Shown one piece after another: positions 1-64,000 of a stretch of 64,000 nt of DNA (position 1 is the stretch's first letter; each line of letters begins with the position of its first letter). Source of the DNA: Ignavibacteria bacterium. Lineage in GTDB: Bacteria > Bacteroidota > Ignavibacteria > Kapaibacteriales > UBA4661. The stretch covers positions 1 through 64,000 of the forward strand of contig JAAFIV010000027.1 of the NCBI GenBank assembly GCA_013298775.1. The letters run 5' to 3'. A program made the translations under genes and the position numbers. The notes under the pieces were generated by a model, which made no database searches, was not told where the DNA came from, and saw nothing but the letters and a program-made list of their open reading frames with translations.

Positions 1-3000
1 CCTTGAATCCTGAGCGTGGACATGTTATTTGCCTCGAAGCCGCCCGTCATCGTCATCGGTCCGTTTACGTCCAGTGTTACGCCGTTCATGCGCAAGTTGC
101 CATCCAGCACCAAGCCGCCAGCGAGGATTTTTGGCATGCCAACATCCACAATCATTCCTGCATCCACGACAAGCGTGGCATTGAAGGGGCTGGGGAACTC
201 CGTTGTTGTGGCGGTGCGGGTAACGGCTGGTGTAGTGTATTGCAAGCGGCTTTGCCCTGATTGATACACCACATCATTGCCCGAAAAGCCCGCCAAACCT
301 TGCAGTTGGAGCGTCGCGCCTGTGGTGGATGTGCCTTCTATCGTCAGTGTGCCGTTATTGGTAAAACTTGCCGCAGCAGCAATGGCGAAGGTTGCGGGCG
401 ATTGCACTATCAAATCTACCCCGCCGCCTAGTAAAAATGAGGTCTGCACGGTTGCCGTTGTTGTAGAACCGCCGAGCGCGTTGCCCATTACCACAAAGGT
501 TGTCCCACCAATGCTGAAGTTTGGTGCGGGAAGTCCACCGCCGTTTGGCAATGAATTCCAGTTGCTCGCCACACCTGCGTCGCCACTCGTGTAGTAATAG
601 GTATCGCTAACGGCAATAATGTTTACGTTCACAGTCGCGCTTGCCGTGAAGCCGAGCGCGTCGGTTACTTGCACGGTGTAGCTTTGTGGTGCTGCGCCGT
701 TGAAATCTGGAAATTGGACATTTGCAGCACTGAGATTCACTGCTGGCGACCAATCCCACGTGTAGGGCGGTGTTCCTCCGCGCAGTGTTGGTGCGGTGAG
801 TGTAGTCGGCGTGAACGGCGGTGCAACCTGTGTTCCGCCTGTTAATCGTGGTTCAAAACTCACCGCAACAGTTGAAGCAGCATTCGTCAAGGTGTTGTCA
901 ATGCGATACGTAAAACTGCTCGAATGATTTGCTGGAATCGCACTTGTCGGCGTGATATTGACAGGATTCCCTGGTGAAGGAAGAACTGTGCTGAACAGCA
1001 TTGCCCCAAGCGCAGTGATGCTATACGTAGGCGTTGGCGAAGCAGGAGCCATTCCCGGAAGCAGCACGGATGTTGGTGTACCGATGGTCGGGTTTACAAT
1101 CACCGATGGCGGTGCGGTAGAAACCATGCGGGTCGGCGCGTTTACAAGTGTTCCCGTGTTCGCGCCTTTGCTGTCGGTGGCGGTATTGCCGCTATATTCG
1201 TTAAATTTCCAGTAGCCCAGCAAATTCGCCGCCCAGTTCGGATGGGTGGCGGTGATTTCCACGCCTTTGAAGCGGTTGATGGTGGTTTGCGGCAAAGCGG
1301 CATTCCAGAGGCGAACTTCGTCAATTTCGCCTTGCCAAGGCTCAGGCGAGGTCGGTGCCCAGCCGATATGCACTTGCCCACCTGTTGCTGGACCTGGTCC
1401 GTATGCAATGGGCAGCCCCACTTGTATTCCATTCACATACAGCGTGGCAACACCACCGCCAATCGTTACGGCAATATGATACCATTGATTTTGAGCAAAA
1501 GTATATGGGAATGTTATGAGTGTACCATTCCAAATAGCTAATCCAGTGTAGTTACCGAGAATATGAACGCTGTACCGCGTGATTACACCATTACGAATTG
1601 CCATAATACAAGGGCTTCCTGGCGGTGTGCCACTCATCCACGTTGGGCGCACCCACGCTTCAATAGTGCCATCGGTAATATCAAAAGCAGGATTGGTTGC
1701 CGTTACGTCTTGTGTTGTTCCATTAAAGGTCAATGATTGCCCAAAGCCCGCACGAACTGGCGGTGGAATCGCTGCGCCGATAGCATAATACGCCGTGCCT
1801 GGATTCAACGGCGCGAACACTGAACTATTGCTGATATTTAACCCCGAAACTGTGCTGGCAAAGCCCGTGTACGTGCCGTTGTTGGTGGCTGCATTGCCGA
1901 GCATGGCGTTAGCGGCAAGCGCGGGTGTGCTGCGCGAGAAGGTAAGCGTGGCGTTGCTAAGTGGAGTGCCAGCACTTAAAGCGGTGTACCAATATTCTGT
2001 CGTGCTGAGGCTTCCCGTTTCCATTGGTGCGGCTTCCGTCGGTGTTGGGGGCGGTGCTGTTGGAAATGCCTCTGCATCGAAGAACGTAGCCGCAGGAGCC
2101 GAGCTATACGCTACCGTTACGGGCAGATAGCTCGAAGCTGTGCCGCCGCCTGTTGGGAAGAGGTAACTTCCGCCGCCAACGGGCAGACCGCGCTGCATTC
2201 TACCAATGATGTGGCTTGCGCCGCTCGGTGCTGGCGTCGTCGAGATTGTACCAATATTGGCAATGCGGAACAGATTCGTTGGCGAGCTTATCAAATGCCC
2301 TTGCGTGAAGGTGGCGATGCCATTCACGGTAAGCGGAGAATTGAGCGTTGGTGCGGTTCCTGGGTAGGTGTAATTGAGCGTAAGATTGTTCAAACTTTGA
2401 AAACCTGCGCCAAACTTGATAGACGTGGCAGAATTTGCCATTGCGCCGTTCAAAATGAGATTTGAAGAGGCACTTCCAAGAAAGATAGGGTTTGTTCCCG
2501 TAATAGTCGTGGTGCCATTCAGCGTGAGGGTTTCATTGTTGAGGTCAATGACGGCGTTGCCTGATGCAGTGTAATTAGTGATGGATGTTGGCGCACCTAA
2601 GCCAAGTGTGAGAGTGCCATCCTGCGATTCCAAGCCATTTGCAAAGGTTTGTGCGACTAAACCAAGATTGACGATGCTGCTACTCAGAAGTCGCACAGGT
2701 GCGTTCATGCTTGCGGGAAGCTCCAAGCCACTTGCGCCGTTGAAAGGAGAATTGTAAATAAGCAAGCCCGTCGTCGTGTTGTAGAGCGGTGTGGTGGTCG
2801 TGAGGCTTCCTGCCACACCAATATCTAACGTTCCGTCCACCTGCAAGCCGGCTGTGTTCACGAGGCTTGGTCCACCGCCTGCAATGCTGAGAGTCGCGCC
2901 AGCAGCAATCGTGCTACCCGCACCTGAAAGCGTCATTGCTGCGCTATTCAAGGCAAGTGTTCCAGATTGCACGTCGAGTGCGCCACTGAGCGTGATTGGA

Positions 3001-6000
3001 CTCGCCACTGTGAGCGTATTTGTGCCACTGTACGTGAGGTTGTTTGCTTGTGTGATGGCAGATTTTGTGCCGACGGCGGCAAAACTTGCAGGAATAGGGG
3101 CAGTGCCGTAAAATTCATAATTTGCTCCAGCAGCACAGGAAATTGTCGCTCCCGCCAACGATTTCCGTAGTGCGCCAGTAGCATCGTTTACGCCATTTAT
3201 GCCCTCTGTGAGCCGTGTGCGGAGCGTACCGCCATTTTGCAGCGAAAACGATGAGGTTGCATTGGCAAGTGTTACCGTAAAATTATTCAAATCCAGCGTT
3301 CCGCCGCCTTGTACGGTCATTTGTACAGCGGCAGCATTTAGTGTGATGTTCGATGCTGCGGGAGCAGTTATGTAGCCACTTTGCACAATAAACGTTGTGC
3401 TTGGAGTCATGAAATCTGTGGCAGGTGTTCCCAGCATTCCTAATGCGGGATTTGTTCCCCAATTTGCGGGATTTGCAGGGTCGCCAGATTCGTAGTAGTA
3501 CGTTGCGGCAATCACCCCTGTTCCCGTGCCGACAAACACAGGTGTTGTGGTGAAATTATTCGGTGTGATTTGCGAAATCGTTGTGCCGCCACCAAAGCCG
3601 ACGGGACCTTGATTGTTGTACATTCCACCGATAGCATTGGGAAAGCCTGTAACAACGCTATTTGCCGCCAACACCGCGCTGGGCGTGAGCGTGAGCGTAC
3701 CAGAGCGCGTACCAGTTGCGGTTTGAATTTGCCAGCGACCAGTTGCGTTCAATGCCGTAACACCAGTACCAAGACCGCCACCACCGCCTGTGAGCGCGTT
3801 TACAATCACATTGCCCGCGCCGCCACCCGCTTCGGTGAACGTCAAAGGCAGATACTGTGCGAGCTGCCCAACGGGAAAGAGATAATTCGCGCCCGCCGTT
3901 GCCATTGCTCGCTCCAAGAAGCCGTCCACGTAGCCGCCGCCCGTCGTTACTGCGCCTGCAACGCCGTTTGTTACCACAATTTTATTTGCCAAGGTGTTCG
4001 TAATACGTCCGGCTGCAAGTGCTAACGTGCCGCCAACACCCAGTGGGGAAGCCATTGGCAAAACAGTACCCGTGCGGTTCAGCGTAAAGTTATTCAGGAA
4101 TTGTGCGCCGCCTGCGAAGGCAAGTGAACCCGTGATAGCACCTGTGCCGATAATGCTGAGATTACTTGTTGCTGTGCCGCCAAAGGTAGAGCCTGCGCCA
4201 ATCGTAATTGCATCATTCAAAGCAAGCGTATTTCCTGCACCGAGATTGAGGCGCGACGTACCGTTCAGGGTAAATGTACCGTTAATTTGGCTGCTCACAC
4301 CCGCACCGAGCGTGGCAACATCACTCGCGCCATTGATTGAGAAATTGCCGTTCATCGTTGCTGGCAGTGCGACAACAGGAATTGTTCCCGTCCAGCCATC
4401 GCTTGTTGCTAAGGTTGAACCTGCACCGTAGTTGATAGCCCCAGAACCGTTAACCGTGCCATTGCCCGCACCGCAAGGACCTGCACCACCTTGCAAGGCA
4501 ATTCTGCCGTTCATGGTAGAAACGTTCAGCGTACCGTTTACCGTCAGAGTACCTGTGCCGCCTACAGCAATTTGCTGGGTCGAGGTATGTGTTCCAGCCG
4601 CTAAGGTAAACGTGCTACCACAAACAGAAACGTTTCCACTTCCTGTAAACACGCCACTTACTTGAACATTAGAATTGATGCGGGTTACACCTGGACCTTG
4701 CGTCGTCAGATTATTGACTTGCGTGGTTGCGATATTGATATTGCGGTCGGGTCCGGCAGTTGGCGTAAAAATATAATTCGCCGCTATATCCCACGTGCGC
4801 CCAGTGGTAGTAATTGCTCCGCCATTGAAGCCTGTCGCGTTGGCGGCTTGGAGTGTGCCGCCAGCTTGTAAATCAAACGCGCCTGTGCCTGTTACCTGCA
4901 CACCGCCCAGATTCAGCGTTGTGCCGCTTCCTACGCGCAGCAATACATTCGCGCCCAGCGTGATATTTGCCGTTGCAACAGCCAGAGGATTGGTTGCTTC
5001 GACAACGTAATTAAGCGGTACGGCGGGAACCATGATTGGCGCAAGAAAACTTGGTCCGGGAGTACCGCCGCCGCCGACGGCGGAGTTCCAGTTTGCAGGA
5101 GTTTGTGCATTGCCCGAAAGGAAGTAGTAGGTATTCGGCGCGTTTTTGAATACACCAAGTTGATTATTTGCCGTGTATGGCACGACCATATCTACGTCGC
5201 CGTCGTTGTCGAAATCGCCCATGCCAAAGTACAAGGGTAAGCCCGCGCCTGGCAGATAAGACGCAAGCAAATTAAAGGTCGCACCAGCAGTACCTAAGAA
5301 CACATTCACATTTGTCGAACCGTCCGCACTGGCTATCAAATCTAAGTCGCCATCGCCGTTCACATCTTGCACCGCAGCATAGCGTGAGCCAACACCCGCA
5401 CCGTAGCTTGCTCCTGCGGTAAACGTTCCCGTGCCGCCATTTATCATTACTTGGATATTTCCGGACATTGTTGTAACGGCAATATCCACATCGCCGTCGA
5501 GGTCGAAATCACCGACGGCGGGATAGCCGCACTGCGTACCAGTGAGATAGGGTGAAGCGGGGGTGTAGGATGTGCCATTACCATTATTGAGCAAAATGTG
5601 CAGTTGTCCCTCTAAATATGTTGGCATTGTACCCCATGTTGCAACGGCAATATCCATATCGCCGTCGCCATCGAAATCCGCCACCGAACAGCCGAATGGG
5701 CGCACCGTCATAGCCACAGGAAACAAGGCAGTGGACGCGAATCCACCTAAGCCATCGCCAATGCCCACCGATACTAAAAAGCCAACGGCATTATCGCCCG
5801 TAGAAATAACATCCAGATTGCCGTCGCCGTTCACATCACTAGTGGTGATACATGATGCAAGTCCGCCCGTCAAGCCTGTTCCCGAACCAACCGGGGTGCC
5901 AAAGGTAATTGCGCCGCCCATTGTAGAGGTATTCAAAATGCGCTGCATTGTGTTGGGTGTGTTTGTCAGCCCTGCAATATCAATTTTTCCGTCATTATTG

Positions 6001-9000
6001 AAATCGCCAACGGTCAGACGCGAACACGCCGCACCAAGCCCAACGGGCGCGGGCGCGAGGAATGTACCGTCGCCATTGCCCTGAGCGATATACACGTTGG
6101 TACTCATTATTTGCAAGGTGGCAATGTCGAGATTTCCATCGCCGTTGAAGTCCGCAAGCTCCGTGCAAACAATAGCACCTGCGGGCAAGCCCGTTACGTT
6201 GGTTGCCATTTGGTAATACGTTCCGGGACTTGTTACGGCACTGCGCACACGATAATCCCACACATACGGCTTTGCAAGCGACGCGGTAGCGGTGTTGGCG
6301 GTCATTATCGTTGTCATTACGCGCTCGCCCGCTTTGCGCGTTGTTGGCGGGGTGAGTGTGGCGGTCGCGCCCGCGAGTGTTGGTGCGGGAAGGGGATTCT
6401 GCCACGTTTGTGAAGCAAAAATGCGTCCCGTCGCGGCGGTGAGCGGTCCGGCGGAGAAAGTTGTTTGCGAAGCGACGTTATTGAAGGCGTTGTGTGCGCT
6501 TGAGCCAGAATTGGTATTGCTGTTGCCATTGCGCGGTGGCGCGGTTGCTGTAACGGACAAGCCGACGGGCGTTCCGAGCGCGAAGAACGTCAGTCCTGTT
6601 GGGACGGTTTGCGTGAGTGTTGGCGGTGGACCTGCGAGGAAATTGTTTGGTCCGCTGGAAGAATACGAACCGCCTTGCGTCAGCGACGAGCCGAGAATGC
6701 TCGTACCCGTCAAGCCTGTTTTGCCAACTTGCATTAAGCCGTTATTGAATGTGCCGCTCACAAGCTGCGTTTCCCAATATTCTGTCGTAGAAATGGATGG
6801 CATGAGAATCGTCGTACCGTCGCCGTTGCCGCCTGAGCCAACGTTGAAGGCTTCTACTTCCGCCGTCGCGCCGCCCATTGTGTTGGGGTTATTCACCGTG
6901 AAGGGCAGATACTGACCACCTTTGCCAACGGGAAACAGCCACGCACCTGAGTTCATACCTGCGGGAAAGGCGCGGCGAAGCGGACCCTCGACCATACCAC
7001 CAGTGCGCGTTACTGCTCCAAAGTTGGCATTGGCAACCGTCAGCGTATTCATCGCGGTGGATAATATACCGTTATTCAGAATCAATGAGCCATTGAGCGT
7101 TGTTGCGGCGTTGAGACCAAGAGTACCTGTTCCGTTCAGTCTCAGATTTCCGTTCATCGTCGTCGGTAATTCTACTCCTGTGGTTGCGGGCAATACGGTG
7201 TAACGCAACTCGCTCCCTGACAAATAGTTTGGTGGCATTCCAATAAATCTTGCCGTTGTAGTTGTTCGATATTGAATAGCACCGCTCACCGTCATCGTAT
7301 TGTTATTCAAAAGTTGCCCCGTACTCATATTCACATCAATATACGCACCGCTACTGATAGAACTTGGTCCATTCAGAGTCAAGTTCCCTAAGAGTACATG
7401 GAGATAGCCGCTCAAAATTGACAACGAGCCGCCAGTACGCACAGTCATGTTGTTCGATATAATCCAGTTTCCTGCTCCTGCATCAATCGTGATATTTGCT
7501 GCTTGGGTAATAGCGGGACGGTTCGTTGTTGCACCAAAACGGACATTCCCACTCGCATTGCCAAAGTAGTAGTTGGCATCCGGGTCGTAGGTGAAAATTA
7601 CGGTATTCGGCGCAGCAGCAGTAATTTGCACAGCACCGATATTATCAGCCGATGCCGTCCCACCGTGAATGCCTTGTGAATGCTGCGTTCTCAGCGTCGC
7701 GCCCGATTGAAGATTAAACCTACTATTGTTGCCGTTGAAAATCACGGAAAATGTACCTGTATTCAGCGTCGCGCCGCTTGGAACGTTCAGCGTTACGGGA
7801 TTTGTTCCGTTGCCAAAGGTGAGGTTAGTGCCTGTCAATGTGGCGGTTTGCCCGCTTTCAATTTCAAATACAGTGTTTGCGGTGATGAAATCTGGTGCGA
7901 ATGTGCCAGGAGTTGGTCCGAGCGTGGTGTCCCAGCCCGTCATGGCGTTCATGGGCGTGCCATTCGCGCTGTTGTAGTAATACGTCGTTACGCCTGTGCC
8001 AATGGCGTAAAAGCTATTGCCTGCGTTCAGTGTCGGGAAGGGAGTGGTATTGCGAATAGTCCCAGCAACAGTACTTGGGAAGCCATTATACGAGCCATTT
8101 GCCATACCTGCTGTGCCGAGCCTGTTGCTTGCAACCACGCCCGCATTTCGCGCAAAGGCAAGTGTTACGTTGGTGAGGTTGTTGGACGGATTCACGCGCC
8201 AGTATTCGGTCGTGCTGAGGGCAGAAATACCGCCTGTTCCGGGCGAACCAGGACACGCCACGTTGAAGGGTTCGACGAGGACGGTTGTCATCGCAGGTGC
8301 GCTCATGTACGTGAGCGTTGCGGGTATGTACGTTGCTGCCGAGCCATTTCCAACGGGGAACTGATACGTTCCGCCGCCTGTCTGAACAGCGCGAGCAAGC
8401 GGACCTTGCACGTGGGCAGTGCCACTCGGTGTGCCGCTAATAGCTCCAGGAGCGTTGTTGGCGATAGTGAGGAGATTTAACGTGGTTCGGAGATATTGCC
8501 CGCCAACATTAAAATTGAGAACGCCATTCAGCGTTGTTGGTGCGCCGAGCGTTGCCACAAGCCCCGCCGTGCCGCTCATGGCAATATTGCCCAGCATTGG
8601 CGAGGGCAGTTCCAGTCCTGTTGTGAGCGCGGTTGAGCCAGTGTATGCGAGAATTGCACCTGCCACGTAGCTGATGGGCTGCCCTGTTACAAAGTTCACC
8701 GCCACGGCTGGGTTTCGCACAAAAAATTGCCCCGTCGCGCCGACAGCAAGCGGTGTTATGGCATTATTATTGGCAAGGGTGAAATTTGCGTCGAGTTCGA
8801 GCGTTCCCTGAATAATCTGGCTGCTCGCGCCCGCGAGCGTGAGAACCTGTCCAGCAGACGCGCCGACAAGACGCAAACCGCCACCAACGCTGGTGTTGAT
8901 ACTAAGCGCACCAGAGAGATTCAGTCCCGTCGCCAGCGTGGTCATGCCGCCGCCCGTGCGTGTGAGGTTTCGTGCATCCGTGATGAGAGGTTTTCCGCCA

Positions 9001-12000
9001 ACCGCAGCAAAGTTTGCGTTGGCAGCCCCTGCCGCACTCAGGATATAATTCGCCGTTGCGATGTAGGTAACCGTTCCTGTTACTTGGATTGCGCCCGTAG
9101 CAGGAACGAGAGTTGTGCCGTTTACGCCGTCTGCCCGCGAGGTTCGGAGGGTTCCGTTTGCTAAGAGTTGAAAATTACCCGCGCCCGTGAGAGCAACATT
9201 GTCCATGTCCAACGTCGCTCCGCCTTGCACTTGCATCGTTACGCCCGACCCAAGCGGGATATTTGCTGTTGCGGGAAGCGTTACGAGAGGACTTGGCACA
9301 ATAAACGTCCAGCCCGACGTAGCAAAACTTGGTGCGGCAAAGCCGCCGCCCAGTGGATTGCTGTTCCAGCTGCCTGGAGTGCTCGTAGGCAGACCCGCTT
9401 GGTAGTAGTAGGTTGTGGGAAGAATAGTCGTCCCAACGGCAAAAAACCTGTTGGAGCCAGCGAGAAGCGTGGTTGTTTGTGGAGTATTTTGGGTGATGAT
9501 GTCGGGAGTAGGCACACCGTCGTAGGTGGCTGGTCCTGTGCCGACGAAACTCCCTGCTGGTGCGCTTGTTGCGGTAGCAACGCTTTGTGTGGCGGCAAGG
9601 GTTGTTCTGCCAAGTTGCATCCGTCCGCTTATAAAACTGCCGCCGACGCGCTCGGTACGCCAGTACTCGCCGCCTAAGGCTGTCGCAACCGTAGTGTTGT
9701 CGCCTGTTCCGCCAGAGATGTTGTATGCTTCCGCTTCTACCGTTGCACCGCCCGCGCCCGTTGTTGGGTTTACGATAGCAAAAGGAATATCGCTCGTACC
9801 TTTGCCGACAGGAAAGAGCCATGTGCCAGTGTTTGCATTCGCAGGAATGGCGCGGCGCAAAGGTCCTTCAATAAAACCACCCAATCCGCTACTCACAACG
9901 GCGTTAGCATTCGGATTCGTGATGGTTAGCGTATTGGTGAGCGTCCGAAGAATAGACCCCCCAACATTCAAAGTGCCACTACCGTTGATGGACGTAGGCG
10001 AACTGAGCGTGATAATTCCTGCTACCGAGCCAGAAAAAAGCTGCACATCACCGTCCATAGCCGTTGGAAGCTCTAAACCAGTTGGGCGCGGCATAGTAAT
10101 ATTCCAATAGATTAGCGTTGCCCCCGCCAGATATCGCACAGGATTCGACAGAACGCACGGTATCGGTGCTCCACTAATTACGTCCAATCTTCCGCCGTTT
10201 TGTATGGTCAGACCGTTTGGGTTGGTGATGGTGAGGACGCTTGAAGCACTTTGTAGAATCATACGCCCGTCGGGACCTTGAACATTACTGCTGAATGCCG
10301 CACCACTCAAAACGAGGCTATTGGATAAAAAGAGACTTCCCGAAGCCAGCGTCAACGCGGTCTGAACGGTCAGCGCAGAATTTATCACCCACGATGTACC
10401 AGAAGCCGTATTGATACTCAGCGAGTTTACTTGCGAGACAGGCAGTTTCTGCCCTCCCATACCAAAATTACAGGAGGCTGACCCAGTCACCGACCCAAAG
10501 TTGAAATTGACCATTGTGCCATAATTGGTGAGAAAGCCCGTCCCACCAAGTAATACTTGAATTGCACCCGTAACATCGCTTGTTCCATTCAGCCCCGCCG
10601 TGTTGCGCGTTATGAAGGTTGCGCCATCTTGGAGGGTAAAAACGCTGTTGTTTCCCATAAATTGCACGGCATTTGTCGCACCTGCTCCCGTGTTCAGCGT
10701 TCCGCCCGACTGCACGGTGAGCTTTACGCCGCCCGCAGCACTGCCCAGATTCCAGTTGGCGTTCATGAGTGCTGTTCTGCCGCTTGGAATTATGAACTCT
10801 GCACAGGGAGAGATGAAATTTGCTGTCGGCATCCAGTTTGTGGCGAGGCTGGGGTCGCCGCTTACGGGCTGGAAAGTATAAACGGTGGGAGCGGTGTTGC
10901 TTGCGACGGTGAGGAAATTCTGTGTCCCGAATGGAGAAAAACTATAGACTGGTGTGGACGTTACAGTTCCGCCGCCTGCCGTCGCTGCTCCCACAGAGGT
11001 ATAGCTTCCCGTAACGGGTGATCCCTGCCTATACCCTACGAGACTCGTTCCCACTACACTGGGTGCGGTGAGTGCCACTCGGCTTGCAAGGGTGGCAAAT
11101 TGTGGTGAAACCGTCCAATATTCACTGGGGGAGAGGCTTGTCAATGTTGAACAGTCAGGCGAACCGCCCGTTCCGGGGTTATTGGCTTGCACGTACACAT
11201 CGCACCACGAACCAGTTCCCGTGCTTGGACTAACTAAGGTAAGTGGTAGATATTGCGTCGCTGTTCCCAAAGGAAATGTATAATTCGGTCCACTAGTCAT
11301 GTTTGCTGGCAGTCGCCATACCACTTGACCAATGATGTATGAAGAGGTATTTCCGCCGACGATTGCCGTTGGGGCACTATTGCCAATAAAAAGAGAACCT
11401 GCTGTCTGATTGACAATGCCATTGGTAAGAGTCAGTTGATTACTAACACTGAAATTACCGTTAAGCGTAGCTCCGACGCGATTCATCGTTAAATTAGACA
11501 GACTGCTTGCCGTAAACGTTACAGTTCCCGTAATTAGACCTGCGCCGGCAATCGCTAATGATCCACCCGTCGCAAAGAACGTAGGATTTGCCGTAAAATT
11601 GACTGGTCCGCTAAGAGTCAATGTTGTTGCACCATTAAATCGAACAAGATCATTGATAGAAGCTGTGCCTTGAATATTCGTTGATGCACCAACAGTAAAC
11701 ACGCCTGCTTGACCAAACACCACAGAACCTGGCATCGTCGTCGGTAATTCAGCCGCAGTTGTTGATTTTGTGCCTGTGCCAGAGTAGCTCAGTACAGAGT
11801 TCGTCGCCTGATAATTCACCACTGTGCCTGTTACTGCCGCTGTGCCTCGTATTTCCAGCGTTCCACCACCAGCGATATTCAGTATGCCGTTATTAGTCAT
11901 CGTAACACCAGTATTCATGCGGAGTGCACAGCCGCTTTGGACGTTCATGGTTACGCCTGCGCCGAGGGTGAAATTTGTGCTGGCATTTGCATTCGGATTG

Positions 12001-13232
12001 GTGGGTTCGACGATAAAGGTGTCGCCAGAGTTGCTGAAGGTGCTTGCGGGCGCACCCGCGCCGCCGATGCCTGTGAACCAGTTCGCAGCAACACCTGCAT
12101 CGAACGCGCCACCGCGAAAGTAATAGGTATTGCCAAATGCTGCAAAACTTGCACGGGGCATACCGCCGATGGTAGTAAAGGTTCCGCCGACATAGATGGT
12201 CGAACCGCTCGTCGGAAGACTGGTAACTTGGGCATCTGCGTTAGGATTCCACGCAGTGGCAAGTCCACCAGTATTAATGCCCGCGAGATAATTTCGCGGC
12301 TGCCCACCGATATTGGTAAATTGCCCCCCTGCATAGAGCGTAGAGCCACTGAAGGAAAGAGCCAGCACTCTGCCATTTGCATTGGGAGTCCATGCTGCAA
12401 CGGGAAGTCCTGCGGCGTTAATTTGGACAATGCGACTATGCGGCATACCGTTCACAGTGGTAAAATCCCCTCCTGCATACACAGTACTGACATTAACGGC
12501 GAGCGAAAATACCGTATTGTTCGCATTAGGATTCCACGCCGGTATGACAGCACCAGCACCATCAACGGCAGCAAGGTAATTGCGTGCCGAGGCACCTACC
12601 ATTGTAAAGTTACCACCAGCGTAAATTGTCGTGCCATTCACGCCAAGTGCGTACACCGTACCATTGGCACTTGGGTCCCATGTGGTGATAGCACCTGTGC
12701 CAGTATTAAAAGCGGCAAGACGCGAGCGCGACTGCCCGTCAACTATGCTGAATTGCCCTCCTACATAGAGCGTTGTACCACCGACGGCGAGAGCATAGAC
12801 ATCGTTATTTGCACCAGGATTCCACGCGGTGGGAACGCCCGTAACAGCATCAATAGCCGCAAGGCGAACACGCGACGTTGCACCAATCATGGTAAAATTT
12901 CCTCCAGCATAGACCGTCGCCCCAACTACTGCAAGGCTGGAAACATAGCTATTGGCATTGGGATTCCAAGGCAGTAGTGCGCCCGTATTCGCATTGATAG
13001 CGGCAAGGCGATTGCGTGTTACCGTCCCGAAAGCGTCGGTTGCTGTGGTAAAGTAGCCTCCAACGTAGATAGTTGTCCCTGATATGACAACGGACTCAAT
13101 ACTGCCATTAAACGTCGGGAAGTTAGTGAGCGGCGTACTACTTTGCGCTTTCACAAAAGAAAACGAGAAAAACTGCGCAACAACAAGCGTTAAAATAATA
13201 ACGGCACAACGAGAAGTACGGGAGAGGTTCAT
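1..13232 (-). CDS. Giant modular secreted surface protein (3' end outside window)
   Basis: A single minus-strand frame opens with ATG at 13232-13230 and is still open at base 1, so over 4410 residues are encoded and the C-terminus is missing. I read the frame through most of its length and met no stop. It begins with a signal peptide (hydrophobic core IILTLVVAQFF, ending VKAQ). Residues about 28-370 are seven 48-residue repeats of the type TVYAGGNFT..G..RN.LAAI...W.PNAN, a likely beta-propeller. A header resembling YYY.SG....NWNS recurs near residues 371, 785, 1276, 1753, 2705, 3243 and 4211. Each header is followed by Gly/Thr/Asn-rich stretches rich in TLNLNGT-like strands, and most modules also carry an EGPLRRA...LFPVG...YLP motif. 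Residues about 2348-2690 carry seven FG-GAP/VCBS calcium-type repeats such as DFNGDGNLDIA and DFDNDGDVDM. Residues about 3840-4010 look like a LamG/concanavalin domain (EIDEVRLWN, GYWKFNEYSGNTATDS). Role is inferred as cell-surface adhesin or matrix protein; type IX secretion is plausible but its sorting domain would lie outside the window. Confidence 0.9.
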   Translation of the reverse strand, partial: MNLSRTSRCAVIILTLVVAQFFSFSFVKAQSSTPLTNFPTFNGSIESVVISGTTIYVGGYFTTATDAFGTVTRNRLAAINANTGALLPWNPNANSYVSSLAVVGATVYAGGNFTMIGATSRVRLAAIDAVTGVPTAWNPGANNDVYALAVGGTTLYVGGQFSIVDGQSRSRLAAFNTGTGAITTWDPSANGTVYALGVNGTTIYAGGNFTMVGASARNYLAAVDGAGAVIPAWNPNANNTVFSLAVNVSTVYAGGDFTTVNGMPHSRIVQINAAGLPVAAWTPNANGRVLALSFSGSTLYAGGQFTNIGGQPRNYLAGINTGGLATAWNPNADAQVTSLPTSGSTIYVGGTFTTIGGMPRASFAAFGNTYYFRGGAFDAGVAANWFTGIGGAGAPASTFSNSGDTFIVEPTNPNANASTNFTLGAGVTMNVQSGCALRMNTGVTMTNNGILNIAGGGTLEIRGTAAVTGTVVNYQATNSVLSYSGTGTKSTTAAELPTTMPGSVVFGQAGVFTVGASTNIQGTASINDLVRFNGATTLTLSGPVNFTANPTFFATGGSLAIAGAGLITGTVTFTASSLSNLTMNRVGATLNGNFSVSNQLTLTNGIVNQTAGSLFIGNSAPTAIVGGNTSSYIIGQVVWRLPANMTSGPNYTFPLGTATQYLPLTLVSPSTGTGSWCDVYVQANNPGTGGSPDCSTLTSLSPSEYWTVSPQFATLASRVALTAPSVVGTSLVGYRQGSPVTGSYTSVGAATAGGGTVTSTPVYSFSPFGTQNFLTVASNTAPTVYTFQPVSGDPSLATNWMPTANFISPCAEFIIPSGRTALMNANWNLGSAAGGVKLTVQSGGTLNTGAGATNAVQFMGNNSVFTLQDGATFITRNTAGLNGTSDVTGAIQVLLGGTGFLTNYGTMVNFNFGSVTGSASCNFGMGGQKLPVSQVNSLSINTASGTSWVINSALTVQTALTLASGSLFLSNSLVLSGAAFSSNVQGPDGRMILQSASSVLTITNPNGLTIQNGGRLDVISGAPIPCVLSNPVRYLAGATLIYWNITMPRPTGLELPTAMDGDVQLFSGSVAGIITLSSPTSINGSGTLNVGGSILRTLTNTLTITNPNANAVVSSGLGGFIEGPLRRAIPANANTGTWLFPVGKGTSDIPFAIVNPTTGAGGATVEAEAYNISGGTGDNTTVATALGGEYWRTERVGGSFISGRMQLGRTTLAATQSVATATSAPAGSFVGTGPATYDGVPTPDIITQNTPQTTTLLAGSNRFFAVGTTILPTTYYYQAGLPTSTPGSWNSNPLGGGFAAPSFATSGWTFIVPSPLVTLPATANIPLGSGVTMQVQGGATLDMDNVALTGAGNFQLLANGTLRTSRADGVNGTTLVPATGAIQVTGTVTYIATANYILSAAGAANANFAAVGGKPLITDARNLTRTGGGMTTLATGLNLSGALSINTSVGGGLRLVGASAGQVLTLAGASSQIIQGTLELDANFTLANNNAITPLAVGATGQFFVRNPAVAVNFVTGQPISYVAGAILAYTGSTALTTGLELPSPMLGNIAMSGTAGLVATLGAPTTLNGVLNFNVGGQYLRTTLNLLTIANNAPGAISGTPSGTAHVQGPLARAVQTGGGTYQFPVGNGSAATYIPATLTYMSAPAMTTVLVEPFNVACPGSPGTGGISALSTTEYWRVNPSNNLTNVTLAFARNAGVVASNRLGTAGMANGSYNGFPSTVAGTIRNTTPFPTLNAGNSFYAIGTGVTTYYYNSANGTPMNAMTGWDTTLGPTPGTFAPDFITANTVFEIESGQTATLTGTNLTFGNGTNPVTLNVPSGATLNTGTFSVIFNGNNSRFNLQSGATLRTQHSQGIHGGTASADNIGAVQITAAAPNTVIFTYDPDANYYFGNASGNVRFGATTNRPAITQAANITIDAGAGNWIISNNMTVRTGGSLSILSGYLHVLLGNLTLNGPSSISSGAYIDVNMSTGQLLNNNTMTVSGAIQYRTTTTARFIGMPPNYLSGSELRYTVLPATTGVELPTTMNGNLRLNGTGTLGLNAATTLNGSLILNNGILSTAMNTLTVANANFGAVTRTGGMVEGPLRRAFPAGMNSGAWLFPVGKGGQYLPFTVNNPNTMGGATAEVEAFNVGSGGNGDGTTILMPSISTTEYWETQLVSGTFNNGLMQVGKTGLTGTSILGSSLTQGGSYSSSGPNNFLAGPPPTLTQTVPTGLTFFALGTPVGLSVTATAPPRNGNSNTNSGSSAHNAFNNVASQTTFSAGPLTAATGRIFASQTWQNPLPAPTLAGATATLTPPTTRKAGERVMTTIMTANTATASLAKPYVWDYRVRSAVTSPGTYYQMATNVTGLPAGAIVCTELADFNGDGNLDIATLQIMSTNVYIAQGNGDGTFLAPAPVGLGAACSRLTVGDFNNDGKIDIAGLTNTPNTMQRILNTSTMGGAITFGTPVGSGTGLTGGLASCITTSDVNGDGNLDVISTGDNAVGFLVSVGIGDGLGGFASTALFPVAMTVRPFGCSVADFDGDGDMDIAVATWGTMPTYLEGQLHILLNNGNGTSYTPASPYLTGTQCGYPAVGDFDLDGDVDIAVTTMSGNIQVMINGGTGTFTAGASYGAGVGSRYAAVQDVNGDGDLDLIASADGSTNVNVFLGTAGATFNLLASYLPGAGLPLYFGMGDFDNDGDVDMVVPYTANNQLGVFKNAPNTYYFLSGNAQTPANWNSAVGGGGTPGPSFLAPIMVPAVPLNYVVEATNPLAVATANITLGANVLLRVGSGTTLNLGGVQVTGTGAFDLQAGGTLQAANATGFNGGAITTTGRTWDIAANYIFTPTAGPDRNINIATTQVNNLTTQGPGVTRINSNVQVSGVFTGSGNVSVCGSTFTLAAGTHTSTQQIAVGGTGTLTVNGTLNVSTMNGRIALQGGAGPCGAGNGTVNGSGAINYGAGSTLATSDGWTGTIPVVALPATMNGNFSINGASDVATLGAGVSSQINGTFTLNGTSRLNLGAGNTLALNDAITIGAGSTFGGTATSNLSIIGTGAITGSLAFAGGAQFLNNFTLNRTGTVLPMASPLGVGGTLALAAGRITNTLANKIVVTNGVAGAVTTGGGYVDGFLERAMATAGANYLFPVGQLAQYLPLTFTEAGGGAGNVIVNALTGGGGGLGTGVTALNATGRWQIQTATGTRSGTLTLTPSAVLAANSVVTGFPNAIGGMYNNQGPVGFGGGTTISQITPNNFTTTPVFVGTGTGVIAATYYYESGDPANPANWGTNPALGMLGTPATDFMTPSTTFIVQSGYITAPAASNITLNAAAVQMTVQGGGTLDLNNFTVTLANATSSFSLQNGGTLRTRLTEGINGVNDATGALRKSLAGATISCAAGANYEFYGTAPIPASFAAVGTKSAITQANNLTYSGTNTLTVASPITLSGALDVQSGTLALNSAAMTLSGAGSTIAAGATLSIAGGGPSLVNTAGLQVDGTLDIGVAGSLTTTTPLYNTTTGLLIYNSPFNGASGLELPASMNAPVRLLSSSIVNLGLVAQTFANGLESQDGTLTLGLGAPTSITNYTASGNAVIDLNNETLTLNGTTTITGTNPIFLGSASSNLILNGAMANSATSIKFGAGFQSLNNLTLNYTYPGTAPTLNSPLTVNGIATFTQGHLISSPTNLFRIANIGTISTTPAPSGASHIIGRMQRGLPVGGGSYLFPTGGGTASSYLPVTVAYSSAPAATFFDAEAFPTAPPPTPTEAAPMETGSLSTTEYWYTALSAGTPLSNATLTFSRSTPALAANAMLGNAATNNGTYTGFASTVSGLNISNSSVFAPLNPGTAYYAIGAAIPPPVRAGFGQSLTFNGTTQDVTATNPAFDITDGTIEAWVRPTWMSGTPPGSPCIMAIRNGVITRYSVHILGNYTGLAIWNGTLITFPYTFAQNQWYHIAVTIGGGVATLYVNGIQVGLPIAYGPGPATGGQVHIGWAPTSPEPWQGEIDEVRLWNAALPQTTINRFKGVEITATHPNWAANLLGYWKFNEYSGNTATDSKGANTGTLVNAPTRMVSTAPPSVIVNPTIGTPTSVLLPGMAPASPTPTYSITALGAMLFSTVLPSPGNPVNITPTSAIPANHSSSFTYRIDNTLTNAASTVAVSFEPRLTGGTQVAPPFTPTTLTAPTLRGGTPPYTWDWSPAVNLSAANVQFPDFNGAAPQSYTVQVTDALGFTASATVNVNIIAVSDTYYYTSGDAGVASNWNSLPNGGGLPAPNFSIGGTTFVVMGNALGGSTTTATVQTSFLLGGGVDLIVQSPATFAIAAAASFTNNGTLTIEGTSTTGATLQLQGLAGFSGNDVVYQSGQSRLQYTTPAVTRTATTTEFPSPFNATLVVDAGMIVDVGMPKILAGGLVLDGNLRMNGVTLDVNGPMTMTGGFEANNMSTLRIQ

Positions 13233-13610
13233 AAGAGTTCGCCAAAAATAGGAGAAAAAAATCACAATAACGACGGACAAAAAAGCAAGAACAGCACACA
13301 AACAAAAAAGAGAACAGAGTTTTTATGCTGCGTACAGACTACAAAAATACGAAAAAGCAAGGGGAAAGAACAGAAAAAAAGCGTCCGACTTTCTCGAATT
13401 GCTTGGAAAAAGTGTCCGACTTTCTCGAATTTTCACAAGAACGTGACAGGTGCGTGAAAAATGTGGAAAATTCTGCGTGGTTGACGGGGAATGTGGGAAA
13501 AGTGGTGGGTGTGTTTTTAGGTGGGGTGTGTAGGAGAATTGGGGTATTTCAAAGTGGCAATATATTGGCAGCAATGACAAGAAAAACTCCCCAGCATGGG
13601 TCGGCGGTGC
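13233..13610. other. Intergenic region with an 18-bp direct repeat
   Basis: This AT-rich gap lies between the start of the giant surface-protein gene and the end of the next minus-strand gene. It should hold the promoter of the giant gene, but I could not pick a convincing -10/-35 pair. The 18-mer GTCCGACTTTCTCGAATT occurs twice, at 13383-13400 and 13414-13431, spaced 31 bp start to start. Short reading frames here have low-complexity translations and no recognisable feature. Confidence 0.6.
13383..13431. repeat. Two copies of an 18-bp direct repeat
   Basis: GTCCGACTTTCTCGAATT is present twice, separated by 13 bp, about 150 bp upstream of the giant gene start. The spacing of about three helical turns would suit paired binding sites for a regulator, but a short local duplication is equally possible. 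Confidence 0.5.
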
Positions 13611-14294
13611 TTACACAAGCGTTGAAAACGGTACAAAAGTGCTGGGCGGCGCAGGCATTTCCGCAACCTCGTCTTGCACGGTTACCAAGTACAAGCCCGC
13701 ATCGTACACCGATTGCCGTGTTGCGGGAGAAAGTGCGTCCACCGCCGCAATGATGCCGTACAGCGTCGTACCTTTGTACTGCGGATAAAACTCCCCAAAA
13801 CGCTGTAATTGCTTCAGCGTTTGCTCCACACTCTTTTTGTCCAAATGGCTTTTTACCTCGACAATAAAACCGATATTCTTCTCGCCATTGGCAAAACCAA
13901 AACCATCCAATTCCATCCATTCCTCGCCTTTGCGCGATTTCATGCGCATCGTAAAGGTCGTCATGCCAAAGCGTTCCGAAAGCATCTTTTCCACCGATGG
14001 CAAGAGCAAACCCTCGGTGAACGAGCCGAATTTATTGCCCAGTCCACCGATTTGTTGCTTGAGTTCTTTGGTGTCGCGGGCGGCTTCGGCAGCGCGGCGG
14101 TCGGCTTCAATAGCGCGGCGGTCGTCAGCTTCTTGAGATGCCGCAAGTTGCGCTTTGAACGCCTCAAGGCTATGATTGGCGGCTTCCTGAGAGGCGGCAA
14201 GTTGTGCTTTGAACGCTTCAAGGCTGAGGACACCTTGCTTTTGCTGCTCGGTAATTTCTGCCAACGTCGCTTGTATTTGCTCCATTGTGGTCAT
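13611..14294 (-). CDS. Coiled-coil PD-(D/E)XK nuclease-like protein
   Basis: 227 residues. The N-terminal third is Ala/Glu/Arg-rich helix with two near-identical blocks (SLEAFKAQLAASQEA twice) and a heptad-like stretch, a probable coiled coil. The rest contains KQQIGGLGNKFGSFTEGLLLP, then ELDGFGFANGEKNIGFIVEVKS split around its key residues: an Asp in ELDGF and an E-x-K in VEVKS. This is the pattern of the PD-(D/E)XK fold, in the group often annotated DUF3782/COG5493-like. Two close paralogues lie in tandem at 56507-57797. Nuclease activity is inferred from the motif only. The family is usually uncharacterised; host-nuclease, repair or defence roles are all possible. The start is ATG 14294; a second ATG three codons later is an alternative. 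Confidence 0.8.
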   Translation of the reverse strand: MTTMEQIQATLAEITEQQKQGVLSLEAFKAQLAASQEAANHSLEAFKAQLAASQEADDRRAIEADRRAAEAARDTKELKQQIGGLGNKFGSFTEGLLLPSVEKMLSERFGMTTFTMRMKSRKGEEWMELDGFGFANGEKNIGFIVEVKSHLDKKSVEQTLKQLQRFGEFYPQYKGTTLYGIIAAVDALSPATRQSVYDAGLYLVTVQDEVAEMPAPPSTFVPFSTLV

Positions 14295-14526
14295 AATCGG
14301 TCTCTTTTTGGTTTGTCATAAAATTGCGCTCCTATCTCACAAAAATATGGAATTTTTTGCTGATAATTACCAACATCTCGTATTACTGACATAATCCACA
14401 CACCGCTTCAGAACGCGCTCTATACAGCATTTGCACCAAATCATAGACGCTCTCTTTTTCATGCGGTTTTTGTTGTATATTTGCGGTGCGTTTGCACTTC
14501 CTCTTGTTCACCATTTACTTTCACGT

Positions 14527-16836
14527 ATGCTAATCTTGACACCAACTCTTTCAAGAATATTTCGCCATTTTGAGCAGCAAGAAATCGCCCATACTCCGCA
14601 CCGTTCCTACCTTGCTGGAATGTTGTGCGCGATGAGTTTCTTCTTTGTTTCAGGACAAAATTTCGCACAAAATTCCTCCGCGCAAGGAATCGTGAAAGGC
14701 AGCATCAAAGACGCGGAAACGGGACAGGTGCTTGTTGGCGTGGCGGTGCGTGTGGAAGCGCGGGCGTTTGGAGCGTATTCCAACAAAAGCGGTGAGTTCC
14801 GCATGAATGCTTTGCCAGCAGGTGAGTACACGCTTCTTGTCTCGCTTGTGGGCTATGAGTTAAAGAAAATTCCCGTCAGTGTTCGTGCGCAGGACAGCAC
14901 CGTGCTTGCTATCACGCTCAGGGCGCAAATCTTGAAAACAAACGACGTGGTTGTCTCAGCAGGAAAGCGCGTCCAAGCCGCACAGGATGTGCCTGTGAGC
15001 ATTACCACCGTTGATTCCAAAATGCTCCAACAGCGCAACATCACGCGCGTTGATGAGGCACTCCGCTACATTCCGGGTGTGTACGTGAGCCGCGACCAAA
15101 TAAACATACGCGGTTCATCGGGGTTTTCGCTTGGCTTTGGTTCGCGCGTAAGCGTCTTCATGGACGGATTTTCAATGCTCTCCGCCGATGGTGGCGATGT
15201 AAAATTCGACGTAATTCCGATGTTCAATGTCGAGCGGATTGAGGTTGTAAAAGGCGCAGGTTCTGCCTTGTACGGCACGGGCGCACTCGGCGGCGTGGTG
15301 AACGTGATAACGGCGCAACCTTCAGAAACGCCAGAGTTTCGCTTTCGCGGCTTCGGCGGCGCGTACACGCTTCCCCGCTACAACGAATGGCGGTGGCGAG
15401 AAACGATGCCGCTTCTGGGCGGTGCGGATGTGAGTTATTCGCAGAAAATTGGTGATGTGGGTGTGCTTGCGGCGGTCGGTGTGAAGGGCAATCAGGGGCA
15501 TTTAGATTACTTCGATAATTGGCAATGGAACGTCTTTACGAAGGTCAGTTTCGAGCTTTCGCAGCGTTCTACAATGAACGTTCTTTTTACCAATGCCTAC
15601 GACGACCGCACCAACTGGGTCTTTTGGAAGAGCTTGCGCGAAGCCACACGTCCACCTGCTGGCACGAACTACAATGAACGCTTTGTATCGTCCAAAACCA
15701 TGCTCGCGGCTGATTTCAAGACCATTTTCGATGAGAAATTTTTTATGACCGCTCGTCTGGGTGCGTATCGTACAGACTTCACCACGCTTGGGCAAAGTCT
15801 CGCAGGCGGACAAACGCAAATCCAATCCGTTGCAAATGCCTTCAATACGGAAGTTCAGCTTACTTCCATCGTGGACAGCACATTTTTACTGACCTACGGC
15901 GTAATGGGAACCTTCAATGCGATTGAAAAAAGCCCGATTATTTCTGCGGGAACGCCCACGCAGCTTATCGCGGCGGCATATTTACAAGGCGAATACAAAC
16001 CCATGAAAAACCTCACACTCACGCTCGGAAGCCGCTTCGATACGGAACAAACCTCGAATGGCGTGGCAGGTTCGGGAATTATCGTGAGTCCAAAAGCAGG
16101 TGCATCGTGGGTGATTTCGGAGCAGACACAGCTTCGCGCTTCTGTTGGCGCGGGTTTTCGCGCTCCCACGCTCACCGAACGCTTTGCGGCATTACGCTTT
16201 GGTTCGTTTAGCGTCGCGCCGAATCCTGGAATGCGCAGCGAGCGGTCGTGGTCGTTTGAAATTGGCGGCAAGCAATCCTTTACGCTCTTTGGCGAGGAAT
16301 GGAGCGTTGATGCGGCTCTTTTCAACAACGAATTTACCGACCTTGTGGAACCGCGCTTGCCCGATGGCATGAATCCGCAAATTCAGTTTATCAATATCAC
16401 CCAAGCACGGATTTCGGGTGCGGAACTTGCGCTCACCGCCTGGCTTCCTATGAGGCTTCTGGGCTTTGAAACGTCGCTGACAGCAATGAGTCCGCGCGAT
16501 TTGCGATTGAACCAAGTATTAAAATATCGTTCTGAACTTTTGTGGTATTCCCGTGCGATTGTGCCAATTGGCGCGTTTCAATTTCAGGTGGATTACCGCT
16601 ATCAATCGCGCTTTCAGGAAGTGGACGACCTCAGCGTCGCCATACGCGATGCCACAGCCCGCGTTCCGATTCACATTGTGGATGCGCGGGTGATTGCGAA
16701 TATGTTTGAACTCGTTGGTTTGCCAATGGTTCTGACGCTGAACGTGCGGAATGCGCTGGATTACTATTACAACGAAATTATTGGTAATCTCGCCCAAACA
16801 CGGCATATTACCTTGCAGGTGGATATGAAATTGTAA
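14527..16836 (+). CDS. TonB-dependent outer-membrane receptor
   Basis: About 769 residues from the chosen start. A hydrophobic segment near MLCAMSFFFVSG followed by NFAQ is the likely signal peptide. It is followed by a carboxypeptidase-regulatory-like domain (GIVKGSIKDAETGQVLVGVAV) and a TonB plug with the typical DVPVSITTVD, INIRGSSGF and VERIEVVKGAGSALYGTGAL signatures, then a long beta-barrel ending LQVDMKL. It would import a scarce ligand such as a metal chelate, cobalamin or glycan across the outer membrane; the substrate cannot be told from sequence. The start is uncertain: the open frame extends to 14431, ATG 14527 gives a basic n-region, and ATG 14620 would give a very short signal peptide. 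No ExbB/ExbD/TonB genes lie nearby. Confidence 0.9.
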   Translation: MLILTPTLSRIFRHFEQQEIAHTPHRSYLAGMLCAMSFFFVSGQNFAQNSSAQGIVKGSIKDAETGQVLVGVAVRVEARAFGAYSNKSGEFRMNALPAGEYTLLVSLVGYELKKIPVSVRAQDSTVLAITLRAQILKTNDVVVSAGKRVQAAQDVPVSITTVDSKMLQQRNITRVDEALRYIPGVYVSRDQINIRGSSGFSLGFGSRVSVFMDGFSMLSADGGDVKFDVIPMFNVERIEVVKGAGSALYGTGALGGVVNVITAQPSETPEFRFRGFGGAYTLPRYNEWRWRETMPLLGGADVSYSQKIGDVGVLAAVGVKGNQGHLDYFDNWQWNVFTKVSFELSQRSTMNVLFTNAYDDRTNWVFWKSLREATRPPAGTNYNERFVSSKTMLAADFKTIFDEKFFMTARLGAYRTDFTTLGQSLAGGQTQIQSVANAFNTEVQLTSIVDSTFLLTYGVMGTFNAIEKSPIISAGTPTQLIAAAYLQGEYKPMKNLTLTLGSRFDTEQTSNGVAGSGIIVSPKAGASWVISEQTQLRASVGAGFRAPTLTERFAALRFGSFSVAPNPGMRSERSWSFEIGGKQSFTLFGEEWSVDAALFNNEFTDLVEPRLPDGMNPQIQFINITQARISGAELALTAWLPMRLLGFETSLTAMSPRDLRLNQVLKYRSELLWYSRAIVPIGAFQFQVDYRYQSRFQEVDDLSVAIRDATARVPIHIVDARVIANMFELVGLPMVLTLNVRNALDYYYNEIIGNLAQTRHITLQVDMKL

Positions 16837-16865
16837 AATAGTGCAGAAGGAATGAAAGATGTTTT

Positions 16866-16902
16866 TGGGGCTTTCGCGAAACGAGTATTTTGCGAAAGCC
16901 CT
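16866..16902. terminator. Hairpin after the TonB receptor gene
   Basis: GGGGCTTTCGC and GCGAAAGCCC form a stem of about ten pairs, 30 bp after the receptor stop. There is no clear T-run on either side, so it may be a transcript-end stabiliser rather than a classical intrinsic terminator. Confidence 0.5.
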
Positions 16903-17041
16903 CACTGTATGAGGCAGATACAACTCTTTGAACCCATACAGGCTGCTAGACTTCATAGTGTTCGCCTTCGGATGCAAAAAAAGCAATAACTCTCCACGAA
17001 AATGATTCGGAATAAGGTTATGGACATAATCACATTACATT

Positions 17042-17112
17042 GGGCAGACAAGAGTGTCTGCTTGTGCCGAAGCCAGTATTCATCAGTAGCGCGGACACTC
17101 TTGTCTGCGCCA
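17042..17112. repeat. Palindromic repeat family A, copy 1
   Basis: Two short palindromic arms, GCAGACAAGAGTGTCTGC at 17044-17061 and GCGGACACTCTTGTCTGCGCC near 17091-17111, are inverted relative to each other around a 30-bp spacer. The element sits about 50 bp upstream of the MobA-like gene start and artificially extends that reading frame upstream. The remaining 16837-17162 gap otherwise holds only the hairpin at 16866. Confidence 0.85.
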
Positions 17113-17162
17113 CAAGATACCAAATTATTGTGTCCACAACCTTAAACTCTCCTGTATTCAAC

Positions 17163-17780
17163 ATGCCATACACTTCCCTTGCTTGTATCGTGCTAGCAGC
17201 CGGCAAATCCTCGCGTATGGGCGACAAAAACAAGCTGTTGCTGCCCTTACAATCCTCAACCGTACTCGGCAAAACATTGAGTATTTATGCGGGTTTAGGC
17301 TTTGGAAAACTTCTCTGCGTAACAGGGCGCGACCATGAACAAACATCAGCCATAGCGCAACGATATGGTGTGGAAACACTCTACAACCCAGATTTTATGC
17401 TGGGTATGGCACATTCACTTCGAGCAGGTATCCAGACTATTTCTGCAAACGATTGTGCGGGAATATTGGTAGCACTTGGGGATATGCCATTCTTTTCACA
17501 AACAAGTATTCATGAGCTTTGTAAAGCATTTTTCGTTGCTCCAAAAGATGCAATCTGTATGCCCACCTTTGCGGGGCAGCAAGGCAATCCAGTGCTATTT
17601 TCAACAGCCTACAAGCAAGATTTGATGCTCCTTACAGGGGATATTGGGGCAAAATCATTGCTAAAAAAATATGCAGCACAATGTATTTGCGTTGAAATGC
17701 CAGATAATGGTTGTTTGCGGGATATTGATACGAAAGACGATTGGCAACAGGCGCAGGAGCTGACAATTTCTCGCAAATAA
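17163..17780 (+). CDS. MobA-like nucleotidyltransferase (MocA family)
   Basis: 205 residues. The N-terminus carries the nucleotide-binding signature LAAGKSSRMG followed by NKLLLPL, then LVALGDMPFFS with the metal-binding Asp, and GQQGNPVLFS and GDIGAKSLL towards the C-terminus. These are hallmarks of the MobA-like NTP transferase family, closest in style to molybdenum cofactor cytidylyltransferase (MocA), which adds CMP to molybdopterin. The substrate is inferred from family resemblance. A MOSC-domain protein at 49626 is the only other molybdenum-linked gene in the window. I chose ATG 17163 because the family motif begins ten residues later and the upstream frame is only repeat DNA. Confidence 0.82.
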   Translation: MPYTSLACIVLAAGKSSRMGDKNKLLLPLQSSTVLGKTLSIYAGLGFGKLLCVTGRDHEQTSAIAQRYGVETLYNPDFMLGMAHSLRAGIQTISANDCAGILVALGDMPFFSQTSIHELCKAFFVAPKDAICMPTFAGQQGNPVLFSTAYKQDLMLLTGDIGAKSLLKKYAAQCICVEMPDNGCLRDIDTKDDWQQAQELTISRK

Positions 17781-17790
17781 AATTTCTGTA

Positions 17791-17826
17791 TTATGGAACA
17801 AGACACCATCATGCCTTGTTCCATAA
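17791..17826. terminator. Terminator hairpin between convergent genes
   Basis: TTATGGAACAAG (17791-17802) and CTTGTTCCATAA (17815-17826) form a perfect 12-bp stem with a 12-base loop. It lies between the stops of the plus-strand nucleotidyltransferase and the minus-strand outer-membrane protein and could serve both. Confidence 0.7.
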
Positions 17827-17846
17827 ACAATCAATTCAAGATAATG

Positions 17847-20800
17847 TTACTGCTGCCCAAACGCACGCAAATTATACGTGAAGGTCAGCAAGAAATAGCG
17901 TTGTAGCACGTTCGTTTGCGTGTCCTCAATGAAGCTGCTCGTTACGTTGCGCGTGATGCTGTTGTTCAAGTTTAGCGCGTCGAAGACCGAAAGTTTTAGC
18001 TCGCCATTGCCATCGAAAAAGCGTTTGCCAACGCCGATATTGAGAAGAGGAATAGTTTGATTGAACCCGCCAACCAAGCCAACATTGGCAAGGTAATTGA
18101 AATCCGCGCTGATTAAAAATCCATCCCAGAAAATCCAGTTCAAGCGAGCATTGATGCTGTGAATGAAGTATTCGTTGTCGAGCGCACTTTGGAGCGAGTT
18201 GCGGACGATATTGTACGAGGTTCTGCCAGAAATATTGAAATCCAAATTCTCGCTAATGTTACTACCAATGCCGATTTGCGGTGTAATTCCATACGTGTTT
18301 CCAGCATTCAAGGCATCGTTAATAAGCGATACATCGCGCACATAGCTTCCGCCCGCATTCAGACTGATGTTCAGCTTGAAACCTTGCACGGGTTCCCAAG
18401 GAAAATTATAGCCCGCAAAGGCACGTACATTCCAATAGTCATTGAGGTTGGTGTAGCGCGTCAGCTGTGCGCCGCGTCCCAAGCGGATTGGCTCGCCACC
18501 ATTCGTATTTGGAACAGCAGTATCGCGCACCGTAATCAAGGTCGAATTCGCAATTTTATCCGCCGTATAACTCGCTGAAACAAAGGCAAACACGGAGGTT
18601 GCCGTGCGCATGTCGAACAAGCCAACATTCGCCGTGAGATTGTGCGTTACCTCTTGGCGCAAATCAGGATTACCAACGGTAAGACGCAGAGGATTCGTAT
18701 TATCCACCACATTTTGCAATTGCCGAATACCAGGCGCATTGGTAAATGCACGATAATTCACGCGCAAATTCCCGACGGGACCCGCGAGCATTGCTGCGGG
18801 GTTTCCGCCACCGAACATCATCACCATTGGACCGCCACCGCCGCCAGTGCCGCCGCCACCGCCAAACGGCGCACCTCCACCTCCGCCACCAAACGGCGGA
18901 CGACCACCACCGCCCATATTGGGCGCATTTCCCAAGCGCATCGTGAAGACGAGCGATGGCAAAATGTTCTGGAACTCGCGAAAAAGCTGGGTTTCGGTGG
19001 GAAAAGTTTGATTCACATCCAAGCGAGCATATTGATAATCCGCCCCAAGCGACAACGACGCGCCCGTAGCGAGATTGATACGGTACGTTACGCCTGGTCG
19101 GTGCGTGGAATAGAGGCTACTGGCAAGGTTCGAGAGCGGTTTATTGAGCAGGCTAAATTCACCTGTGGAAGGATTGAAATCATTCACTCGGCGGTCAGAT
19201 TCGGTGCGGGTTTGATTGATATTATAGCTTACTTGCAGCATACTTTGAGGCGTAAGCGGTTCGGTGTACGACACATTCCCGCCAAGCGAAAGCGAATTCG
19301 ATGTTGAAGGGACATATTGATTCAAATTTTGTATGACCGAATCCACATTCATTGTCGCTGGATTTGCGCGATAAAAAATGTTCACCGCATCATTCTCCGA
19401 AATGCCCGCGTTTCGATTCCATGCAGTGCGCTGGCTGACAGAAATGGTGCGCCCCTCAGCGTTGAATTTATGCCGCCAGAGCAGTTCATTATTCAGCGAA
19501 ATACCGTCGGAGCGGGAATCGTTGTTGCGTGTAGAAGCATTCAGGGGTGCGCCGCTTGCTCCGATGCGGGTTGCATTGGTGCTGAGGGTAGTGCGTTGGT
19601 TATTTTGTAAGGTAAATGTGGGCGTGAGAACAAAAGAATTATTGGAATCCAATGTGTACTCCAAGCGAGCATTGATGCGGTGATTGATGTTATTGGTTAA
19701 ACTTGTGTTTGCATCAAGCGTGCGCTGCCCAACGCCTTCAGAAAGCAGTGTTTGGCGCACCGTATTTTGCGAAGCGTAATTATTGGTAAAATTGCCGAAG
19801 TACGAAGCCGCAACATCAAGGTTTTGTCCCCATTTGTCGGCATAATTCACACCTAGCGAGTGCGCTGCCGTGATACCATCGCTCTGCGGCACAAGGAAAT
19901 CACCAGGACTGCCTACGCCTCCACCGCCGCCGCCAGAAGCACGCATCATTGCTCCTGCGCCACTGCCCATTGCACCGCCAACCATAGAGCGAACCTGAGC
20001 ATTCATGCCGCCACCACCGCCCATTGTTCCTAAAATATCTTGAATTGAAAAGTTCTGTTGATTGATATTGTTCGACAAGCCAAGCAAGGAAATACGCCGA
20101 TCGCCGCCGAAAAAATTCACATTGCCACCAGCAGTATAGCGAGCTTCCGCACCAAGCGCAGAGCCGCCCGCGCCGCCATAGACCTTGCCAAACTGCCCAT
20201 TGCGGCGGTCGGGTTTGGTGACGATGTTGAGCGTTTTGGTGCGGTCGCCGTCGTCGAAGCCAGAAAAGCGTGATTGTTCGGACATTTGGTCAATCACTTG
20301 TACGCGGTCAATCATATCGGCGGGCAAGTTTTTCAGCGCGGTTCGAGGGTCGTCGCCAAAAAATGGCTTACCATCAACAATCACGCGGCGAATCGTTTCG
20401 CCTTGTGCTTTTACTGTTCCGTCCGATTCTACCTGCACTCCGGGCATTTTACGCACTAAATCTTCAGCAACGGCATTGCGTTCGGTTTTGAATTGTGCGG
20501 CATTGTATTCTACGGTATCGCCCTTCACTTCTGCCCGCGCGGCTTGTTCCGATACTTCAACGGCATCGGTTTTTACGGTAACTGATTTCAAGGTAATTGC
20601 TGGAAGCCGCACGGTATCTTGCTTGTCCAGCGTAATGACTTTGCGAAATGCCGAAAATCCTACGGAGGTTGCGATAATTGTGTACGTCCCCGCACTTTTC
20701 ACCGGCAAAGCAAACGAGCCATCTTTGCCCGATACCGCTCCACCAGCAAATGCGCTTGGATCCATCGTCATTGTGCGTGTTTGAGGCGCACCGTTTTGGC

Positions 20801-20990
20801 TTTGCGGCGGCTCAATTGCTCCACGCAGGAGCAAAATGCGCACACCAGAAAGCGGTTTTTGGGTGGAATCGCTGATGCGTCCGAGTACGGTAAAATCAGT
20901 GTTGGACGGGGAATTTTGCGCGTGCAGTGAGAAAGAAATTCCAGCAAGAAAACACGTGCAAAGAAGAGTAAAACGGTACAAAAGCTGCAT
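17847..20990 (-). CDS. TonB receptor-like outer-membrane beta-barrel protein
   Basis: 1047 residues from ATG 20990, which places a clean signal peptide (LLYRFTLLCTCFLAGISFSLHAQ in two halves) at the start. A CarboxypepD-regulatory-like domain follows (VLGRISDSTQKPLSGVRILL), then a plug-like domain (MPGVQVESDGTVKAQGE, IRRVIVDGKPFFGDDP) and a long barrel of the outer-membrane-beta-barrel family common in Bacteroidota. Two Gly-rich insertions are unusual, one around residue 345-380 and a longer one near residue 700-730 with runs of five or six glycines next to FGG and PPF. The classical TonB box is not evident. Probable substrate-specific transporter or surface receptor; ligand unknown. The frame upstream of 20990 lacks a better start. 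Confidence 0.88.
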   Translation of the reverse strand: MQLLYRFTLLCTCFLAGISFSLHAQNSPSNTDFTVLGRISDSTQKPLSGVRILLLRGAIEPPQSQNGAPQTRTMTMDPSAFAGGAVSGKDGSFALPVKSAGTYTIIATSVGFSAFRKVITLDKQDTVRLPAITLKSVTVKTDAVEVSEQAARAEVKGDTVEYNAAQFKTERNAVAEDLVRKMPGVQVESDGTVKAQGETIRRVIVDGKPFFGDDPRTALKNLPADMIDRVQVIDQMSEQSRFSGFDDGDRTKTLNIVTKPDRRNGQFGKVYGGAGGSALGAEARYTAGGNVNFFGGDRRISLLGLSNNINQQNFSIQDILGTMGGGGGMNAQVRSMVGGAMGSGAGAMMRASGGGGGGVGSPGDFLVPQSDGITAAHSLGVNYADKWGQNLDVAASYFGNFTNNYASQNTVRQTLLSEGVGQRTLDANTSLTNNINHRINARLEYTLDSNNSFVLTPTFTLQNNQRTTLSTNATRIGASGAPLNASTRNNDSRSDGISLNNELLWRHKFNAEGRTISVSQRTAWNRNAGISENDAVNIFYRANPATMNVDSVIQNLNQYVPSTSNSLSLGGNVSYTEPLTPQSMLQVSYNINQTRTESDRRVNDFNPSTGEFSLLNKPLSNLASSLYSTHRPGVTYRINLATGASLSLGADYQYARLDVNQTFPTETQLFREFQNILPSLVFTMRLGNAPNMGGGGRPPFGGGGGGAPFGGGGGTGGGGGPMVMMFGGGNPAAMLAGPVGNLRVNYRAFTNAPGIRQLQNVVDNTNPLRLTVGNPDLRQEVTHNLTANVGLFDMRTATSVFAFVSASYTADKIANSTLITVRDTAVPNTNGGEPIRLGRGAQLTRYTNLNDYWNVRAFAGYNFPWEPVQGFKLNISLNAGGSYVRDVSLINDALNAGNTYGITPQIGIGSNISENLDFNISGRTSYNIVRNSLQSALDNEYFIHSINARLNWIFWDGFLISADFNYLANVGLVGGFNQTIPLLNIGVGKRFFDGNGELKLSVFDALNLNNSITRNVTSSFIEDTQTNVLQRYFLLTFTYNLRAFGQQ

Positions 20991-21310
20991 GGTAGGAACA
21001 AATTGGTGGTGAAGAATCAAAAGAAAAATCAAAAGAAAAATCAAATACTACTCGAATACTGTATGAGACGAGCGTATCAAGAAAGTATTGACGATGAAAC
21101 ACCAACAAAGTTACGGTAAAATCAGGGCTGGACAAGGGTCGGAATTGTTAAAACGGTGTTAATCTTTTTTGTAGAGCTTCAATATTGGCAGAATCCTTTT
21201 TGGCATGCCTCAATGCAAGAATACATGAGCGATTCAAGCCTGTTTTCTAATCTTTACGGTTTGCAGTGTCATTCCCTGCAAGCAAGGTGAAGTCTTGCGT
21301 TGAAGTGTGT
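20991..21310. other. Intergenic region, no gene seen
   Basis: This gap separates two minus-strand genes. It contains a short AAAAGAAAAATC-type direct repeat near 21016-21046 and otherwise nothing I can identify. The promoter of the outer-membrane protein gene presumably lies in its left part. Confidence 0.6.
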
Positions 21311-21901
21311 TTATGGCAAAGGTCGGTACAATGTTGGAGTCTCGGTTGTTGCTTTCTTCAGCGCGTACACCGCGCCAGGTGTTTCATAGCCTGGCAAAAT
21401 GATTTCACGCTGAAACATCAAGCCGCATTTCTCCATAACCCGCGTGGATGCTCGATTTTTCGTAAGTGCAAGCGAAACAATAGCATTGGTGCGCTCTTCA
21501 ATGAGTGCGAGCCGAACAAGTTCCTGTGCGCCTTCGGTGGCGTAGCCTTTGCCCCATGCTGAGGTGTGAAAACGATAGCCAATTTCCACATCGCCCGCTT
21601 CGTAACTTGCTTCTTTGGCAAAGCGGTAGTCCAGTGCAGGACGCAGCACAAACCAGCCTAAAAATGTACGCGTTTCACGCTCTTCTGCTGCCCACAAGCC
21701 GTAGAGTGGCGATGAATCCTTGTTCTGGAAGTATTTTGGGTACAGAGCAGCAATAAATTCTTCGTAGCCCTGAAGTGATGTGGCTATCGGTTGCCCAATA
21801 TAGCGGAGTACGTCTGTGTCGGCATCCAGCGCAGCAAGGCGTGGCGCGTCTTCTGGTATGAGTGGGCGAAGAATGAGGCGAAGCGTTGAAATGATGTGCA
21901 T
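21311..21901 (-). CDS. GNAT-family N-acetyltransferase (RimJ/RimL-like)
   Basis: 196 residues. The opening LRLILRPLIPEDAPRLAALDADTDVLRYIGQP is typical of the RimJ/RimL branch (two blocks of that run are diagnostic). EIGYRFHTSAWGKGYATEGAQ is the acetyl-CoA pyrophosphate-binding motif A, and NRASTRVMEKCGLMF is motif B. It would transfer acetyl from acetyl-CoA to an amino group of a protein or small molecule; the acceptor is unknown. ATG 21901 was chosen because the family begins immediately; the longer frame adds a non-conserved hydrophobic stretch. Confidence 0.85.
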   Translation of the reverse strand: MHIISTLRLILRPLIPEDAPRLAALDADTDVLRYIGQPIATSLQGYEEFIAALYPKYFQNKDSSPLYGLWAAEERETRTFLGWFVLRPALDYRFAKEASYEAGDVEIGYRFHTSAWGKGYATEGAQELVRLALIEERTNAIVSLALTKNRASTRVMEKCGLMFQREIILPGYETPGAVYALKKATTETPTLYRPLP

Positions 21902-21949
21902 AGCAATTTGAGTAAGAAAAATGTAGCAGTAATTTTTTTTCGTCATTGC

Positions 21950-21993
21950 AAATAATAAAAAAAGCCCTGCATTGCTGGTAAATACAGGGCTTG
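21950..21993 (-). terminator. Intrinsic terminator of dnaE
   Basis: Read on the minus strand, AAGCCCTG and CAGGGCTT form a stem with a loop of about 15 bases, followed by a run of T. It starts about 20 bp after the dnaE stop and is a standard Rho-independent terminator. Confidence 0.8.
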
Positions 21994-22010
21994 AAAGATT
22001 CTTTTCTACA

Positions 22011-25000
22011 TTACTCCGTCCAAAACTTCACCTGCTTATGCCCGAAAAGGCTCATCAGTCCTTCAATCGCGGCATCATTGGGGGAGAAGCGAAAATCTTT
22101 TGCTCGATACATGGCACAAGGTTTGGTACGGTCTTCAGCGTTTTCATCAAACACCGAAAAAACGACTTCCATTTTGCCCGGATGAGCATTCATCAGGTCG
22201 CGTGCTTTTTGGATGTGTTCAGGTTTGGTGCGCTGCCGTGAGGCAATAATTTTTACGCCTTTTGCAAAGCGTGATGCAGCCTCGCTTACAGGGAATACAT
22301 CATCCACCACGATTTTGAGCGAATCCGAACCATCAATTTGCGATTTCCCCGAAACCATGAGCATTGCGTCTTCCACGAGCAAATGGCGGAATTTTGCAAA
22401 GGAATCGCTCCAAAAAATACACTCCGCTTTGCCTGAAAAATCCTCGATTTGCACAAATGCAATCATCTGTTCTTTTTTATCCAACTTCGTCCGAACACCG
22501 CTCACAATGCCGCACGCACGCACAGGCTTGCCAATGAGCGGACTGTTTTTTTGCCCAAGTTGCAGCGTCGCAAAAGTCTCCACGTGTGGGCGATAGCGTT
22601 CAAGCGGGTGTCCGCTCACGTAGAAGTTCAAAAATTCGCGCTCATGTTTCAGTTGCTCGAAATAGCTCCATTGCGGCACGGTTGGGAGCTTTGGCTCGGA
22701 AACCGTCGGAACATCTGCTGCACCAAAAAGGCTGTCCATGCCCGTATCTTCTTGGTTATTCTGCGCATTTCCGAATTTAATTGCTTCATCAATTGCACCA
22801 AAAAGTTGTGCGCGATGTCCCAAATTTTGAGAATCGAAGCCACCTGCACACACCAACGCCTCCAACGCCCGCTTGTTTACCGCCTTCGTATCCACGCGCT
22901 TTGCAAAATCAAAAAACGACGTGAATGCCGCTTCATTCCTTGCTTTGATAATGCTCTGTACCGCTCCTTCGCCTACGTTTTTGATAGCGGCGAGACCGAA
23001 GCGGATTTTACCACGTTTATTTCCCTCACCCGCCATCGAAGCGATGGCACCCTCTCCCAGAGGGAGAGGGATTTCAAGACCGCTTGAATTCTTCTCTTCG
23101 CTCCCTCTCCCTTTGGGAGAGGGCTGGGGTGAGGGCTTCGGCGGAATTGCGGTAAAACTTGCGAACGACTCATTTACATCGGGCGGAAGAACTTCAATCC
23201 CGAAATACTTTGCCTCGTCAATCAAAGCGACGATTTTATCAAGGTTACCGAGTTCGGCAGTCATGTTCGCGGCGAGGAATTCTGCGGGATAATGCGCTTT
23301 CAGCCACGCGGTTTGGAACGCCAAATACGAGTACGCAAGCGCGTGGGACTTGTTAAAACCATAGCTGGCGAATTTTTCAATCAAGTCGAAAATTTCACCC
23401 GCAAGTTTCGCTTCAATTCCATGCACATCCTTCGCACCCTTGATAAATGCTTCTTTTTGCTCTGCCATGAGCTTCGCATCTTTTTTACCCATTGCGCGGC
23501 GCATGATGTCTGCTTGCGCAAGTGAAAAGCCCGCAATGTCGCGGACAAGCTGCATTACTTGTTCTTGATAGACGATAATGCCGTAGGTAGCGCGGAGCGA
23601 CGGCTCCATTTGTGGATGGAGCAGCGTAATTGCTTGCTTGCCTTGTTTGCGGTCGCAGAAATCGGGAATGTTGCCCATCGGTCCTGGGCGGTAGAGCGCG
23701 TTCATAGCGGTCAAATCCTCAAGGTTTGTGGGCTTGAGCATTTTCAAATACTTCTGCATCGGCTCGGATTCAAACTGGAACACAGCAAGTGTTTTTCCCG
23801 CACTCAGCATGTCGTAGGTTTTTTTGTCAAACAAATCCAGTGCATCCACATCAATTTGTACGCCGTGATTGCGCTCAATCATTGCAACGGTATTGTCAAT
23901 GATGGAAAGCGTCCGCAGCCCCAAGAAGTCCATTTTAAGCAGTCCCGCGTCTTCGAGGTCTTTCATGTTGTACTGCGTTGCCAAGCCGGAATCGGACTTG
24001 TAAAGCGGGACGTATTGCGAAATATCGCCTGGCGCAATCACCACGCCCGCCGCATGAAGCGAGGAATTTCGCGCAAACCCTTCCAGCACCAATGCGTATT
24101 CGATAAGTTGCTTGATTTTTGGGTCGTCGGACTCCTTCACCCAGCGCAGTTCGGGCAGTTCGAGTGCTTCTTTGAGCGGCGTAACTTTTCCCAAAATGGT
24201 CGGAATGGGCTTGGTAATTGAATCAACCGTCTGAAGCGGAATCCCCAGAACCCGCGCCACGTCTTTGATGACGGCTTTCGTAGAAAGTGTTCCGAAGGTG
24301 ATAATCTGCGCGACCGAGTTTTCGCCGTACTTTTGGCGGACGTATTCAATCACATCCTCGCGGCGTTCATCGTTGAAATCCACGTCAATATCGGGCATGG
24401 ACACGCGGTCGGGGTTCAGGAAACGCTCGAAAAGGAGGTCGTATTGAAGCGGATCTACATTGGTAATGCCGAGAGCATACGCCACAAGCGAGCCAGCAGC
24501 AGAGCCACGTCCAGGTCCTACGCTCACGCCCATATCCCGCGCCGCATTGATGAAATCTTGCACAATGAGGAAATATCCCGCAAAGCCCATTTTTTTGATA
24601 ACACCCAATTCAAACTCCGTGCGCTCGCGTACCTGCTCGCTTGCGGCGGTGTATGCTTGCACATTGTAGCGTTTTTCAATGCCTTTGAAGGTGAGTTCCT
24701 CCATGTATTCATCAAGGTTTGTCGCCTTCGATTCCGCAGGAATGGGGAACTCTGGCATATGCAAATCGGTCTTGAGATTGACGTTGCATTTTTCCGCGAT
24801 TTCGAGCGTGTTTTCAATCGCGCCTGGCAAATGCCCCAGCAAATCCGCCATTTGGTCGGCAGTTTTGAAGTAGTATTCGGGCGTGCCGTAGCGAAGTTTG
24901 TGAACGTCCAACATACCCGCATTTGCTTGACTTGCGTCCTTGATGTAGAGGTGAACGTTGTGCGCGGTAGCGTGTTCCTGCTTGATGTAATGACAATCGT

Positions 25001-25616
25001 TTGTTGCGACGAGCTTCAAGCCCAGTTCCTGCGCCAATTTTGGGGCATATTCCAAAAGCGGCTTGTCTAATTCAATAAAGTGCTGTTGCACCTCGACGTA
25101 GAAATCCTCACCAAAGCGTTCTTTGTACCAAATGGCTTCCTCGCGGGCTTTGTCGTAGTCGTGATTCACTAAATGCGCTCCCAACACGCCGCCCACACAG
25201 GCTGAAGTCAGCACCAAGCCCTCGCCATACTGCTCCAGCACTTCCTTGTCAATACGCGGCTTGTAGTAAAAGCCTTCAGTATGTCCGATGGAACTCAGTT
25301 TCATCAGGTTCTCATAGCCTTTGTTGTTTTTGGCGAGCGCGATGAGGTGATAATAATTTTTGGTCTTCGTTTTGCCCGAAGTCTTGTCAAAGCGGCTTCC
25401 GGCAGCGATGTAGAGTTCGCAGCCCAGAATGGGCTTGATGTTGTACTTCTTCGCTTTTTTGTAAAACTCGAAGGTGCCAAACATTACGCCGTGGTCGGTA
25501 AGCGCGACGGCTGCGTGTCCCTGTGCAGAAGCGGCTTTGAGCAGTGTTTCGGGTGTGGCTGCGCCGTCCAGGAGGGAATAGTGGGTGTGGTTGTGGAGGT
25601 GGATGAATTCGGGCAT
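22011..25616 (-). CDS. dnaE: DNA polymerase III alpha subunit, with in-frame palindromic insertion
   Basis: 1201 residues; the replicative polymerase catalytic subunit. The N-terminal PHP domain starts FIHLHNHTHYSLLDGA. The catalytic palm shows the invariant acidic motif PDIDVDFNDERRED. The C-terminal OB region reads ACGIVSGVRTKLDKKEQMIAF and FSGKAECIFW. ATG 25616 is chosen because the conserved PHP start follows directly. Residues about 826-865 (between FASFTAI and IRFGLAAIKNVGEGA) are an insertion absent from ordinary DnaE, reading PSPQPSPKGRG then PLPLGEG. It is encoded by a double palindrome. A second copy of the first 55 codons lies at 28581-28748, beyond an inserted methylase/nuclease pair. 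No other replication genes adjoin it. Confidence 0.96.
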   Translation of the reverse strand: MPEFIHLHNHTHYSLLDGAATPETLLKAASAQGHAAVALTDHGVMFGTFEFYKKAKKYNIKPILGCELYIAAGSRFDKTSGKTKTKNYYHLIALAKNNKGYENLMKLSSIGHTEGFYYKPRIDKEVLEQYGEGLVLTSACVGGVLGAHLVNHDYDKAREEAIWYKERFGEDFYVEVQQHFIELDKPLLEYAPKLAQELGLKLVATNDCHYIKQEHATAHNVHLYIKDASQANAGMLDVHKLRYGTPEYYFKTADQMADLLGHLPGAIENTLEIAEKCNVNLKTDLHMPEFPIPAESKATNLDEYMEELTFKGIEKRYNVQAYTAASEQVRERTEFELGVIKKMGFAGYFLIVQDFINAARDMGVSVGPGRGSAAGSLVAYALGITNVDPLQYDLLFERFLNPDRVSMPDIDVDFNDERREDVIEYVRQKYGENSVAQIITFGTLSTKAVIKDVARVLGIPLQTVDSITKPIPTILGKVTPLKEALELPELRWVKESDDPKIKQLIEYALVLEGFARNSSLHAAGVVIAPGDISQYVPLYKSDSGLATQYNMKDLEDAGLLKMDFLGLRTLSIIDNTVAMIERNHGVQIDVDALDLFDKKTYDMLSAGKTLAVFQFESEPMQKYLKMLKPTNLEDLTAMNALYRPGPMGNIPDFCDRKQGKQAITLLHPQMEPSLRATYGIIVYQEQVMQLVRDIAGFSLAQADIMRRAMGKKDAKLMAEQKEAFIKGAKDVHGIEAKLAGEIFDLIEKFASYGFNKSHALAYSYLAFQTAWLKAHYPAEFLAANMTAELGNLDKIVALIDEAKYFGIEVLPPDVNESFASFTAIPPKPSPQPSPKGRGSEEKNSSGLEIPLPLGEGAIASMAGEGNKRGKIRFGLAAIKNVGEGAVQSIIKARNEAAFTSFFDFAKRVDTKAVNKRALEALVCAGGFDSQNLGHRAQLFGAIDEAIKFGNAQNNQEDTGMDSLFGAADVPTVSEPKLPTVPQWSYFEQLKHEREFLNFYVSGHPLERYRPHVETFATLQLGQKNSPLIGKPVRACGIVSGVRTKLDKKEQMIAFVQIEDFSGKAECIFWSDSFAKFRHLLVEDAMLMVSGKSQIDGSDSLKIVVDDVFPVSEAASRFAKGVKIIASRQRTKPEHIQKARDLMNAHPGKMEVVFSVFDENAEDRTKPCAMYRAKDFRFSPNDAAIEGLMSLFGHKQVKFWTE
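23021..23141. repeat. Palindromic element inserted in frame inside dnaE
   Basis: Two hairpins lie side by side: CCCTCTCCCAGAGGGAGAGGG near 23051-23071 and CCCTCTCCCTTTGGGAGAGGG near 23103-23123. They are flanked by outer inverted arms CCCTCACCC and GGGGTGAGGG. The element keeps the dnaE frame and encodes the peptide signatures PLPLGEG and SPQPSPKGRG, which are the usual translation of a dispersed intergenic palindrome found in many bacteria. Confidence 0.88.
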
Positions 25617-25776
25617 GATTGGTGTAGTTGATGGCAAATGGAAATTTTCACTCTCAAAAATGCACAAAATCTGGTGAATGCAAGAATAGTTTGTAAATAT
25701 GCGAAAAAATAGTTGTGCAAATTTTGCATAATGTTTATTTTGCGTAAAAATATTGATAAAAACAACCTCAATCGTT
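25617..25776. promoter_or_regulatory. Divergent intergenic region of dnaE and the methylase
   Basis: This 160-bp AT-rich stretch separates the divergent starts of dnaE (minus) and the DNA methylase (plus) and must carry both promoters. TTTGCATAATGTTTATTTTGCG at about 25724-25745 is the most promoter-like part, but I cannot assign it to a sigma factor. Confidence 0.45.
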
Positions 25777-27828
25777 ATGCAGACAACGTTTTCTTCCGTT
25801 CATCTTGAGCAAACACTCAACAAAATTTACGACCATCTTTATGCAAATGCTGAGAGTAAAACACCTAAAGCGATTGCCTTCGAGGTAATGAAAATTTTGC
25901 ATACGGCTGTTTTTATGGAAAAAGAGTCGCAAAAAAATGAACCTGCTTTTCATTTTCTCAAAACCGAACAACGCAAGATTACAAGCGGCAATCCAGACCT
26001 TGTGCGAATGTATGCCGATATGATTCGCAAACAATTTGAGCGCATGAAAAAAGCCTTTGGCATTTTTGCCGCAAAAGAGCGCATTGCACTTGCGGATTTT
26101 GATTTGGTGTTTGTGTGTTCTGCACTTTCGACGTTGTTAGTCTCCGACCCCAAGCGCGACGTGCTTGGCGATGCACTGGAAATCTTCCGTTCCTATTGGG
26201 CAAAAAGTCATGGCGGACAGTTTTTTACTGACCAACGTGTAACGCGCCTTGCAATGACGCTTCTGCAATTCAACCCTTACGAAGGTGATGATTTGGTGGA
26301 TATTTGCGCAGGAACAGGCGGCTTCTTATTTGCAGGTTTACACCATATTCAAGAGCTTGTTGAAAACCGTCAACACTCCGCACCGGAACAAGAAATCAAG
26401 CGCCTTGCAGCCGAAAGTTTGCTTGGTCAGGAAATTGATGCCGACGTGTGTGCTGTGGCGAATGCAACGCTTAGTTCGCGGATTGGGAATGGAATTGAAG
26501 CACTCGTGCGGCAAGGAAACTCGCTGGTTTTAGAAAATAGTACCAAAATCCGCATGAACACTCATCGCTGCGTGGCAACAAATCCGCCATTTGGAACAAA
26601 GATCACCATTAAAGACCCGTCCATTCTGCGGCAATATGAATTAAGCGGCTCGCAAATACAGCCATTGCAAGGAAATTTCTTTGCCGCAGGAAAACTCTCA
26701 CCCCGTGCGCCTGATACGCTTTTTGTTGAGCAAAATGTGAAATTATTGCAGCCCGGTGTAGGACGTTTGGCTATTGTGATTCCCTACCAAATTGCGTCCG
26801 GTCCACAAGCGCAGTTTATCCGCGAATGGCTTTTGAAGCAGGTTTCTATTGTTGCAGTGATAGACCTTCCTGCCGATACATTTCAGCCACACACAGGTAC
26901 GAAGGCGTGTTTGCTGGTCGTGAAGCGTCGTAAAAAGCCGCTTGCAGGTATTGACCTTACTAACGACCCGCCTATTTTCTGCTCCGTTCCGCGCTGGATA
27001 GGACACGATAGGCGCGGCAATCCGACATACAAAAAACTTCCCGATGGTACAGAATCAGACGAGGTTTTATCGGATTTTGAGCAGGTTGCCGTAGCATTTG
27101 AGGAATTTTTACAAGGGCAGGAAATCGCGGCACATTCGGAAAGTTTTGTAATTGGGGCAGAGGCTATCGCGCAAAACGAGGGGTTGAGATTTGATGCACA
27201 GTTTCATAAGCCGCAGACACTGCGTGTACGTTCTGAAAAAAACGGCAAAAATAAGGATTCATGGGAGTTTGTAAGGCTTGGTGATGTCGTCAAACATATT
27301 TTTTATCCGGGACGTTTTAAACGCAATTACATTGACCACCAGCCCGATGCAGTACCGTTTTTGGGCGGAACAAACATCTCCCAACTTATCATCAACACCG
27401 ATAAATGGATAAGCCCGCACGACCCGCGTTTGGAGGAGTTGAAAGTTCGTGCAGGCTGGGTTTTGATAACACGAAGCGGCTCGACTGGTATTATTTCGTC
27501 CGTACCGCAAGCATGGGACGGAGCAGCAATTTCGGAACACGTTATTCGGATTATTCCTGACGAAACCAAGCTGGAAGGCGCGTATATTCAGGCTTTTTTA
27601 CGCACACAATACGCGCAGCAGGAGTTAGCGCGAGGTGTTTATGGTTCAGTTATTGACGAAATAAATCCTGAATTTATTGGTAATCTTTCTGTACCAGTGC
27701 CGCGTAATCGCAAAGAAATGAAGAGCATCGTAGAATCTATGCGTCGTGCCGAAGATGCCCGTCAAACGGCAATCGAAGCATTCCAGTATAGCGTTCAAAG
27801 CCTCGATTCTATGCTGCTTCATCATTGA
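25777..27828 (+). CDS. N-6 adenine DNA methylase fused to a specificity-like domain
   Basis: 683 residues. An HsdM-like helical N-terminus leads to GGQFFTDQRVTRLAM, the usual entry to the methylase core. DICAGTGGF near residue 175 is the S-adenosylmethionine-binding motif I, and ATNPPFG near residue 268 is the catalytic NPPF motif of N6-adenine methylases. From about residue 490 (SWEFVRLGDVVKHIF) the protein resembles half of a type I HsdS target-recognition domain, with a closing helix. The layout, methylase plus built-in specificity domain without HsdR, suits a type II-like or type IIG-derived modification enzyme. It converges with a 225-residue HNH nuclease candidate whose stop is only 10 bp away, making a plausible restriction-modification pair. 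ATG 25777 is the likely start; an alternative start 24 bp upstream is in frame. Confidence 0.87.
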   Translation: MQTTFSSVHLEQTLNKIYDHLYANAESKTPKAIAFEVMKILHTAVFMEKESQKNEPAFHFLKTEQRKITSGNPDLVRMYADMIRKQFERMKKAFGIFAAKERIALADFDLVFVCSALSTLLVSDPKRDVLGDALEIFRSYWAKSHGGQFFTDQRVTRLAMTLLQFNPYEGDDLVDICAGTGGFLFAGLHHIQELVENRQHSAPEQEIKRLAAESLLGQEIDADVCAVANATLSSRIGNGIEALVRQGNSLVLENSTKIRMNTHRCVATNPPFGTKITIKDPSILRQYELSGSQIQPLQGNFFAAGKLSPRAPDTLFVEQNVKLLQPGVGRLAIVIPYQIASGPQAQFIREWLLKQVSIVAVIDLPADTFQPHTGTKACLLVVKRRKKPLAGIDLTNDPPIFCSVPRWIGHDRRGNPTYKKLPDGTESDEVLSDFEQVAVAFEEFLQGQEIAAHSESFVIGAEAIAQNEGLRFDAQFHKPQTLRVRSEKNGKNKDSWEFVRLGDVVKHIFYPGRFKRNYIDHQPDAVPFLGGTNISQLIINTDKWISPHDPRLEELKVRAGWVLITRSGSTGIISSVPQAWDGAAISEHVIRIIPDETKLEGAYIQAFLRTQYAQQELARGVYGSVIDEINPEFIGNLSVPVPRNRKEMKSIVESMRRAEDARQTAIEAFQYSVQSLDSMLLHH

Positions 27829-27838
27829 TTTATACTGC

Positions 27839-28516
27839 TCACCGCTTGGCAACGCGCCCATGACGCTCCAAAATATGCTGCATCAAATCCAACAATTCTT
27901 CCAATGTGAGATTACCTTGAAGTTGGTTGCTGGAGGCGAGGATGAGGAATGTATTGGAAGGCTCGTGTCGTCCGCCTCGGTCTAATGGAATCAAATGCCC
28001 CGATTGAATGAGACGCGGATTTTCTGCCACCTCAAAAATATCAATGCTGATAAGTTGTATCGGGTCTTGATACGCGTCAGGTTCTATGCGGTGTTTGGTA
28101 AGCCAAGTAAAGGAATCCTGCAAGGTGTTTTGCGGAAGAGAAGGAGCATTTTTCATTGAGAGAAGCTGCCAAAAGTAACGCACTTCAACTAAAGTTGCCG
28201 TTACCTCATCAGCATAAAATTTGTGTTCAGGCGGAAAGTTCCAACGTGGCTGCCGATTACCGTCTGTGCCGTCTTGTGGTCTGCCTGGCACACGCCCAGA
28301 GGCTGGTCGCCAAGGTGGGGAACGCCTTCCTGCGTCTCGAAATTTCGTTGCTATTGCTTTTACTGCTCTTGAGTCAAAGCCTGAATCAAGCAAATATTGA
28401 CGAACAAAATTCGAGACATCGCTTATCAAAATTCTTGCCTCTTCTGGTGAGATGTTTGATTCTTTCATTGTCAGATTTTGAATACGGTTCATACGTTCTT
28501 GTTGCTGTTGTGTCAT
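27839..28516 (-). CDS. HNH-type endonuclease candidate (restriction partner)
   Basis: 225 residues from ATG 28516 (a TTG five codons upstream is possible). Near the C-terminus it reads SGHLIPLDRGGRHEPSN followed by ASSNQLQGNLTLEE. This fits the beta-beta-alpha-metal HNH pattern H-x-x-P-L-x-x-G-G-x-H-x-x-x-N with a following N. The N-terminal two thirds are helical with a basic Pro/Gly/Arg-rich stretch (PASGRVPGRPQDGTDG) and match nothing I recognise. Its place tail-to-tail with an adenine methylase makes it the likely restriction enzyme of the pair, cutting unmethylated DNA. Nuclease function is inferred from the motif and context. Confidence 0.7.
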   Translation of the reverse strand: MTQQQQERMNRIQNLTMKESNISPEEARILISDVSNFVRQYLLDSGFDSRAVKAIATKFRDAGRRSPPWRPASGRVPGRPQDGTDGNRQPRWNFPPEHKFYADEVTATLVEVRYFWQLLSMKNAPSLPQNTLQDSFTWLTKHRIEPDAYQDPIQLISIDIFEVAENPRLIQSGHLIPLDRGGRHEPSNTFLILASSNQLQGNLTLEELLDLMQHILERHGRVAKR

Positions 28517-28580
28517 AGCATTATGTGTCAATGATGAAATGAATTTTGGCTGTTTACAGAATCAGCTTCACGCCTACCTT

Positions 28581-28748
28581 CTACGCTTTTTTGTAAAACT
28601 CAAATGTACCAAACATCACGCCGTGGTCGGTAAGCGCGACGGCTGCGTGTCCCTGTGCAGAAGCGGCTTTGAGCAGTGTTTCGGGTGTGGCTGCGCCGTC
28701 CAGGAGGGAATAGTGGGTGTGGTTGTGGAGGTGGATGAATTCAGGCAT
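28581..28748 (-). pseudogene. Truncated second copy of the dnaE 5' end
   Basis: On the minus strand this stretch encodes exactly the first 55 residues of DnaE (MPEFIHLHNHTHY through FYKKA), then meets TAG at 28583-28581. It aligns with 25444-25616 over about 173 bp. The proximal 135 bp or so differ by one base; the distal part has several changes, and those I could check are synonymous. The start codon lies 10 bp after the stop of the TOPRIM-like gene, as though this was once the original junction with dnaE. Confidence 0.9.
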
Positions 28749-28757
28749 GAGTGTATC

Positions 28758-29453
28758 TTAAATGGCAGTGGAAAGTGAGGTGTGTACTTTTGCACAGAAA
28801 TCAAAAAACTTTTTGAGCGACTGCAAGTGTGTTTCTGGCCCTGCTACACGCTTTTGAAGCTCGGTAATATAGCTTGATTCGCAGACAACTTTGGGATTAT
28901 TTTTCTGGTAATGGAGGTTCTTTTCAAGCAGCATTGCTGTTAAATATCGCTTGTGGAAATGTGCATGATTTTTGGATGTATGCTTGCCCATTTTTTCAGG
29001 ATCGTTTTCACACACGTTGTAATAGCGGGAAAATTCGATAAAATCAGGTGTGTTCGGCTGACGAGGGTAAAGAAATTTGTTTCCTAAAAACCATGTCTCC
29101 ATGCAACGATGCTGCACAATAATTTCTAAACTGCAATACTCTTCTAATTCGAGATTATGCTCTTGTATCACCTCCCAAACCTCATCAATACGGTCTTGAA
29201 TGCTACCATCTTCACTATCCAAACACAAAATCAGATAGTTGAATTTGTGTGAGTTCTCATTTATTGTGGCAATAGCATCGGGTAATTCATTCTTCAGAAT
29301 ATTTGGATAACCGTAGCCACTAATCAAGAAAAAATGCTGATGTTCAGCCTCTTGAGGCGTTTTTATTTTCTTGAAACCAAGTAACTGCTCAATCCAGCGT
29401 GAATACACCTGCATTTCTGTCTCTTCGCCTTCAACCAGAACATACAAATTCAT
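28758..29453 (-). CDS. TOPRIM-like protein, partner of the adjacent ATPase
   Basis: 231 residues. The N-terminus reads LYVLVEGEETEMQVYSRW, matching the conserved Glu motif of TOPRIM/OLD-type nucleases (Glu8), and residues 75-82 read ILCLDSED, a candidate for the second acidic motif (Asp79, Glu81). HRCMETWFLG near 115-124 resembles the E-x-W element of RloB/DUF4276-like proteins. Its ATG overlaps the TGA of the upstream ATPase gene by four bases (ATGA), behind a strong GAGGAGG ribosome-binding site, so the two are almost certainly co-translated. ATPase plus TOPRIM gene pairs include known anti-phage systems (PARIS AriA/AriB, AbiL, RloAB). Which of these it belongs to, if any, cannot be settled by eye. 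Confidence 0.68.
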   Translation of the reverse strand: MNLYVLVEGEETEMQVYSRWIEQLLGFKKIKTPQEAEHQHFFLISGYGYPNILKNELPDAIATINENSHKFNYLILCLDSEDGSIQDRIDEVWEVIQEHNLELEEYCSLEIIVQHRCMETWFLGNKFLYPRQPNTPDFIEFSRYYNVCENDPEKMGKHTSKNHAHFHKRYLTAMLLEKNLHYQKNNPKVVCESSYITELQKRVAGPETHLQSLKKFFDFCAKVHTSLSTAI

Positions 29454-30634
29454 ACAAGTTCCTCCTCTTTACCCGTTCTGAACTCTATGCTGTTTGCCAG
29501 CTCCGTGAAGGCGCGATGCTTCGTTTTTCCTAAGTGCAATTCTTCTGCCGTATGCGTTCGTACAACACCGCCATTGCGCGTAACGACCTTCCAATACTGC
29601 ATATCTACGTTGTTGATAATGTACGGGTGGTGGCTGGTGATGATAAACTGGAGATTACGTTCACTATTCAAAATTTCTTCGGTCAATGCGCCGATACAGT
29701 TTACACCTAAACTATTCTCAAATTCATCAATAAGAAGCACTGTCCCGCTCGGCGAAAGAAAAATTTCGCACAAGTCAAAGAAGACGCGCTGCATTCCTGA
29801 AGACCAGTATTCAAGCGGTATTGGGTCTTTTACGGAAGATTCTTTCATAATGAACGTGAGCGCAGGTTGTTCCAATGATTTCAGAATATTATTTGTCAAA
29901 TACAGCCGTACTGTTTGGTCTCGCAAAGTATTGATTCTTCTATCAAGTTTCAGATATTCAATCTGTGGGAAAATTGCGATAAACTCCAAGACAATTTTAT
30001 CCGCAAGATTTGGAAAACGCTTAAATGCGGCAATGATTTTGCCAATAAATGTGCGACCATGTATATCGTTAGTATGAGTTTCGATGAGGTTCGGGATAGA
30101 ATTTATGCCCTCAAACATTGCATCAATTTCATGTTCAGGGAATACCTCCATGTGGCGAATCGGTGAACCGTAAAATGAGGAAATAAAAGTATCATGAATA
30201 TCAAAAAATTCTTGCCGCAGTAACTGAACTAAGGCTTCAGCTCTCATAAATTCAAGAATACTTATCTCTACTGGAACATTGAGGGGAATTTCCTTTTCAT
30301 CAAAAATAGCTTTCTCTTTCTGACGTTCAGCAATAATGCGGTCGGGAGAGCCAATTTTACTATTGATTGTCCAAACTTTTTCAGCAATAAAATCTTCTCC
30401 AATCTCTCCCTCCCAACGATAATCACCAAATTTGAGCGTCGAACATTCAATACACCAAGAACAATGCTTTTGAATGTCTCCAAGCGCAATCCGCTTAATA
30501 GTTTTTATCGCATCCAAAATCTGCGTCTTTCCCACACCCGAAGCACCCACGAGCAAGGTAAAGTCATCGAATATCGTCTTTTCAAGCCGCCAGTTACGGG
30601 CTTTATCGTGAAATTCGATAGAGTTTATGCGCAT
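29450..30634 (-). CDS. SMC/OLD-like AAA ATPase, candidate anti-phage sensor
   Basis: 394 residues. A Walker A loop GASGVGKT lies near residue 30, an ABC-type signature EYWSSGMQRVFFD in the C-terminal half, Walker B TVLLIDEFENSLG after it, then the switch segment ITSHHPYIIN. This order is that of AAA_15/AAA_21 ATPases related to OLD and RecF/SMC proteins, with a shortened middle region instead of long coiled coils. The protein lacks its own nuclease domain; the overlapping downstream gene encodes a TOPRIM-like protein that could supply it. ATG 30634 places the family start RINSIEFHD at the N-terminus. A defence role is inferred from the gene pair and from the neighbouring restriction-modification genes. 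Confidence 0.8.
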   Translation of the reverse strand: MRINSIEFHDKARNWRLEKTIFDDFTLLVGASGVGKTQILDAIKTIKRIALGDIQKHCSWCIECSTLKFGDYRWEGEIGEDFIAEKVWTINSKIGSPDRIIAERQKEKAIFDEKEIPLNVPVEISILEFMRAEALVQLLRQEFFDIHDTFISSFYGSPIRHMEVFPEHEIDAMFEGINSIPNLIETHTNDIHGRTFIGKIIAAFKRFPNLADKIVLEFIAIFPQIEYLKLDRRINTLRDQTVRLYLTNNILKSLEQPALTFIMKESSVKDPIPLEYWSSGMQRVFFDLCEIFLSPSGTVLLIDEFENSLGVNCIGALTEEILNSERNLQFIITSHHPYIINNVDMQYWKVVTRNGGVVRTHTAEELHLGKTKHRAFTELANSIEFRTGKEEELV

Positions 30635-30664
30635 AATAATTTTCAAAACAATTGTGAACAAAAA

Positions 30665-30829
30665 TCAAATTCTATACCACCTCGCCGCCACAGAAACACT
30701 CGCCAAAGCCTCCTCAAAAGCTGCACGGCTACTACGTTCCGCACGGGTGCGAATATAGCCATCGTGCGCCAAAGCAGACGTCTTTTCTCGTATCGCGGAC
30801 ATCACTACAAATATAACCTGTCGCTGCAT
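30665..30829 (-). CDS. Small hypothetical ORF upstream of the ATPase
   Basis: A 54-codon frame on the same strand, ending 31 bp before the ATPase start. The translation is helix-like and charged: SAIREKTSALAHDGY, then RTRAERSSRAAFEEALASV. A second in-frame ATG lies nine codons in. It matches no family I can name. It could be a small antitoxin-like or regulatory component of the defence pair, a fragment of a lost gene, or chance. A ribosome-binding site is weak. Confidence 0.35.
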   Translation of the reverse strand: MQRQVIFVVMSAIREKTSALAHDGYIRTRAERSSRAAFEEALASVSVAARWYRI

Positions 30830-30841
30830 CTATCCTATCTC

Positions 30842-31843
30842 TCAATTTTCCCCCCATTCAAACGCAGAGCGTATTTGCTGAAGCGTGCAGTCCGCTCCCA
30901 GTGCGGCTAAGAGCTTGATGCGTGCTTTTTGTCCTGTCAGGTAATCAGCAAAAATAACGCCTGCTTCGTAGAGCTGCTTACCTGCGCCCTCGTAGGCGTA
31001 CAGATGTTCAACGCGTCCAATCGGACAGCGCGAGGTCAGCACGACGGGAATGTCTCGTTGCAAGGCTCGTAAAATCTGCCCGTACAATGGCGGTGGAACA
31101 TTTCCCACGCCCATTGCTTCAATAATAATTCCCTCTGGCGGTGTGGGCGAATCCAATGCAAGGCGCATCAGTTCTGCTTCCGACGAGGTATAACATTTGA
31201 TAATCGGCACAAATGCTGGTAGCGATTGTACCTTAAAATAATCCCGACGCACCGGCTGACGGTACAACAACGGCTGACCATTGATAATGCGTCCCAAGGG
31301 ACCGAAATTACTGCTTTCAAAGGTACTGAGATTGCTCGTGTCCATTTTTGATACTTCCGAAGCAGCCTGTATTGTATCTGCTAAACACACCAGAACGCCC
31401 ATTCCACGCGCTTTTTGGCTGAGGGAAAGTATCGTGGCATCGCGGAGATTGCGCGGTCCGTCCCAGTCGGGTTCGGAAGAATTGCGCATGGAGCCGACAA
31501 TGACAATCGGCTTGGGGGTGCTTACCGTACAATCAAGAAAGTATGCGGTTTCTTCAAGCGTGTCGGTGCCGTGCGTAATCACAATGCCGTTGATAGCGGG
31601 CTGCTCGGCGAGCGATTGTACAAGGCGCGAAAGTTCCAACATGAGTTCTGGCGTTACATGTGGTCCAGGATAGCGTCCGAATTCAATTGATTCAATTTCG
31701 GTGAGTTCTTTGATGTTGGGCGTGAGGTCGAGAATTTCACTCGCGGAGAGCGTCGGCACAACGCCACCAAAGGTGTCATCTACTTTCATGGAGATTGTTC
31801 CGCCCGTGAAGACAATCGCGGTACGAGGAAGAGCTTGCGCCAT
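30842..31843 (-). CDS. L-asparaginase
   Basis: 333 residues. Both active-site threonine motifs are present: IVFTGGTISM near residue 12 and VITHGTDTLEETAYF near residue 90. VGSMRNSSEPDWDGPRNLRDA follows (given here in family order), as does the late EGAG segment. The enzyme hydrolyses L-asparagine to aspartate and ammonia. No signal peptide is seen, so it is likely cytoplasmic, type I-like. The gene stands alone, just upstream of the candidate defence operon and in the same direction. Confidence 0.93.
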   Translation of the reverse strand: MAQALPRTAIVFTGGTISMKVDDTFGGVVPTLSASEILDLTPNIKELTEIESIEFGRYPGPHVTPELMLELSRLVQSLAEQPAINGIVITHGTDTLEETAYFLDCTVSTPKPIVIVGSMRNSSEPDWDGPRNLRDATILSLSQKARGMGVLVCLADTIQAASEVSKMDTSNLSTFESSNFGPLGRIINGQPLLYRQPVRRDYFKVQSLPAFVPIIKCYTSSEAELMRLALDSPTPPEGIIIEAMGVGNVPPPLYGQILRALQRDIPVVLTSRCPIGRVEHLYAYEGAGKQLYEAGVIFADYLTGQKARIKLLAALGADCTLQQIRSAFEWGEN

Positions 31844-32031
31844 AGAATATTGAGAAAGAAAAAAGGTGAGAAGCCAAGAAATAATGCGGGCTTGAAGAAA
31901 AAAAACAATATTGAAATCGTTATGAATTTACGGGAAAAAATGTTGCAAAAAAAACTTGATAAATCAGCCCCTCCGCGCTATCTTTGCTTCGTTAATTAAC
32001 CAATCTGTTCAACGGTTTTTCCATAAACAAT

Positions 32032-32211
32032 ATGCGTAAATTTGTAGGTTTTCTTGCGTTTGCCTTTGTTGTAAGCGTCATTGCTCCTTCCTTCACCTTC
32101 GCTCAAGATGCTCCAAAAGAGGAGAAAAAAGAGATGAAGAAAAAAGCAAAGAAAATGAAAAAAGAAAAAATGGAAGAGAAAAAAGAAGAAAAGCCAGCAG
32201 AGAAAAAATAA
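32032..32211 (+). CDS. Small secreted Lys/Glu-rich protein
   Basis: 59 residues, missed by length cut-offs. A textbook signal peptide (VGFLAFAFVVSVIAPSFTFAQ in two halves) is followed by about 35 residues made almost wholly of Lys, Glu, Met and Ala (KEEKKEMKKKAKKMKKEK). A strong terminator begins 25 bp after the stop, supporting a genuine short transcript. The mature peptide would be a highly charged helix in the periplasm or outside. No known family; function not assigned. Confidence 0.75.
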   Translation: MRKFVGFLAFAFVVSVIAPSFTFAQDAPKEEKKEMKKKAKKMKKEKMEEKKEEKPAEKK

Positions 32212-32235
32212 TTTCTCGGATTCTTCCGTCTCTAC

Positions 32236-32272
32236 AAAAGCGTGTTTACCAAACAGTAAACACGCTTTTTTT
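32236..32272 (+). terminator. Intrinsic terminator
   Basis: AAAAGCGTGTTTAC and GTAAACACGCTTTT form a perfect 14-bp stem with a six-base loop, followed by more T. It closes the small secreted-protein gene. Confidence 0.9.
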
Positions 32273-32395
32273 ATGGGCTTTTTTATGAGCTTTCAGAGCT
32301 GCATTGCTGATGTACACAGGGATTCTCATGGCAAATACCTATATTGAATGCAGTAGATACCGTCCGATGAAGAGCTTTATTATTGAATGACACAT

Positions 32396-32521
32396 TTAGG
32401 ACTTTCGCAAAATGCTCGTTTTGTGGCACAGACAAGAGTGTCTGTGCTACCGAAGACGCGTACAATCTGCATCACGTGGTAGCGCAGACACTCCTGTCTG
32501 CGACATTTGCGAAAGTCCTAA
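32396..32521. repeat. Palindromic repeat family A, copy 2, with outer arms
   Basis: Core arms TGGCACAGACAAGAGTGTCTGTGCTACCG (in part 32423-32452) and GGTAGCGCAGACACTCCTGTCTGCG are inverted. Outside them a site-specific inverted pair, TTAGGACTTTCGCAAAATG and CATTTGCGAAAGTCCTAA, extends the palindrome. The element ends about 50 bp before the gcvT start and fills most of the 32273-32573 gap. Confidence 0.88.
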
Positions 32522-32573
32522 CATTGATAACGCATTGAAGTACAATTTCTTTTCACTTTTTCTTGAAAACAGC

Positions 32574-33689
32574 ATGAATACTAGCACACAGCGTACCGCA
32601 CTTTACGATGTTCACGTAGAACTAGGCGCGAAAATTATTCCTTTTGGTGGCTTCGATATGCCCGTGAATTATCCGAAAGGTATTTTGCAGGAGCATTTTG
32701 CGGTGCGCCGCCGCGTAGGAATGTTCGATGTCTCCCACATGGGCGAGGTGGAAATTCACGGGGCGCATGCGCTGGACTTCGTGCAAGCTCTCACCACCAA
32801 CGACGCATCAAAGCTGGAGCGCGGCAAAGCGCAGTATTCGGCAATGTGCTACGACGATGGCGGTATTGTGGATGATTTGCTCGTGTATCATTGCGGCGAG
32901 TATTTTATGCTCGTTATCAATGCCTCTAATATTGCCAAAGACCTTGAATGGATGCGCTCTGTGGCAGCGAAGCTCGCGGCAAAAGGCATTGACAACATAG
33001 AAATACGCGATTGCAGTAGCGAAATGCAGCTTTTGGCAGTGCAAGGACCAAAATCTATTGAAACGCTGCAAAAGCTGACCACAACACCGCTCCACGACAT
33101 TACCTATTACAATTTTGCCTTCGGAACGCTTGCTGGTGAGGAAATGATATTGTCGCGCACTGGTTATACTGGCGAGCTTGGTTTCGAGCTGTATTTCCGC
33201 GCCGATGCCGCAAAAGCACGGACAGTCTGGAATGCTCTTATGCACGCTGGAGCCGAGTTTGAGATTGAACCATGCGGCTTGGGAGCGCGTGATACCTTGC
33301 GTTTGGAGAAAGGTTTCGCTTTGTACGGCAATGATATTGACCAAACAACGCTGCCCCTCGAAGCGGGTTTGGGTTGGATTACAAAACTCACGAAGCCAGA
33401 TTTTACGGGCAAGCACGCCCTTGAAGATGCGAAAGAACAAGGTTTGAAGCGGAAACTGGTAGCGTTTAAATTGCAACAAGAAAAAATTATTCCGCGCCAA
33501 GCATACACACTCCATGCTGACGGCAAGCAGATTGGCACGGTTACAAGCGGTGGTATTTCGCCGATGCTCAATATGGGAATTGGTATGGGCTATGTGGATG
33601 CCGCATACGCACAGGTGGGAACGGTCATTGCGGTTGCAGTGCGTGGGAAAGAATATCCAGCGGATGTGGTAAAATTGCCGTTTGTTTGA
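32574..33689 (+). CDS. gcvT: Glycine cleavage system T protein (aminomethyltransferase)
   Basis: 371 residues. The start RTALYDVHVELGAKIIPFGGF, then FDVSHMGEVEI, SRTGYTGELGFELY and ARDTLRLEKGFALYG are the classic GcvT folate- and lipoyl-binding landmarks, and the C-terminal barrel ends with VTSGGISPMLNMGIGMGYV. It transfers the methylene of the aminomethyl-lipoyl H protein to tetrahydrofolate, releasing ammonia. No gcvH or gcvP is adjacent. ATG 32574 was preferred because the open frame upstream runs through a dispersed palindromic repeat whose translation (RQECLCYR) is meaningless. Confidence 0.96.
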   Translation: MNTSTQRTALYDVHVELGAKIIPFGGFDMPVNYPKGILQEHFAVRRRVGMFDVSHMGEVEIHGAHALDFVQALTTNDASKLERGKAQYSAMCYDDGGIVDDLLVYHCGEYFMLVINASNIAKDLEWMRSVAAKLAAKGIDNIEIRDCSSEMQLLAVQGPKSIETLQKLTTTPLHDITYYNFAFGTLAGEEMILSRTGYTGELGFELYFRADAAKARTVWNALMHAGAEFEIEPCGLGARDTLRLEKGFALYGNDIDQTTLPLEAGLGWITKLTKPDFTGKHALEDAKEQGLKRKLVAFKLQQEKIIPRQAYTLHADGKQIGTVTSGGISPMLNMGIGMGYVDAAYAQVGTVIAVAVRGKEYPADVVKLPFV

Positions 33690-33743
33690 TACATACCGCT
33701 CTCTGCTTCATGCCTAGGGCTATCGCATGAAAAATTATTGAAA

Positions 33744-34351
33744 CTAAAGGAGTTGCTCAAGGTACTCATTGTTCATACAGGCTTTGAGTTGCTTGGCTTT
33801 GAGGTTTTTCTTTTTGGGTGCCGGTACACGCTGGAGTTGATTGAAGGTAATACGGCACATAACCGCCATATTCTTTGCCCCATCACCGCGAATGCGGCAC
33901 TCATCTTCGCGCATCTGGACATCCAATCTCCAGTGGAGTTGATGTTCAATGCACCACTGGGCGCGAGCCGATGATAGAATCTGTGCGGCATCGGCAGGCA
34001 GAGAAGTAATACAATAGCGTCGCTCTGTTGAAACGATACCATTGACCTAGCGTGTGACTTCCAGCAGGGCGATACTGGTGAGATTTCTCCATCGGTCGGC
34101 GTGTTCGCTCAGTGCCTTCGGCAGTGGCAAAGCCCAGCAGGTGCGTGTTTCGATTCGCCCATGCTTGGTATCGGTGCTTTTCGCCTGTGTATGCTTGATG
34201 CCGCGCCATTCTTTGGTCTGGGCTTTGTCAAACTTTGCGCCCCCGAGAGAAGACCACAGAGTGAAATGATGAGAATGTCCATGAGGTGATGCTCGACTTT
34301 TCAGGATTGACGGGGAGCGTGGAGCGGTGCGAAGGCTTCTTGAATGCTCAT
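33744..34351 (-). pseudogene. Decayed ISAs1-family transposase
   Basis: Read on the minus strand, ATG 34351 begins SIQEAFAPLHAPRQS, then a stop, then KVEHHLMDILIISLCGLLSGAQS, matching the ISAs1 N-terminal domain. The sequence then jumps, in another frame, to KHGRIETRTCWALP, meets another stop after LEVTR, and continues QWCIEHQLHWRLDVQM.EDECRIR to the stop at 33744. The catalytic middle is deleted and at least two stops are present, so it is inactive. No terminal inverted repeats could be assigned. It occupies most of the gap between gcvT and the antitoxin gene. Confidence 0.82.
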
Positions 34352-34539
34352 ATGGTCGCTGAACAAGGGGGTAATACGAACGAAAACGTTTGGCTACGAA
34401 GACAAATTTCCGTATTGTCCGCCGTTTTTACTACCTTTTTCATGCGATTGCCCTGTCAGGCGAAAGCGTACTAGAGCCGGTAAGCCAGAAAATGCGTATT
34501 TTTGCGAAGGCATTTTGTTTTACTCATTTTACCGCGACC

Positions 34540-34818
34540 ATGACCTACACTCTTTCTGTCGCCGAAGCCGCATCGCAACTGAGCGAGCTTGTACATCGTT
34601 TACATGCCAACGATAGTGTTGTCTTGGTGGAAAATGATGTGCCTGTGGCTAAACTTTCATCTTTTCCTCCAAAACTGCCGCAATCTAACAGTTCATCAAT
34701 GAGCCTTCGAGAGGAATGGTTGCAGTTGTTTGAGGAAATACGCGCTTTACCGCAGAGTGCAACTATTACCGACGAAGATATTCGAGCGGAGATAGACGCA
34801 TATCGGAGAGGCGAATGA
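34540..34818 (+). CDS. Phd/YefM-type antitoxin
   Basis: 92 residues. YTLSVAEAASQLSELVHRL followed by VVLVENDVPVAKL is the DNA-binding Phd/YefM fold pattern. The acidic C-terminal tail (ITDEDIRAEIDAYRRGE) should wrap the toxin. Its stop overlaps the start of the PIN toxin gene by four bases. It would neutralise the toxin and autorepress the operon. The ATG at 34540 is chosen; the longer frame adds non-conserved residues. Confidence 0.8.
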   Translation: MTYTLSVAEAASQLSELVHRLHANDSVVLVENDVPVAKLSSFPPKLPQSNSSSMSLREEWLQLFEEIRALPQSATITDEDIRAEIDAYRRGE

Positions 34819-35226
34819 TTGTTGTCATTGATACAAATATCCTTATTTCAGCAGCATTACGAGGCGGCTTCCCAGCACGTGCAGTGTTGTACTGTGCCGC
34901 GAATCAACCGTTTTCGTGGTATATCTCCACAGAAATTTTAGGTGAATATCACGAAGTATTGCACCGTCCTAAATTTAGCTTTCCCGCTCCTAAACTTGAA
35001 TACTGGGTTAATCTTATTGCTCGTTCCACTATTTTGATTGATCATATCCCCGCCGCTCGACTTCCCCCGCGACCGCAAAGACGCAAAATTCCTCGCGCTG
35101 GCACGCGCCATTTCTGCCGACTACCTCATTACGGGCGATGGCGATTGTACAGATGTCCCAGCCGACCTTCTGCCGCACACTCGCATTGTAAGCGCGTCCC
35201 AGCTTTGTGCTGAATTCATGCTCTGA
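34815..35226 (+). pseudogene. PIN-domain toxin, frameshifted
   Basis: The frame from 34815 begins IVVIDTNILISAALRGG, the first acidic motif of PIN ribonucleases, and continues to about 35045. The conserved C-terminal half (PRDRKDAKFLALA, ADYLITGDGDC) is in the +1 frame and ends at 35226. Without the shift the product would lose the last catalytic acids. The break lies in TGATCATATCCCCGCC and has no slippery heptamer. The 3' part is noticeably more GC-rich than the 5' part, so recombination between two toxin alleles is one explanation. A sequencing error would also produce this. Confidence 0.75.
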
Positions 35227-35314
35227 TTCTCCCCAAAAAGCGAAAAAGCCCGCCAAACACAAGGTTTCACGAGCTTTTGATGTATTGTCCGAGCAAATAA
35301 ATTCTCATAAAATG

Positions 35315-35764
35315 CTATGCACCCAGAAGCCGCTTTGCGACTGTCTGCACAAGCGTACCATCGGCTTTACCGCGTAATTCCTTCATTGCCGCGCCCATTA
35401 CTTTCCCGACTTCCTGCGGGGTTTTCGCACCAACGCTTTCAATAATTGCTTTTACCGCAGCTTCTATTTCCGCTTCATCCATTTGCTTGGGAAGAAATTC
35501 TTGGATAATGGCAAGCTCGGCAGCTTCTTTGTCGGCGGCTTCTTGGCGTCCAGCGTTGCTGAATTGCTCAATTGCATCCTTTCGTTTTTTCGCTGCCGAC
35601 AGGAGCATTTTCTGCTCATCTTCTTCGTTCATAGCGCGGTCTGCACCGCTTTTTTCAAATTCCAAAATGAGCGCACGCAAGGAACGAAGCGTTTCCAAGC
35701 GGAGTTTGTCGCCGCTTTTCATAGCGGTTTTCATTTGTTCGCTAATTGTTTCAGTGAGAGCCAT
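35315..35764 (-). CDS. GatB/YqeY domain protein
   Basis: 149 residues, the usual length for the family. LETISEQMKTAMKSGDKLRLETLR (shown in part) and the late segment ELAIIQEFLPKQMDEAEIE, VGKVMGAAMKELRGKADG are standard YqeY features, resembling the tail domain of the GatB amidotransferase subunit that binds tRNA. The precise role of stand-alone YqeY is not established. It starts at ATG 35762-35764; a further start upstream adds an unrelated leader. Confidence 0.88.
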   Translation of the reverse strand: MALTETISEQMKTAMKSGDKLRLETLRSLRALILEFEKSGADRAMNEEDEQKMLLSAAKKRKDAIEQFSNAGRQEAADKEAAELAIIQEFLPKQMDEAEIEAAVKAIIESVGAKTPQEVGKVMGAAMKELRGKADGTLVQTVAKRLLGA

Positions 35765-35855
35765 TGTAGTTGTGATGAATAGTGAAAAATAAGGAGTATT
35801 TGAATTCAAGCATGTTTGAATTCAGCACAGAATCTTGCTCAATGAAGGAAACGCC

Positions 35856-36386
35856 TCACGCAATGTGTGAATTTTTGAGTTCCGCCATCGTAAAGAGCGA
35901 ATGGAGTTGCAAACCAGATTCCATCAGCTTTTCACGACCACCTTGTTCACGGTCAATCACGCAAAGAACGCCGACAATATCTGCACCTGCATTTTTCAAG
36001 TCTTGCGCACTCAAAATCACCTGACCGCCGCTTGTAATCACATCTTCAATAATCAATGTTTTTTTGCCATATACCTGCGCACCTTCCGAGCATTTACGCG
36101 TTCCGTAATCTTTCGCTTTTTTGCGCACAAACGCCGAGGGGAAGCCGCTTTCAAGCGATAAGGCTGTTACAATCGGAATACCACCCATTTCCAAGCCAGC
36201 AAGCACCTCTACGCCGCTTGGAATCAGGGCTTGAAGATGTTGCGCAATAGCTCGAAGCACGTCGGGGCGGCTCTCAAACAAGTATTTATCGAAGTATTCA
36301 TTGCTCGTCGCGCCAGAGCGAAGAATAAACGTTCCTGTCAGATGGGCGATGTCAAAAATAGCGCGGGCAAGGTCTGGTCTAGTCAT
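35856..36386 (-). CDS. pyrE: Orotate phosphoribosyltransferase
   Basis: 176 residues. The PRPP-binding motif reads TLIIEDVITSGGQ, preceded by LAGLEMGGIPIVTALS and FVRKKAKDYGT, all diagnostic of PyrE. It joins orotate to PRPP to give orotidine 5'-phosphate in pyrimidine synthesis. No other pyr genes adjoin. ATG 36386 gives the normal family N-terminus; the longer frame would add a spurious hydrophobic leader. Confidence 0.95.
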   Translation of the reverse strand: MTRPDLARAIFDIAHLTGTFILRSGATSNEYFDKYLFESRPDVLRAIAQHLQALIPSGVEVLAGLEMGGIPIVTALSLESGFPSAFVRKKAKDYGTRKCSEGAQVYGKKTLIIEDVITSGGQVILSAQDLKNAGADIVGVLCVIDREQGGREKLMESGLQLHSLFTMAELKNSHIA

Positions 36387-36408
36387 GGTAGGAAGAAGAA
36401 AATATTGA

Positions 36409-36468
36409 GCAAAGAAAATTAAGCAAAGAAAATTAAGCAAAGAAAATTAGGCAAAGAAAACTGAGCAA
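36409..36468. repeat. 14-bp tandem repeat upstream of pyrE
   Basis: The unit AGCAAAGAAAATTA occurs three times perfectly, then as a fourth degraded copy, directly upstream of the pyrE start. Such short arrays vary by slippage and could alter promoter spacing. Confidence 0.85.
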
Positions 36469-36494
36469 AAAAATAACAATAAAAAGAAACGAAA

Positions 36495-36532
36495 AAGCCC
36501 GCTTTGCCGCATAGAATCAAGCGAACGGGCTT
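36495..36532 (-). terminator. Terminator of the secreted hydrolase-like gene
   Basis: On the minus strand AAGCCCG and CGGGCTT close a stem, extended imperfectly inwards by GCTT/AAGC, followed by TTTTTCG. It lies just after the stop at 36546. Confidence 0.7.
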
Positions 36533-36545
36533 ATACAACTACACA

Positions 36546-37919
36546 TTATTGCTTCATATTTACACTAAACACATATTCGGTGAGAAGCTGCACAACATCG
36601 TTCAAAACGGGTGATTTATGCTTTTGCAATGGCATGAGTGCTGAATCAATGTTGTTATCTTTCAAGGTGAACGACATATTTCTCAAACTCACTCCTTGCA
36701 AAAGCGGATTTGTATCCGCGCAAGGAAAGACGGCTTCGGCAGGGATAGAATAGTCTCCCGTGCCATGCACAATCAGTCCTGGCACTTGCAATTTTGCAAA
36801 TTCCGTGAGCGGCTCGTATGCGTTCAATTCAAGCACATAACTCAAAATCGTTGGGCGGAACAGATTGTACGCCGTGCCGCTTGTTTTCTTGTCCAGCTCA
36901 AAGCGTTTCCCTGCCTCGACAAGCTGTGCAAGGGAATCAATGTACGTGGAAGTGGGCTTAGTAAAGGTCATATAGACTTTTTGGCGAATCATGGTCGTGT
37001 AGCGGCGCGAATCTGGTGCAAAGCCCACGTAACCATCAGCATTTACGCGGTTTGCGGCAATGACGCTTGCGAGTGCGGCTTCGCGCCCATAGTCCATTGG
37101 CAGTCCCGCGCCAAGAATGGTAATCGTAGAGAAGCGTTTATCCTTGCGGGCTTGCGTTGCCCAGCCGGCAATATCCGTGATTGTTTTTTCAAAACTCAGC
37201 GAGGATTCGCCACCTTTCAAGGCAAGAAAACTTTTTGCAATTCCTCGCGTATCGTAACGAAGCGAGGCGATACCTTGCTTGGCAAGTGCGTGCGCCAGAT
37301 ATTTAAGGTGCATGCTGGAATCTTGGTTATTATGCGAAAAACCATCGCGATTGACCACCGTATTCGTATTCACCAGCACGATAAACGGCACGCTTGCTGT
37401 TGTGGAGGCGTTTGCGGGAATGCAATACGTTCCTCTCAGCGTTCCTGTTGTTGTTTCCAGTGCTATATCTTCTTCTTTGAAGGTTACAAGGCTCTTCGGA
37501 CGAGCGGTCGCGCTCGTGGGAAGGCGTGTAGCGGCTTGAAAGGTTGGTGTGGTTGTCAAAATAGGTTTACCACTACCCGTGCTAACGGGAGTTTGCGGTG
37601 TGGCTTGTGGCGACGCGCTCTGTGCGGGTGTTAGCTGCGTGGGAGCTGGTTGCGCGGATGCGGGCGGTGGTGTTGTGTTGGGCGCAGTAGTGTTGGGCGC
37701 AGTAGTGTTGGGCGCAGTAGTGCTGGGCGCGGTAGTGCTGGAAGGCGCAGTATTACTTGTTTTACCCTTTTCCTTTGGTTGTTGTTTTTTAGATGTTCCT
37801 TTGCTAGATGGTGTCGTTTGTGCAAACGATATTCCTACGAGCAAAGCAAGCAATAATGCGGTTATTGGGGCAATGGAGCCAGTTGAAGGTCGCGAGCTGA
37901 ATGATTGTTTGAATACCAT
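36546..37919 (-). CDS. Secreted alpha/beta-hydrolase-like protein, nucleophile missing
   Basis: 457 residues. A signal peptide (ITALLLALLVGISFAQ) precedes a Thr/Pro/Ala-rich linker of about 100 residues that includes tandem NTTAP units. From about residue 145 it looks like an alpha/beta hydrolase (GTLRGTYCIP, PFIVLVNTN, ASLRYDTRG, VPGLIVHGTGDYSIP). The strand that should carry the G-x-S-x-G nucleophile elbow reads ITILGAGLPMDYGREA, with no serine, so it may be a non-catalytic relative or use another residue. Likely periplasmic or surface-exposed. Confidence 0.65.
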   Translation of the reverse strand: MVFKQSFSSRPSTGSIAPITALLLALLVGISFAQTTPSSKGTSKKQQPKEKGKTSNTAPSSTTAPSTTAPNTTAPNTTAPNTTPPPASAQPAPTQLTPAQSASPQATPQTPVSTGSGKPILTTTPTFQAATRLPTSATARPKSLVTFKEEDIALETTTGTLRGTYCIPANASTTASVPFIVLVNTNTVVNRDGFSHNNQDSSMHLKYLAHALAKQGIASLRYDTRGIAKSFLALKGGESSLSFEKTITDIAGWATQARKDKRFSTITILGAGLPMDYGREAALASVIAANRVNADGYVGFAPDSRRYTTMIRQKVYMTFTKPTSTYIDSLAQLVEAGKRFELDKKTSGTAYNLFRPTILSYVLELNAYEPLTEFAKLQVPGLIVHGTGDYSIPAEAVFPCADTNPLLQGVSLRNMSFTLKDNNIDSALMPLQKHKSPVLNDVVQLLTEYVFSVNMKQ

Positions 37920-37996
37920 AATTCGTGAATGAAAAGTATGATAAAAGTTGAGTCAAAGGTTAGGTGGATTGTAACGCGGAAGCGTTGAAAAGAGAC

Positions 37997-38070
37997 ATTT
38001 CTAGCGATATTCGTCTAGCGATATTCGTCTAGCGATATTCGTCTAGCAATATTCGTCTAGCAATATTCGT
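37997..38070. repeat. 14-bp tandem repeat, five copies
   Basis: TCTAGCGATATTCG is repeated, three copies with GCGA and two with GCAA, between the pnuC stop and the start of the secreted hydrolase-like gene. It is unrelated in sequence to the array at 36409 but has the same period. Not CRISPR: there are no spacers. Confidence 0.9.
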
Positions 38071-38114
38071 AAGGCAAACTCCACAAGTGAAACTACATAA
38101 TTTTGGTACATTTT

Positions 38115-38708
38115 TTACACCGCCATTTCCTTCGTCCATTCGCGCCAGCCAAGTATTGCCATTCCGCAAAACACAAGGTATAATGCCGCAGTCAGCCATA
38201 ATTGCCGAGAAACAAACAGCCCAACATAGAAAATATCGGCAGCGAGCCACACAAGCCAGCTTTCGCGGTACTTTTGTGCTTGCATCCAGAGCGCGACAAT
38301 GCTTGTGGCGGTGAGAGCGGAATCCATTTCGGGCGCGACGGAATTGGTGAAACGTTTCAGAAAAAGCATCAGCGAAATGGCGAGAATTGCACCACAAATA
38401 ATGCTTGTCAGCAAGTATTCTTGCGGTATGCGCGTGATTGGACGCAGTGCGGTTGTTGCGAGATTATTTCCACTACCAGCATGTACGCGCCCTGCATGCC
38501 ATTTGTACCAACCGTAGCAATTCATCACAACAAAAACCAGTTGCAATACCATGTCCGCATACAAACGCTCATTCCAAAAAACAACGACGTACAACGCAAC
38601 GCTCAGTATGCCCCAAAACCAGCACCAAACCTTATTGCGCACCGTCAGCCACACGCTCACAAGCCCTGTGAGCGAGCCGAGTGCTTCCGTCCATGTGATT
38701 TGGAGCAT
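38115..38708 (-). CDS. pnuC: PnuC-family nicotinamide riboside transporter
   Basis: 197 residues, all membrane. LGSLTGLVSVWLTVRNKVWCW, then LYVVVFWNERLYADMVLQ, YGWYKWHAG and the late ADIFYVGLFVSRQLWLTA carry the Trp/Asn/Tyr-rich signatures of PnuC, which takes up nicotinamide riboside by facilitated diffusion for NAD synthesis. Seven to eight hydrophobic segments are visible. Neighbouring cobT works on a related pyridine compound (nicotinate mononucleotide), but the two genes are divergent with a repeat between them. Confidence 0.9.
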   Translation of the reverse strand: MLQITWTEALGSLTGLVSVWLTVRNKVWCWFWGILSVALYVVVFWNERLYADMVLQLVFVVMNCYGWYKWHAGRVHAGSGNNLATTALRPITRIPQEYLLTSIICGAILAISLMLFLKRFTNSVAPEMDSALTATSIVALWMQAQKYRESWLVWLAADIFYVGLFVSRQLWLTAALYLVFCGMAILGWREWTKEMAV

Positions 38709-38850
38709 GATGTGAGGAGTTTTGTTTAATGTGTTGCATTAAAAATACGAACGAAAAAGTTTTCAAATGTACGATAAATTCATGGAAAAATCTTGGAAAA
38801 GTTCGCGTTTCCCCGTATCATAAAGGCTGTTCAAAATGTTTTAACTGAAT

Positions 38851-39014
38851 TTAACCTTTGTACACGACAAAACTTCTTCAGCAGTGGCACAGACATTCTT
38901 GTCTGTGAGTGTTGGTGAGGGATTCAGGTGAGAAACACAGACAGGAATGTCTGTGCTACTGAAGCCTGATTCTACGAGCTTTTCAGAGGTTTTGTCATGT
39001 ACAAAGGAATTTAA
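38851..39014. repeat. Palindromic repeat family A, copy 3, with long outer arms
   Basis: Core arms TGGCACAGACATTCTTGTCTGTG (38885-38907) and CACAGACAGGAATGTCTGTG (38936-38955) are inverted. Around them lie locus-specific arms: TTAACCTTTGTACACGACAAAAC at 38851-38873 and its near-complement at 38989-39014. The element fills most of the 38709-39048 gap and ends 35 bp before the cobT start. Confidence 0.9.
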
Positions 39015-39048
39015 CACCTTCCACATTTTTTGTACAAGTTCTTTCATC

Positions 39049-40116
39049 ATGTCAGAAATCCTTTTTTGCACCGTTCCTCCGCTTTCTCGCGCGATGGATA
39101 CTGAAATTCACGCCGCGATTGACCAAAAAACAAAGCCGCTTGGCGCACTCGGTACATTAGAAACACTCGCCTTGCAGATAGCACGTATTCAACAAACAAT
39201 CACGCCCAAGCTCTCAAAGCCCCATATTTGCGTCTTTGCAGCCGACCATGGGCTTGCACGCGAGGGCGTGAGCGCGTACCCAAGCGATGTAACAGCACAA
39301 ATGGTTATCAATTTTTTGAATGGCGGTGCGGGAATTAACGTCTTTGCAGCGCAGCACGGAATCGCGCTTACGGTCGTAGATGCGGGTGTGAATGCGGAGT
39401 TTGGGACGCGGCACAATGCTAATTTTATCAATGCGAAAATCCAACGCGGTTCGCGCAATATGCTTCAGGAAACCGCTATGACGGCAGAGGATTGTGCGCT
39501 CGCCGTGCAACGCGGACGAGAGATTGTACGCGGCATTCACGCCGAAGGCTGCAGTGTGATTGGCTTCGGGGAAATGGGCATTGGCAATACGAGCGCGGCA
39601 GCACTGATTATGCACCACATCACGCAGATACCGCTTGAGGACTGCGTTGGCAAGGGAACGGGTTTAACAGAGGAGCAGATGCAGCATAAACTCGCCATTC
39701 TCCGAAAGGTCGTGGAGCGTCATAGAATCAAGGCTGATGAGCATTTTTCACCAATGACCATTCTCCAAACATTCGGCGGATTTGAAATTGCGATGATGTG
39801 CGGAGCAATGCTGGAAGCCGCACATTTGCAGATGATTGTGCTAGTGGATGGCTTCATTGCAAGCTCCGCACTGCTTATTGCCCATGCTGCCTGCCCGCAA
39901 ATACTGGAATATTGCATTTTCTCGCATGAATCCGATGAACAAGGACACAAAAAAATGCTCGCGTATCTCGGCGCAACACCGCTTCTGCGCTTGGGTTTGC
40001 GGCTTGGTGAGGGAACAGGATGTGCGCTCGCGTACCCGCTTGTGGCTTCGGCAGGAGCGTTTCTGAATTCTATGGCAACGTTTAGCTCTGCGGGCGTAAG
40101 CACGAAGGTTGAGTGA
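39049..40116 (+). CDS. cobT: Nicotinate-nucleotide-dimethylbenzimidazole phosphoribosyltransferase
   Basis: 355 residues, the family length. DQKTKPLGALGTLE is the substrate-binding start, FAADHGLAREGVSAYPSDVT and GGAGINVFA follow, and GFGEMGIGNTSAAA with EGTGCALAYPLVASAGAFL completes the signature. It makes alpha-ribazole phosphate for the lower ligand of cobalamin. No other cobalamin genes are in the window and I see no cobalamin riboswitch in front. ATG 39049 fits the family; the frame upstream is palindromic repeat DNA. Confidence 0.95.
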   Translation: MSEILFCTVPPLSRAMDTEIHAAIDQKTKPLGALGTLETLALQIARIQQTITPKLSKPHICVFAADHGLAREGVSAYPSDVTAQMVINFLNGGAGINVFAAQHGIALTVVDAGVNAEFGTRHNANFINAKIQRGSRNMLQETAMTAEDCALAVQRGREIVRGIHAEGCSVIGFGEMGIGNTSAAALIMHHITQIPLEDCVGKGTGLTEEQMQHKLAILRKVVERHRIKADEHFSPMTILQTFGGFEIAMMCGAMLEAAHLQMIVLVDGFIASSALLIAHAACPQILEYCIFSHESDEQGHKKMLAYLGATPLLRLGLRLGEGTGCALAYPLVASAGAFLNSMATFSSAGVSTKVE

Positions 40117-40137
40117 AATTATTATCGCAAAAAGCAC

Positions 40138-40182
40138 AAAGCCTTGTCGCAAGCGGTGTTGAACGCTGTACGACAAGGCTTT
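40138..40182 (+). terminator. Terminator of cobT
   Basis: AAAGCCTTGTCG (40138-40149) and CGACAAGGCTTT (40171-40182) form a perfect 12-bp stem; AGCG and CGCT in the loop can extend it. The following T-run is interrupted (TTTGTTGTTGG). Confidence 0.75.
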
Positions 40183-40197
40183 GTTGTTGGAATCCTT

Positions 40198-40290
40198 ATG
40201 GCTTCGGTAGCACAGACACTCTTGTCTGTGCCTCTGTACGCCGCATAAAAACTCGCAGACAAGAGTGTTTGCGCTACCACCGACAAAAAT
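40198..40290. repeat. Palindromic repeat family A, copy 4
   Basis: CGGTAGCACAGACACTCTTG continuing TCTGTG, and GCAGACAAGAGTGTTTGCGC followed by TACCACCG, are inverted around a 25-bp spacer, between the convergent cobT and isocitrate dehydrogenase genes. Confidence 0.88.
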
Positions 40291-40313
40291 TAGCGGCGAT
40301 ACGCTGGCAGTCT

Positions 40314-41765
40314 TTAGTTGCCCTGCACCGCAGAATACCCTTTTTCGCCGTCGAAGCTGCACAGATTCTCGGTTTTAATGACATCGAAACCAGCAGCGAC
40401 GAGGTTTTGCAAAAGCTGTACGATTTGGTCATGCTGAATCACCGCGCCATCAGCCGTGTAGCGGCAACGCCAGTGGTCCACGCAGAAGGTTTCGGGCATT
40501 CCATTCGGGAATACTTTCACGCCACGATTGCTGATAACGTCCAATTTGAGCGAACCAGCCGCAATACCGCTCAGTTGCTTGCCCAAATCATTCGGTGTAC
40601 CGCCTGTCCATTCCAAAAACATATCCACGCCCAAGAGTTCTTTTTTCGGACGTGCGACAACCGATGCAACCGTATGAATATGCGCCAATGCCTTCGCATT
40701 GCTGTAATCCACTTTCTTGAGTTTTTCTGGTGATTTACCAAGATTTTTAATCACCGCATCAGCAAATTCTTTCGTACCAACTTTGGTTTTGCTTGTGCCT
40801 TCTTGGAAAATATCGTAGGTGTGTGTACCTTCTTCAAGCGTTGTGAGCCAAGCGTTGTGAACCCGCGCCGCTACGTCGCTTTGACCGATGTGGTTCAACA
40901 TCATCACGCTGCCCAAGAGCAACCCCGACGGATTAGCAAGGTTTTGTCCTGCACGGCGTGGCGCAGAGCCGTGAATTGCCTCGAACATTGCGCATTTATC
41001 ACCAATGTTCGACGAGCCTGCAAGCCCGACCGAACCTGCGATTTGCGCCGCTACGTCCGACAAAATATCGCCGTACAAATTCGGCATAACAATCACATCG
41101 AACACATCTGGCGTATCGGCGAGTTTTGCCGCACCAATATCCACAATCCACATTTCCTTTTCGATGTCTGCATACTGAGCTTCTGCGCCAATTTCATCGA
41201 AAATTTTATGGAAAATACCGTCGGTTAATTTCATGATATTGTCTTTAACAAAGCAGGTTACTTTCTTGCGACTATTTGCTTTGGCGTACTCAAACGCATA
41301 GCGCACAATTTTCTCCGTTCCCGGGCGCGTGATGAGCTTCAAACACTGATAAACATCAGCCGTTTGGCGGTGTTCGATGCCCGCGTACAAATCTTCTTCA
41401 TTCTCGCGGACAATCACCACATCCATTGTCGGATGCTTCGTTCTCACGTAGGGCGCGTAGGCAACGCAGGGGCGCACATTTGCGTACAAGCCAAGCACTT
41501 TGCGCGTGGTAACGTTCAAACTCTTGAAACCACCGCCCTGCGGCGTAGTAATGGGAGCTTTCAAAAAGACTTTCGTGCGCGTGAGCGATTCCCACGATTC
41601 TGGCGCGATACCAGCCGCATTGCCGCTTAAATAGACCTTTTCGCCAATGTCAATCGTCTCAATCGCAAGCTCCGCGCCTGCTTCGGTGATGATGCGCAAT
41701 GTTGCGTCCATAATTTCGGGACCGATACCGTCGCCATGCGCAACCGTGATGGGAACTTTAGGCAT
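40314..41765 (-). CDS. icd: NADP-type isocitrate dehydrogenase, long form
   Basis: 483 residues. ITVAHGDGIGPEIMDATLRI opens the isopropylmalate/isocitrate dehydrogenase fold. VRENEEDLYAGIEHRQT, the phosphate/isocitrate site, and MPNLYGDILSDVAAQIAGSVG, the metal- and NADP-site region (in part), follow. It oxidises isocitrate to 2-oxoglutarate in the TCA cycle. The C-terminal extension of about 140 residues (from ARPKKELLGVDMFLEW) is typical of the long form seen in Thermus and Rickettsia rather than E. coli. A good ribosome-binding site (AAGGAG) precedes ATG 41765. Confidence 0.95.
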   Translation of the reverse strand: MPKVPITVAHGDGIGPEIMDATLRIITEAGAELAIETIDIGEKVYLSGNAAGIAPESWESLTRTKVFLKAPITTPQGGGFKSLNVTTRKVLGLYANVRPCVAYAPYVRTKHPTMDVVIVRENEEDLYAGIEHRQTADVYQCLKLITRPGTEKIVRYAFEYAKANSRKKVTCFVKDNIMKLTDGIFHKIFDEIGAEAQYADIEKEMWIVDIGAAKLADTPDVFDVIVMPNLYGDILSDVAAQIAGSVGLAGSSNIGDKCAMFEAIHGSAPRRAGQNLANPSGLLLGSVMMLNHIGQSDVAARVHNAWLTTLEEGTHTYDIFQEGTSKTKVGTKEFADAVIKNLGKSPEKLKKVDYSNAKALAHIHTVASVVARPKKELLGVDMFLEWTGGTPNDLGKQLSGIAAGSLKLDVISNRGVKVFPNGMPETFCVDHWRCRYTADGAVIQHDQIVQLLQNLVAAGFDVIKTENLCSFDGEKGYSAVQGN

Positions 41766-41993
41766 TGTAACTCCTTCAAAAAAGTGAAAAAAACATGATA
41801 AAAATGTACGGAAACTGATTCAGAGCGATACACAAACTTCTGCTTCCTAGCACGATTGAGGGGGGAAATTATTGTAAAAGCGCGGCGGAAATAATTCCGA
41901 ATAAAGTTGTTGCTCAAAAGCCCAGTAAATGCTAGATTCCGCGTCGAAGTATTTTTGATGGTAACATTTATAGACGTAGTGATTTTAGCGTCT

Positions 41994-42057
41994 CGTGGCG
42001 CAGACAAGAGTGTCCGCGCCACCTCATCACAGGTAGCTCAGACACTCTTGTCTGAGC
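41994..42057. repeat. Palindromic repeat family A, copy 5
   Basis: GTGGCGCAGACAAGAGTGTC and CAGACACTCTTGTCTGAGC are inverted around CACAGGTAGCT, inside the first unit of the tandem duplication. Confidence 0.88.
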
Positions 42058-42078
42058 AAAAACCAACAGGAGGAATAC

Positions 42079-42108
42079 ATGAGCAATTTTGATGGTAACA
42101 TTTATTAG
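42079..42108 (+). other. Nine-codon leader reading frame made by the duplication
   Basis: The first duplicated unit carries AGGAGGAATAC followed by ATG, and the frame reads MSNFDGNIY then TAG. Its ribosome-binding site is as good as that of the real gene at 42214. Translation of this mini-frame could influence the downstream gene or be neutral. Confidence 0.6.
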
Positions 42109-42128
42109 ACGTAGTGATTTTAGCGTCT

Positions 42129-42193
42129 CGTGGCGCAGACAAGAGTGTCTGCGCTACCTCATCACAGGTAGCTTAGACACTCTTGTCTGAGCA
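42129..42193. repeat. Palindromic repeat family A, copy 6
   Basis: The second-unit version: GTGGCGCAGACAAGAGTGTC and TAGACACTCTTGTCTGAGC, ending about 20 bp upstream of the acyltransferase start, directly before its ribosome-binding site. Confidence 0.88.
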
Positions 42194-42213
42194 AAAACCA
42201 ATAGGAGGAATAC

Positions 42214-43470
42214 ATGAGCAATGATGCACAACAAAGCCCACAAGCCGCGAAACAACGCCTCACCTTCATTGATATTTTGCGAGGAATTGCCTGCGTGTGG
42301 ATGATTGAAACCCACGTGGTGAACGCTTGTTTGAACTGGGAACACCGCTCTGGCTGGATTTTCAACGTGCTGAACACAACCAACGGCTACGTTTCGGTAA
42401 CGTTTATTTTTTGCGCGGGTGCGGGTTTTTGGCTCGCGGCATCGCGCAAGGCTCAGGAATACAAGGCATTCGCGCCGTCCTTCTGGCAATACGTCCGCCG
42501 TTTGGGATTTATTTTTCTGATAGCGTACTGGCTGCATATTCCAGAAATTTCGCTGCGCAAATACGTTTTGGCAAATGCAGCGCGGCAAAATATTTTGTTC
42601 ATTTGCGATGTGCTTCATGCCATTGCGCTGGCTTCTTTCCTTGCTTTGGTGTGTTTACTGCTTGTTCCAACTTTGAAACAACTGCGTTGGGTGTTTGTCG
42701 GCTTGGCGATACTCTTCGTCTATGGTGCGCCTTTCGTCTGGCAGTTGGAGCCTGATACGTTTTTGCCGCGTGTGTTGGGTTCGTACATTTCGCGTCCGCC
42801 GGCAGCCGCATTTCCCTTGTTTCCTTGGTGCGGATATTTTTTCATCGGCGCGTCACTGACCGCATTTTTCCTTGATTCTCCCGACCGAAAACGCTTTGCA
42901 AAAATTGCTGCCGGCATCAGTTTTGTGATTCCCTTCGTCGTGATGATGGGCGTATTTACGGGCTGGAATCAATGGTTTGTGTACGGCTGGAATGAAAATT
43001 GGTTTTTGTGTTCGCCCGGCAATGTAGCGTTTCGCGTGAGCGGTTCGATTCTCCTTTTTTCGATGCTCTACTTGGTGCAAGACCGCTTCGCGGCGTGGAC
43101 AATCTTCCCCACTTCCCGCCACGCACAAAAGCCCGCACACTGGCTTCAACTCATGGGACAAGAATCGCTCTTCGTCTATGTTTTCCACTTAATGATTGTT
43201 TACGGCTCGCCCGCAAACCTAGGTCTCTCCTACTTTGTGAGCGGCGTGTTGTACCCCTTTGGCGTGTTTTTGGTAACGAGCGCAGTGCTGCTGGCGGTGT
43301 ACGTGGCAATGTCGCAATGGCACGACGTAAAGGTCGTTTCGCCCGAAAAACCCAAACGCCTTATTCTCGTTTTTGGCATTTTATTCGCAACAGTTTTTCT
43401 CACCGTAACGCCCGAATTTGCTGACATGGCAGAGCTTTGGGCAGCGAAAGTTTTTCATGCTACGCGGTAA
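42214..43470 (+). CDS. Membrane acyltransferase, HGSNAT/YeiB-like
   Basis: 418 residues with about ten hydrophobic segments. RLTFIDILRGIACVWMIETH near the N-terminus is the signature of the heparan-alpha-glucosaminide N-acetyltransferase catalytic domain (DUF1624-like). GYFFIGASLTAFFLD and MGQESLFVYVFHLMIVYGS later match the same membrane-acyltransferase superfamily. It likely moves an acyl group across the membrane onto an envelope glycan; the substrate is unknown. A strong ribosome-binding site (AGGAGGAA) is seven bases upstream. A BNR-repeat protein gene follows two bases after the stop. Confidence 0.8.
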   Translation: MSNDAQQSPQAAKQRLTFIDILRGIACVWMIETHVVNACLNWEHRSGWIFNVLNTTNGYVSVTFIFCAGAGFWLAASRKAQEYKAFAPSFWQYVRRLGFIFLIAYWLHIPEISLRKYVLANAARQNILFICDVLHAIALASFLALVCLLLVPTLKQLRWVFVGLAILFVYGAPFVWQLEPDTFLPRVLGSYISRPPAAAFPLFPWCGYFFIGASLTAFFLDSPDRKRFAKIAAGISFVIPFVVMMGVFTGWNQWFVYGWNENWFLCSPGNVAFRVSGSILLFSMLYLVQDRFAAWTIFPTSRHAQKPAHWLQLMGQESLFVYVFHLMIVYGSPANLGLSYFVSGVLYPFGVFLVTSAVLLAVYVAMSQWHDVKVVSPEKPKRLILVFGILFATVFLTVTPEFADMAELWAAKVFHATR

Positions 43471-43471
43471 T

Positions 43472-44719
43472 ATGCACACGTCCTCATATCATACAGCATT
43501 TGTTATTTTATCCTTACTCATTTCATTCTACCCAAGTGTGAAAGCAGCAGGGCAAGCTGGGTACTTTGGAAGTACCAGTACAACAGAATTCGATGAAGTA
43601 TGTGCAGACATATATCGTATCAATCACACATCCGAAATATCTGTCATAGCCAGCAATAGCAAAAAAATGTGGGCAGTTTCGAGCGGTGGAGTTGTGTACC
43701 AATCGAATCTCCATTCCTTTCAATGGGATTCCATTAGCCACATCAATATCAATCCACACCAAAATACACGCCCTACAAAACTCGTTGTTATCAACAATCT
43801 ATTGCTTATTCAGTTTCAAACGGATACAGTGGTGAGCCTACAAATAAGCACATTCATGGGTAAGAATAAAATTTACTGTTCAAAAGACAGCGGACATACG
43901 TGGTTTCAAGTGCTACAAAATTGTTTCTCTGTCAGCCTCTATTCTGAAATGCGTGTCCCTTTTCCTATTATTTCAACACGAACGGAGCCATTGGATTACA
44001 AAAAACCTGAGACTTTTTGGTATTCTAAAGATTCTTGCTCTACGTGGACGGAATTGACAAACACTAGGGATATGATGCTTACCCCGATGATGAGACGAAA
44101 CAACTGGATATTTTTTTTAGGTATCTACAGTGATTGGCGCACTGATTGGCGTGGTGATGGGAAGATACTAGCAAGGCAGAAAACTCTTGCAAATAAGCCT
44201 CAAATAGTTTTCACTGCAGAAAGCGATGGGAGTCTTCCGTTTGTACCATATCTGGTTTTGCCAGATGATTGGTTTAAAGGTATTTTTGAACATGAAAATA
44301 CATTGTTCCTTTTTGTAAATGATTTGTATCACGCGCCATTGAAAAATACAGGCTGTTATTTTTCACGTGATTCTGGGGCTACATGGACGAAAATTGATAC
44401 CGTAAGCAGATTTAATCAGCACTTCACGTGCTTTTACGCCAAACACAATCTCATTTGTCTTGGCACTCGTTCAGGTCTGTGGTATTCGGTAGATTTTGGT
44501 GCAACATGGAAAAAAGAGGACAAAATTAGTTCACCAGTAAATACTATCACTTCAGTTGGCGGAATGATTGTTTGTGGAGTAGCGAAGGCAATTTTTGCAC
44601 ATGATAAGTATTTGGGTCCAGACTATAAAGTTCACCCACATAGCGCGTATTTCTTTGACCCATTGGCACGGAGCTGGCTTCCATGCGATGCTGGAATCAG
44701 ATATTACGCACTTGATTAG
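43472..44719 (+). CDS. Secreted Asp-box (BNR-like) beta-propeller protein
   Basis: 415 residues. A signal peptide (AFVILSLLISFYPSVKAAG) starts it. Asp-box motifs S-x-D-x-G-x-T-W recur: CSKDSGHTWF, SKDSCSTWTEL, SRDSGATWTKI and SVDFGATWKKE, typical of sialidase-like and other secreted propellers. No catalytic arginine triad can be assigned, so enzymatic function is not claimed. ATG 43472 is two bases after the acyltransferase stop, suggesting translational coupling; an ATG at 43457 overlapping the upstream gene is an alternative. Base composition is more AT-rich than its neighbours. Confidence 0.75.
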   Translation: MHTSSYHTAFVILSLLISFYPSVKAAGQAGYFGSTSTTEFDEVCADIYRINHTSEISVIASNSKKMWAVSSGGVVYQSNLHSFQWDSISHININPHQNTRPTKLVVINNLLLIQFQTDTVVSLQISTFMGKNKIYCSKDSGHTWFQVLQNCFSVSLYSEMRVPFPIISTRTEPLDYKKPETFWYSKDSCSTWTELTNTRDMMLTPMMRRNNWIFFLGIYSDWRTDWRGDGKILARQKTLANKPQIVFTAESDGSLPFVPYLVLPDDWFKGIFEHENTLFLFVNDLYHAPLKNTGCYFSRDSGATWTKIDTVSRFNQHFTCFYAKHNLICLGTRSGLWYSVDFGATWKKEDKISSPVNTITSVGGMIVCGVAKAIFAHDKYLGPDYKVHPHSAYFFDPLARSWLPCDAGIRYYALD

Positions 44720-44802
44720 AAGCCGTATCAACACTGGCGAACAAGGCGAAACATCGTATGAGAGCAATGCACCAAGCTAATTGTCCGTCAAGTGTATTTG
44801 AA

Positions 44803-44835
44803 GAGGCACAGACAGGAATGTCTGTGCTACCGAAG
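44803..44835. repeat. Family A half-element, copy 7
   Basis: Only one arm is present: GGCACAGACAGGAATGTCTG followed by TGCTACCGAAG. It lies 60 bp upstream of the malic enzyme gene. Confidence 0.8.
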
Positions 44836-44893
44836 AGCATGAAATACTTCATTCAAGTAATTTTTTCAGATTTTTTTCAGAGAGAGGTTTGTA

Positions 44894-47182
44894 ATGAAAC
44901 AACGTAAAATCCGCGTTGAAGAAGCGTTAGAATACCATTCGTCGGGACGCAAAGGGAAAATTGAAGTTATCCCGACAAAGCCCTGCAACACGCAGTATGA
45001 GCTGTCCTTGGCGTATTCTCCGGGTGTTGCCGAGCCGTGCCGCGCCATTGCCGAGAACGAAGAACTGGTCTATGAATATACCGCAAAAGGCAACTTGGTC
45101 GCGGTGATTTCTAACGGTACTGCCGTCTTGGGACTAGGAAACATCGGTGCTTCCGCCAGCAAGCCCGTGATGGAAGGCAAGGGAGTTTTGTTCAAAAAAT
45201 TTGCTGATATTGACGTATTCGACATCGAAATCAGCACCCAAGACCCCGAAGAATTTATCACAACGGTTGCCAATCTTGAGCCAACCTTCGGCGGCATCAA
45301 CCTCGAAGATATCAAAGCTCCAGAGTGTTTTTACATTGAGCAAGAGCTTCAACGCCGCATGAACATTCCTGTTATGCACGACGACCAGCACGGAACCGCG
45401 ATTATTTCAAGCGCGGGCTTGCTGAATGCGTGTGAAATTCAGGGCAAAAAATTGGACGAAATCAAAGTCGTGGTGAGCGGTGCGGGCGCGTCGGCGATTG
45501 CTTGCTCGAATTTGTACATCAAACTCGGCGTGAAGCGTGAAAATATCTTCATGTTCGACAGCAAAGGACTTGTCCACAACGGGCGTAAACTCGACGCAAG
45601 CGAGCCAAAAGCTGCCTTTGTCAATGGCGACCACGATATTCCGCTTGTGGAGGCGTTCAAATTCGCTGATATGTTTTTGGGATTGTCCAAAGGTGGCGTA
45701 GTTTCTAAGGAAATGGTTGCTTCGATGCCGAAAAATCCCATCCTTTTCGCGCTCGCCAATCCCGACCCAGAAATCCCCTACGCGGACGCTGCTGCCACGC
45801 GGGACGACATCATTTGCGCCACAGGACGCAGCGATAATCCGAACCAAGTAAACAACGTTCTCGGCTTCCCGTACATTTTTCGCGGTGCGCTCGATGTTCG
45901 CGCAAAAGCCGTGAACGACGAAATGAAGCTGGCTGCGGTCTATGCGATTGCGAAGCTGACGAAAGAATCTGTGCCAGATTCGGTGATGCGTGCCTACGGT
46001 GGCGAAAGAATTATGTTTGGCAAAGAATACATTATCCCGAAGCCGTTTGATGCGCGTGTGCTGACGGCGGTCGCTCCGGCAGTGGCGAAAGCAGCGATAG
46101 ATTCAGGCGTTGCGCGGATTACGACGCTGGATTTGCAAGCGTATAAATTGCAGTTGGAAGGTCGTCAGGCGAAGAAGAAACAGCTTATTTCCAGCGTTGC
46201 AGGCTCGCTTCAGCGCGAAGGTAAGAAAAAGCGCATTGTCCTCACCGAAGGCGAAGAACCCAAGATTTTACGCGCTGCGGAGATTATTTTGGAAGATGGC
46301 ATTGCCGAGCCGATTTTGATTGGCGAAGAAGCAATGGTGCGCCGCCGAGCGGAAGAGCATCAGGTAAATTTGGACAATATCCGCATCATTGACACCTTGC
46401 GCTCCAACGACCGCGACCGCTACGCCGAAATTTTGACAAATCACCGCGAGCGGCGCGGCATGACGCTTTCCCAAGCACGACGCTTGCTCACACGGCGCAT
46501 CCACTACGGCGCACTCATGGTGGCGGCGGGCGACGCAGACGGCATGATTTCTGGCTTGAACCTTCGCTACGATGAAACCTTGCGTCCCGCTTTGCAGGTC
46601 ATCGGTGTAGATAAGCGGTATTCGCGTGTGGCGGGCTTGCACATTATCATCACGAAGCAAGGCGAAACCTTGTTTTTCGCTGATACCACCGTTACGGCGA
46701 ATCCAACGGCAGAAGAGCTGGTTGAAATTGCGATTATGACCGCCGATGCCGCCGAGCGATTTGACGTAGAGCCGCGTGTAGCAATGCTCTCCTTCAGCGA
46801 TTTTGGCTCGTCCGACGAAGGAAACGCGCCCGTTGTGCGCAAGGCGTATAAACTCTTGAAGCAGAAGCGTCCGCATCTGATTGTCGAAGGCGAAATGCAA
46901 GCAGATACGGCGTTTAATCCCACAAAAGTAGAAGAGCAGTTCCCCTTTAGCGCGATAAAAGGTAACGCTAACGTTCTCATTTTCCCCGACCTCAATTCCG
47001 CCAACATCGCATACAAGCTACTTCTGAGCATCGGTGGCGCGGAATACATCGGTCCAATTATGATGGGCTTAAAGAAGCCCGTGTATGTGTTGGAGCGCGA
47101 TGCGGACGTTTCGGAAATTGTCAGCGTTGCAACGCTGTGTGCGGACGAAGCGCGAAAAAATGATACGATGCCAGTGGGGTAA
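44894..47182 (+). CDS. maeB: NADP-dependent malic enzyme with phosphotransacetylase domain
   Basis: 762 residues. The malic enzyme half shows [51 protein letters not shown] and the Rossmann loop [11 protein letters not shown]. From about residue 435 a phosphate acetyl/butyryltransferase-like domain follows ([44 protein letters not shown]). It decarboxylates malate to pyruvate with NADPH formation. In MaeB proteins the C-terminal domain is known to bind acetyl-CoA for regulation rather than catalyse. The gene is single, with GAGAGAGG upstream of ATG 44894. Confidence 0.96.
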
Positions 47183-47248
47183 GAAAAGGATGGAATCTGA
47201 AAGATTTCAGTACACGATAAATCTCTGAATAATAGATAGAATCAGGCT

Positions 47249-47333
47249 TCAGTGGCACAGACATTCTTGTCTGTGCATCTTGTATGAATCTCGCGTCAAT
47301 ACTCACAGACAAGAATGTCTGTGCCACTATGGA
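47249..47333. repeat. Palindromic repeat family A, copy 8
   Basis: CAGTGGCACAGACATTCTTG then TCTGTG, and CACAGACAAGAATGTCTGTG then CCACT, make near-perfect 25-bp inverted arms around a 34-bp spacer, between maeB and the CocE-type gene. Confidence 0.92.
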
Positions 47334-47396
47334 AGGAATGTATTCGTATGCTGGAATGAAAGATAAAGGCTTTAAACACCAGTAAATACGCTCTTC

Positions 47397-47436
47397 GTGA
47401 GGCTCTCGCTTCCCATCTTCGGGGCGAGGGTCTCAC
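47397..47436. repeat. Palindromic repeat family B, copy 1
   Basis: GTGAGGCTCTCGC (47397-47409) and GCGAGGGTCTCAC (47424-47436), a 13-bp stem with one mismatch-type bulge, sit 40 bp before the CocE-type gene start. Confidence 0.85.
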
Positions 47437-47477
47437 TTTATTTTACAACATTTTGATACCAACATTTGGTAAGGCTC

Positions 47478-49409
47478 ATGAAAACAAGATTTTTCAAATT
47501 TGTAACCATTGCATTGCTAACCATTGCATTGCCAATTATTGCTAAAGCACAAGCAAATACGCTACTTCTCAGCGATTCCGCTTTCGTGCGCGAAAACTAC
47601 ACCAAAACCGAAGTACAAATCCCGATGCGCGACGGTACGAAGCTCTTTACCGTGATATACACGCCGAAAGATGCTGGCGCGAAAAACACCTATCCAATGA
47701 TGCTCCAGCGCACGTGTTACAGCGTCGCGCCCTACGGCGCAAATGAGTACAAAAAACTCGTCGGACCAAGCAGTGCTGCCATGCGTGAGAAATATATTGT
47801 TGTCTATCAGGATGTTCGCGGCAGATGGATGTCGGAGGGAACATTTACCAACATGACACCGCACATTGCCGACAAAAAAGTGAAAAGCGGCAAGAATGCT
47901 GATGTGGACGAGGCTTCCGACACCTACGATACCATCGAATGGCTCATTAAAAATGCTCAGAATAACAACGGGCGCGTGGGACAATGGGGTATCTCCTATC
48001 CTGGTTTTTATGCGATTGCGGGCGCACTTTGCCGCCATCCTGCCCTAAAAGCCTCATCACCACAAGCTCCCATTGCAGATTTCTTCTTCGACGATTTCCA
48101 TCACAACGGCGCAATGGTTCTCGGCTATTTTAGCGTCTTTCCACTTTTTGGTGTACAGCACGCTGCGCCCACAAGCAAGCAATGGTACGAGTTCGTGAAG
48201 CCTCCCACCAAAGACGGCTACCAGTTCATGCTGGAGGCGGGACCGCTTTCTACCTTGACTGAACGCTATTACAACAATAATTTCTTTTGGAAAGAACATT
48301 TTGACCACCCGAACTACGATGAATTCTGGCAAAAGCGCAATTTGCTGCCGCATTTAACCAACGTCAAACACGCCATAATGACCGTTGGTGGCTGGTTTGA
48401 TGCCGAAGACCTCTACGGACCGCTTAATATCTACAAAACACTCGAAAAAAACAATCCGGGTTCGTACAATACGATTGTGATGGGTCCTTTCGGGCATGGC
48501 GACTGGGCGCGGAACAACGACCCCCACACAATGCACAACCACATTTACTTCGGCGATAGCATTTCCACGTTTTATCAGCAATCTATCGAAGCACCATTTT
48601 TCAAGCATTTCTTGAAAGGTGCGGGCGATGGAAAAACGGGCTTGCCAGAAGCGTATATGTTCGATACGGGCAAAAAACTCTGGCGCACCTTTGCAGAATA
48701 TCCCGTAAAAGCCGCACAAAAGCGCACCTTGTACTTTCATTCGGGCGGGAAACTCAGCTTTACCGCGCCTTCTGGCGTAAGCGATTCCACCATGAGCGAT
48801 TTCGTCAGCGACCCTGCAAAGCCCGTTCCGCATACCGAAGACCGCACCACGACGCAGTGGATTCCGCGTCCGTATATGTCCGAAGACCAGCGTTTTGCGT
48901 CCTCGCGCCCTGATGTATTGGTCTTTCAAACCGACACGCTTACCGAAGACATCACGCTTGGCGGCGAACTTCTTGCGATGCTGAACTTCAGCACAAGCGG
49001 CACGGATGCTGATTGGATTGTGAAATTGATTGATGTGTATCCGGGTTGGACGGAAAATCATCCGTACCTGCCGCATAAAAACATCACCTTGAGCGGGTAT
49101 CAGCAAATGGTGCGCAGCGAAATTATGCGCTCGCGTTTTCGGAAAAGTTTTGAAAAGCCAGAAGCTCTGAAACCGCATGAAATCACGCCCTTGAACTTTC
49201 GTCTGCAAGATTGCTTGCACACCTTCAAAAAAGGTCATCGGATAATGATTCACGTGCAAAGCACCTGTTTTCCGCTCTTCGACCGCAATCCGCAAACATT
49301 TGTGGAGAATATCTACAAAGCTGAGGCGAAAGATTATGTGCGCCAAACGCATCGCATCTATCACAGTAGCAAGTATTTGAGCGGCTTGCAAGTAGATGTG
49401 CTTGAATAA
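47478..49409 (+). CDS. Secreted CocE/NonD-family hydrolase (X-Pro peptidase-like)
   Basis: 643 residues. A signal peptide (FVTIALLTIALPIIAKAQA) is followed by VQIPMRDGTKLFTVIYTPK, PMMLQRTCYSV, YQDVRGRWMSEG, then the nucleophile elbow GQWGISYPGFYA. HFLKGAGDGKTGLPEAYM leads to the C-terminal jelly-roll domain typical of X-Pro dipeptidyl-peptidase/cocaine-esterase enzymes. It would hydrolyse peptides or esters in the periplasm or outside; the exact substrate is not deducible. ATG 47478 gives the better signal peptide; an upstream start adds four residues. Confidence 0.9.
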   Translation: MKTRFFKFVTIALLTIALPIIAKAQANTLLLSDSAFVRENYTKTEVQIPMRDGTKLFTVIYTPKDAGAKNTYPMMLQRTCYSVAPYGANEYKKLVGPSSAAMREKYIVVYQDVRGRWMSEGTFTNMTPHIADKKVKSGKNADVDEASDTYDTIEWLIKNAQNNNGRVGQWGISYPGFYAIAGALCRHPALKASSPQAPIADFFFDDFHHNGAMVLGYFSVFPLFGVQHAAPTSKQWYEFVKPPTKDGYQFMLEAGPLSTLTERYYNNNFFWKEHFDHPNYDEFWQKRNLLPHLTNVKHAIMTVGGWFDAEDLYGPLNIYKTLEKNNPGSYNTIVMGPFGHGDWARNNDPHTMHNHIYFGDSISTFYQQSIEAPFFKHFLKGAGDGKTGLPEAYMFDTGKKLWRTFAEYPVKAAQKRTLYFHSGGKLSFTAPSGVSDSTMSDFVSDPAKPVPHTEDRTTTQWIPRPYMSEDQRFASSRPDVLVFQTDTLTEDITLGGELLAMLNFSTSGTDADWIVKLIDVYPGWTENHPYLPHKNITLSGYQQMVRSEIMRSRFRKSFEKPEALKPHEITPLNFRLQDCLHTFKKGHRIMIHVQSTCFPLFDRNPQTFVENIYKAEAKDYVRQTHRIYHSSKYLSGLQVDVLE

Positions 49410-49430
49410 TTTCACAAAAAATCAAATCTA

Positions 49431-49464
49431 CGTGAGGCTCTCAATTCTTATTGAGGGTCTCACG
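49431..49464. repeat. Palindromic repeat family B, copy 2
   Basis: CGTGAGGCTCTCAAT (49431-49445) and ATTGAGGGTCTCACG (49450-49464) form a stem just after the CocE-type gene and could act as a transcript-end hairpin. Confidence 0.88.
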
Positions 49465-49528
49465 TTCGGTAACGTATTTTCGGCAAAGCACCTTCAACCT
49501 TCGATAACGCACGTCAAGACACTTTCGG

Positions 49529-49567
49529 CGCGAGTGAGAGCCTCACTAGGAAGTGAGACCCTCACGC
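49529..49567. repeat. Palindromic repeat family B, copy 3, arms rearranged
   Basis: GAGTGAGAGCCTCACT and AGTGAGACCCTCACGC are the reverse complements of both family B arms, but in inside-out order compared with copies 1 and 2. The element lies 60 bp upstream of the MOSC gene. Confidence 0.75.
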
Positions 49568-49625
49568 AAACGCTAGTATTTATCAGGCTTGTATGTTTTT
49601 TCGCCATTTTCTTTCCCTTTTGAAT

Positions 49626-50483
49626 ATGACTTCAACACAAGATTCCATCAGCGTTACAGGCTTATTTGTATATCCGATTAAATCCTGCAAAGGAATTGCT
49701 TTGGAACGTGCAAGCCTTGATTCGCGCGGGTTGCAGGGCGACCGTAGCTTTATGATTACCAAGCCAGATGGCTTTTTTATGACGCAGAGGCAATTCCCCA
49801 CAATGGCGCAAATACAGCCCTCGCTCGACCTCACCGCGCAAACACTGCGTCTGGAAGCTCCTGGGATGGAAGCTCTCACGATTACGATTGACCGCAAAGG
49901 AACGCCTGAAACGCTGATGAATACGGAAGTGTGGGGCGATGTATGCGAATCAGTGGTGCAAGCAAAAGAGGCAAATGAGTGGCTGGGTACATTTTTGCAC
50001 AAGGACTGCCGCTTGGTAACGATGCAGCACGATTTCAAGCGCATTGTAGAGCAGGAATACGCCACAGGACCCCATGACCACACGGGTTTTGCCGATGGAT
50101 TCAACATTTTACTTGCTTCAGAAGAATCCCTCGCTGCCCTCAATGACCGCCTCTTCGAGCGCGGACAAGAACCCGTGCCGATGAGCCGTTTTCGTCCCAA
50201 CATCGTCGTGCGTGGCTGTGCGGCGTTTGCAGAGGATTCGTGGTCGGGCTTTCGCATCAATGATGTGCAGATGTTTGGCGTGAAGCCCTGCGGACGCTGC
50301 GTCATGACGACGATTGACCAAGAAACAGGCGAAAAGACAGGCGCAGAGCCACTAGCAACGCTCAACATCTTTCGCAAAAGCGAGGATGGAAAGAAAACCT
50401 TGTTTGGTCAAAATGTGATTAACACCGAGCAAGGTTTTATCAGCCTTGGCGATGCTATTGTGTTGCCCAAAAGCGAGAAATGA
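49626..50483 (+). CDS. MOSC-domain protein (molybdenum cofactor-binding)
   Basis: 285 residues. The N-terminal beta-barrel domain starts ISVTGLFVYPIKSCKGI, then LQGDRSFMITKPDG. The MOSC domain shows MSRFRPNIVVRGCAAFAEDSW and KPCGRCVMTTIDQETG with the cysteine expected to bind the cofactor. The layout matches the YcbX/mARC group, which reduces N-hydroxylated compounds using a molybdenum cofactor, but no ferredoxin domain is attached here. ATG 49626 is preferred over the longer frame. Confidence 0.87.
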   Translation: MTSTQDSISVTGLFVYPIKSCKGIALERASLDSRGLQGDRSFMITKPDGFFMTQRQFPTMAQIQPSLDLTAQTLRLEAPGMEALTITIDRKGTPETLMNTEVWGDVCESVVQAKEANEWLGTFLHKDCRLVTMQHDFKRIVEQEYATGPHDHTGFADGFNILLASEESLAALNDRLFERGQEPVPMSRFRPNIVVRGCAAFAEDSWSGFRINDVQMFGVKPCGRCVMTTIDQETGEKTGAEPLATLNIFRKSEDGKKTLFGQNVINTEQGFISLGDAIVLPKSEK

Positions 50484-50555
50484 TGTATCTTTGCGGTGTT
50501 CAGCTATTCACAGGATTGGCGCAATGATTCACACAAAAGCAGGTTAATTCACACA

Positions 50556-51095
50556 ATGACCATGACACACACTCCCGATACCAACGCTCGTCAATTTTCC
50601 CACACACCGCTTGCACAGCAGCCCACGAGTGGCGGTGGCGCAGGTGCGCAGCGTCCGCACGTCCACAGCAATCCCGCGTTGGACGCAATTATCACGGTTT
50701 CAATGGCGGCAGAATTTCTCCGAGCGCAGGTAGATACTGCCGTCGCGCCGCTTGAAATAACAGGTGTGCAGTACAACATCCTTCGCGTCCTGAAACGGTG
50801 CGCTCCCGAAGGACTTTCCCGCACGGATATTTTACGCCAACTTATTGAAAAAAGCGTGGATGTAACGCGCTCTATTGACGGCTTGATTCGGCTTGGTTAT
50901 GCGCGGCGTGAGCGTCCTGAAAGCGACCGCCGTTTATCTATCACCAGCATCACCGACGCGGGCATTGAAGCCCTTTCCAAGACCGACCCGCTCTTTTACG
51001 GCATGATGGGGCAAATGGGTAAAGCTATGAGCGAGGAGGATTTCCGTGAGCTTTCGCGCTTGTGTCATCAGCTTATGGCTTCGGGGAAATCGTAG
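50556..51095 (+). CDS. MarR-family transcriptional regulator
   Basis: 179 residues. After a flexible His/Gly/Pro-rich leader of about 45 residues, LEITGVQYNILRVLKRC, GLSRTDILRQLIEKSVDVTRSIDGLIRLGYARRERPESDRRLSITSITDAG (shown in part) is the winged helix of MarR proteins. It probably binds DNA as a dimer in response to a small ligand. Target genes are unknown; it follows the MOSC gene by 73 bp in the same direction. Confidence 0.86.
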   Translation: MTMTHTPDTNARQFSHTPLAQQPTSGGGAGAQRPHVHSNPALDAIITVSMAAEFLRAQVDTAVAPLEITGVQYNILRVLKRCAPEGLSRTDILRQLIEKSVDVTRSIDGLIRLGYARRERPESDRRLSITSITDAGIEALSKTDPLFYGMMGQMGKAMSEEDFRELSRLCHQLMASGKS

Positions 51096-51146
51096 TGTTT
51101 TTTGGAAATTTTGACTGCTTGGAATTTTGACTACTTGGAATTTTGA

Positions 51147-53210
51147 CTACAATGTCAGCGATATCGCATCGGTACTATGTTCTTTAGCAGAACCTACCAT
51201 GAAAAATGTTTGCATTGTGCCACGTCCTTTTATTTCTACTTCACCGCGTGCTTCAAAGAGAAAGTCATCTTTCAAAAGCATATAGAAATCTTCCGTGCAA
51301 TGGATTTTTCCTGCCTCACCATGAGATTCCATGCGGCTTGCAATGTTTACGGTGTCGCCCCAAATATCAAATGCAAATTTCTTGCGTCCAATCACACCCG
51401 CAACAACGGGACCCGTGTGAATGCCAATCCTGAGGCGTAATTCCGTTCGGAACTGCTCGTTGAATTTGTTCAATTCCACCAATAGCTCAAATGCCGTATT
51501 TGCGGCAACGCGGGCGTGGTCGGGACGTTCCTGCGGTAGCCCGCTTGCCATCATGTAACAATCGCCAATTGTTTTAATTTTTTCACAGCCATTTCGTTCC
51601 AAAACGTTGTCGAACATGACGAAAACTTCCGAGAGAATTTGTACTAATTCTTCGGGAGCCATACTGGCTGCAAGCTGCGTAAAACCTACAAGGTCGGCAA
51701 AAAGAATGGTTGTCGCGGAATAGCGTTGGGCGAAGGATTGTTCGCCATTTTTCAAGCGTTCGGCAATTGCCGCTGGAAGGATATTTAGCAAAAGTCCGTC
51801 GGCGTTTGCTTTCTCGAATTGCAATGCTTGAAGCGTGTCGGTGAGGTGCGAATTGAGCGCGTCTGCCTCTTCGTAGGCGGCGGCAAGTTCGTGATTCACA
51901 TCCTGCATTTTTACGTTCATTTTCTCCAAATCTGCCGAGCGTTCTTGAATTTCCTTCTTTTGCACATGCAGTTCTTTATTTCGCTTCGATTTTGAGCGAT
52001 TATTGTACCACAACACGCCAAGCGCACCAATACTAAGCACACCAAGAGCCGCCCACAAATACCGTTGCAAGCGAGACTGCTCGGCATCCAACTGAAGAAT
52101 TTTTATTTGCTGCTCGCGCTTTTCATCTTCATAGCGTGAATTCAGCTCCGCGACGAGTTTTGCGCTGCGCTCGTTGAAGAGGGAATCTTTCAATGCGTCA
52201 CGCATTTTGCGATACGCATTTGCTTCTTTGAATGCGCCAAATGCCTCATTGCTATTGGCAAGCGCGGCATACAAATCGTTGATTTCACGGCGGTCGTGGG
52301 CGATTTCGGCAAAATTCAACGCCCGTTCCAGCGTTTCGATAGATTGCCCATACTGCTTTTGCTGAAAGTAAATAATGCCAATGTTATCCAGCGAAAGTGC
52401 TTTTCCGCGTGTATCCTCAAGCGAATCGAAAATGGTATATGCTTGTTGAAAGAGCGTGAGTGCGGTGTCGTAGCGTTGTTGGAGGCGAAAGAGCCAACCG
52501 ATGTTATTGGTGAGCGTCCCAATGCCGCGTGCTTCAAAGAGTTCACGGCGAATGAGCAAGGCACGGGTGTAGTATTTCATTGCGCTGTCGAATTGGCGTT
52601 GATTACCGAAACAATTCCCCATGTAGTGCATTGTTTCGGCTATCTCGCTCAAATTCACCAAAGATTCCCGTATTTCAAGGGCTTGTCGTAAGTAGGTAAG
52701 TGCTTTTTCATTCTCACGCTGCACTTCGTACACACGCCCGATACTATGCAGCGCAGTACCGATTGCTTCCTGATTTTGTGCGGTTTTGCTGAGTGCGAGG
52801 GCATCGAAATGGAGCGATGCGGCAACGGCGTACAAGCCCTGTACCCGCGCCGCTACGCCGACAGCATTTTTCGATGCCGCGATATATTCCGTCAAACCCA
52901 GTTTTTTCGCGATGTCTAAGGCGGTTTCGGCAGTTCTCATTGCTTTATCGGCATCCACCGTTAAATACTCTTTCGAGAGCGCGAGAAGCGCGTCCATGCG
53001 GCGTGTGTCGGTTGCGGAAAATGTTTCTACGCGTTTTTGTAATGAGTCCAAACGCTGCTGCAAGGATGATGTTTTCTGCCGATTCTGCTGCACGGGGTTA
53101 TTTTGCGCGGTGCCTGGCGTTGTTTGTTGCGCATAGCTTGGTAATACTGCGCAAAGCAATACAAAACCGAATGGTAATAATCGGTGCAGTATGTCGAAAA
53201 GCCTCTTCAT
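51147..53210 (-). CDS. TPR-containing membrane adenylate cyclase (class III)
   Basis: 687 residues. A signal peptide (LLPFGFVLLCAVLPSYAQQ) leads to about seven TPR-like repeats, for example IGTALHSIGRVYEVQREN and NIGIIYFQQKQYGQSIE, which should lie in the periplasm. A membrane segment (YLWAALGVLSIGALGVLW) and a coiled coil follow. The cyclase domain begins TTILFADLVGFTQLAASM with the first metal Asp, then IKTIGDCYMMASG with the second, and FDIWGDTVNIASRMES with the base-specifying Asp and the catalytic Asn and Arg. It should make cAMP in response to a periplasmic partner. All key residues are present. Confidence 0.92.
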   Translation of the reverse strand: MKRLFDILHRLLPFGFVLLCAVLPSYAQQTTPGTAQNNPVQQNRQKTSSLQQRLDSLQKRVETFSATDTRRMDALLALSKEYLTVDADKAMRTAETALDIAKKLGLTEYIAASKNAVGVAARVQGLYAVAASLHFDALALSKTAQNQEAIGTALHSIGRVYEVQRENEKALTYLRQALEIRESLVNLSEIAETMHYMGNCFGNQRQFDSAMKYYTRALLIRRELFEARGIGTLTNNIGWLFRLQQRYDTALTLFQQAYTIFDSLEDTRGKALSLDNIGIIYFQQKQYGQSIETLERALNFAEIAHDRREINDLYAALANSNEAFGAFKEANAYRKMRDALKDSLFNERSAKLVAELNSRYEDEKREQQIKILQLDAEQSRLQRYLWAALGVLSIGALGVLWYNNRSKSKRNKELHVQKKEIQERSADLEKMNVKMQDVNHELAAAYEEADALNSHLTDTLQALQFEKANADGLLLNILPAAIAERLKNGEQSFAQRYSATTILFADLVGFTQLAASMAPEELVQILSEVFVMFDNVLERNGCEKIKTIGDCYMMASGLPQERPDHARVAANTAFELLVELNKFNEQFRTELRLRIGIHTGPVVAGVIGRKKFAFDIWGDTVNIASRMESHGEAGKIHCTEDFYMLLKDDFLFEARGEVEIKGRGTMQTFFMVGSAKEHSTDAISLTL

Positions 53211-53315
53211 TCCTTAGTTCCTTCGTTCCTTGATGTCTTTGTACCAAAATACTTGTTTTCTATATATCCCTCTCTGTCGTGGAGGTAGATTACATTCGTG
53301 GATGCCGCACTATTC

Positions 53316-54452
53316 CTACCCTTCGCGCATTTCTTGAAGAATTGCTTCTAAAACTTCTACGGTGCGGCGGATGTCCTCTGTACGTGTGTCTTTGCTGACC
53401 GAAAAGCGCACGGCGGCTTTTGCTTCCGCATCAGCACGATTCATTGCTACCAGCACGTGTGAGGGTTGCAAGCTCCCCGACACACACGCCGAGCCGTTGG
53501 AAACCGCAATACCGCGCATGTCCATTGCTTGGAGGATTGCTTCGCCGTCGAGTTTCTCAGCATCCAGAAAGGAAATGTTGATGATATTGGGCAAGGCGGA
53601 ATGCTCGTCCTGCGGAGTATTGAAGCGGAACAGGGGGATTTTTTCCAACAATAGTTCTCGCAACAACAGCGTACATTCGCGCATATACGCGCCGCGCACG
53701 TCCATCTCTTTGCATGCAGCGCGGGCGGCGGCTTGGAAGCCGACAATCAACGCTGGCGATTCCGTTCCTGCGCGGCGATTTCGTTCCTGCGCTCCGCCGT
53801 GTTGGTGCGCTTTGAAGTCAATTCCTCGTCGGATAAATATTGCCCCAATGCCTTTTGGTCCGTGAATTTTATGTGCTGAAAGCGTGGCAAAATCTAATCC
53901 CAATGCTTTACAGTCCAAGGGGATTTTACCAAACGTTTGTACGGCATCGGTGTGAAAATACGCATTCGGAGCGGTCGCGCGAAGGTCTTGAAGAGGCTGA
54001 ATGATACCCGTTTCGTTATTGGCGTGCATGATGGAAATAAGTGTTTCTGCGCTATTGAGAGGATGTAGCTCCCACGCCTCGACGACACCATGTTCGTTTA
54101 TTGGCAAAACATACACGGCAATTCCTTGTTTCTCCAATTCCTCTGCTGGATGCAGCACTGCATGATGCTCAATCCCGCTTACGGCAAGCTGTTTGACCAT
54201 TCCAGCAGAACACATACTTTTCAGTACGGCATTGTTGGATTCTGTGCCACCGCTCGTGAAAATGAGTTCCGCCGGATGCGCACCAATGAGGTGTGCAAGC
54301 TCTTCGCGAGCATCTTCAATGGCGACACGCGCCTTCCTGCCGATACTGTACACCGACGACGCATTGCCAAAATCCTCGCGCAACCATGGGAGCATTGCTT
54401 CCAAAACGTGGTCGTCGAGGCGTGTAGTTGCGCTATTATCGAGATAAATCAT
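53316..54452 (-). CDS. Cysteine desulfurase (NifS/IscS family)
   Basis: 378 residues. YLDNSATTRLDD begins it. FTSGGTESNNAVLK, IEHHAVLHP, ISIMHANNETGIIQP and the PLP-lysine motif LSAHKIHGPKGIGA follow, and the mobile-loop cysteine lies in NGSACVSGSLQPSHVL. It removes sulfur from cysteine for iron-sulfur cluster or tRNA modification. No iscU or mnmA is adjacent, so I cannot say which pathway it serves. Confidence 0.95.
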   Translation of the reverse strand: MIYLDNSATTRLDDHVLEAMLPWLREDFGNASSVYSIGRKARVAIEDAREELAHLIGAHPAELIFTSGGTESNNAVLKSMCSAGMVKQLAVSGIEHHAVLHPAEELEKQGIAVYVLPINEHGVVEAWELHPLNSAETLISIMHANNETGIIQPLQDLRATAPNAYFHTDAVQTFGKIPLDCKALGLDFATLSAHKIHGPKGIGAIFIRRGIDFKAHQHGGAQERNRRAGTESPALIVGFQAAARAACKEMDVRGAYMRECTLLLRELLLEKIPLFRFNTPQDEHSALPNIINISFLDAEKLDGEAILQAMDMRGIAVSNGSACVSGSLQPSHVLVAMNRADAEAKAAVRFSVSKDTRTEDIRRTVEVLEAILQEMREG

Positions 54453-54504
54453 AGTGAAAATGGACTAAAAATGCGAATTAAAAGTTAAACTACGTTGTTG
54501 ATTT

Positions 54505-54640
54505 TTTTTGACACTGATTGGACTAATTTCACTGAAGAACACAGATTTTTCGACAATACAGCACTGCCTTGACTTTATCTACGATATCTGTATATCAGCG
54601 TTTATCAGTGAAATCAGTTCAATCAGCGTCAAAAACTCTC
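54505..54640. repeat. Large inverted repeat (TTTTGACACTGATT type)
   Basis: TTTGACACTGATTGGACTAA continuing TTTCACTGA and, inverted, TCAGTGAAATCAGTTCAATC continuing AGCGTCAAAA form imperfect arms of about 30 bp around a 65-bp spacer. It lies between the cysteine desulfurase start and the end of the channel-like gene. The arm sequence resembles a widespread intergenic repeat in environmental bacteria. Confidence 0.85.
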
Positions 54641-54674
54641 TTTTAATCCGCATTAAAAATTCTACGATACAATG

Positions 54675-56348
54675 CTATTGCAAAATTTGACTAATCAAAC
54701 TCACACTAAAAATGGAGAGCAAAAACCAGCCAATCGCGCCTTCCAATACCGCGAGATAGCGCGATATGCCTCGTGCTTGAATCTCGCCATAGCCAAGCGT
54801 TACGAAAGCATTTAGGCTCAGTGCTGTTGCGTTCAAGAGGCGCGAAACAAGCGTAATAACGAGCAATCCCAGAAAATATCCGCCTCCGATGACGAGCGAC
54901 ATAATTTTCTTGCCTTGCGCAAGGCTTTCCCACTTGTCGTGCAAGGATTGTAAATAATCACGTTCATTCAGAAACCATGCTTGCATGCGATAGTATTGCA
55001 AATGCCCGTAATACATGGGTTTCCCAAGCTGCGCCAGTATTGGTGGGACTTTGGCGTGCGAATCAATGAGGGCGTTTCGTATGCGGTCGAGATTCGCCAG
55101 AACTTTATCGTGGTCTTCGCGGTGAATATCGGTATTGAACAGTGCATGGGTGAAGCGGAATTTGCCAAGTTCATCGGGCTGACTAGGAAAGAAAAAGTAA
55201 ATAGCAGCAAAAAAGAGCAACACATACATTGAGTAAATAAGCGATTTTACTGGCTCCGTGCCGTATTCGCAGAAGGTTTTCAAAAAGCTATTTAATTGCC
55301 ACTCCAACCAGGTTTTTGGCGAGGGCATTTGGTCGTGCTTCAGCTTATACCAACGTGTTTGCATATCTTTCATTTCCACGTAACAGGCATCTTGCGATTC
55401 ATCTTGCCAATTTTTGCTGTACACGTTGTAAAAAAAACTATACGTTTTCAGCAATGCCTCGTAGTCTTCTTGATTGACCACATTCGCGCCATTGACGGTA
55501 TCGGCAACGGTCAGGCGGAAACCGCTAAATTGCTTCCAACGCAGTGTTGTTGCGCGTTCTGGGGAATTAAACGCTTCGTACAATACCGAGCCAGTGAATT
55601 TACAATGCTCAATACTCAATTTATTCAAAATCGTTGGTGTAAAACTCCAAACTCCGTGAATAGTGTCGTCTTGAATCTCTAGTGTCCGCAAAAACCCAGA
55701 AATCTCCACCTGACTTGTGCTATCGAACAAGGTTTTTTCAATGCCAAAGGTAGGAATGGGATTATTGAACGGTGCAAAAATGGAAACAAAGCCCTGCACA
55801 CGAGACTCCTCAACGCCGCTTGCGTTGATGGTATTGGAAGCCAACGCGAGCGAGCCAATCACGCATCGGTCGAGAGCAAGATTTACCAAGCCTTCCACAG
55901 GAACGGCAGTGGCAATCTGGGTTTGGAAAATGCCCAAATTATCTAATGCGCATTGCTGAAAACCCAAGTATTCATCAATGGTGCAATTGCCAAAGATGAG
56001 ACTATTTTTGAATGCAAACTGCTTGAATTTCAAAGAGGAAAAACTACATGAATCAAAGCGAAGTTGGACACGCATGGTAATCTGTCCGCGCTCGTTGCCA
56101 GCAATTTTGAGCAATTTTTCTCGCCAAAGGGTCTCTTTTTCAGGGTCGGTGAGATTGGAATCGGAGCGAATAGTACAATGCTTGAATTGTAAATTTGACG
56201 TAGAAACCGCACCCATAAGAAGAACTTCCGACAAAGCGAAGGAACGATTTTCAATAACAACAAGTTCTGGAGCCTGAGCAAATACGGGACGTTGAAAAAA
56301 AACAACCCCAAGAAAAAGGAGACAAACAAGAAGGAAAATGCGACGCAT
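54675..56348 (-). CDS. Periplasmic beta-helix protein fused to a potassium-channel-like domain
   Basis: 557 residues. A signal peptide (RIFLLVCLLFLGVVFFQRPV) is followed by about 300 residues of short strands with regular Phe/Cys/Leu spacing (LQFKHCTIRS, LRFDSCSFSSLKFKQFAF, LIFGNCTIDEYLGFQQCAL), resembling a pentapeptide-like beta-helix. The C-terminal part has a membrane segment (LIYSMYVLLFFAAIYFFF), a soluble linker, another (IMSLVIGGGYFLGLLVITLV), then a pore helix and filter-like TLGYGEI and a final helix (AIGWFLLSIFSVSLISQI). TLGYGEI matches the TVGYGD filter of two-helix potassium channels in shape; the Asp to Glu change is notable. Ion conduction is inferred. Confidence 0.78.
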   Translation of the reverse strand: MRRIFLLVCLLFLGVVFFQRPVFAQAPELVVIENRSFALSEVLLMGAVSTSNLQFKHCTIRSDSNLTDPEKETLWREKLLKIAGNERGQITMRVQLRFDSCSFSSLKFKQFAFKNSLIFGNCTIDEYLGFQQCALDNLGIFQTQIATAVPVEGLVNLALDRCVIGSLALASNTINASGVEESRVQGFVSIFAPFNNPIPTFGIEKTLFDSTSQVEISGFLRTLEIQDDTIHGVWSFTPTILNKLSIEHCKFTGSVLYEAFNSPERATTLRWKQFSGFRLTVADTVNGANVVNQEDYEALLKTYSFFYNVYSKNWQDESQDACYVEMKDMQTRWYKLKHDQMPSPKTWLEWQLNSFLKTFCEYGTEPVKSLIYSMYVLLFFAAIYFFFPSQPDELGKFRFTHALFNTDIHREDHDKVLANLDRIRNALIDSHAKVPPILAQLGKPMYYGHLQYYRMQAWFLNERDYLQSLHDKWESLAQGKKIMSLVIGGGYFLGLLVITLVSRLLNATALSLNAFVTLGYGEIQARGISRYLAVLEGAIGWFLLSIFSVSLISQILQ

Positions 56349-56506
56349 ACAACCCCGTGAGCAGTAAAAAGTGAATGAAAGAATCGTACTATCAAGCTAT
56401 CAACTATCAACTATCAACGACGTGAAAGATACGCCAAATCAGGGAGGGAAGCAAATGCTATCATACATGCTCTCATGCGTAACACCTACGGAGCAATGAT
56501 ACCAAA

Positions 56507-57163
56507 TTACACAACCCGAGCGGAAAGAGGCGTAAAATCAAGCGGTGTGGGCGCAAGTTCGGCAACGTCGTCGTTCACCGTTACTAAATACAATCCTGCC
56601 TCGAAGACCGCATCACGCTGTGCTTTTGAGACCGTATCTACCGCCGCAATGATGCCAAAGAGCGTCATTCCTTTGTATTGCGGATGAAACATCGGAAAGC
56701 GTTCCAATTGCCGGACGGTCTGCTCAATACCCCGTTTGTCGAGAAGGCTTTTTACTTCTACGATAAAGCCAATGTTTTTTTCACCATTGACAAAACCAAA
56801 TCCATCAAGTTCCTGCAATTCACCGCCATTCTGCGCTTGTACGCGGGTTTGGAACTCGGTAATGCCGAAGGTCTTCCGCAGAATCGTTTGCACCGAAGGC
56901 AAGAGTAGTCCTTCGGTAAAGTAGCCGAATTTATTTCCCAAGCCGCCAATTTGCTTGCTCAGTTCTTTTATTTGGCGGTCGAGAGCTTTTGCGCGGCGGT
57001 CGGCGGCTTCTGCACGAAGGTCGGCAGCTTCTGCACGAAGGTCGAGAGCTTCTGCGCGGCGGTCGGCGGCTTCTTGCGAGGCGGCAACTTGCTCTTTAAA
57101 GGCTTCCGTACTTAAAATACTCTGCGCAACAAGTGTTTGCAATTCTTCAAGGCTGGTTGTCAT
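56507..57163 (-). CDS. PD-(D/E)XK-like coiled-coil protein, tandem copy 1
   Basis: 218 residues. Paralogue of the genes at 57204 and 13611: an Ala/Arg/Glu-rich coiled coil, IGGLGNKFGYFTEGLLLPS, then ELDGFGFVNGEK and FIVEVKSLLDKRG, giving the Asp and E-x-K of a PD-(D/E)XK core. It is nearly identical to the next copy apart from 21 extra residues in the coiled coil built from RAEAADL/RAEALDL heptads. The DNA there shows corresponding direct repeats, so heptads have been gained or lost by slippage. Function unknown; nuclease activity inferred. Confidence 0.82.
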   Translation of the reverse strand: MTTSLEELQTLVAQSILSTEAFKEQVAASQEAADRRAEALDLRAEAADLRAEAADRRAKALDRQIKELSKQIGGLGNKFGYFTEGLLLPSVQTILRKTFGITEFQTRVQAQNGGELQELDGFGFVNGEKNIGFIVEVKSLLDKRGIEQTVRQLERFPMFHPQYKGMTLFGIIAAVDTVSKAQRDAVFEAGLYLVTVNDDVAELAPTPLDFTPLSARVV

Positions 57164-57203
57164 AAGAATAAAAAAATAAAAGGGAGAATATCACTTCATA
57201 TCT

Positions 57204-57797
57204 TCACGCAACCCGAGCGGAAAGAGGCGTAAAATCAAGCGGTGTGGGCGCAAGTTCGGCAACGTCGTCGTTTACCGTTACTAAATACAATCCTGCCTCG
57301 AAGACCGCATCACGCTGTGCTTTCGAGACCGTATCTACTGCCGCAATGATGCCAAAGAGCGTCATTCCTTTGTATTGCGAATGAAACATCGGAAAACGTT
57401 CCAATTGCCGGACTGTTTGCTCAATACCCCGTTTGTCGAGAAGACTTTTTACTTCTACGATAAAGCCGATGTTTTTTTCACCATTGACAAAACCAAATCC
57501 ATCAAGTTCCTGCAATTCCCCGTCATTCTGCGCTTGTACGCGGGTTTGGAACTCGGTAATGCCGAAGGTCTTCCGCAGAATCGTTTGCACCGAAGGCAAG
57601 AGTAGTCCTTCGGTAAAGTAGCCGAATTTATTTCCCAAGCCGCCAATTTGCTTGCTCAGTTCTTTTATTTGGCGGTCGAGAGCTTCTGCGCGGCGGTCGG
57701 CGGCTTCTTGCGAGGCGGCAACTTGCTCTTTAAAGGCTTCCGTACTTAAAATACTCTGCGCAACAAGTGTTTGCAATTCTTCAAGGCTGGTTGTCAT
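57204..57797 (-). CDS. PD-(D/E)XK-like coiled-coil protein, tandem copy 2
   Basis: 197 residues from ATG 57797, the same start context as the neighbouring copy. It differs from copy 1 at a handful of residues (for example DGELQ for GGELQ, HSQYKG for HPQYKG, final RVA for RVV) and in lacking 21 coiled-coil residues. All candidate catalytic residues are kept in both, so neither copy looks decayed. The 40-bp gap between the copies suggests a recent tandem duplication, now co-transcribed. Confidence 0.82.
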   Translation of the reverse strand: MTTSLEELQTLVAQSILSTEAFKEQVAASQEAADRRAEALDRQIKELSKQIGGLGNKFGYFTEGLLLPSVQTILRKTFGITEFQTRVQAQNDGELQELDGFGFVNGEKNIGFIVEVKSLLDKRGIEQTVRQLERFPMFHSQYKGMTLFGIIAAVDTVSKAQRDAVFEAGLYLVTVNDDVAELAPTPLDFTPLSARVA

Positions 57798-58052
57798 GGT
57801 ACACAATGAGAAACGGTGAGTAAACGAATTGCTACAAAAATACGCATTCTTTTGGAAATTTGCGTGGTGAGTGTAAAAATCTCCCTTCATTTGAAAAAAG
57901 TGGCATTGAATTTGCTTTCTACTGAAAAAGCAGAAAAGAAACTGTCAAAAAAAATCCTTCTTTGCTTTTCTCATTGCGCAGCTATGGTTTTGCGCGAATT
58001 TCACCGAAAAATTCCCATGCGAATATTTTCCACGAGAATTTCATTTACCGCT

Positions 58053-59009
58053 ATGAATGCACCCTTTTTCTTGACCAATTCTCGCTTTGCCAAACACACT
58101 CTTGTTGTGGCAGCGTCATATTTACTTGTGCTTTCGATGTGTAGTGTCCGTACATCCGCGCAAACAGGAGCATTTGCAACAAACACGAAAAAAATTGCGG
58201 GCGGGAAGTCTGCGCCGCAAAGCGCGGAATATTCTTCTAAAGCAGGCAGTATCTGGCTTTCATTGGATGTTGTGGAACATCAATACAACGCATCGGGGTC
58301 GGAGCTTGGCAAAGAAAAATACCGCTCCGATGTGGATTTGCAAGTCATTGACAGCGCGAGTAATCGCCAATTATCTGTGCGTTCGGGCGAAACTATTCAG
58401 CTTCAGCCAAAGCGCACATACTATATCATGCTTTCGGATATTCCCCAGCGATACGGCATGGTTACAAAGCTCGCAGGACAACAAACACAGGTACTCCGCA
58501 CACCAAAAGCAACCGCAAACGACGACGTGATGTTTGAGCGGAAATTTGTGTTGAATTCTCGTCCGGGAACAGCAACGGCGCGGGAACTCGGCGCGTCGCA
58601 ACGCATTCCTTCGGGACTTGGCACGCCAGCGCAGCGCAAACTCCCGCCGCCAGAAATGGATGATGAAATGGAATCCAATTCATTCCCATCAGCATTTTCC
58701 AAAACACCTGCGAAAGCAGGTATTGGTGCGTCGAAGATGAATAATCTGAACTATTATGTGATTCAGTATTGCTCGCTAAAAAATCAGACGGATGCTCTGG
58801 AAGCACGGTCGTTCCTCATGCGAAATGGCATTCGAGATGCGCGAGTGGAAATTTTTGTAGATAAATTTGGCGAATCCTATTACCGCCTCCGCTCTGGTTC
58901 GTACAACGACCTTTCCCTAGCGAAAATGACCGTCGAGCAAACACTCTGGAAGAACCGTAAATTCTTGGGTCTGAAGCAAAAACCAATTATTGTGCGGGCG
59001 GGAGTATAG
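58053..59009 (+). CDS. Secreted protein with C-terminal SPOR-like domain
   Basis: 318 residues from the chosen ATG, giving a good signal peptide (FAKHTLVVAASYLLVLSMCS, ending TSAQ). The central 120 residues form a beta-rich domain with no recognised family. The last 75 or so (YYVIQYCSLKNQTDALEARS, YYRLRSGSYNDLSLAKMTVE) resemble a SPOR domain, which binds denuded peptidoglycan at septa. ATG 58017 is an alternative start. Likely periplasmic, linked to the cell wall. Confidence 0.7.
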   Translation: MNAPFFLTNSRFAKHTLVVAASYLLVLSMCSVRTSAQTGAFATNTKKIAGGKSAPQSAEYSSKAGSIWLSLDVVEHQYNASGSELGKEKYRSDVDLQVIDSASNRQLSVRSGETIQLQPKRTYYIMLSDIPQRYGMVTKLAGQQTQVLRTPKATANDDVMFERKFVLNSRPGTATARELGASQRIPSGLGTPAQRKLPPPEMDDEMESNSFPSAFSKTPAKAGIGASKMNNLNYYVIQYCSLKNQTDALEARSFLMRNGIRDARVEIFVDKFGESYYRLRSGSYNDLSLAKMTVEQTLWKNRKFLGLKQKPIIVRAGV

Positions 59010-59050
59010 ACGAGAACAAAAGGAAAAAGAATGGAAATTTCTGTAATAAA

Positions 59051-59095
59051 AAAAGCATCGCCAAGCACGTATTTATCACGCTTGGCGATGCTTTT
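59051..59095. terminator. Bidirectional terminator
   Basis: AAAAGCATCGCCAAGC (59051-59066) and GCTTGGCGATGCTTTT (59080-59095) form a perfect 16-bp stem with A- and T-runs on either side. It serves the convergent SPOR-like gene and msrA. Confidence 0.93.
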
Positions 59096-59126
59096 TTCTG
59101 ATGATTTTTGCTCTCTGTGCAAAGGA

Positions 59127-59825
59127 TTATTTCTTCAATTTATCCTTGAACACTGCTTCAAACTTTTCTACTTTCGGACGCACAACAAACGCGCAGTAGC
59201 CTTGATTGGGATTGCTATTGAAATAATTTTGATGATACTTTTCGGCGGGATAAAACTTCGGCAGTGCGGCAATTTCTGTAACAATTGGCTTATCGTACGC
59301 ACCTGATTTGTCTAATTCCACCTTGTATTTTTCAGCAATTTGCTTTTGCTTGTCGTTATGGAAGAACACAACTGAGCGGTATTGCGTGCCAACGTCGTTT
59401 CCTTGACGATTGAGTGTTGTGGGGTCGTGGGTTTTCCAAAATATCTTCAATACCTCATCGAAACTGACTTTGGTGGGGTCGAAGGTGATTTGAATGCACT
59501 CCGCATGTCCTGTTGTGCCAGAGCAAACTTCCTCGTAGCTTGGATTTGCTGTTTTCCCGCCCGCATAGCCTGATACCACTGTATAAACGCCATCAAGACG
59601 TTGGTAAATGGCTTCCGTACACCAAAAGCAGCCGCCGCCGAAGGTTGCGGTGTCGAGCTTTCCAGCTGCCGCAAGTGCTTCCATTTCCGATGTTGTCATG
59701 GATATGTTCCTTTCCGAAGAAGATTCTGAAGAAGATGATGTTTTGGGAGTGTCTGCGCTGCATGAAACGCCAAAGAGCAGTCCTAATGCGACGCATAGTC
59801 CCGAAAAAAAGCGATTGTTCACCAT
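59127..59825 (-). CDS. msrA: Peptide methionine sulfoxide reductase A, exported
   Basis: 232 residues. TATFGGGCFWCTEAIYQRLDG carries the catalytic cysteine in the GCFWC motif. YAGGKTANPSYEEVCSGTTGHAE (in part), THDPTTLNRQGNDVGTQYRS and a closing PNQGYC complete MsrA. It repairs oxidised methionine. An N-terminal hydrophobic stretch ending LLFGVSCS suggests a lipoprotein, so the enzyme is probably periplasmic. ATG 59825 starts that signal; the longer frame upstream is not conserved. Confidence 0.94.
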   Translation of the reverse strand: MVNNRFFSGLCVALGLLFGVSCSADTPKTSSSSESSSERNISMTTSEMEALAAAGKLDTATFGGGCFWCTEAIYQRLDGVYTVVSGYAGGKTANPSYEEVCSGTTGHAECIQITFDPTKVSFDEVLKIFWKTHDPTTLNRQGNDVGTQYRSVVFFHNDKQKQIAEKYKVELDKSGAYDKPIVTEIAALPKFYPAEKYHQNYFNSNPNQGYCAFVVRPKVEKFEAVFKDKLKK

Positions 59826-60081
59826 AGGGATATTCCTTGTAGTGTGAGAATTGGTACTGTGAGAATTGCATAATTTAATTTCCCAGATTTGACCTATTCT
59901 CCCAGCGAAAAGGTTTGTCCAGAAAATATACAACACGGATGAGAACGTATTTTCGTGCATGAATGCTCTGGTACGAATGCCATCGGCAAAAAGATTCACC
60001 GAAAAGATTCATTGAAAAAATTCATTGCAGAAAATGAGAATTCTCCTTGCTTTTTGTAAAATCGGCTGCTTATATTGGTAG

Positions 60082-62196
60082 ATGTTTATTTTGTTATCAC
60101 ATACTCTATTACGCCGTTTCTGGGATTGCACGATTCTTCGTATCACGCTATGTGTGTGCTGTGCGCTTATTGGTCTCGAACCCGCATCAGCACAGGATGT
60201 GAATGATAGTAATGATGTGTTCTTCCCTAGTGCGGAAAAAATCTCAAACCCACAACAACGTGCGGAGGCTTTGCTGCGTCTTGCATGGGAGAAACGTGCT
60301 ACCAACCCCGTAGAATCTATTGTTGCGGCGCAAAAAGCGTTGACAATTGCAAAAAAAATTCAACAAGATTCGCTCATAGGTACAGCGCACCGTTTTATGA
60401 GCGTCGCCTATCGCAACACCAGTGAATACGCCAAAGCCGCCGAAAACGCCTTCTCCGCACTGCGCTCCGACGAAAAGCGCAAAGACAGCCTCAGCATTGG
60501 ACATTCCTTGAATACGATTGCAGGAATTTTACGGTTTCAAAAAGATATTGTAAAATCAGAAGAATATGCTCGTAAAGCACTCGCTATCGCTGAACGCCTG
60601 AAAGATAAACGATTGCAAGCATACGCGCATTTGAATATCGCAGAAGCACAACACGAAATAGGGCTGTATGGAACAGCAATCATCAGCGCAGAGAAAGCTC
60701 TTGCCATCTGGGAAGAATTGAAACAATATAATTACATTGCCGTTGTGAAATCGGTGATTGGCAAAGAGCTAATTTCTATGGGCAAAGTACAAGAAGGGGA
60801 GCGGCTTATAGAGCAAGCACTCAGTATCTTTGAAGAGCATCAGCAATATCACGACGTTGCGCTGACATTGAACCGTCTGGCGCGGTTCAAGTACGAAAAA
60901 AATGCGCTTCAAGAAGCAGAAATGCACGCGCTTCGTGCATATTTGCTTGCCCAAAATATTCACTCGCAATTTCACGAACAGGAAGCCGCCAATATTCTCG
61001 CGCTGTGCTATGAAAAAGAAGGAAAATTCCGCGAAGCACTGCAATTCAATAAAAAACATCAGCAAATTCACGATTCTATTTTTGCGGAGTCTGCCACGCG
61101 GAATGTGCAGCTTTTACAGATTGAATACGATACGCGTGCCAAAGAGCAACAAATTGACCTTTTACGCGACCAGCAGCAATTAAGCCTTTTCTCACGCTCT
61201 ATCTTGATTGCGGGTATTTTGGTCGTGTTGCTGATTGCTGCCTTGCTCTATGTACGCTATCGGCAGTCGTCGGACGAAATTCGCGTAACAAGTTCTCGCG
61301 CAGAACGCCTTGCCGATTTGAACGATGATTTACGCCTAGCACACATTGAAGCGGAGGAGCAAAATCGCCACCTTCGGCTTGCCCAGCTTGAGATCCAAGA
61401 CCAGAACTTGCGTTTAGCGGATTTGAATAACGAAAAAAATATGATTTTGGGAATGGTCTCGCACGACCTCAAAAATCCTATTGTCGCGCTGCAAGGCTTA
61501 TCGGAGATGATGCTTTCCGAGAAATTGACCGATGACCAAAATCAAGAATTTGCACAAATTATCAACGAGACATCGAATCGGATGTTTACGCTTGTGCGTA
61601 CCTTCCTTGATTTTGCACGCATGGAAGATGGGCGCATGCGTTTGCAGCCAATTGAGTTCGACCTAAATTCTGTTGTTTCAATGATGGTCGAAGATTATCG
61701 TCGCAGAGCGGAAGCGAAATCTATCACGCTGCATTTTTCGCCGCATTTCGAGCCATTGCTTGTTTTTGCTGATGAAATCGCTGCAAAGCAGGTACTGGAT
61801 AACATTATTTCCAACGCTGTGAAATACACACCGCAAGGGAAAAATGTTGCTGTTCGTATTTTGCCAATTCAAACACTTCCGCAAGGAATGGTGCTGATGC
61901 GCGAGGATATAGCAAACCTCGACGACCTAGAATTTGAAGCAAAAACCACGCACATTCGTGTAGAGATCATGGACGAAGGTCCTGGTTTTACAGAGGAAGA
62001 TAAATCAAAACTTTTTGGGAAATTTGCGCGGCTTTCCGCCCAACCAACGGGCGGCGAAAGCTCTACGGGGCTTGGTCTTGCCATTGCTAAAAAATTGATT
62101 GAACTTATGAACGGACGTATTTGGTGCGATTCCGAGTACGGCGAAGGAGCGGTTTTTTGTGTGGAATTGCCGTGTCCAGTAGTTTCCAACGTGTAG
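60082..62196 (+). CDS. TPR-containing sensor histidine kinase
   Basis: 704 residues. A signal-like hydrophobic N-terminus (LRITLCVCCALIGLEPASAQ) is followed by TPR repeats (IGTAHRFMSVAYRNTSEYAK and more), a membrane segment (ILIAGILVVLLIAALLYVRY) and a coiled coil rich in LRLA/LADLN. The kinase core shows the H-box GMVSHDLKNPIVALQG, the N-box DNIISNAVKYTPQGK, and the G-boxes DEGPGFTEEDK and GLGLAIAKKLIELMNG. It should autophosphorylate and pass the phosphate to a response regulator; none is adjacent. The architecture mirrors the adenylate cyclase at 51147. Confidence 0.93.
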   Translation: MFILLSHTLLRRFWDCTILRITLCVCCALIGLEPASAQDVNDSNDVFFPSAEKISNPQQRAEALLRLAWEKRATNPVESIVAAQKALTIAKKIQQDSLIGTAHRFMSVAYRNTSEYAKAAENAFSALRSDEKRKDSLSIGHSLNTIAGILRFQKDIVKSEEYARKALAIAERLKDKRLQAYAHLNIAEAQHEIGLYGTAIISAEKALAIWEELKQYNYIAVVKSVIGKELISMGKVQEGERLIEQALSIFEEHQQYHDVALTLNRLARFKYEKNALQEAEMHALRAYLLAQNIHSQFHEQEAANILALCYEKEGKFREALQFNKKHQQIHDSIFAESATRNVQLLQIEYDTRAKEQQIDLLRDQQQLSLFSRSILIAGILVVLLIAALLYVRYRQSSDEIRVTSSRAERLADLNDDLRLAHIEAEEQNRHLRLAQLEIQDQNLRLADLNNEKNMILGMVSHDLKNPIVALQGLSEMMLSEKLTDDQNQEFAQIINETSNRMFTLVRTFLDFARMEDGRMRLQPIEFDLNSVVSMMVEDYRRRAEAKSITLHFSPHFEPLLVFADEIAAKQVLDNIISNAVKYTPQGKNVAVRILPIQTLPQGMVLMREDIANLDDLEFEAKTTHIRVEIMDEGPGFTEEDKSKLFGKFARLSAQPTGGESSTGLGLAIAKKLIELMNGRIWCDSEYGEGAVFCVELPCPVVSNV

Positions 62197-62227
62197 TGAG
62201 CCTTTCCTTGGTATTCTGAAAAAAATC

Positions 62228-62381
62228 GTAACTGGTCAGGTCTTGAAAGTTTATCCACGAATCGCACGAATCCTCACAAATAAAGAGGTTTGAACAAATT
62301 ATCTTTCAAAAAAAAATGTCCTTGATTCGTGTCAATTCGTGTGATTCGTGGACATTTTTGACAACAGACCTGACCAGTTAG
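62228..62381. repeat. MITE-like palindromic element
   Basis: TAACTGGTCAGGTCT at the left and AGACCTGACCAGTTA at the right are perfect 15-bp terminal inverted repeats. Inside, CCACGAATCGCACGAATC and its near-complement GATTCGTG...GATTCGTGG make a second inverted pair. It has no coding capacity and fills the gap between the kinase and ackA. Confidence 0.88.
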
Positions 62382-62423
62382 AAAAAATCTTACGTATTTC
62401 TCCAATCATATCCAACAAACACC

Positions 62424-63683
62424 ATGAATATTCTCGTCCTCAATTGCGGCAGTTCATCGGTGAAATTTCAGCTCATTGATACCGATGCAGAAAAAATCAA
62501 AACCGATACCGACCGTCGCCTTGCGCACGGCGTGATTGAGCGCATCGGCGGACCCGCGCTTGTGAATTTCTCGGTGCAAAACGCCGACGGCTCGCAGCGC
62601 ACAACACGAGAAGCTGTGCCGCTTCGAGACCATTCTGCTGCCATTGAAAAAATTGTGCAATGGATAATTTCTCCCGAAACAAATATTTCAGGCATCTCGA
62701 CGTACAGCGATATTGCGGCTGTGGGGCATCGCGTTGTGCATGGCGGCGAAGAATTGACGCGCTCGCTGATTATCACCGACGAAGTGATAAAGCAAATTGA
62801 AGATTGTATTGACCTCGCGCCCTTGCATAATCCGCAAAATCTGAAAGGCATTTACGCTATTCGCAAGGTATTTGGCGGAACGGCACAGCAAGTGGCGGTC
62901 TTCGACACGGCATTCCATCACACGTTGCCAGATTACGCGTATTTGTATGCGATTCCGTATCAGTTCTACCGCAGGCATAAAATCAGGCGGTATGGCTTTC
63001 ATGGTATTTCGCATCGCTATGTGCAGTATCGCTATCGGATGTTGAAAAATATTCCCCGCGACACGGTAAACGTTATTTCCATTCACTTGGGCAATGGCGC
63101 GTCGGTGTGCGCAATCAAAGGCGGACGCTCGCAAGATACATCAATGGGCATGACCCCGCTTGAAGGCTTGATTATGGGAACGCGCTCTGGCGACATTGAC
63201 CCCGCCGTGTTAGAGCATTTGGCACACAAAGAAGGCTTTTCGCTTTCGGACGTGGAAGCGGTACTGAATAAACAATCTGGTCTGCTCGGCATTTCCGGCT
63301 TGACCAATGACATGCGTGAACTCGTTGCCGAAGCCGTCGAAAACGACGACCGCCGTGCAAAATTGGCAATCGAAATGTTTGCTTACCGCGCAAAAAAGTA
63401 CATTGGAAGCTATCTTGCATCGCTGAATGGCGCGTCAGCAATCATTTTCACAGGTGGAATTGGAGAAAACTCCGACTACGTGCGCGGACGCATTTTGGAC
63501 GGTTTGGATTGGCTCGGCATTACTCCTGATGAGGCATTGAACAAAGCCACAACACGCGGAAAAGAAGGGAAAATTTCCGCTGAATCCAGCCGCTTGGAAG
63601 TGTACGTCATTCCCACGAATGAAGAACTCCTCATTGCCCGCGACACGCTTCGTTGCTTGATTGGTTTGGAATTACCGCGATAA
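62424..63683 (+). CDS. ackA: Acetate kinase
   Basis: 419 residues. ILVLNCGSSSVKFQLID is the N-terminal phosphate-binding signature. VGHRVVHGGEEL, DTAFHHTLPDYAYLYAIPY, RRYGFHGISHRYV, HLGNGASVCAI, TPLEGLIMGTRSGDIDPAV and FTGGIGENSDYVRG are all present. It interconverts acetyl phosphate plus ADP with acetate plus ATP. No stand-alone phosphotransacetylase gene is in the window. Confidence 0.96.
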   Translation: MNILVLNCGSSSVKFQLIDTDAEKIKTDTDRRLAHGVIERIGGPALVNFSVQNADGSQRTTREAVPLRDHSAAIEKIVQWIISPETNISGISTYSDIAAVGHRVVHGGEELTRSLIITDEVIKQIEDCIDLAPLHNPQNLKGIYAIRKVFGGTAQQVAVFDTAFHHTLPDYAYLYAIPYQFYRRHKIRRYGFHGISHRYVQYRYRMLKNIPRDTVNVISIHLGNGASVCAIKGGRSQDTSMGMTPLEGLIMGTRSGDIDPAVLEHLAHKEGFSLSDVEAVLNKQSGLLGISGLTNDMRELVAEAVENDDRRAKLAIEMFAYRAKKYIGSYLASLNGASAIIFTGGIGENSDYVRGRILDGLDWLGITPDEALNKATTRGKEGKISAESSRLEVYVIPTNEELLIARDTLRCLIGLELPR

Positions 63684-64000
63684 CATTTTTACGACAACAT
63701 CTGCACGATAATATCTACCAGAAATGAAATCGGTAAGTATGGGATTCTTGAATTATGCAACGATTATTTGGAACGCTGATGAAGCCCAGACTCTCAGGAT
63801 TTTGAGGACTTTTTTCCATCCTCACAGTCCTTGTGAGTCCTCAAATCCGCGTTCTTTGTTTACATTTTTCATTATTACTGCTTCATTCGAGAATGATGTA
63901 GTGAGCATGGGCTACAAGTAGCACGGGGCTAGTCGGGGTGGTCGCAGTAGCACACCTCACAAAATTATCTCTCGTGAAAGCGCGAAATCTCCCAGAAATT
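63684..64000. other. Intergenic tail with a small palindrome
   Basis: No gene is supported here. GGATTTTGAGGACT (63799-63812) and AGTCCTCAAATCC (about 63836-63848) form an inverted repeat with an inner CCTCACAG/CTTGTGAG pair. A 65-codon plus-strand frame at 63724 overlaps this repeat and shows no protein-like features. Confidence 0.6.

Follow-up and report, generated by a model that had tools for sequence, protein, structure and literature searches.

A giant modular gene cut by its contig end in a Candidatus Kapaibacterium relative, with a different head at the same locus in a related genome

What does a reading frame of more than 13 kb encode that reaches no stop, and where is its end? The question is raised by a stretch of 64,000 nucleotides (the window, G000:C20:1-64000) from a lake bacterium, a Candidatus Kapaibacterium relative of the phylum Bacteroidota. 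G000 denotes the window's genome, G001, G004, G005, G006 and G007 are relatives, and C numbers are contigs; the assemblies used for the genus are all fragmented. G006 is taken to be Clear-D13, which was obtained from a Dolichospermum bloom culture and belongs to the provisional genus PH2015 (PMC7714850).

Results

The giant gene is open to the end of its contig

Exact translation of the minus strand from 13301 to 3 showed 0 stops in 4433 codons and no frameshift, in agreement with an earlier sequence-only reading of the window, which had described a stop-free frame of more than 13 kb and whose end coordinate, 13232, is the likely ATG start. From this start the gene encodes 4410 residues up to window base 3. 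The same reading had the frame leaving the window; the frame is open at the left as described, but this is due to a contig edge at base 1 and not to the choice of window. The absence of a stop can be attributed to the assembled contig terminating at window base 1, and the 3′ end of the gene is absent from the assembly. Comparison of one module (M2) with its copy in G005 gave dN 0.071 and dS 0.225, which is evidence of coding. No tandem DNA repeats were found, and a self-BLAST of the whole giant protein printed no repeat pairs; module alignments were used in its place.

A join of the window gene to contig C2, which carries a 5′-open frame of 4184 codons, was considered and rejected, as C2 starts with propeller repeats and the DNA matches listed (E 1e-15, at least 80 bases) include none between C2 and C20. 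For the continuation of the truncated seventh module (M7) in G000, the best match by E-value to the M7-TIG protein of G007 was C2:26767-28200, which at 39% identity is not a near-identical copy. A lone type IX-like tail opens G000 contig C55 (L041, 3-242) and may be the end of one of the cut giants, for which the window gene is one candidate.

Propeller, modules, FG-GAP repeats and LamG follow one another along the protein

From N- to C-terminus the protein has a signal-like start, a propeller, four modules, seven FG-GAP repeats, two modules, a LamG domain, an Ig-like stretch and a truncated seventh module. The features are as follows, all on the minus strand.

13143..13232, minus: signal-peptide-like N-terminus of 30 residues, MNLSRTSRC...FVKAQ, from the translation; DNA and 5′ flank 80% identical in the G005 copy
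12129..13142, minus: head, a seven-blade DUF5122-type beta-propeller (42.9 bits, seven repeats of about 48 residues); absent from the G005 copy of the gene
10884..12128, minus: module M1, a divergent subtype, from module alignments; 39% identical to the G005 head module
9414..10883, minus: module M2, beta-helix and LFPVG sandwich, predicted (AlphaFold2 pLDDT 89.2, pTM 0.88); 88% identical in G005
9423..9932, minus: LFPVG sandwich domain of M2, 170 residues, predicted (AlphaFold2 pLDDT 87.9, pTM 0.87); no credible Pfam match among 28 copies
7986..9413, minus: module M3, from module alignments
6558..7985, minus: module M4, from module alignments
5133..6557, minus: linker and seven FG-GAP/VCBS-type repeats (FG-GAP_3 E 1.7e-32; seven DxNxDGxxD-type signatures)
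3504..5132, minus: module M5, from module alignments
1773..3503, minus: module M6, from module alignments
1278..1724, minus: LamG (concanavalin-like) domain (Laminin_G_3 E 1.2e-22)
603..1277, minus: Ig/PKD-like stretch, judged from the translation only, with no Pfam match over a cut-off
3..602, minus: module M7, incomplete because the contig stops here; contig ends also interrupt this module in the genes of G005, G006, G001 and G004 that match best

The N-terminus, inspected by eye in the translation, is hydrophobic and ends in KAQ. A Pfam scan of the whole protein returned FG-GAP_3, Laminin_G_3, FG-GAP and DUF5122, with FG-GAP_3 (112.2 bits against a cut-off of 26.9) and Laminin_G_3 (81.2 bits against 27.6) well over their thresholds; DUF5122, with a cut-off of 27, reached 27.2 bits in the whole protein and 42.9 bits in a scan of the head alone. 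The propeller carries seven signatures of the form T/L-hydrophobic-Y-V/A-GG-x-F, spaced 52, 48, 48, 48, 48 and 47 residues apart. All four parts that had been named from the letters of the DNA, namely a propeller repeat of about 48 residues, seven module heads, seven FG-GAP/VCBS repeats and a LamG-like domain, were thus recovered: the propeller by its signatures and a DUF5122 match over the cut-off, the module heads by a count of seven, the FG-GAP repeats by seven calcium-loop signatures and the FG-GAP_3 match, and the LamG domain by Laminin_G_3. The recurring LFPVG unit, which that reading could not assign to a named domain, has no curated Pfam or NCBIfam match either; it is not a separate unit, however, but part of the C-terminal sandwich of each module. 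Its proposals of modelling one module and of searching with a profile of the LFPVG unit were both followed up, yielding the M2 model and profile matches in sampled genomes of the phylum that are described below.

Each module is predicted to be a beta-helix with a C-terminal sandwich

M2 shares 27 to 39% identity with the six other copies of the module in the window. The motif FP(V/L/T)G occurs in six copies, in modules M1-M6, and its absence from M7 is explained by M7 being cut before the motif position. In the AlphaFold2 model of M2, made with 28 copies (pLDDT 89.2, pTM 0.88), the strands were read as a beta-helix followed by a beta-sandwich carrying LFPVG, and the sandwich modelled alone reached pLDDT 87.9 and pTM 0.87; each module is therefore predicted with good confidence to consist of a beta-helix and a C-terminal beta-sandwich.

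No family was found by sequence. The module in the whole protein had no match in Pfam or NCBIfam, 28 modules scanned against NCBIfam gave nothing over a cut-off (best E 0.0053, in 1 of 28), and 28 LFPVG domains scanned against Pfam gave nothing credible (best E 0.01, in 1 of 28) and no ZU5 or GAIN match. No solved relative of the LFPVG domain was found by sequence up to E 1. Foldseek against the PDB likewise gave no match at E ≤0.001 for the module or sandwich model, the best for the module being E 0.043. With a structural aligner, the highest rows for the module helix were Pet (Z 11.8), TibA (Z 11.1), the L. reuteri SRRP (Z 10.8) and antigen 43 (Z 10.4), and phage tailspikes and polysaccharide lyases mostly ranked below autotransporter passengers and adhesins. 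For the sandwich, GAIN, ZU5 and FIIND domains ranked first at Z 5.5 to 6.6, which is below the safe level of the tool, the best alignment having Z 6.6 over 133 residues with an rmsd of 4.6. As a lead from the model, the LFPVG sandwich may be a distant relative of the ZU5/GAIN/FIIND fold.

These comparisons bear on one alternative, that the giant is a secreted scaffold which binds or degrades polysaccharides and feeds the cell, its beta-helices acting as carbohydrate-active enzymes, and is not an adhesin. The LamG domain would suit such a role, and alginate lyases, polygalacturonases and phage depolymerases are among the matches of the module beta-helix, with Z values of 7 to 10; however, the rows with the highest Z are mostly autotransporter passengers and adhesins, a common fold proves no function, and no enzyme family was found for the whole protein in Pfam or NCBIfam, so that this alternative is considered improbable.

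The module is found throughout the genus, and its sandwich is scattered through the phylum

As a single protein, M2 matched 10 of 41 genomes, namely all eight in the genus, among them that of the window, and the two remaining genomes of the family, with 0 of 31 genomes matched in other families of the order. The module alignment searched against named genome contigs gave eight loci, seven of them in Candidatus Kapaibacterium/Ignavibacteria metagenome bins and one, a weak match (E 1e-4), in Hymenobacter. A profile of the LFPVG domain matched 37 of the 392 genomes sampled from the phylum, in 28 of 179 genera; at most nine candidates were scored in each genome, which makes the counts per genome lower bounds. 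As the profile finds it in 37 of 392 genomes and neither Pfam nor NCBIfam gives it a name, the LFPVG sandwich would be a candidate new Pfam family. Six LFPVG regions outside the genus were taken. Three open frames in them matched the profile: inspection by eye showed a type IX-like tail at the end of one and none in another, and the third runs off its stretch. Four of the six regions gave no frame of at least 400 codons at E 1e-5, although the profile search of the phylum reports matches there. Because of this mixed result, the case for type IX tails on LFPVG proteins beyond the genus is weak.

Giant genes of the window genome end in type IX-like tails

A search of G000 with M2 found 15 places. 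Eight module-bearing giant frames in this genome, of 2291 to 5626 codons, are complete at the 3′ end, and all eight (8/8) have a type IX-like tail that matches Por_Secre_tail at E ≤ 0.001, two of the eight scoring below the Pfam cut-off. Besides these eight there are two cut module genes, the window gene and the gene on C78. Por_Secre_tail had 107 matches in G000 at E ≤ 0.001, of which 19 fall in open frames of at least 2000 codons; together with the window gene and the C78 gene (both cut), these 19 make up the 21 open frames of that length, whose sum of about 218 kb amounts to 4.2% of the genome, a slightly high figure as stop-to-stop frames were counted. The secretion machinery is represented by SprA (817.7 bits against a cut-off of 200) and by the PorV family, for which three of four matches were over the cut-off. 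The longest relative read is a whole gene of 7595 codons on C43 of G006, which ends in Por_Secre_tail; the 7171 codons of it that were scanned contain FG-GAP, LamG, LRR and Ig-like domains and the sorting tail, with 57 FG-GAP_3 stretches in the first 4700. By analogy with G006 C43, the whole window protein is estimated at 6149 residues. The window giant would, in line with the type IX sorting domain that the earlier reading had proposed to look for and by analogy with these genes, be exported by type IX secretion to the surface, the argument being one of analogy only because its own C-terminus is missing from the assembly.

Four giant genes stand in a row on C2 (G000:C2:1-49586; L017-L019), with 73 to 90% identity over their last 276 to 314 bases, a local 3′ likeness.

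A further alternative is a gliding adhesin like SprB, in which the giant would be a filament moved along the surface by the gliding motor and not a static stalk. SprB uses a type B sorting signal, and SprB-type adhesins combine a type B sorting domain with an SprF-like partner gene. The tails of the relatives match Por_Secre_tail, taken here as type A, which speaks against a close parallel. In favour of it are the presence of SprA in the window genome and the description of SprB as a filamentous Bacteroidota adhesin of 6497 residues (PMC9870892), and we regard the gliding alternative as improbable.

The same locus carries a different head in G005

The gene is also present at this locus in G005 (RDXM01000132.1): 3.5 kb of its 5′ flank match at 88%, and the receptor-like protein next to it (14395-16833) matches at 95.8%. 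The DNA match between the window and G005 covers the first 89 bases of the gene, which is the signal-peptide region, then no blastn match was found across 2242 bases on the window side and 1237 bases on the G005 side (E 1e-8, plus strand; weaker similarity within the head may lie below these limits), and the match resumes at 78 to 82% near the start of M2 and continues almost as far as the contig end in G005, interrupted by two gaps of about 330 and 380 bases that have no match. Within the unmatched head, the window's propeller is absent in G005 and the first modules are 39% identical as protein. Ten heads were scanned in the genus among the genes read here, and comprised three DUF5122 propellers (the window's included), two NHL propellers and five heads without a Pfam family over the cut-off.

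The gene upstream of the giant (13611-14294) and two further minus-strand frames (56510-57190 and 57207-57944) match one G005 stretch at 82%, 57% and 59%, respectively, which suggests that three members of one family lie in the window.

Giant genes on separate contigs run into the same 3′ sequence

Like the window's gene, its best matches in G005, G006, G001 and G004 break off at a contig end within M7, 135 to 267 residues past the M7 head; the one in G007 is not cut in M7 and has a frameshift further on. Under evenly spread contig ends, the probability of at least five of six breaks falling within the same kilobase is 7e-6, a value computed after the breaks had been seen. The frame of the G007 giant (L038, G007:C84, about 2-500, minus) shifts within a TIG-like region, which may be a real mutation or an assembly slip.

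In three relatives, giants from separate contigs run into identical or near-identical DNA at contig ends. Among 12 contig ends compared, C11 and C55 of G004 have 149 exact bases in common, and C167 and C7 of G005 have 99, both stretches being flush with both contig ends; C83 and C118 of G006 have 93 bases in common at 98.9%, flush with the C83 end only. In the window genome, the end of C78 has 350 bases that are 86% identical to the interior of the complete C3 gene, the last 150 bases being 96-100% identical. In every pair the likeness drops upstream. The first 600 bases of the window's own contig end had no partner in G000 beyond themselves, and none was found for C115 among the contig ends of G005 that were compared.

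The simplest reading is that each genome may contain several giants with nearly identical 3′ parts, and that contigs break there because short-read assemblers cannot cross nearly identical sequence. The missing partner of the window's own end and the G007 gene that is not cut in M7 speak against it. Strain mixing offers another: the identical 3′ ends could be alleles of coexisting strains in one bin, or collapsed repeats, and not separate recombining genes. All the genomes are metagenome bins, a graph assembler leaves a short exact stretch common to contig ends at any repeat, and the common ends could partly be assembly artefacts since the assemblies of the genus are fragmented. Against this, the paired genes carry unlike heads (NHL in G005 C167, DUF5122 in C7), the upstream flanks of the pairs gave no reported match apart from one of 73% in G004 across the gene starts, and G000 C78 runs into sequence near-identical to the interior of the complete C3 gene. 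Strain alleles or collapsed repeats are thus rather unlikely, though they keep some weight. Separate genes with like 3′ parts, taken together with the head difference at the G005 locus, suggest that recombination diversifies the heads and makes the 3′ halves alike. The contig edge, the further giants, the head change and the like 3′ ends are additions to the earlier reading.

Discussion

The window gene is probably best explained as a surface giant that consists of a stalk of modules, binding parts and exchanged heads, with 3′ parts kept alike by recombination. In the predicted structure, tandem modules of beta-helix and sandwich would form a long stiff stalk, along which the propeller head, the FG-GAP repeats and LamG are the likely binding parts. 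Their targets are probably polysaccharides or other cells, such as bloom cyanobacteria; attachment to the latter is a guess from habitat. The protein would be displayed at the surface via type IX secretion. The heads may be swapped between genes and the 3′ parts of the copies kept alike by recombination, a process to which the head and 3′ patterns point. More tentatively, the genes could form a diversification system, in which whole heads (DUF5122, NHL and beta-helix types) would be exchanged between the signal-peptide border and the stalk, recombination would keep the 3′ half constant with its secretion tail, and the stalk would be an undescribed Bacteroidota module whose sandwich is perhaps a bacterial ZU5/GAIN relative.

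Giant surface proteins are known but seldom resolved, and assemblies from short reads break within them. Should the head change prove general, exchangeable heads on common stalks would determine the fine attachment specificity in these bloom-associated bacteria. In a survey of proteins of at least 5000 residues, surface proteins for attachment or recognition are among the main bacterial groups (PMC11573180). In the open-access titles and abstracts searched, no such family of giants was described in Kapabacteria or under type IX secretion.

Among known systems, the autotransporter passengers Pet, EspP, antigen 43 and TibA have the same fold as the predicted module helix (Z 10 to 12; Foldseek E weak, best 0.043), although they have one helix per protein and use type V secretion. 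The best alignments of the LFPVG sandwich are to the ZU5/GAIN/FIIND domains of ankyrin, BAI3, CD97 and NLRP1, at Z 5.5 to 6.6, where values below 8 may be due to chance, and with no ZU5/GAIN sequence match. The overall arrangement resembles that in Apilactobacillus kunkeei, a Gram-positive honeybee symbiont in which type IX secretion is not known. A. kunkeei has several extracellular giants per genome, Giant1-5, of 3000 to 8000 residues, which take up 6% of the genome and undergo intragenic recombination (PMC12863079); several giants per genome, a large genome share, predicted beta-solenoids and probably intragenic recombination are common to both, whereas the solenoid is described there as an N-terminal domain and the beta-helix modules of the window giant recur over its full length. 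SprB of Flavobacterium johnsoniae, with 6497 residues, is likewise a giant Bacteroidota cell-surface adhesin (PMC9870892) and is tied to type IX secretion in abstracts, but it is described as part of the gliding machinery, unlike the reading given here, and the likeness is one of description. Giant repeat adhesins are therefore already known, from SprB and the A. kunkeei giants; what we rate as new here is a module without a family name, the resolution of a head change at a single locus, and a family that takes up about 4% of a genome.

What the first reader, a model, noticed from the sequence alone, without database searches (positions are those of the whole stretch)
28758..30829. Candidate anti-phage operon: OLD/SMC-like ATPase plus TOPRIM-like partner, maybe with a small third gene
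The ATPase has Walker A, signature, Walker B and switch motifs. The next gene overlaps it by ATGA and has LVEGEETE and LDSED acidic motifs. ATPase-TOPRIM pairs are the design of PARIS, AbiL and RloAB, but these proteins are shorter (394 and 231 residues) than typical PARIS proteins as I recall them, and the TOPRIM partner does not clearly match one family. A 54-codon ORF sits 31 bp upstream. The operon borders a restriction-modification module, as defence genes usually do.
Basis: partly seen in the sequence, partly recalled or inferred. Interest (0 to 1): 0.75.

Follow-up and report, generated by a model that had tools for sequence, protein, structure and literature searches.

The report
Split ATPase–nuclease phage defence pair
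Two overlapping genes encode an ATP-driven sensor and a small nuclease that most likely switch on together to stop a phage-infected cell; they form a rare, mobile family related to, but separate from, the known PARIS and AbiL defence systems.

Summary
On the minus strand a 394-aa OLD/SMC-type ABC ATPase (29453-30634) overlaps by ATGA a 231-aa protein (28758-29453). The small protein has a predicted TOPRIM fold and acids E8, D79 and D/E81 conserved in every relative. In 19 other distinct loci (P2-like prophages, plasmids, chromosomes) the two genes always sit together, ATPase first. Their divergence is correlated and the pair is under purifying selection. Four P2-like prophages, one in E. coli, carry it between gene A and the portal gene, the published old/tin defence hotspot. 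In the window it lies in an island of restriction-modification modules at the dnaE start. I conclude it is a two-gene anti-phage (probably abortive) system that works like PARIS/AbiL: ATPase sensor, TOPRIM effector. It is not a member of either: no DUF4435 match, no RloB match at cut-off, and the ATPase forms its own clade. No Pfam, NCBIfam or PHROG family covers the TOPRIM partner. The proposed small third gene is not part of the system: it is absent from all other pair loci and is instead a local sequence found at the dnaE insertion site. Defence activity, trigger and target are untested.

The parts
29450..30634 (-). OLD/SMC-type ABC ATPase, 394 aa (putative sensor). A TTG start at 30661 would give 403 aa
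   Evidence: AAA_21 2e-18; invariant Walker A, SSG signature, DE of Walker B, H-switch; model matches PtuA Z 17.6, AriA Z 15.8
28758..29453 (-). Stand-alone TOPRIM-like nuclease, 231 aa (putative effector)
   Evidence: E8, D79, D/E81, E119 in all relatives; model matches OLD TOPRIM domains, Z 8.6-9.0; profile match to RloB/AbiLii 96.7%
29450..29453 (-). ATGA stop/start overlap of the two genes
   Evidence: the same 4-nt overlap in 8 other loci
28557..28753 (-). Partial, decayed copy of the dnaE 5' end bordering the pair; boundary of the neighbouring R-M insertion
30665..30829 (-). 54-codon ORF: not part of the system; local sequence also found at the dnaE site of congeners

Best explanation
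The pair is a two-gene anti-phage system of the split OLD type. The ABC ATPase most likely dimerises or oligomerises, holds the TOPRIM protein inactive, and on sensing a phage product releases or activates it. The TOPRIM protein then cuts nucleic acid with a metal-dependent E..DxD/E site, most likely host RNA such as tRNA by analogy with AriB, halting growth and aborting the infection. Shown here: gene structure, conserved active-site residues, predicted folds, constant pairing, correlated divergence, purifying selection, mobile and defence contexts. Inferred: defence activity, inhibition by the ATPase, trigger, and the RNA target.
For: The ATPase is a bona fide ABC ATPase of the SMC/Rad50/PtuA/AriA kind. 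The partner has a TOPRIM-like fold with OLD TOPRIM domains among its best structural matches and a profile match to RloB/AbiLii through EGxxTE, DxD and CxETW. All 19 other distinct loci hold both genes in the same order. Distances of the two proteins correlate (Mantel r 0.88, 0 of 5000 permutations) and dN/dS is about 0.1 between congeners. Four P2-like prophages hold the pair between gpA and the portal gene, a hotspot of validated defence systems (PMC9122126). Others sit on plasmids, one beside a XamI-type R-M system. Distribution is patchy: 4 of 395 genomes of the phylum with strong matches, 2 of 8 in the genus. Neighbouring cargo at the dnaE site is R-M.
Against: No phage challenge of any member was found in the papers searched. 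Foldseek alone gave no significant PDB match for the TOPRIM model; the support is by VIA-align at Z about 9, only a little above unrelated Rossmann-like folds, and residues 120-190 are modelled at low confidence. Some loci are next to ordinary chromosomal genes.
Confidence: 0.72

Rival explanations
1. Same two-gene defence logic, but the TOPRIM effector cuts DNA (phage or chromosome), as OLD and Gabija nucleases do, rather than RNA.
For: The best TOPRIM structural matches with a known function are OLD-class DNA nuclease domains.
Against: Stand-alone TOPRIM partners studied so far point the other way: AriB is a tRNase (PMC12409363). The closest sequence relatives are RloB/AbiLii, whose target is not established in the papers read.
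Confidence: 0.3
2. A toxin-antitoxin or plasmid-maintenance module, with the TOPRIM protein as toxin and the ATPase as antitoxin, and phage defence secondary or absent.
For: Seven plasmid members, some on 10-15 kb plasmids. F. nucleatum AbiLii is toxic in E. coli (PMC3985639), and AAA-TOPRIM pairs turn up in a toxin-antitoxin network (PMC10440598).
Against: Members in the P2 defence hotspot need no plasmid maintenance. In PARIS, deletion of either gene is non-toxic (PMC9122126). AbiLi did not neutralise AbiLii in the same test.
Confidence: 0.15
3. A housekeeping DNA or RNA repair pair unrelated to defence.
For: SMC/Rad50-like ATPase fold.
Against: Absent from most genomes of the phylum and of the genus, spread over distant phyla on mobile elements.
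Confidence: 0.05

Closest known systems
AbiL (AbiLi/AbiLii, RloB family, PF13707)
   Same: Two genes, ABC ATPase then a TOPRIM-like protein of similar size; profile-profile match 96.7% over EGxxTE, DxD and CxExW; AbiLi is the best PADLOC match of the ATPase.
   Different: The window's TOPRIM protein has no RloB match at E 0.1; only weak matches occur across the family. In a tree the ATPases are a separate fully supported clade on a long branch from RloB-linked ATPases, which mostly carry a YGANASGKSN-like P-loop instead of LVGASGVGKTQ.
PARIS (AriA/AriB; OLD class 4)
   Same: Separate ABC ATPase and TOPRIM genes; the ATPase model matches AriA (Z 15.8); both occur on phage or satellite defence hotspots.
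   Different: No DUF4435 (PF14491) or AriB match in 13 family members at E 1; a true PARIS pair in the same phylum does match. Both proteins are shorter than that pair (436 and 289 aa).
P2 Old and Gabija GajA (OLD nucleases)
   Same: ABC ATPase and OLD-type TOPRIM working together; Old occupies the same P2 locus.
   Different: Single fused protein there; two proteins here.
DUF4276-linked ATPase pairs and HEC-01 (PADLOC candidate)
   Same: Short TOPRIM-like protein next to an ABC ATPase; HEC-01B weakly matches the window protein (1.9e-5).
   Different: Profile comparison with DUF4276 gives only a 12-residue match, although 8 of 13 members match Pfam DUF4276 weakly; the ATPases form a different clade; HEC-01B matches cover about half of the protein.
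WonAB and PD-T4-4
   Same: OLD-type ABC ATPase plus a short nuclease in an operon.
   Different: Their nuclease is of the PD-(D/E)XK kind (PMC12137116); here E..DxD/E in a TOPRIM-like fold.

Membership tests
PARIS | AriA-type ATPase: AAA_15 or AAA_21 over Pfam cut-off | tested here: met
   AAA_21 67.8 bits (cut-off 27), AAA_15 38.5 (cut-off 32.1). Both are generic.
PARIS | AriB partner with DUF4435 (PF14491), the published detection rule | tested here: not met
   No PF14491 or AriB match at E up to 1 in 13 members; positive control L057 matches AriB 6e-12; rule from PMC9122126.
PARIS | Triggered by Ocr-like anti-restriction protein; tRNA cleavage | not testable with these tools
   Needs experiments.
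AbiL / RloB | RloB-family (PF13707) TOPRIM partner over cut-off | tested here: not met
   No PF13707 match for the window protein at E 0.1; 11 of 13 members match weakly, best 2.4e-5; the RloB genome search found nothing in the window's genome.
AbiL / RloB | ATPase groups with RloB-linked ATPases | tested here: not met
   Separate clades, 100/100 for this family and 100/97 for RloB-linked ones; long branches, so the deeper order is unsure.
AbiL / RloB | Remote homology of the TOPRIM protein | tested here: met
   hhalign 96.7% over 98 columns, E 3e-10 for one comparison.
TOPRIM / OLD superfamily | TOPRIM fold with E and DxD acids | tested here: met
   E8, D79 and D/E81 in all 19 rows; model matches 6nk8, 6njv, 6njw, 6njx at Z 8.6-9.0. 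The third position is D or E. Fold is predicted, not solved.
TOPRIM / OLD superfamily | ABC ATPase partner with Walker A, signature, Walker B and H-switch | tested here: met
   Invariant in 11 homologues.
HEC-01 (PADLOC) | HEC-01A and HEC-01B models | tested here: inconclusive
   HEC-01A 1e-10 (generic ATPase), HEC-01B 1.9e-5 over half the protein; 7 of 13 members match PDLC04200; no published description found.

The most novel reading that the evidence does not exclude
A separate class of split OLD-ABC/TOPRIM immunity, neither PARIS nor AbiL, marked by its own TOPRIM subfamily (EGxxTE ... DxD/E ... QxxCxETWxxGN) and likely its own trigger and target, spread across distant phyla by P2-like prophages, plasmids and R-M islands.
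Probability: 0.5. Interest if true: 0.6.

Novelty: new variant of a known kind. Interest (0 to 1): 0.45.

Why it matters
Stand-alone TOPRIM effectors are a growing theme in phage defence, yet among those met in the papers read here only AriB has a known target. This compact, unnamed family, with an E. coli P2-prophage member ready to clone, offers an independent test of whether ATPase-held TOPRIM proteins are generally tRNA cutters and what they sense.

Tried and rejected
PARIS membership: rejected by the DUF4435/AriB tests with a positive control. Small third gene: rejected; in 20 pair loci the best tblastn match is E 0.04 and not adjacent, and the closest congener carries a different gene upstream. 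PD-(D/E)XK effector as in WonAB/PD-T4-4: disfavoured by fold and motifs. Foldseek alone gave lumazine synthase and RecA-like noise for the TOPRIM model; the VIA-align second look brought up OLD TOPRIM domains, with PH0156 (function unknown) first; AriB did not appear there, which proves nothing. No Rfam RNA, no promoter or terminator above chance. An attempt to gather AriB homologues from plasmids found none. PHROGs gave no match for the TOPRIM protein.

Full report
What is there. Searches confirm two minus-strand genes that share ATGA: a 394-aa ATPase (29453-30634) and a 231-aa protein (28758-29453). Pfam gives the ATPase AAA_21 (2e-18, over cut-off) and AAA_15; the small protein reaches no Pfam, NCBIfam or PHROG family.

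The family. Searches of genomes, plasmids, phages and viral contigs gave 19 other distinct loci: one congener at 73-82% identity and the rest at roughly 26-40%. In every one the ATPase lies directly upstream, with a 4-nt overlap in most and a gap of up to 15 nt in others; a few are cut by contig ends, and one copy on a Proteus plasmid has a split ATPase. Pairwise distances of the two proteins correlate (Mantel r 0.88, n = 13, 0 of 5000 permutations). Against the congener, dN and dS are 0.10 and 1.09 for the ATPase and 0.16 and 1.18 for the part of the TOPRIM gene available. In the phylum only 4 of 395 genomes carry the TOPRIM protein with strong scores, the next hit being E 2e-4; in the genus 2 of 8. 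So this is an accessory, co-inherited pair under selection for function.

Folds and active sites. The ATPase model (mean pLDDT 79) aligns with PtuA (Z 17.6), Rad50 and AriA (Z 15.8); Walker A, SSG signature, DE and H-switch residues are invariant in 11 homologues. The partner's model has a confident N-terminal half and a weak middle (residues 120-190). Foldseek gave no significant match, but VIA-align ranked PH0156 (Z 10.6) and four OLD TOPRIM structures (Z 8.6-9.0) among its first six rows. E8, D79, D/E81, R88, C117 and E119 are kept in all 19 rows. A profile comparison with RloB proteins collected here aligns EGxxTE, DxD and CxETW with CFExWLL at 96.7%. AriB is described as a two-metal TOPRIM RNase resembling RNase M5 (PMC12409363); that this protein works the same way is inference.

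Context. Four P2-like prophages (L021, L022-24/L036, L026, L035) hold the pair between the gpA replication gene and the portal/terminase genes. One is in E. coli 23CRST009, the only one of 5,426 complete E. coli genomes. That interval is the published hotspot where P2 carries old and tin and where several systems were validated (PMC9122126). Other members lie on plasmids of Acinetobacter, Proteus, Methylovorus, Nostoc, Planktothrix (next to XamI-type R-M) and Bernardetia.

The window's island. A 197-bp copy of the dnaE 5' end (92%) at 28557-28753 repeats the start of dnaE at 25425-25621; between them lies an R-M-like module. In three congeners the dnaE start is likewise preceded by R-M modules bordered by partial dnaE 5' copies. 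The TOPRIM stop codon is about 10 bp from the ATG of the partial copy. The pair thus sits in an R-M island. The small ORF belongs to this site, not to the pair.

Placing it. It works like a split OLD system such as PARIS or AbiL. It is not PARIS: no DUF4435/AriB similarity, with a true PARIS pair as positive control. It is a remote relative of AbiL but fails its partner-family cut-off, and its ATPases are a clade of their own (100/100). The deep order of that tree is unsure because of long branches. I therefore call it a new variant of a known kind.

Limits. No member was found with tested anti-phage activity; the library searched lacks many subscription papers and all preprints. Trigger, target and the inhibitory role of the ATPase are inferred.

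Noticed in passing
window 25425-25621 and 28557-28753; L107, L108, L109: The dnaE start is an insertion site: in this genus R-M modules stack directly upstream of the dnaE ATG, bordered by truncated dnaE 5' copies of about 100 or about 200 bp. Different cargoes share the same two truncation points (codon ~34 and ~66), which recalls the known insertion of R-M genes with long target duplication (own knowledge; term found); no integrase was seen.
   Followed up: partly
L109:5893-7200 (G279:C81): A C5-cytosine methyltransferase ORF is fused in frame to the first ~34 codons of a displaced dnaE copy (Pfam: PHP plus DNA_methylase), so the methylase may use the dnaE start codon.
   Followed up: partly
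window 28557-28753: The truncated dnaE copy next to the pair carries an allele (VGVK) like G399/G395, while the full dnaE of the window has YNIK like G398/G396/G279: the dnaE start seems to have been replaced together with the R-M module.
   Followed up: partly
window 25753-27828 and 27839-28531: N6 methylase fused to one specificity domain, similar to MADS MAD2 and MAD5 but far below their cut-offs, next to a 230-aa gene with no family match and an HNH-like SGHLIPLDRGG motif: possibly a compact R-M pair.
   Followed up: no
window 30685-30770; G000:C13:39712-39837: The segment HDGYIRTRAERSSRAAFEEALASV recurs at dnaE-site modules of congeners and once more in this genome just after a PIN-like toxin gene; its nature is unknown.
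   Followed up: partly
L013 (Proteus terrae plasmid NZ_CP152081.1): The 10-kb plasmid seems to hold the pair twice, with the ATPase of one copy split into two ORFs and identical TOPRIM proteins.
   Followed up: no
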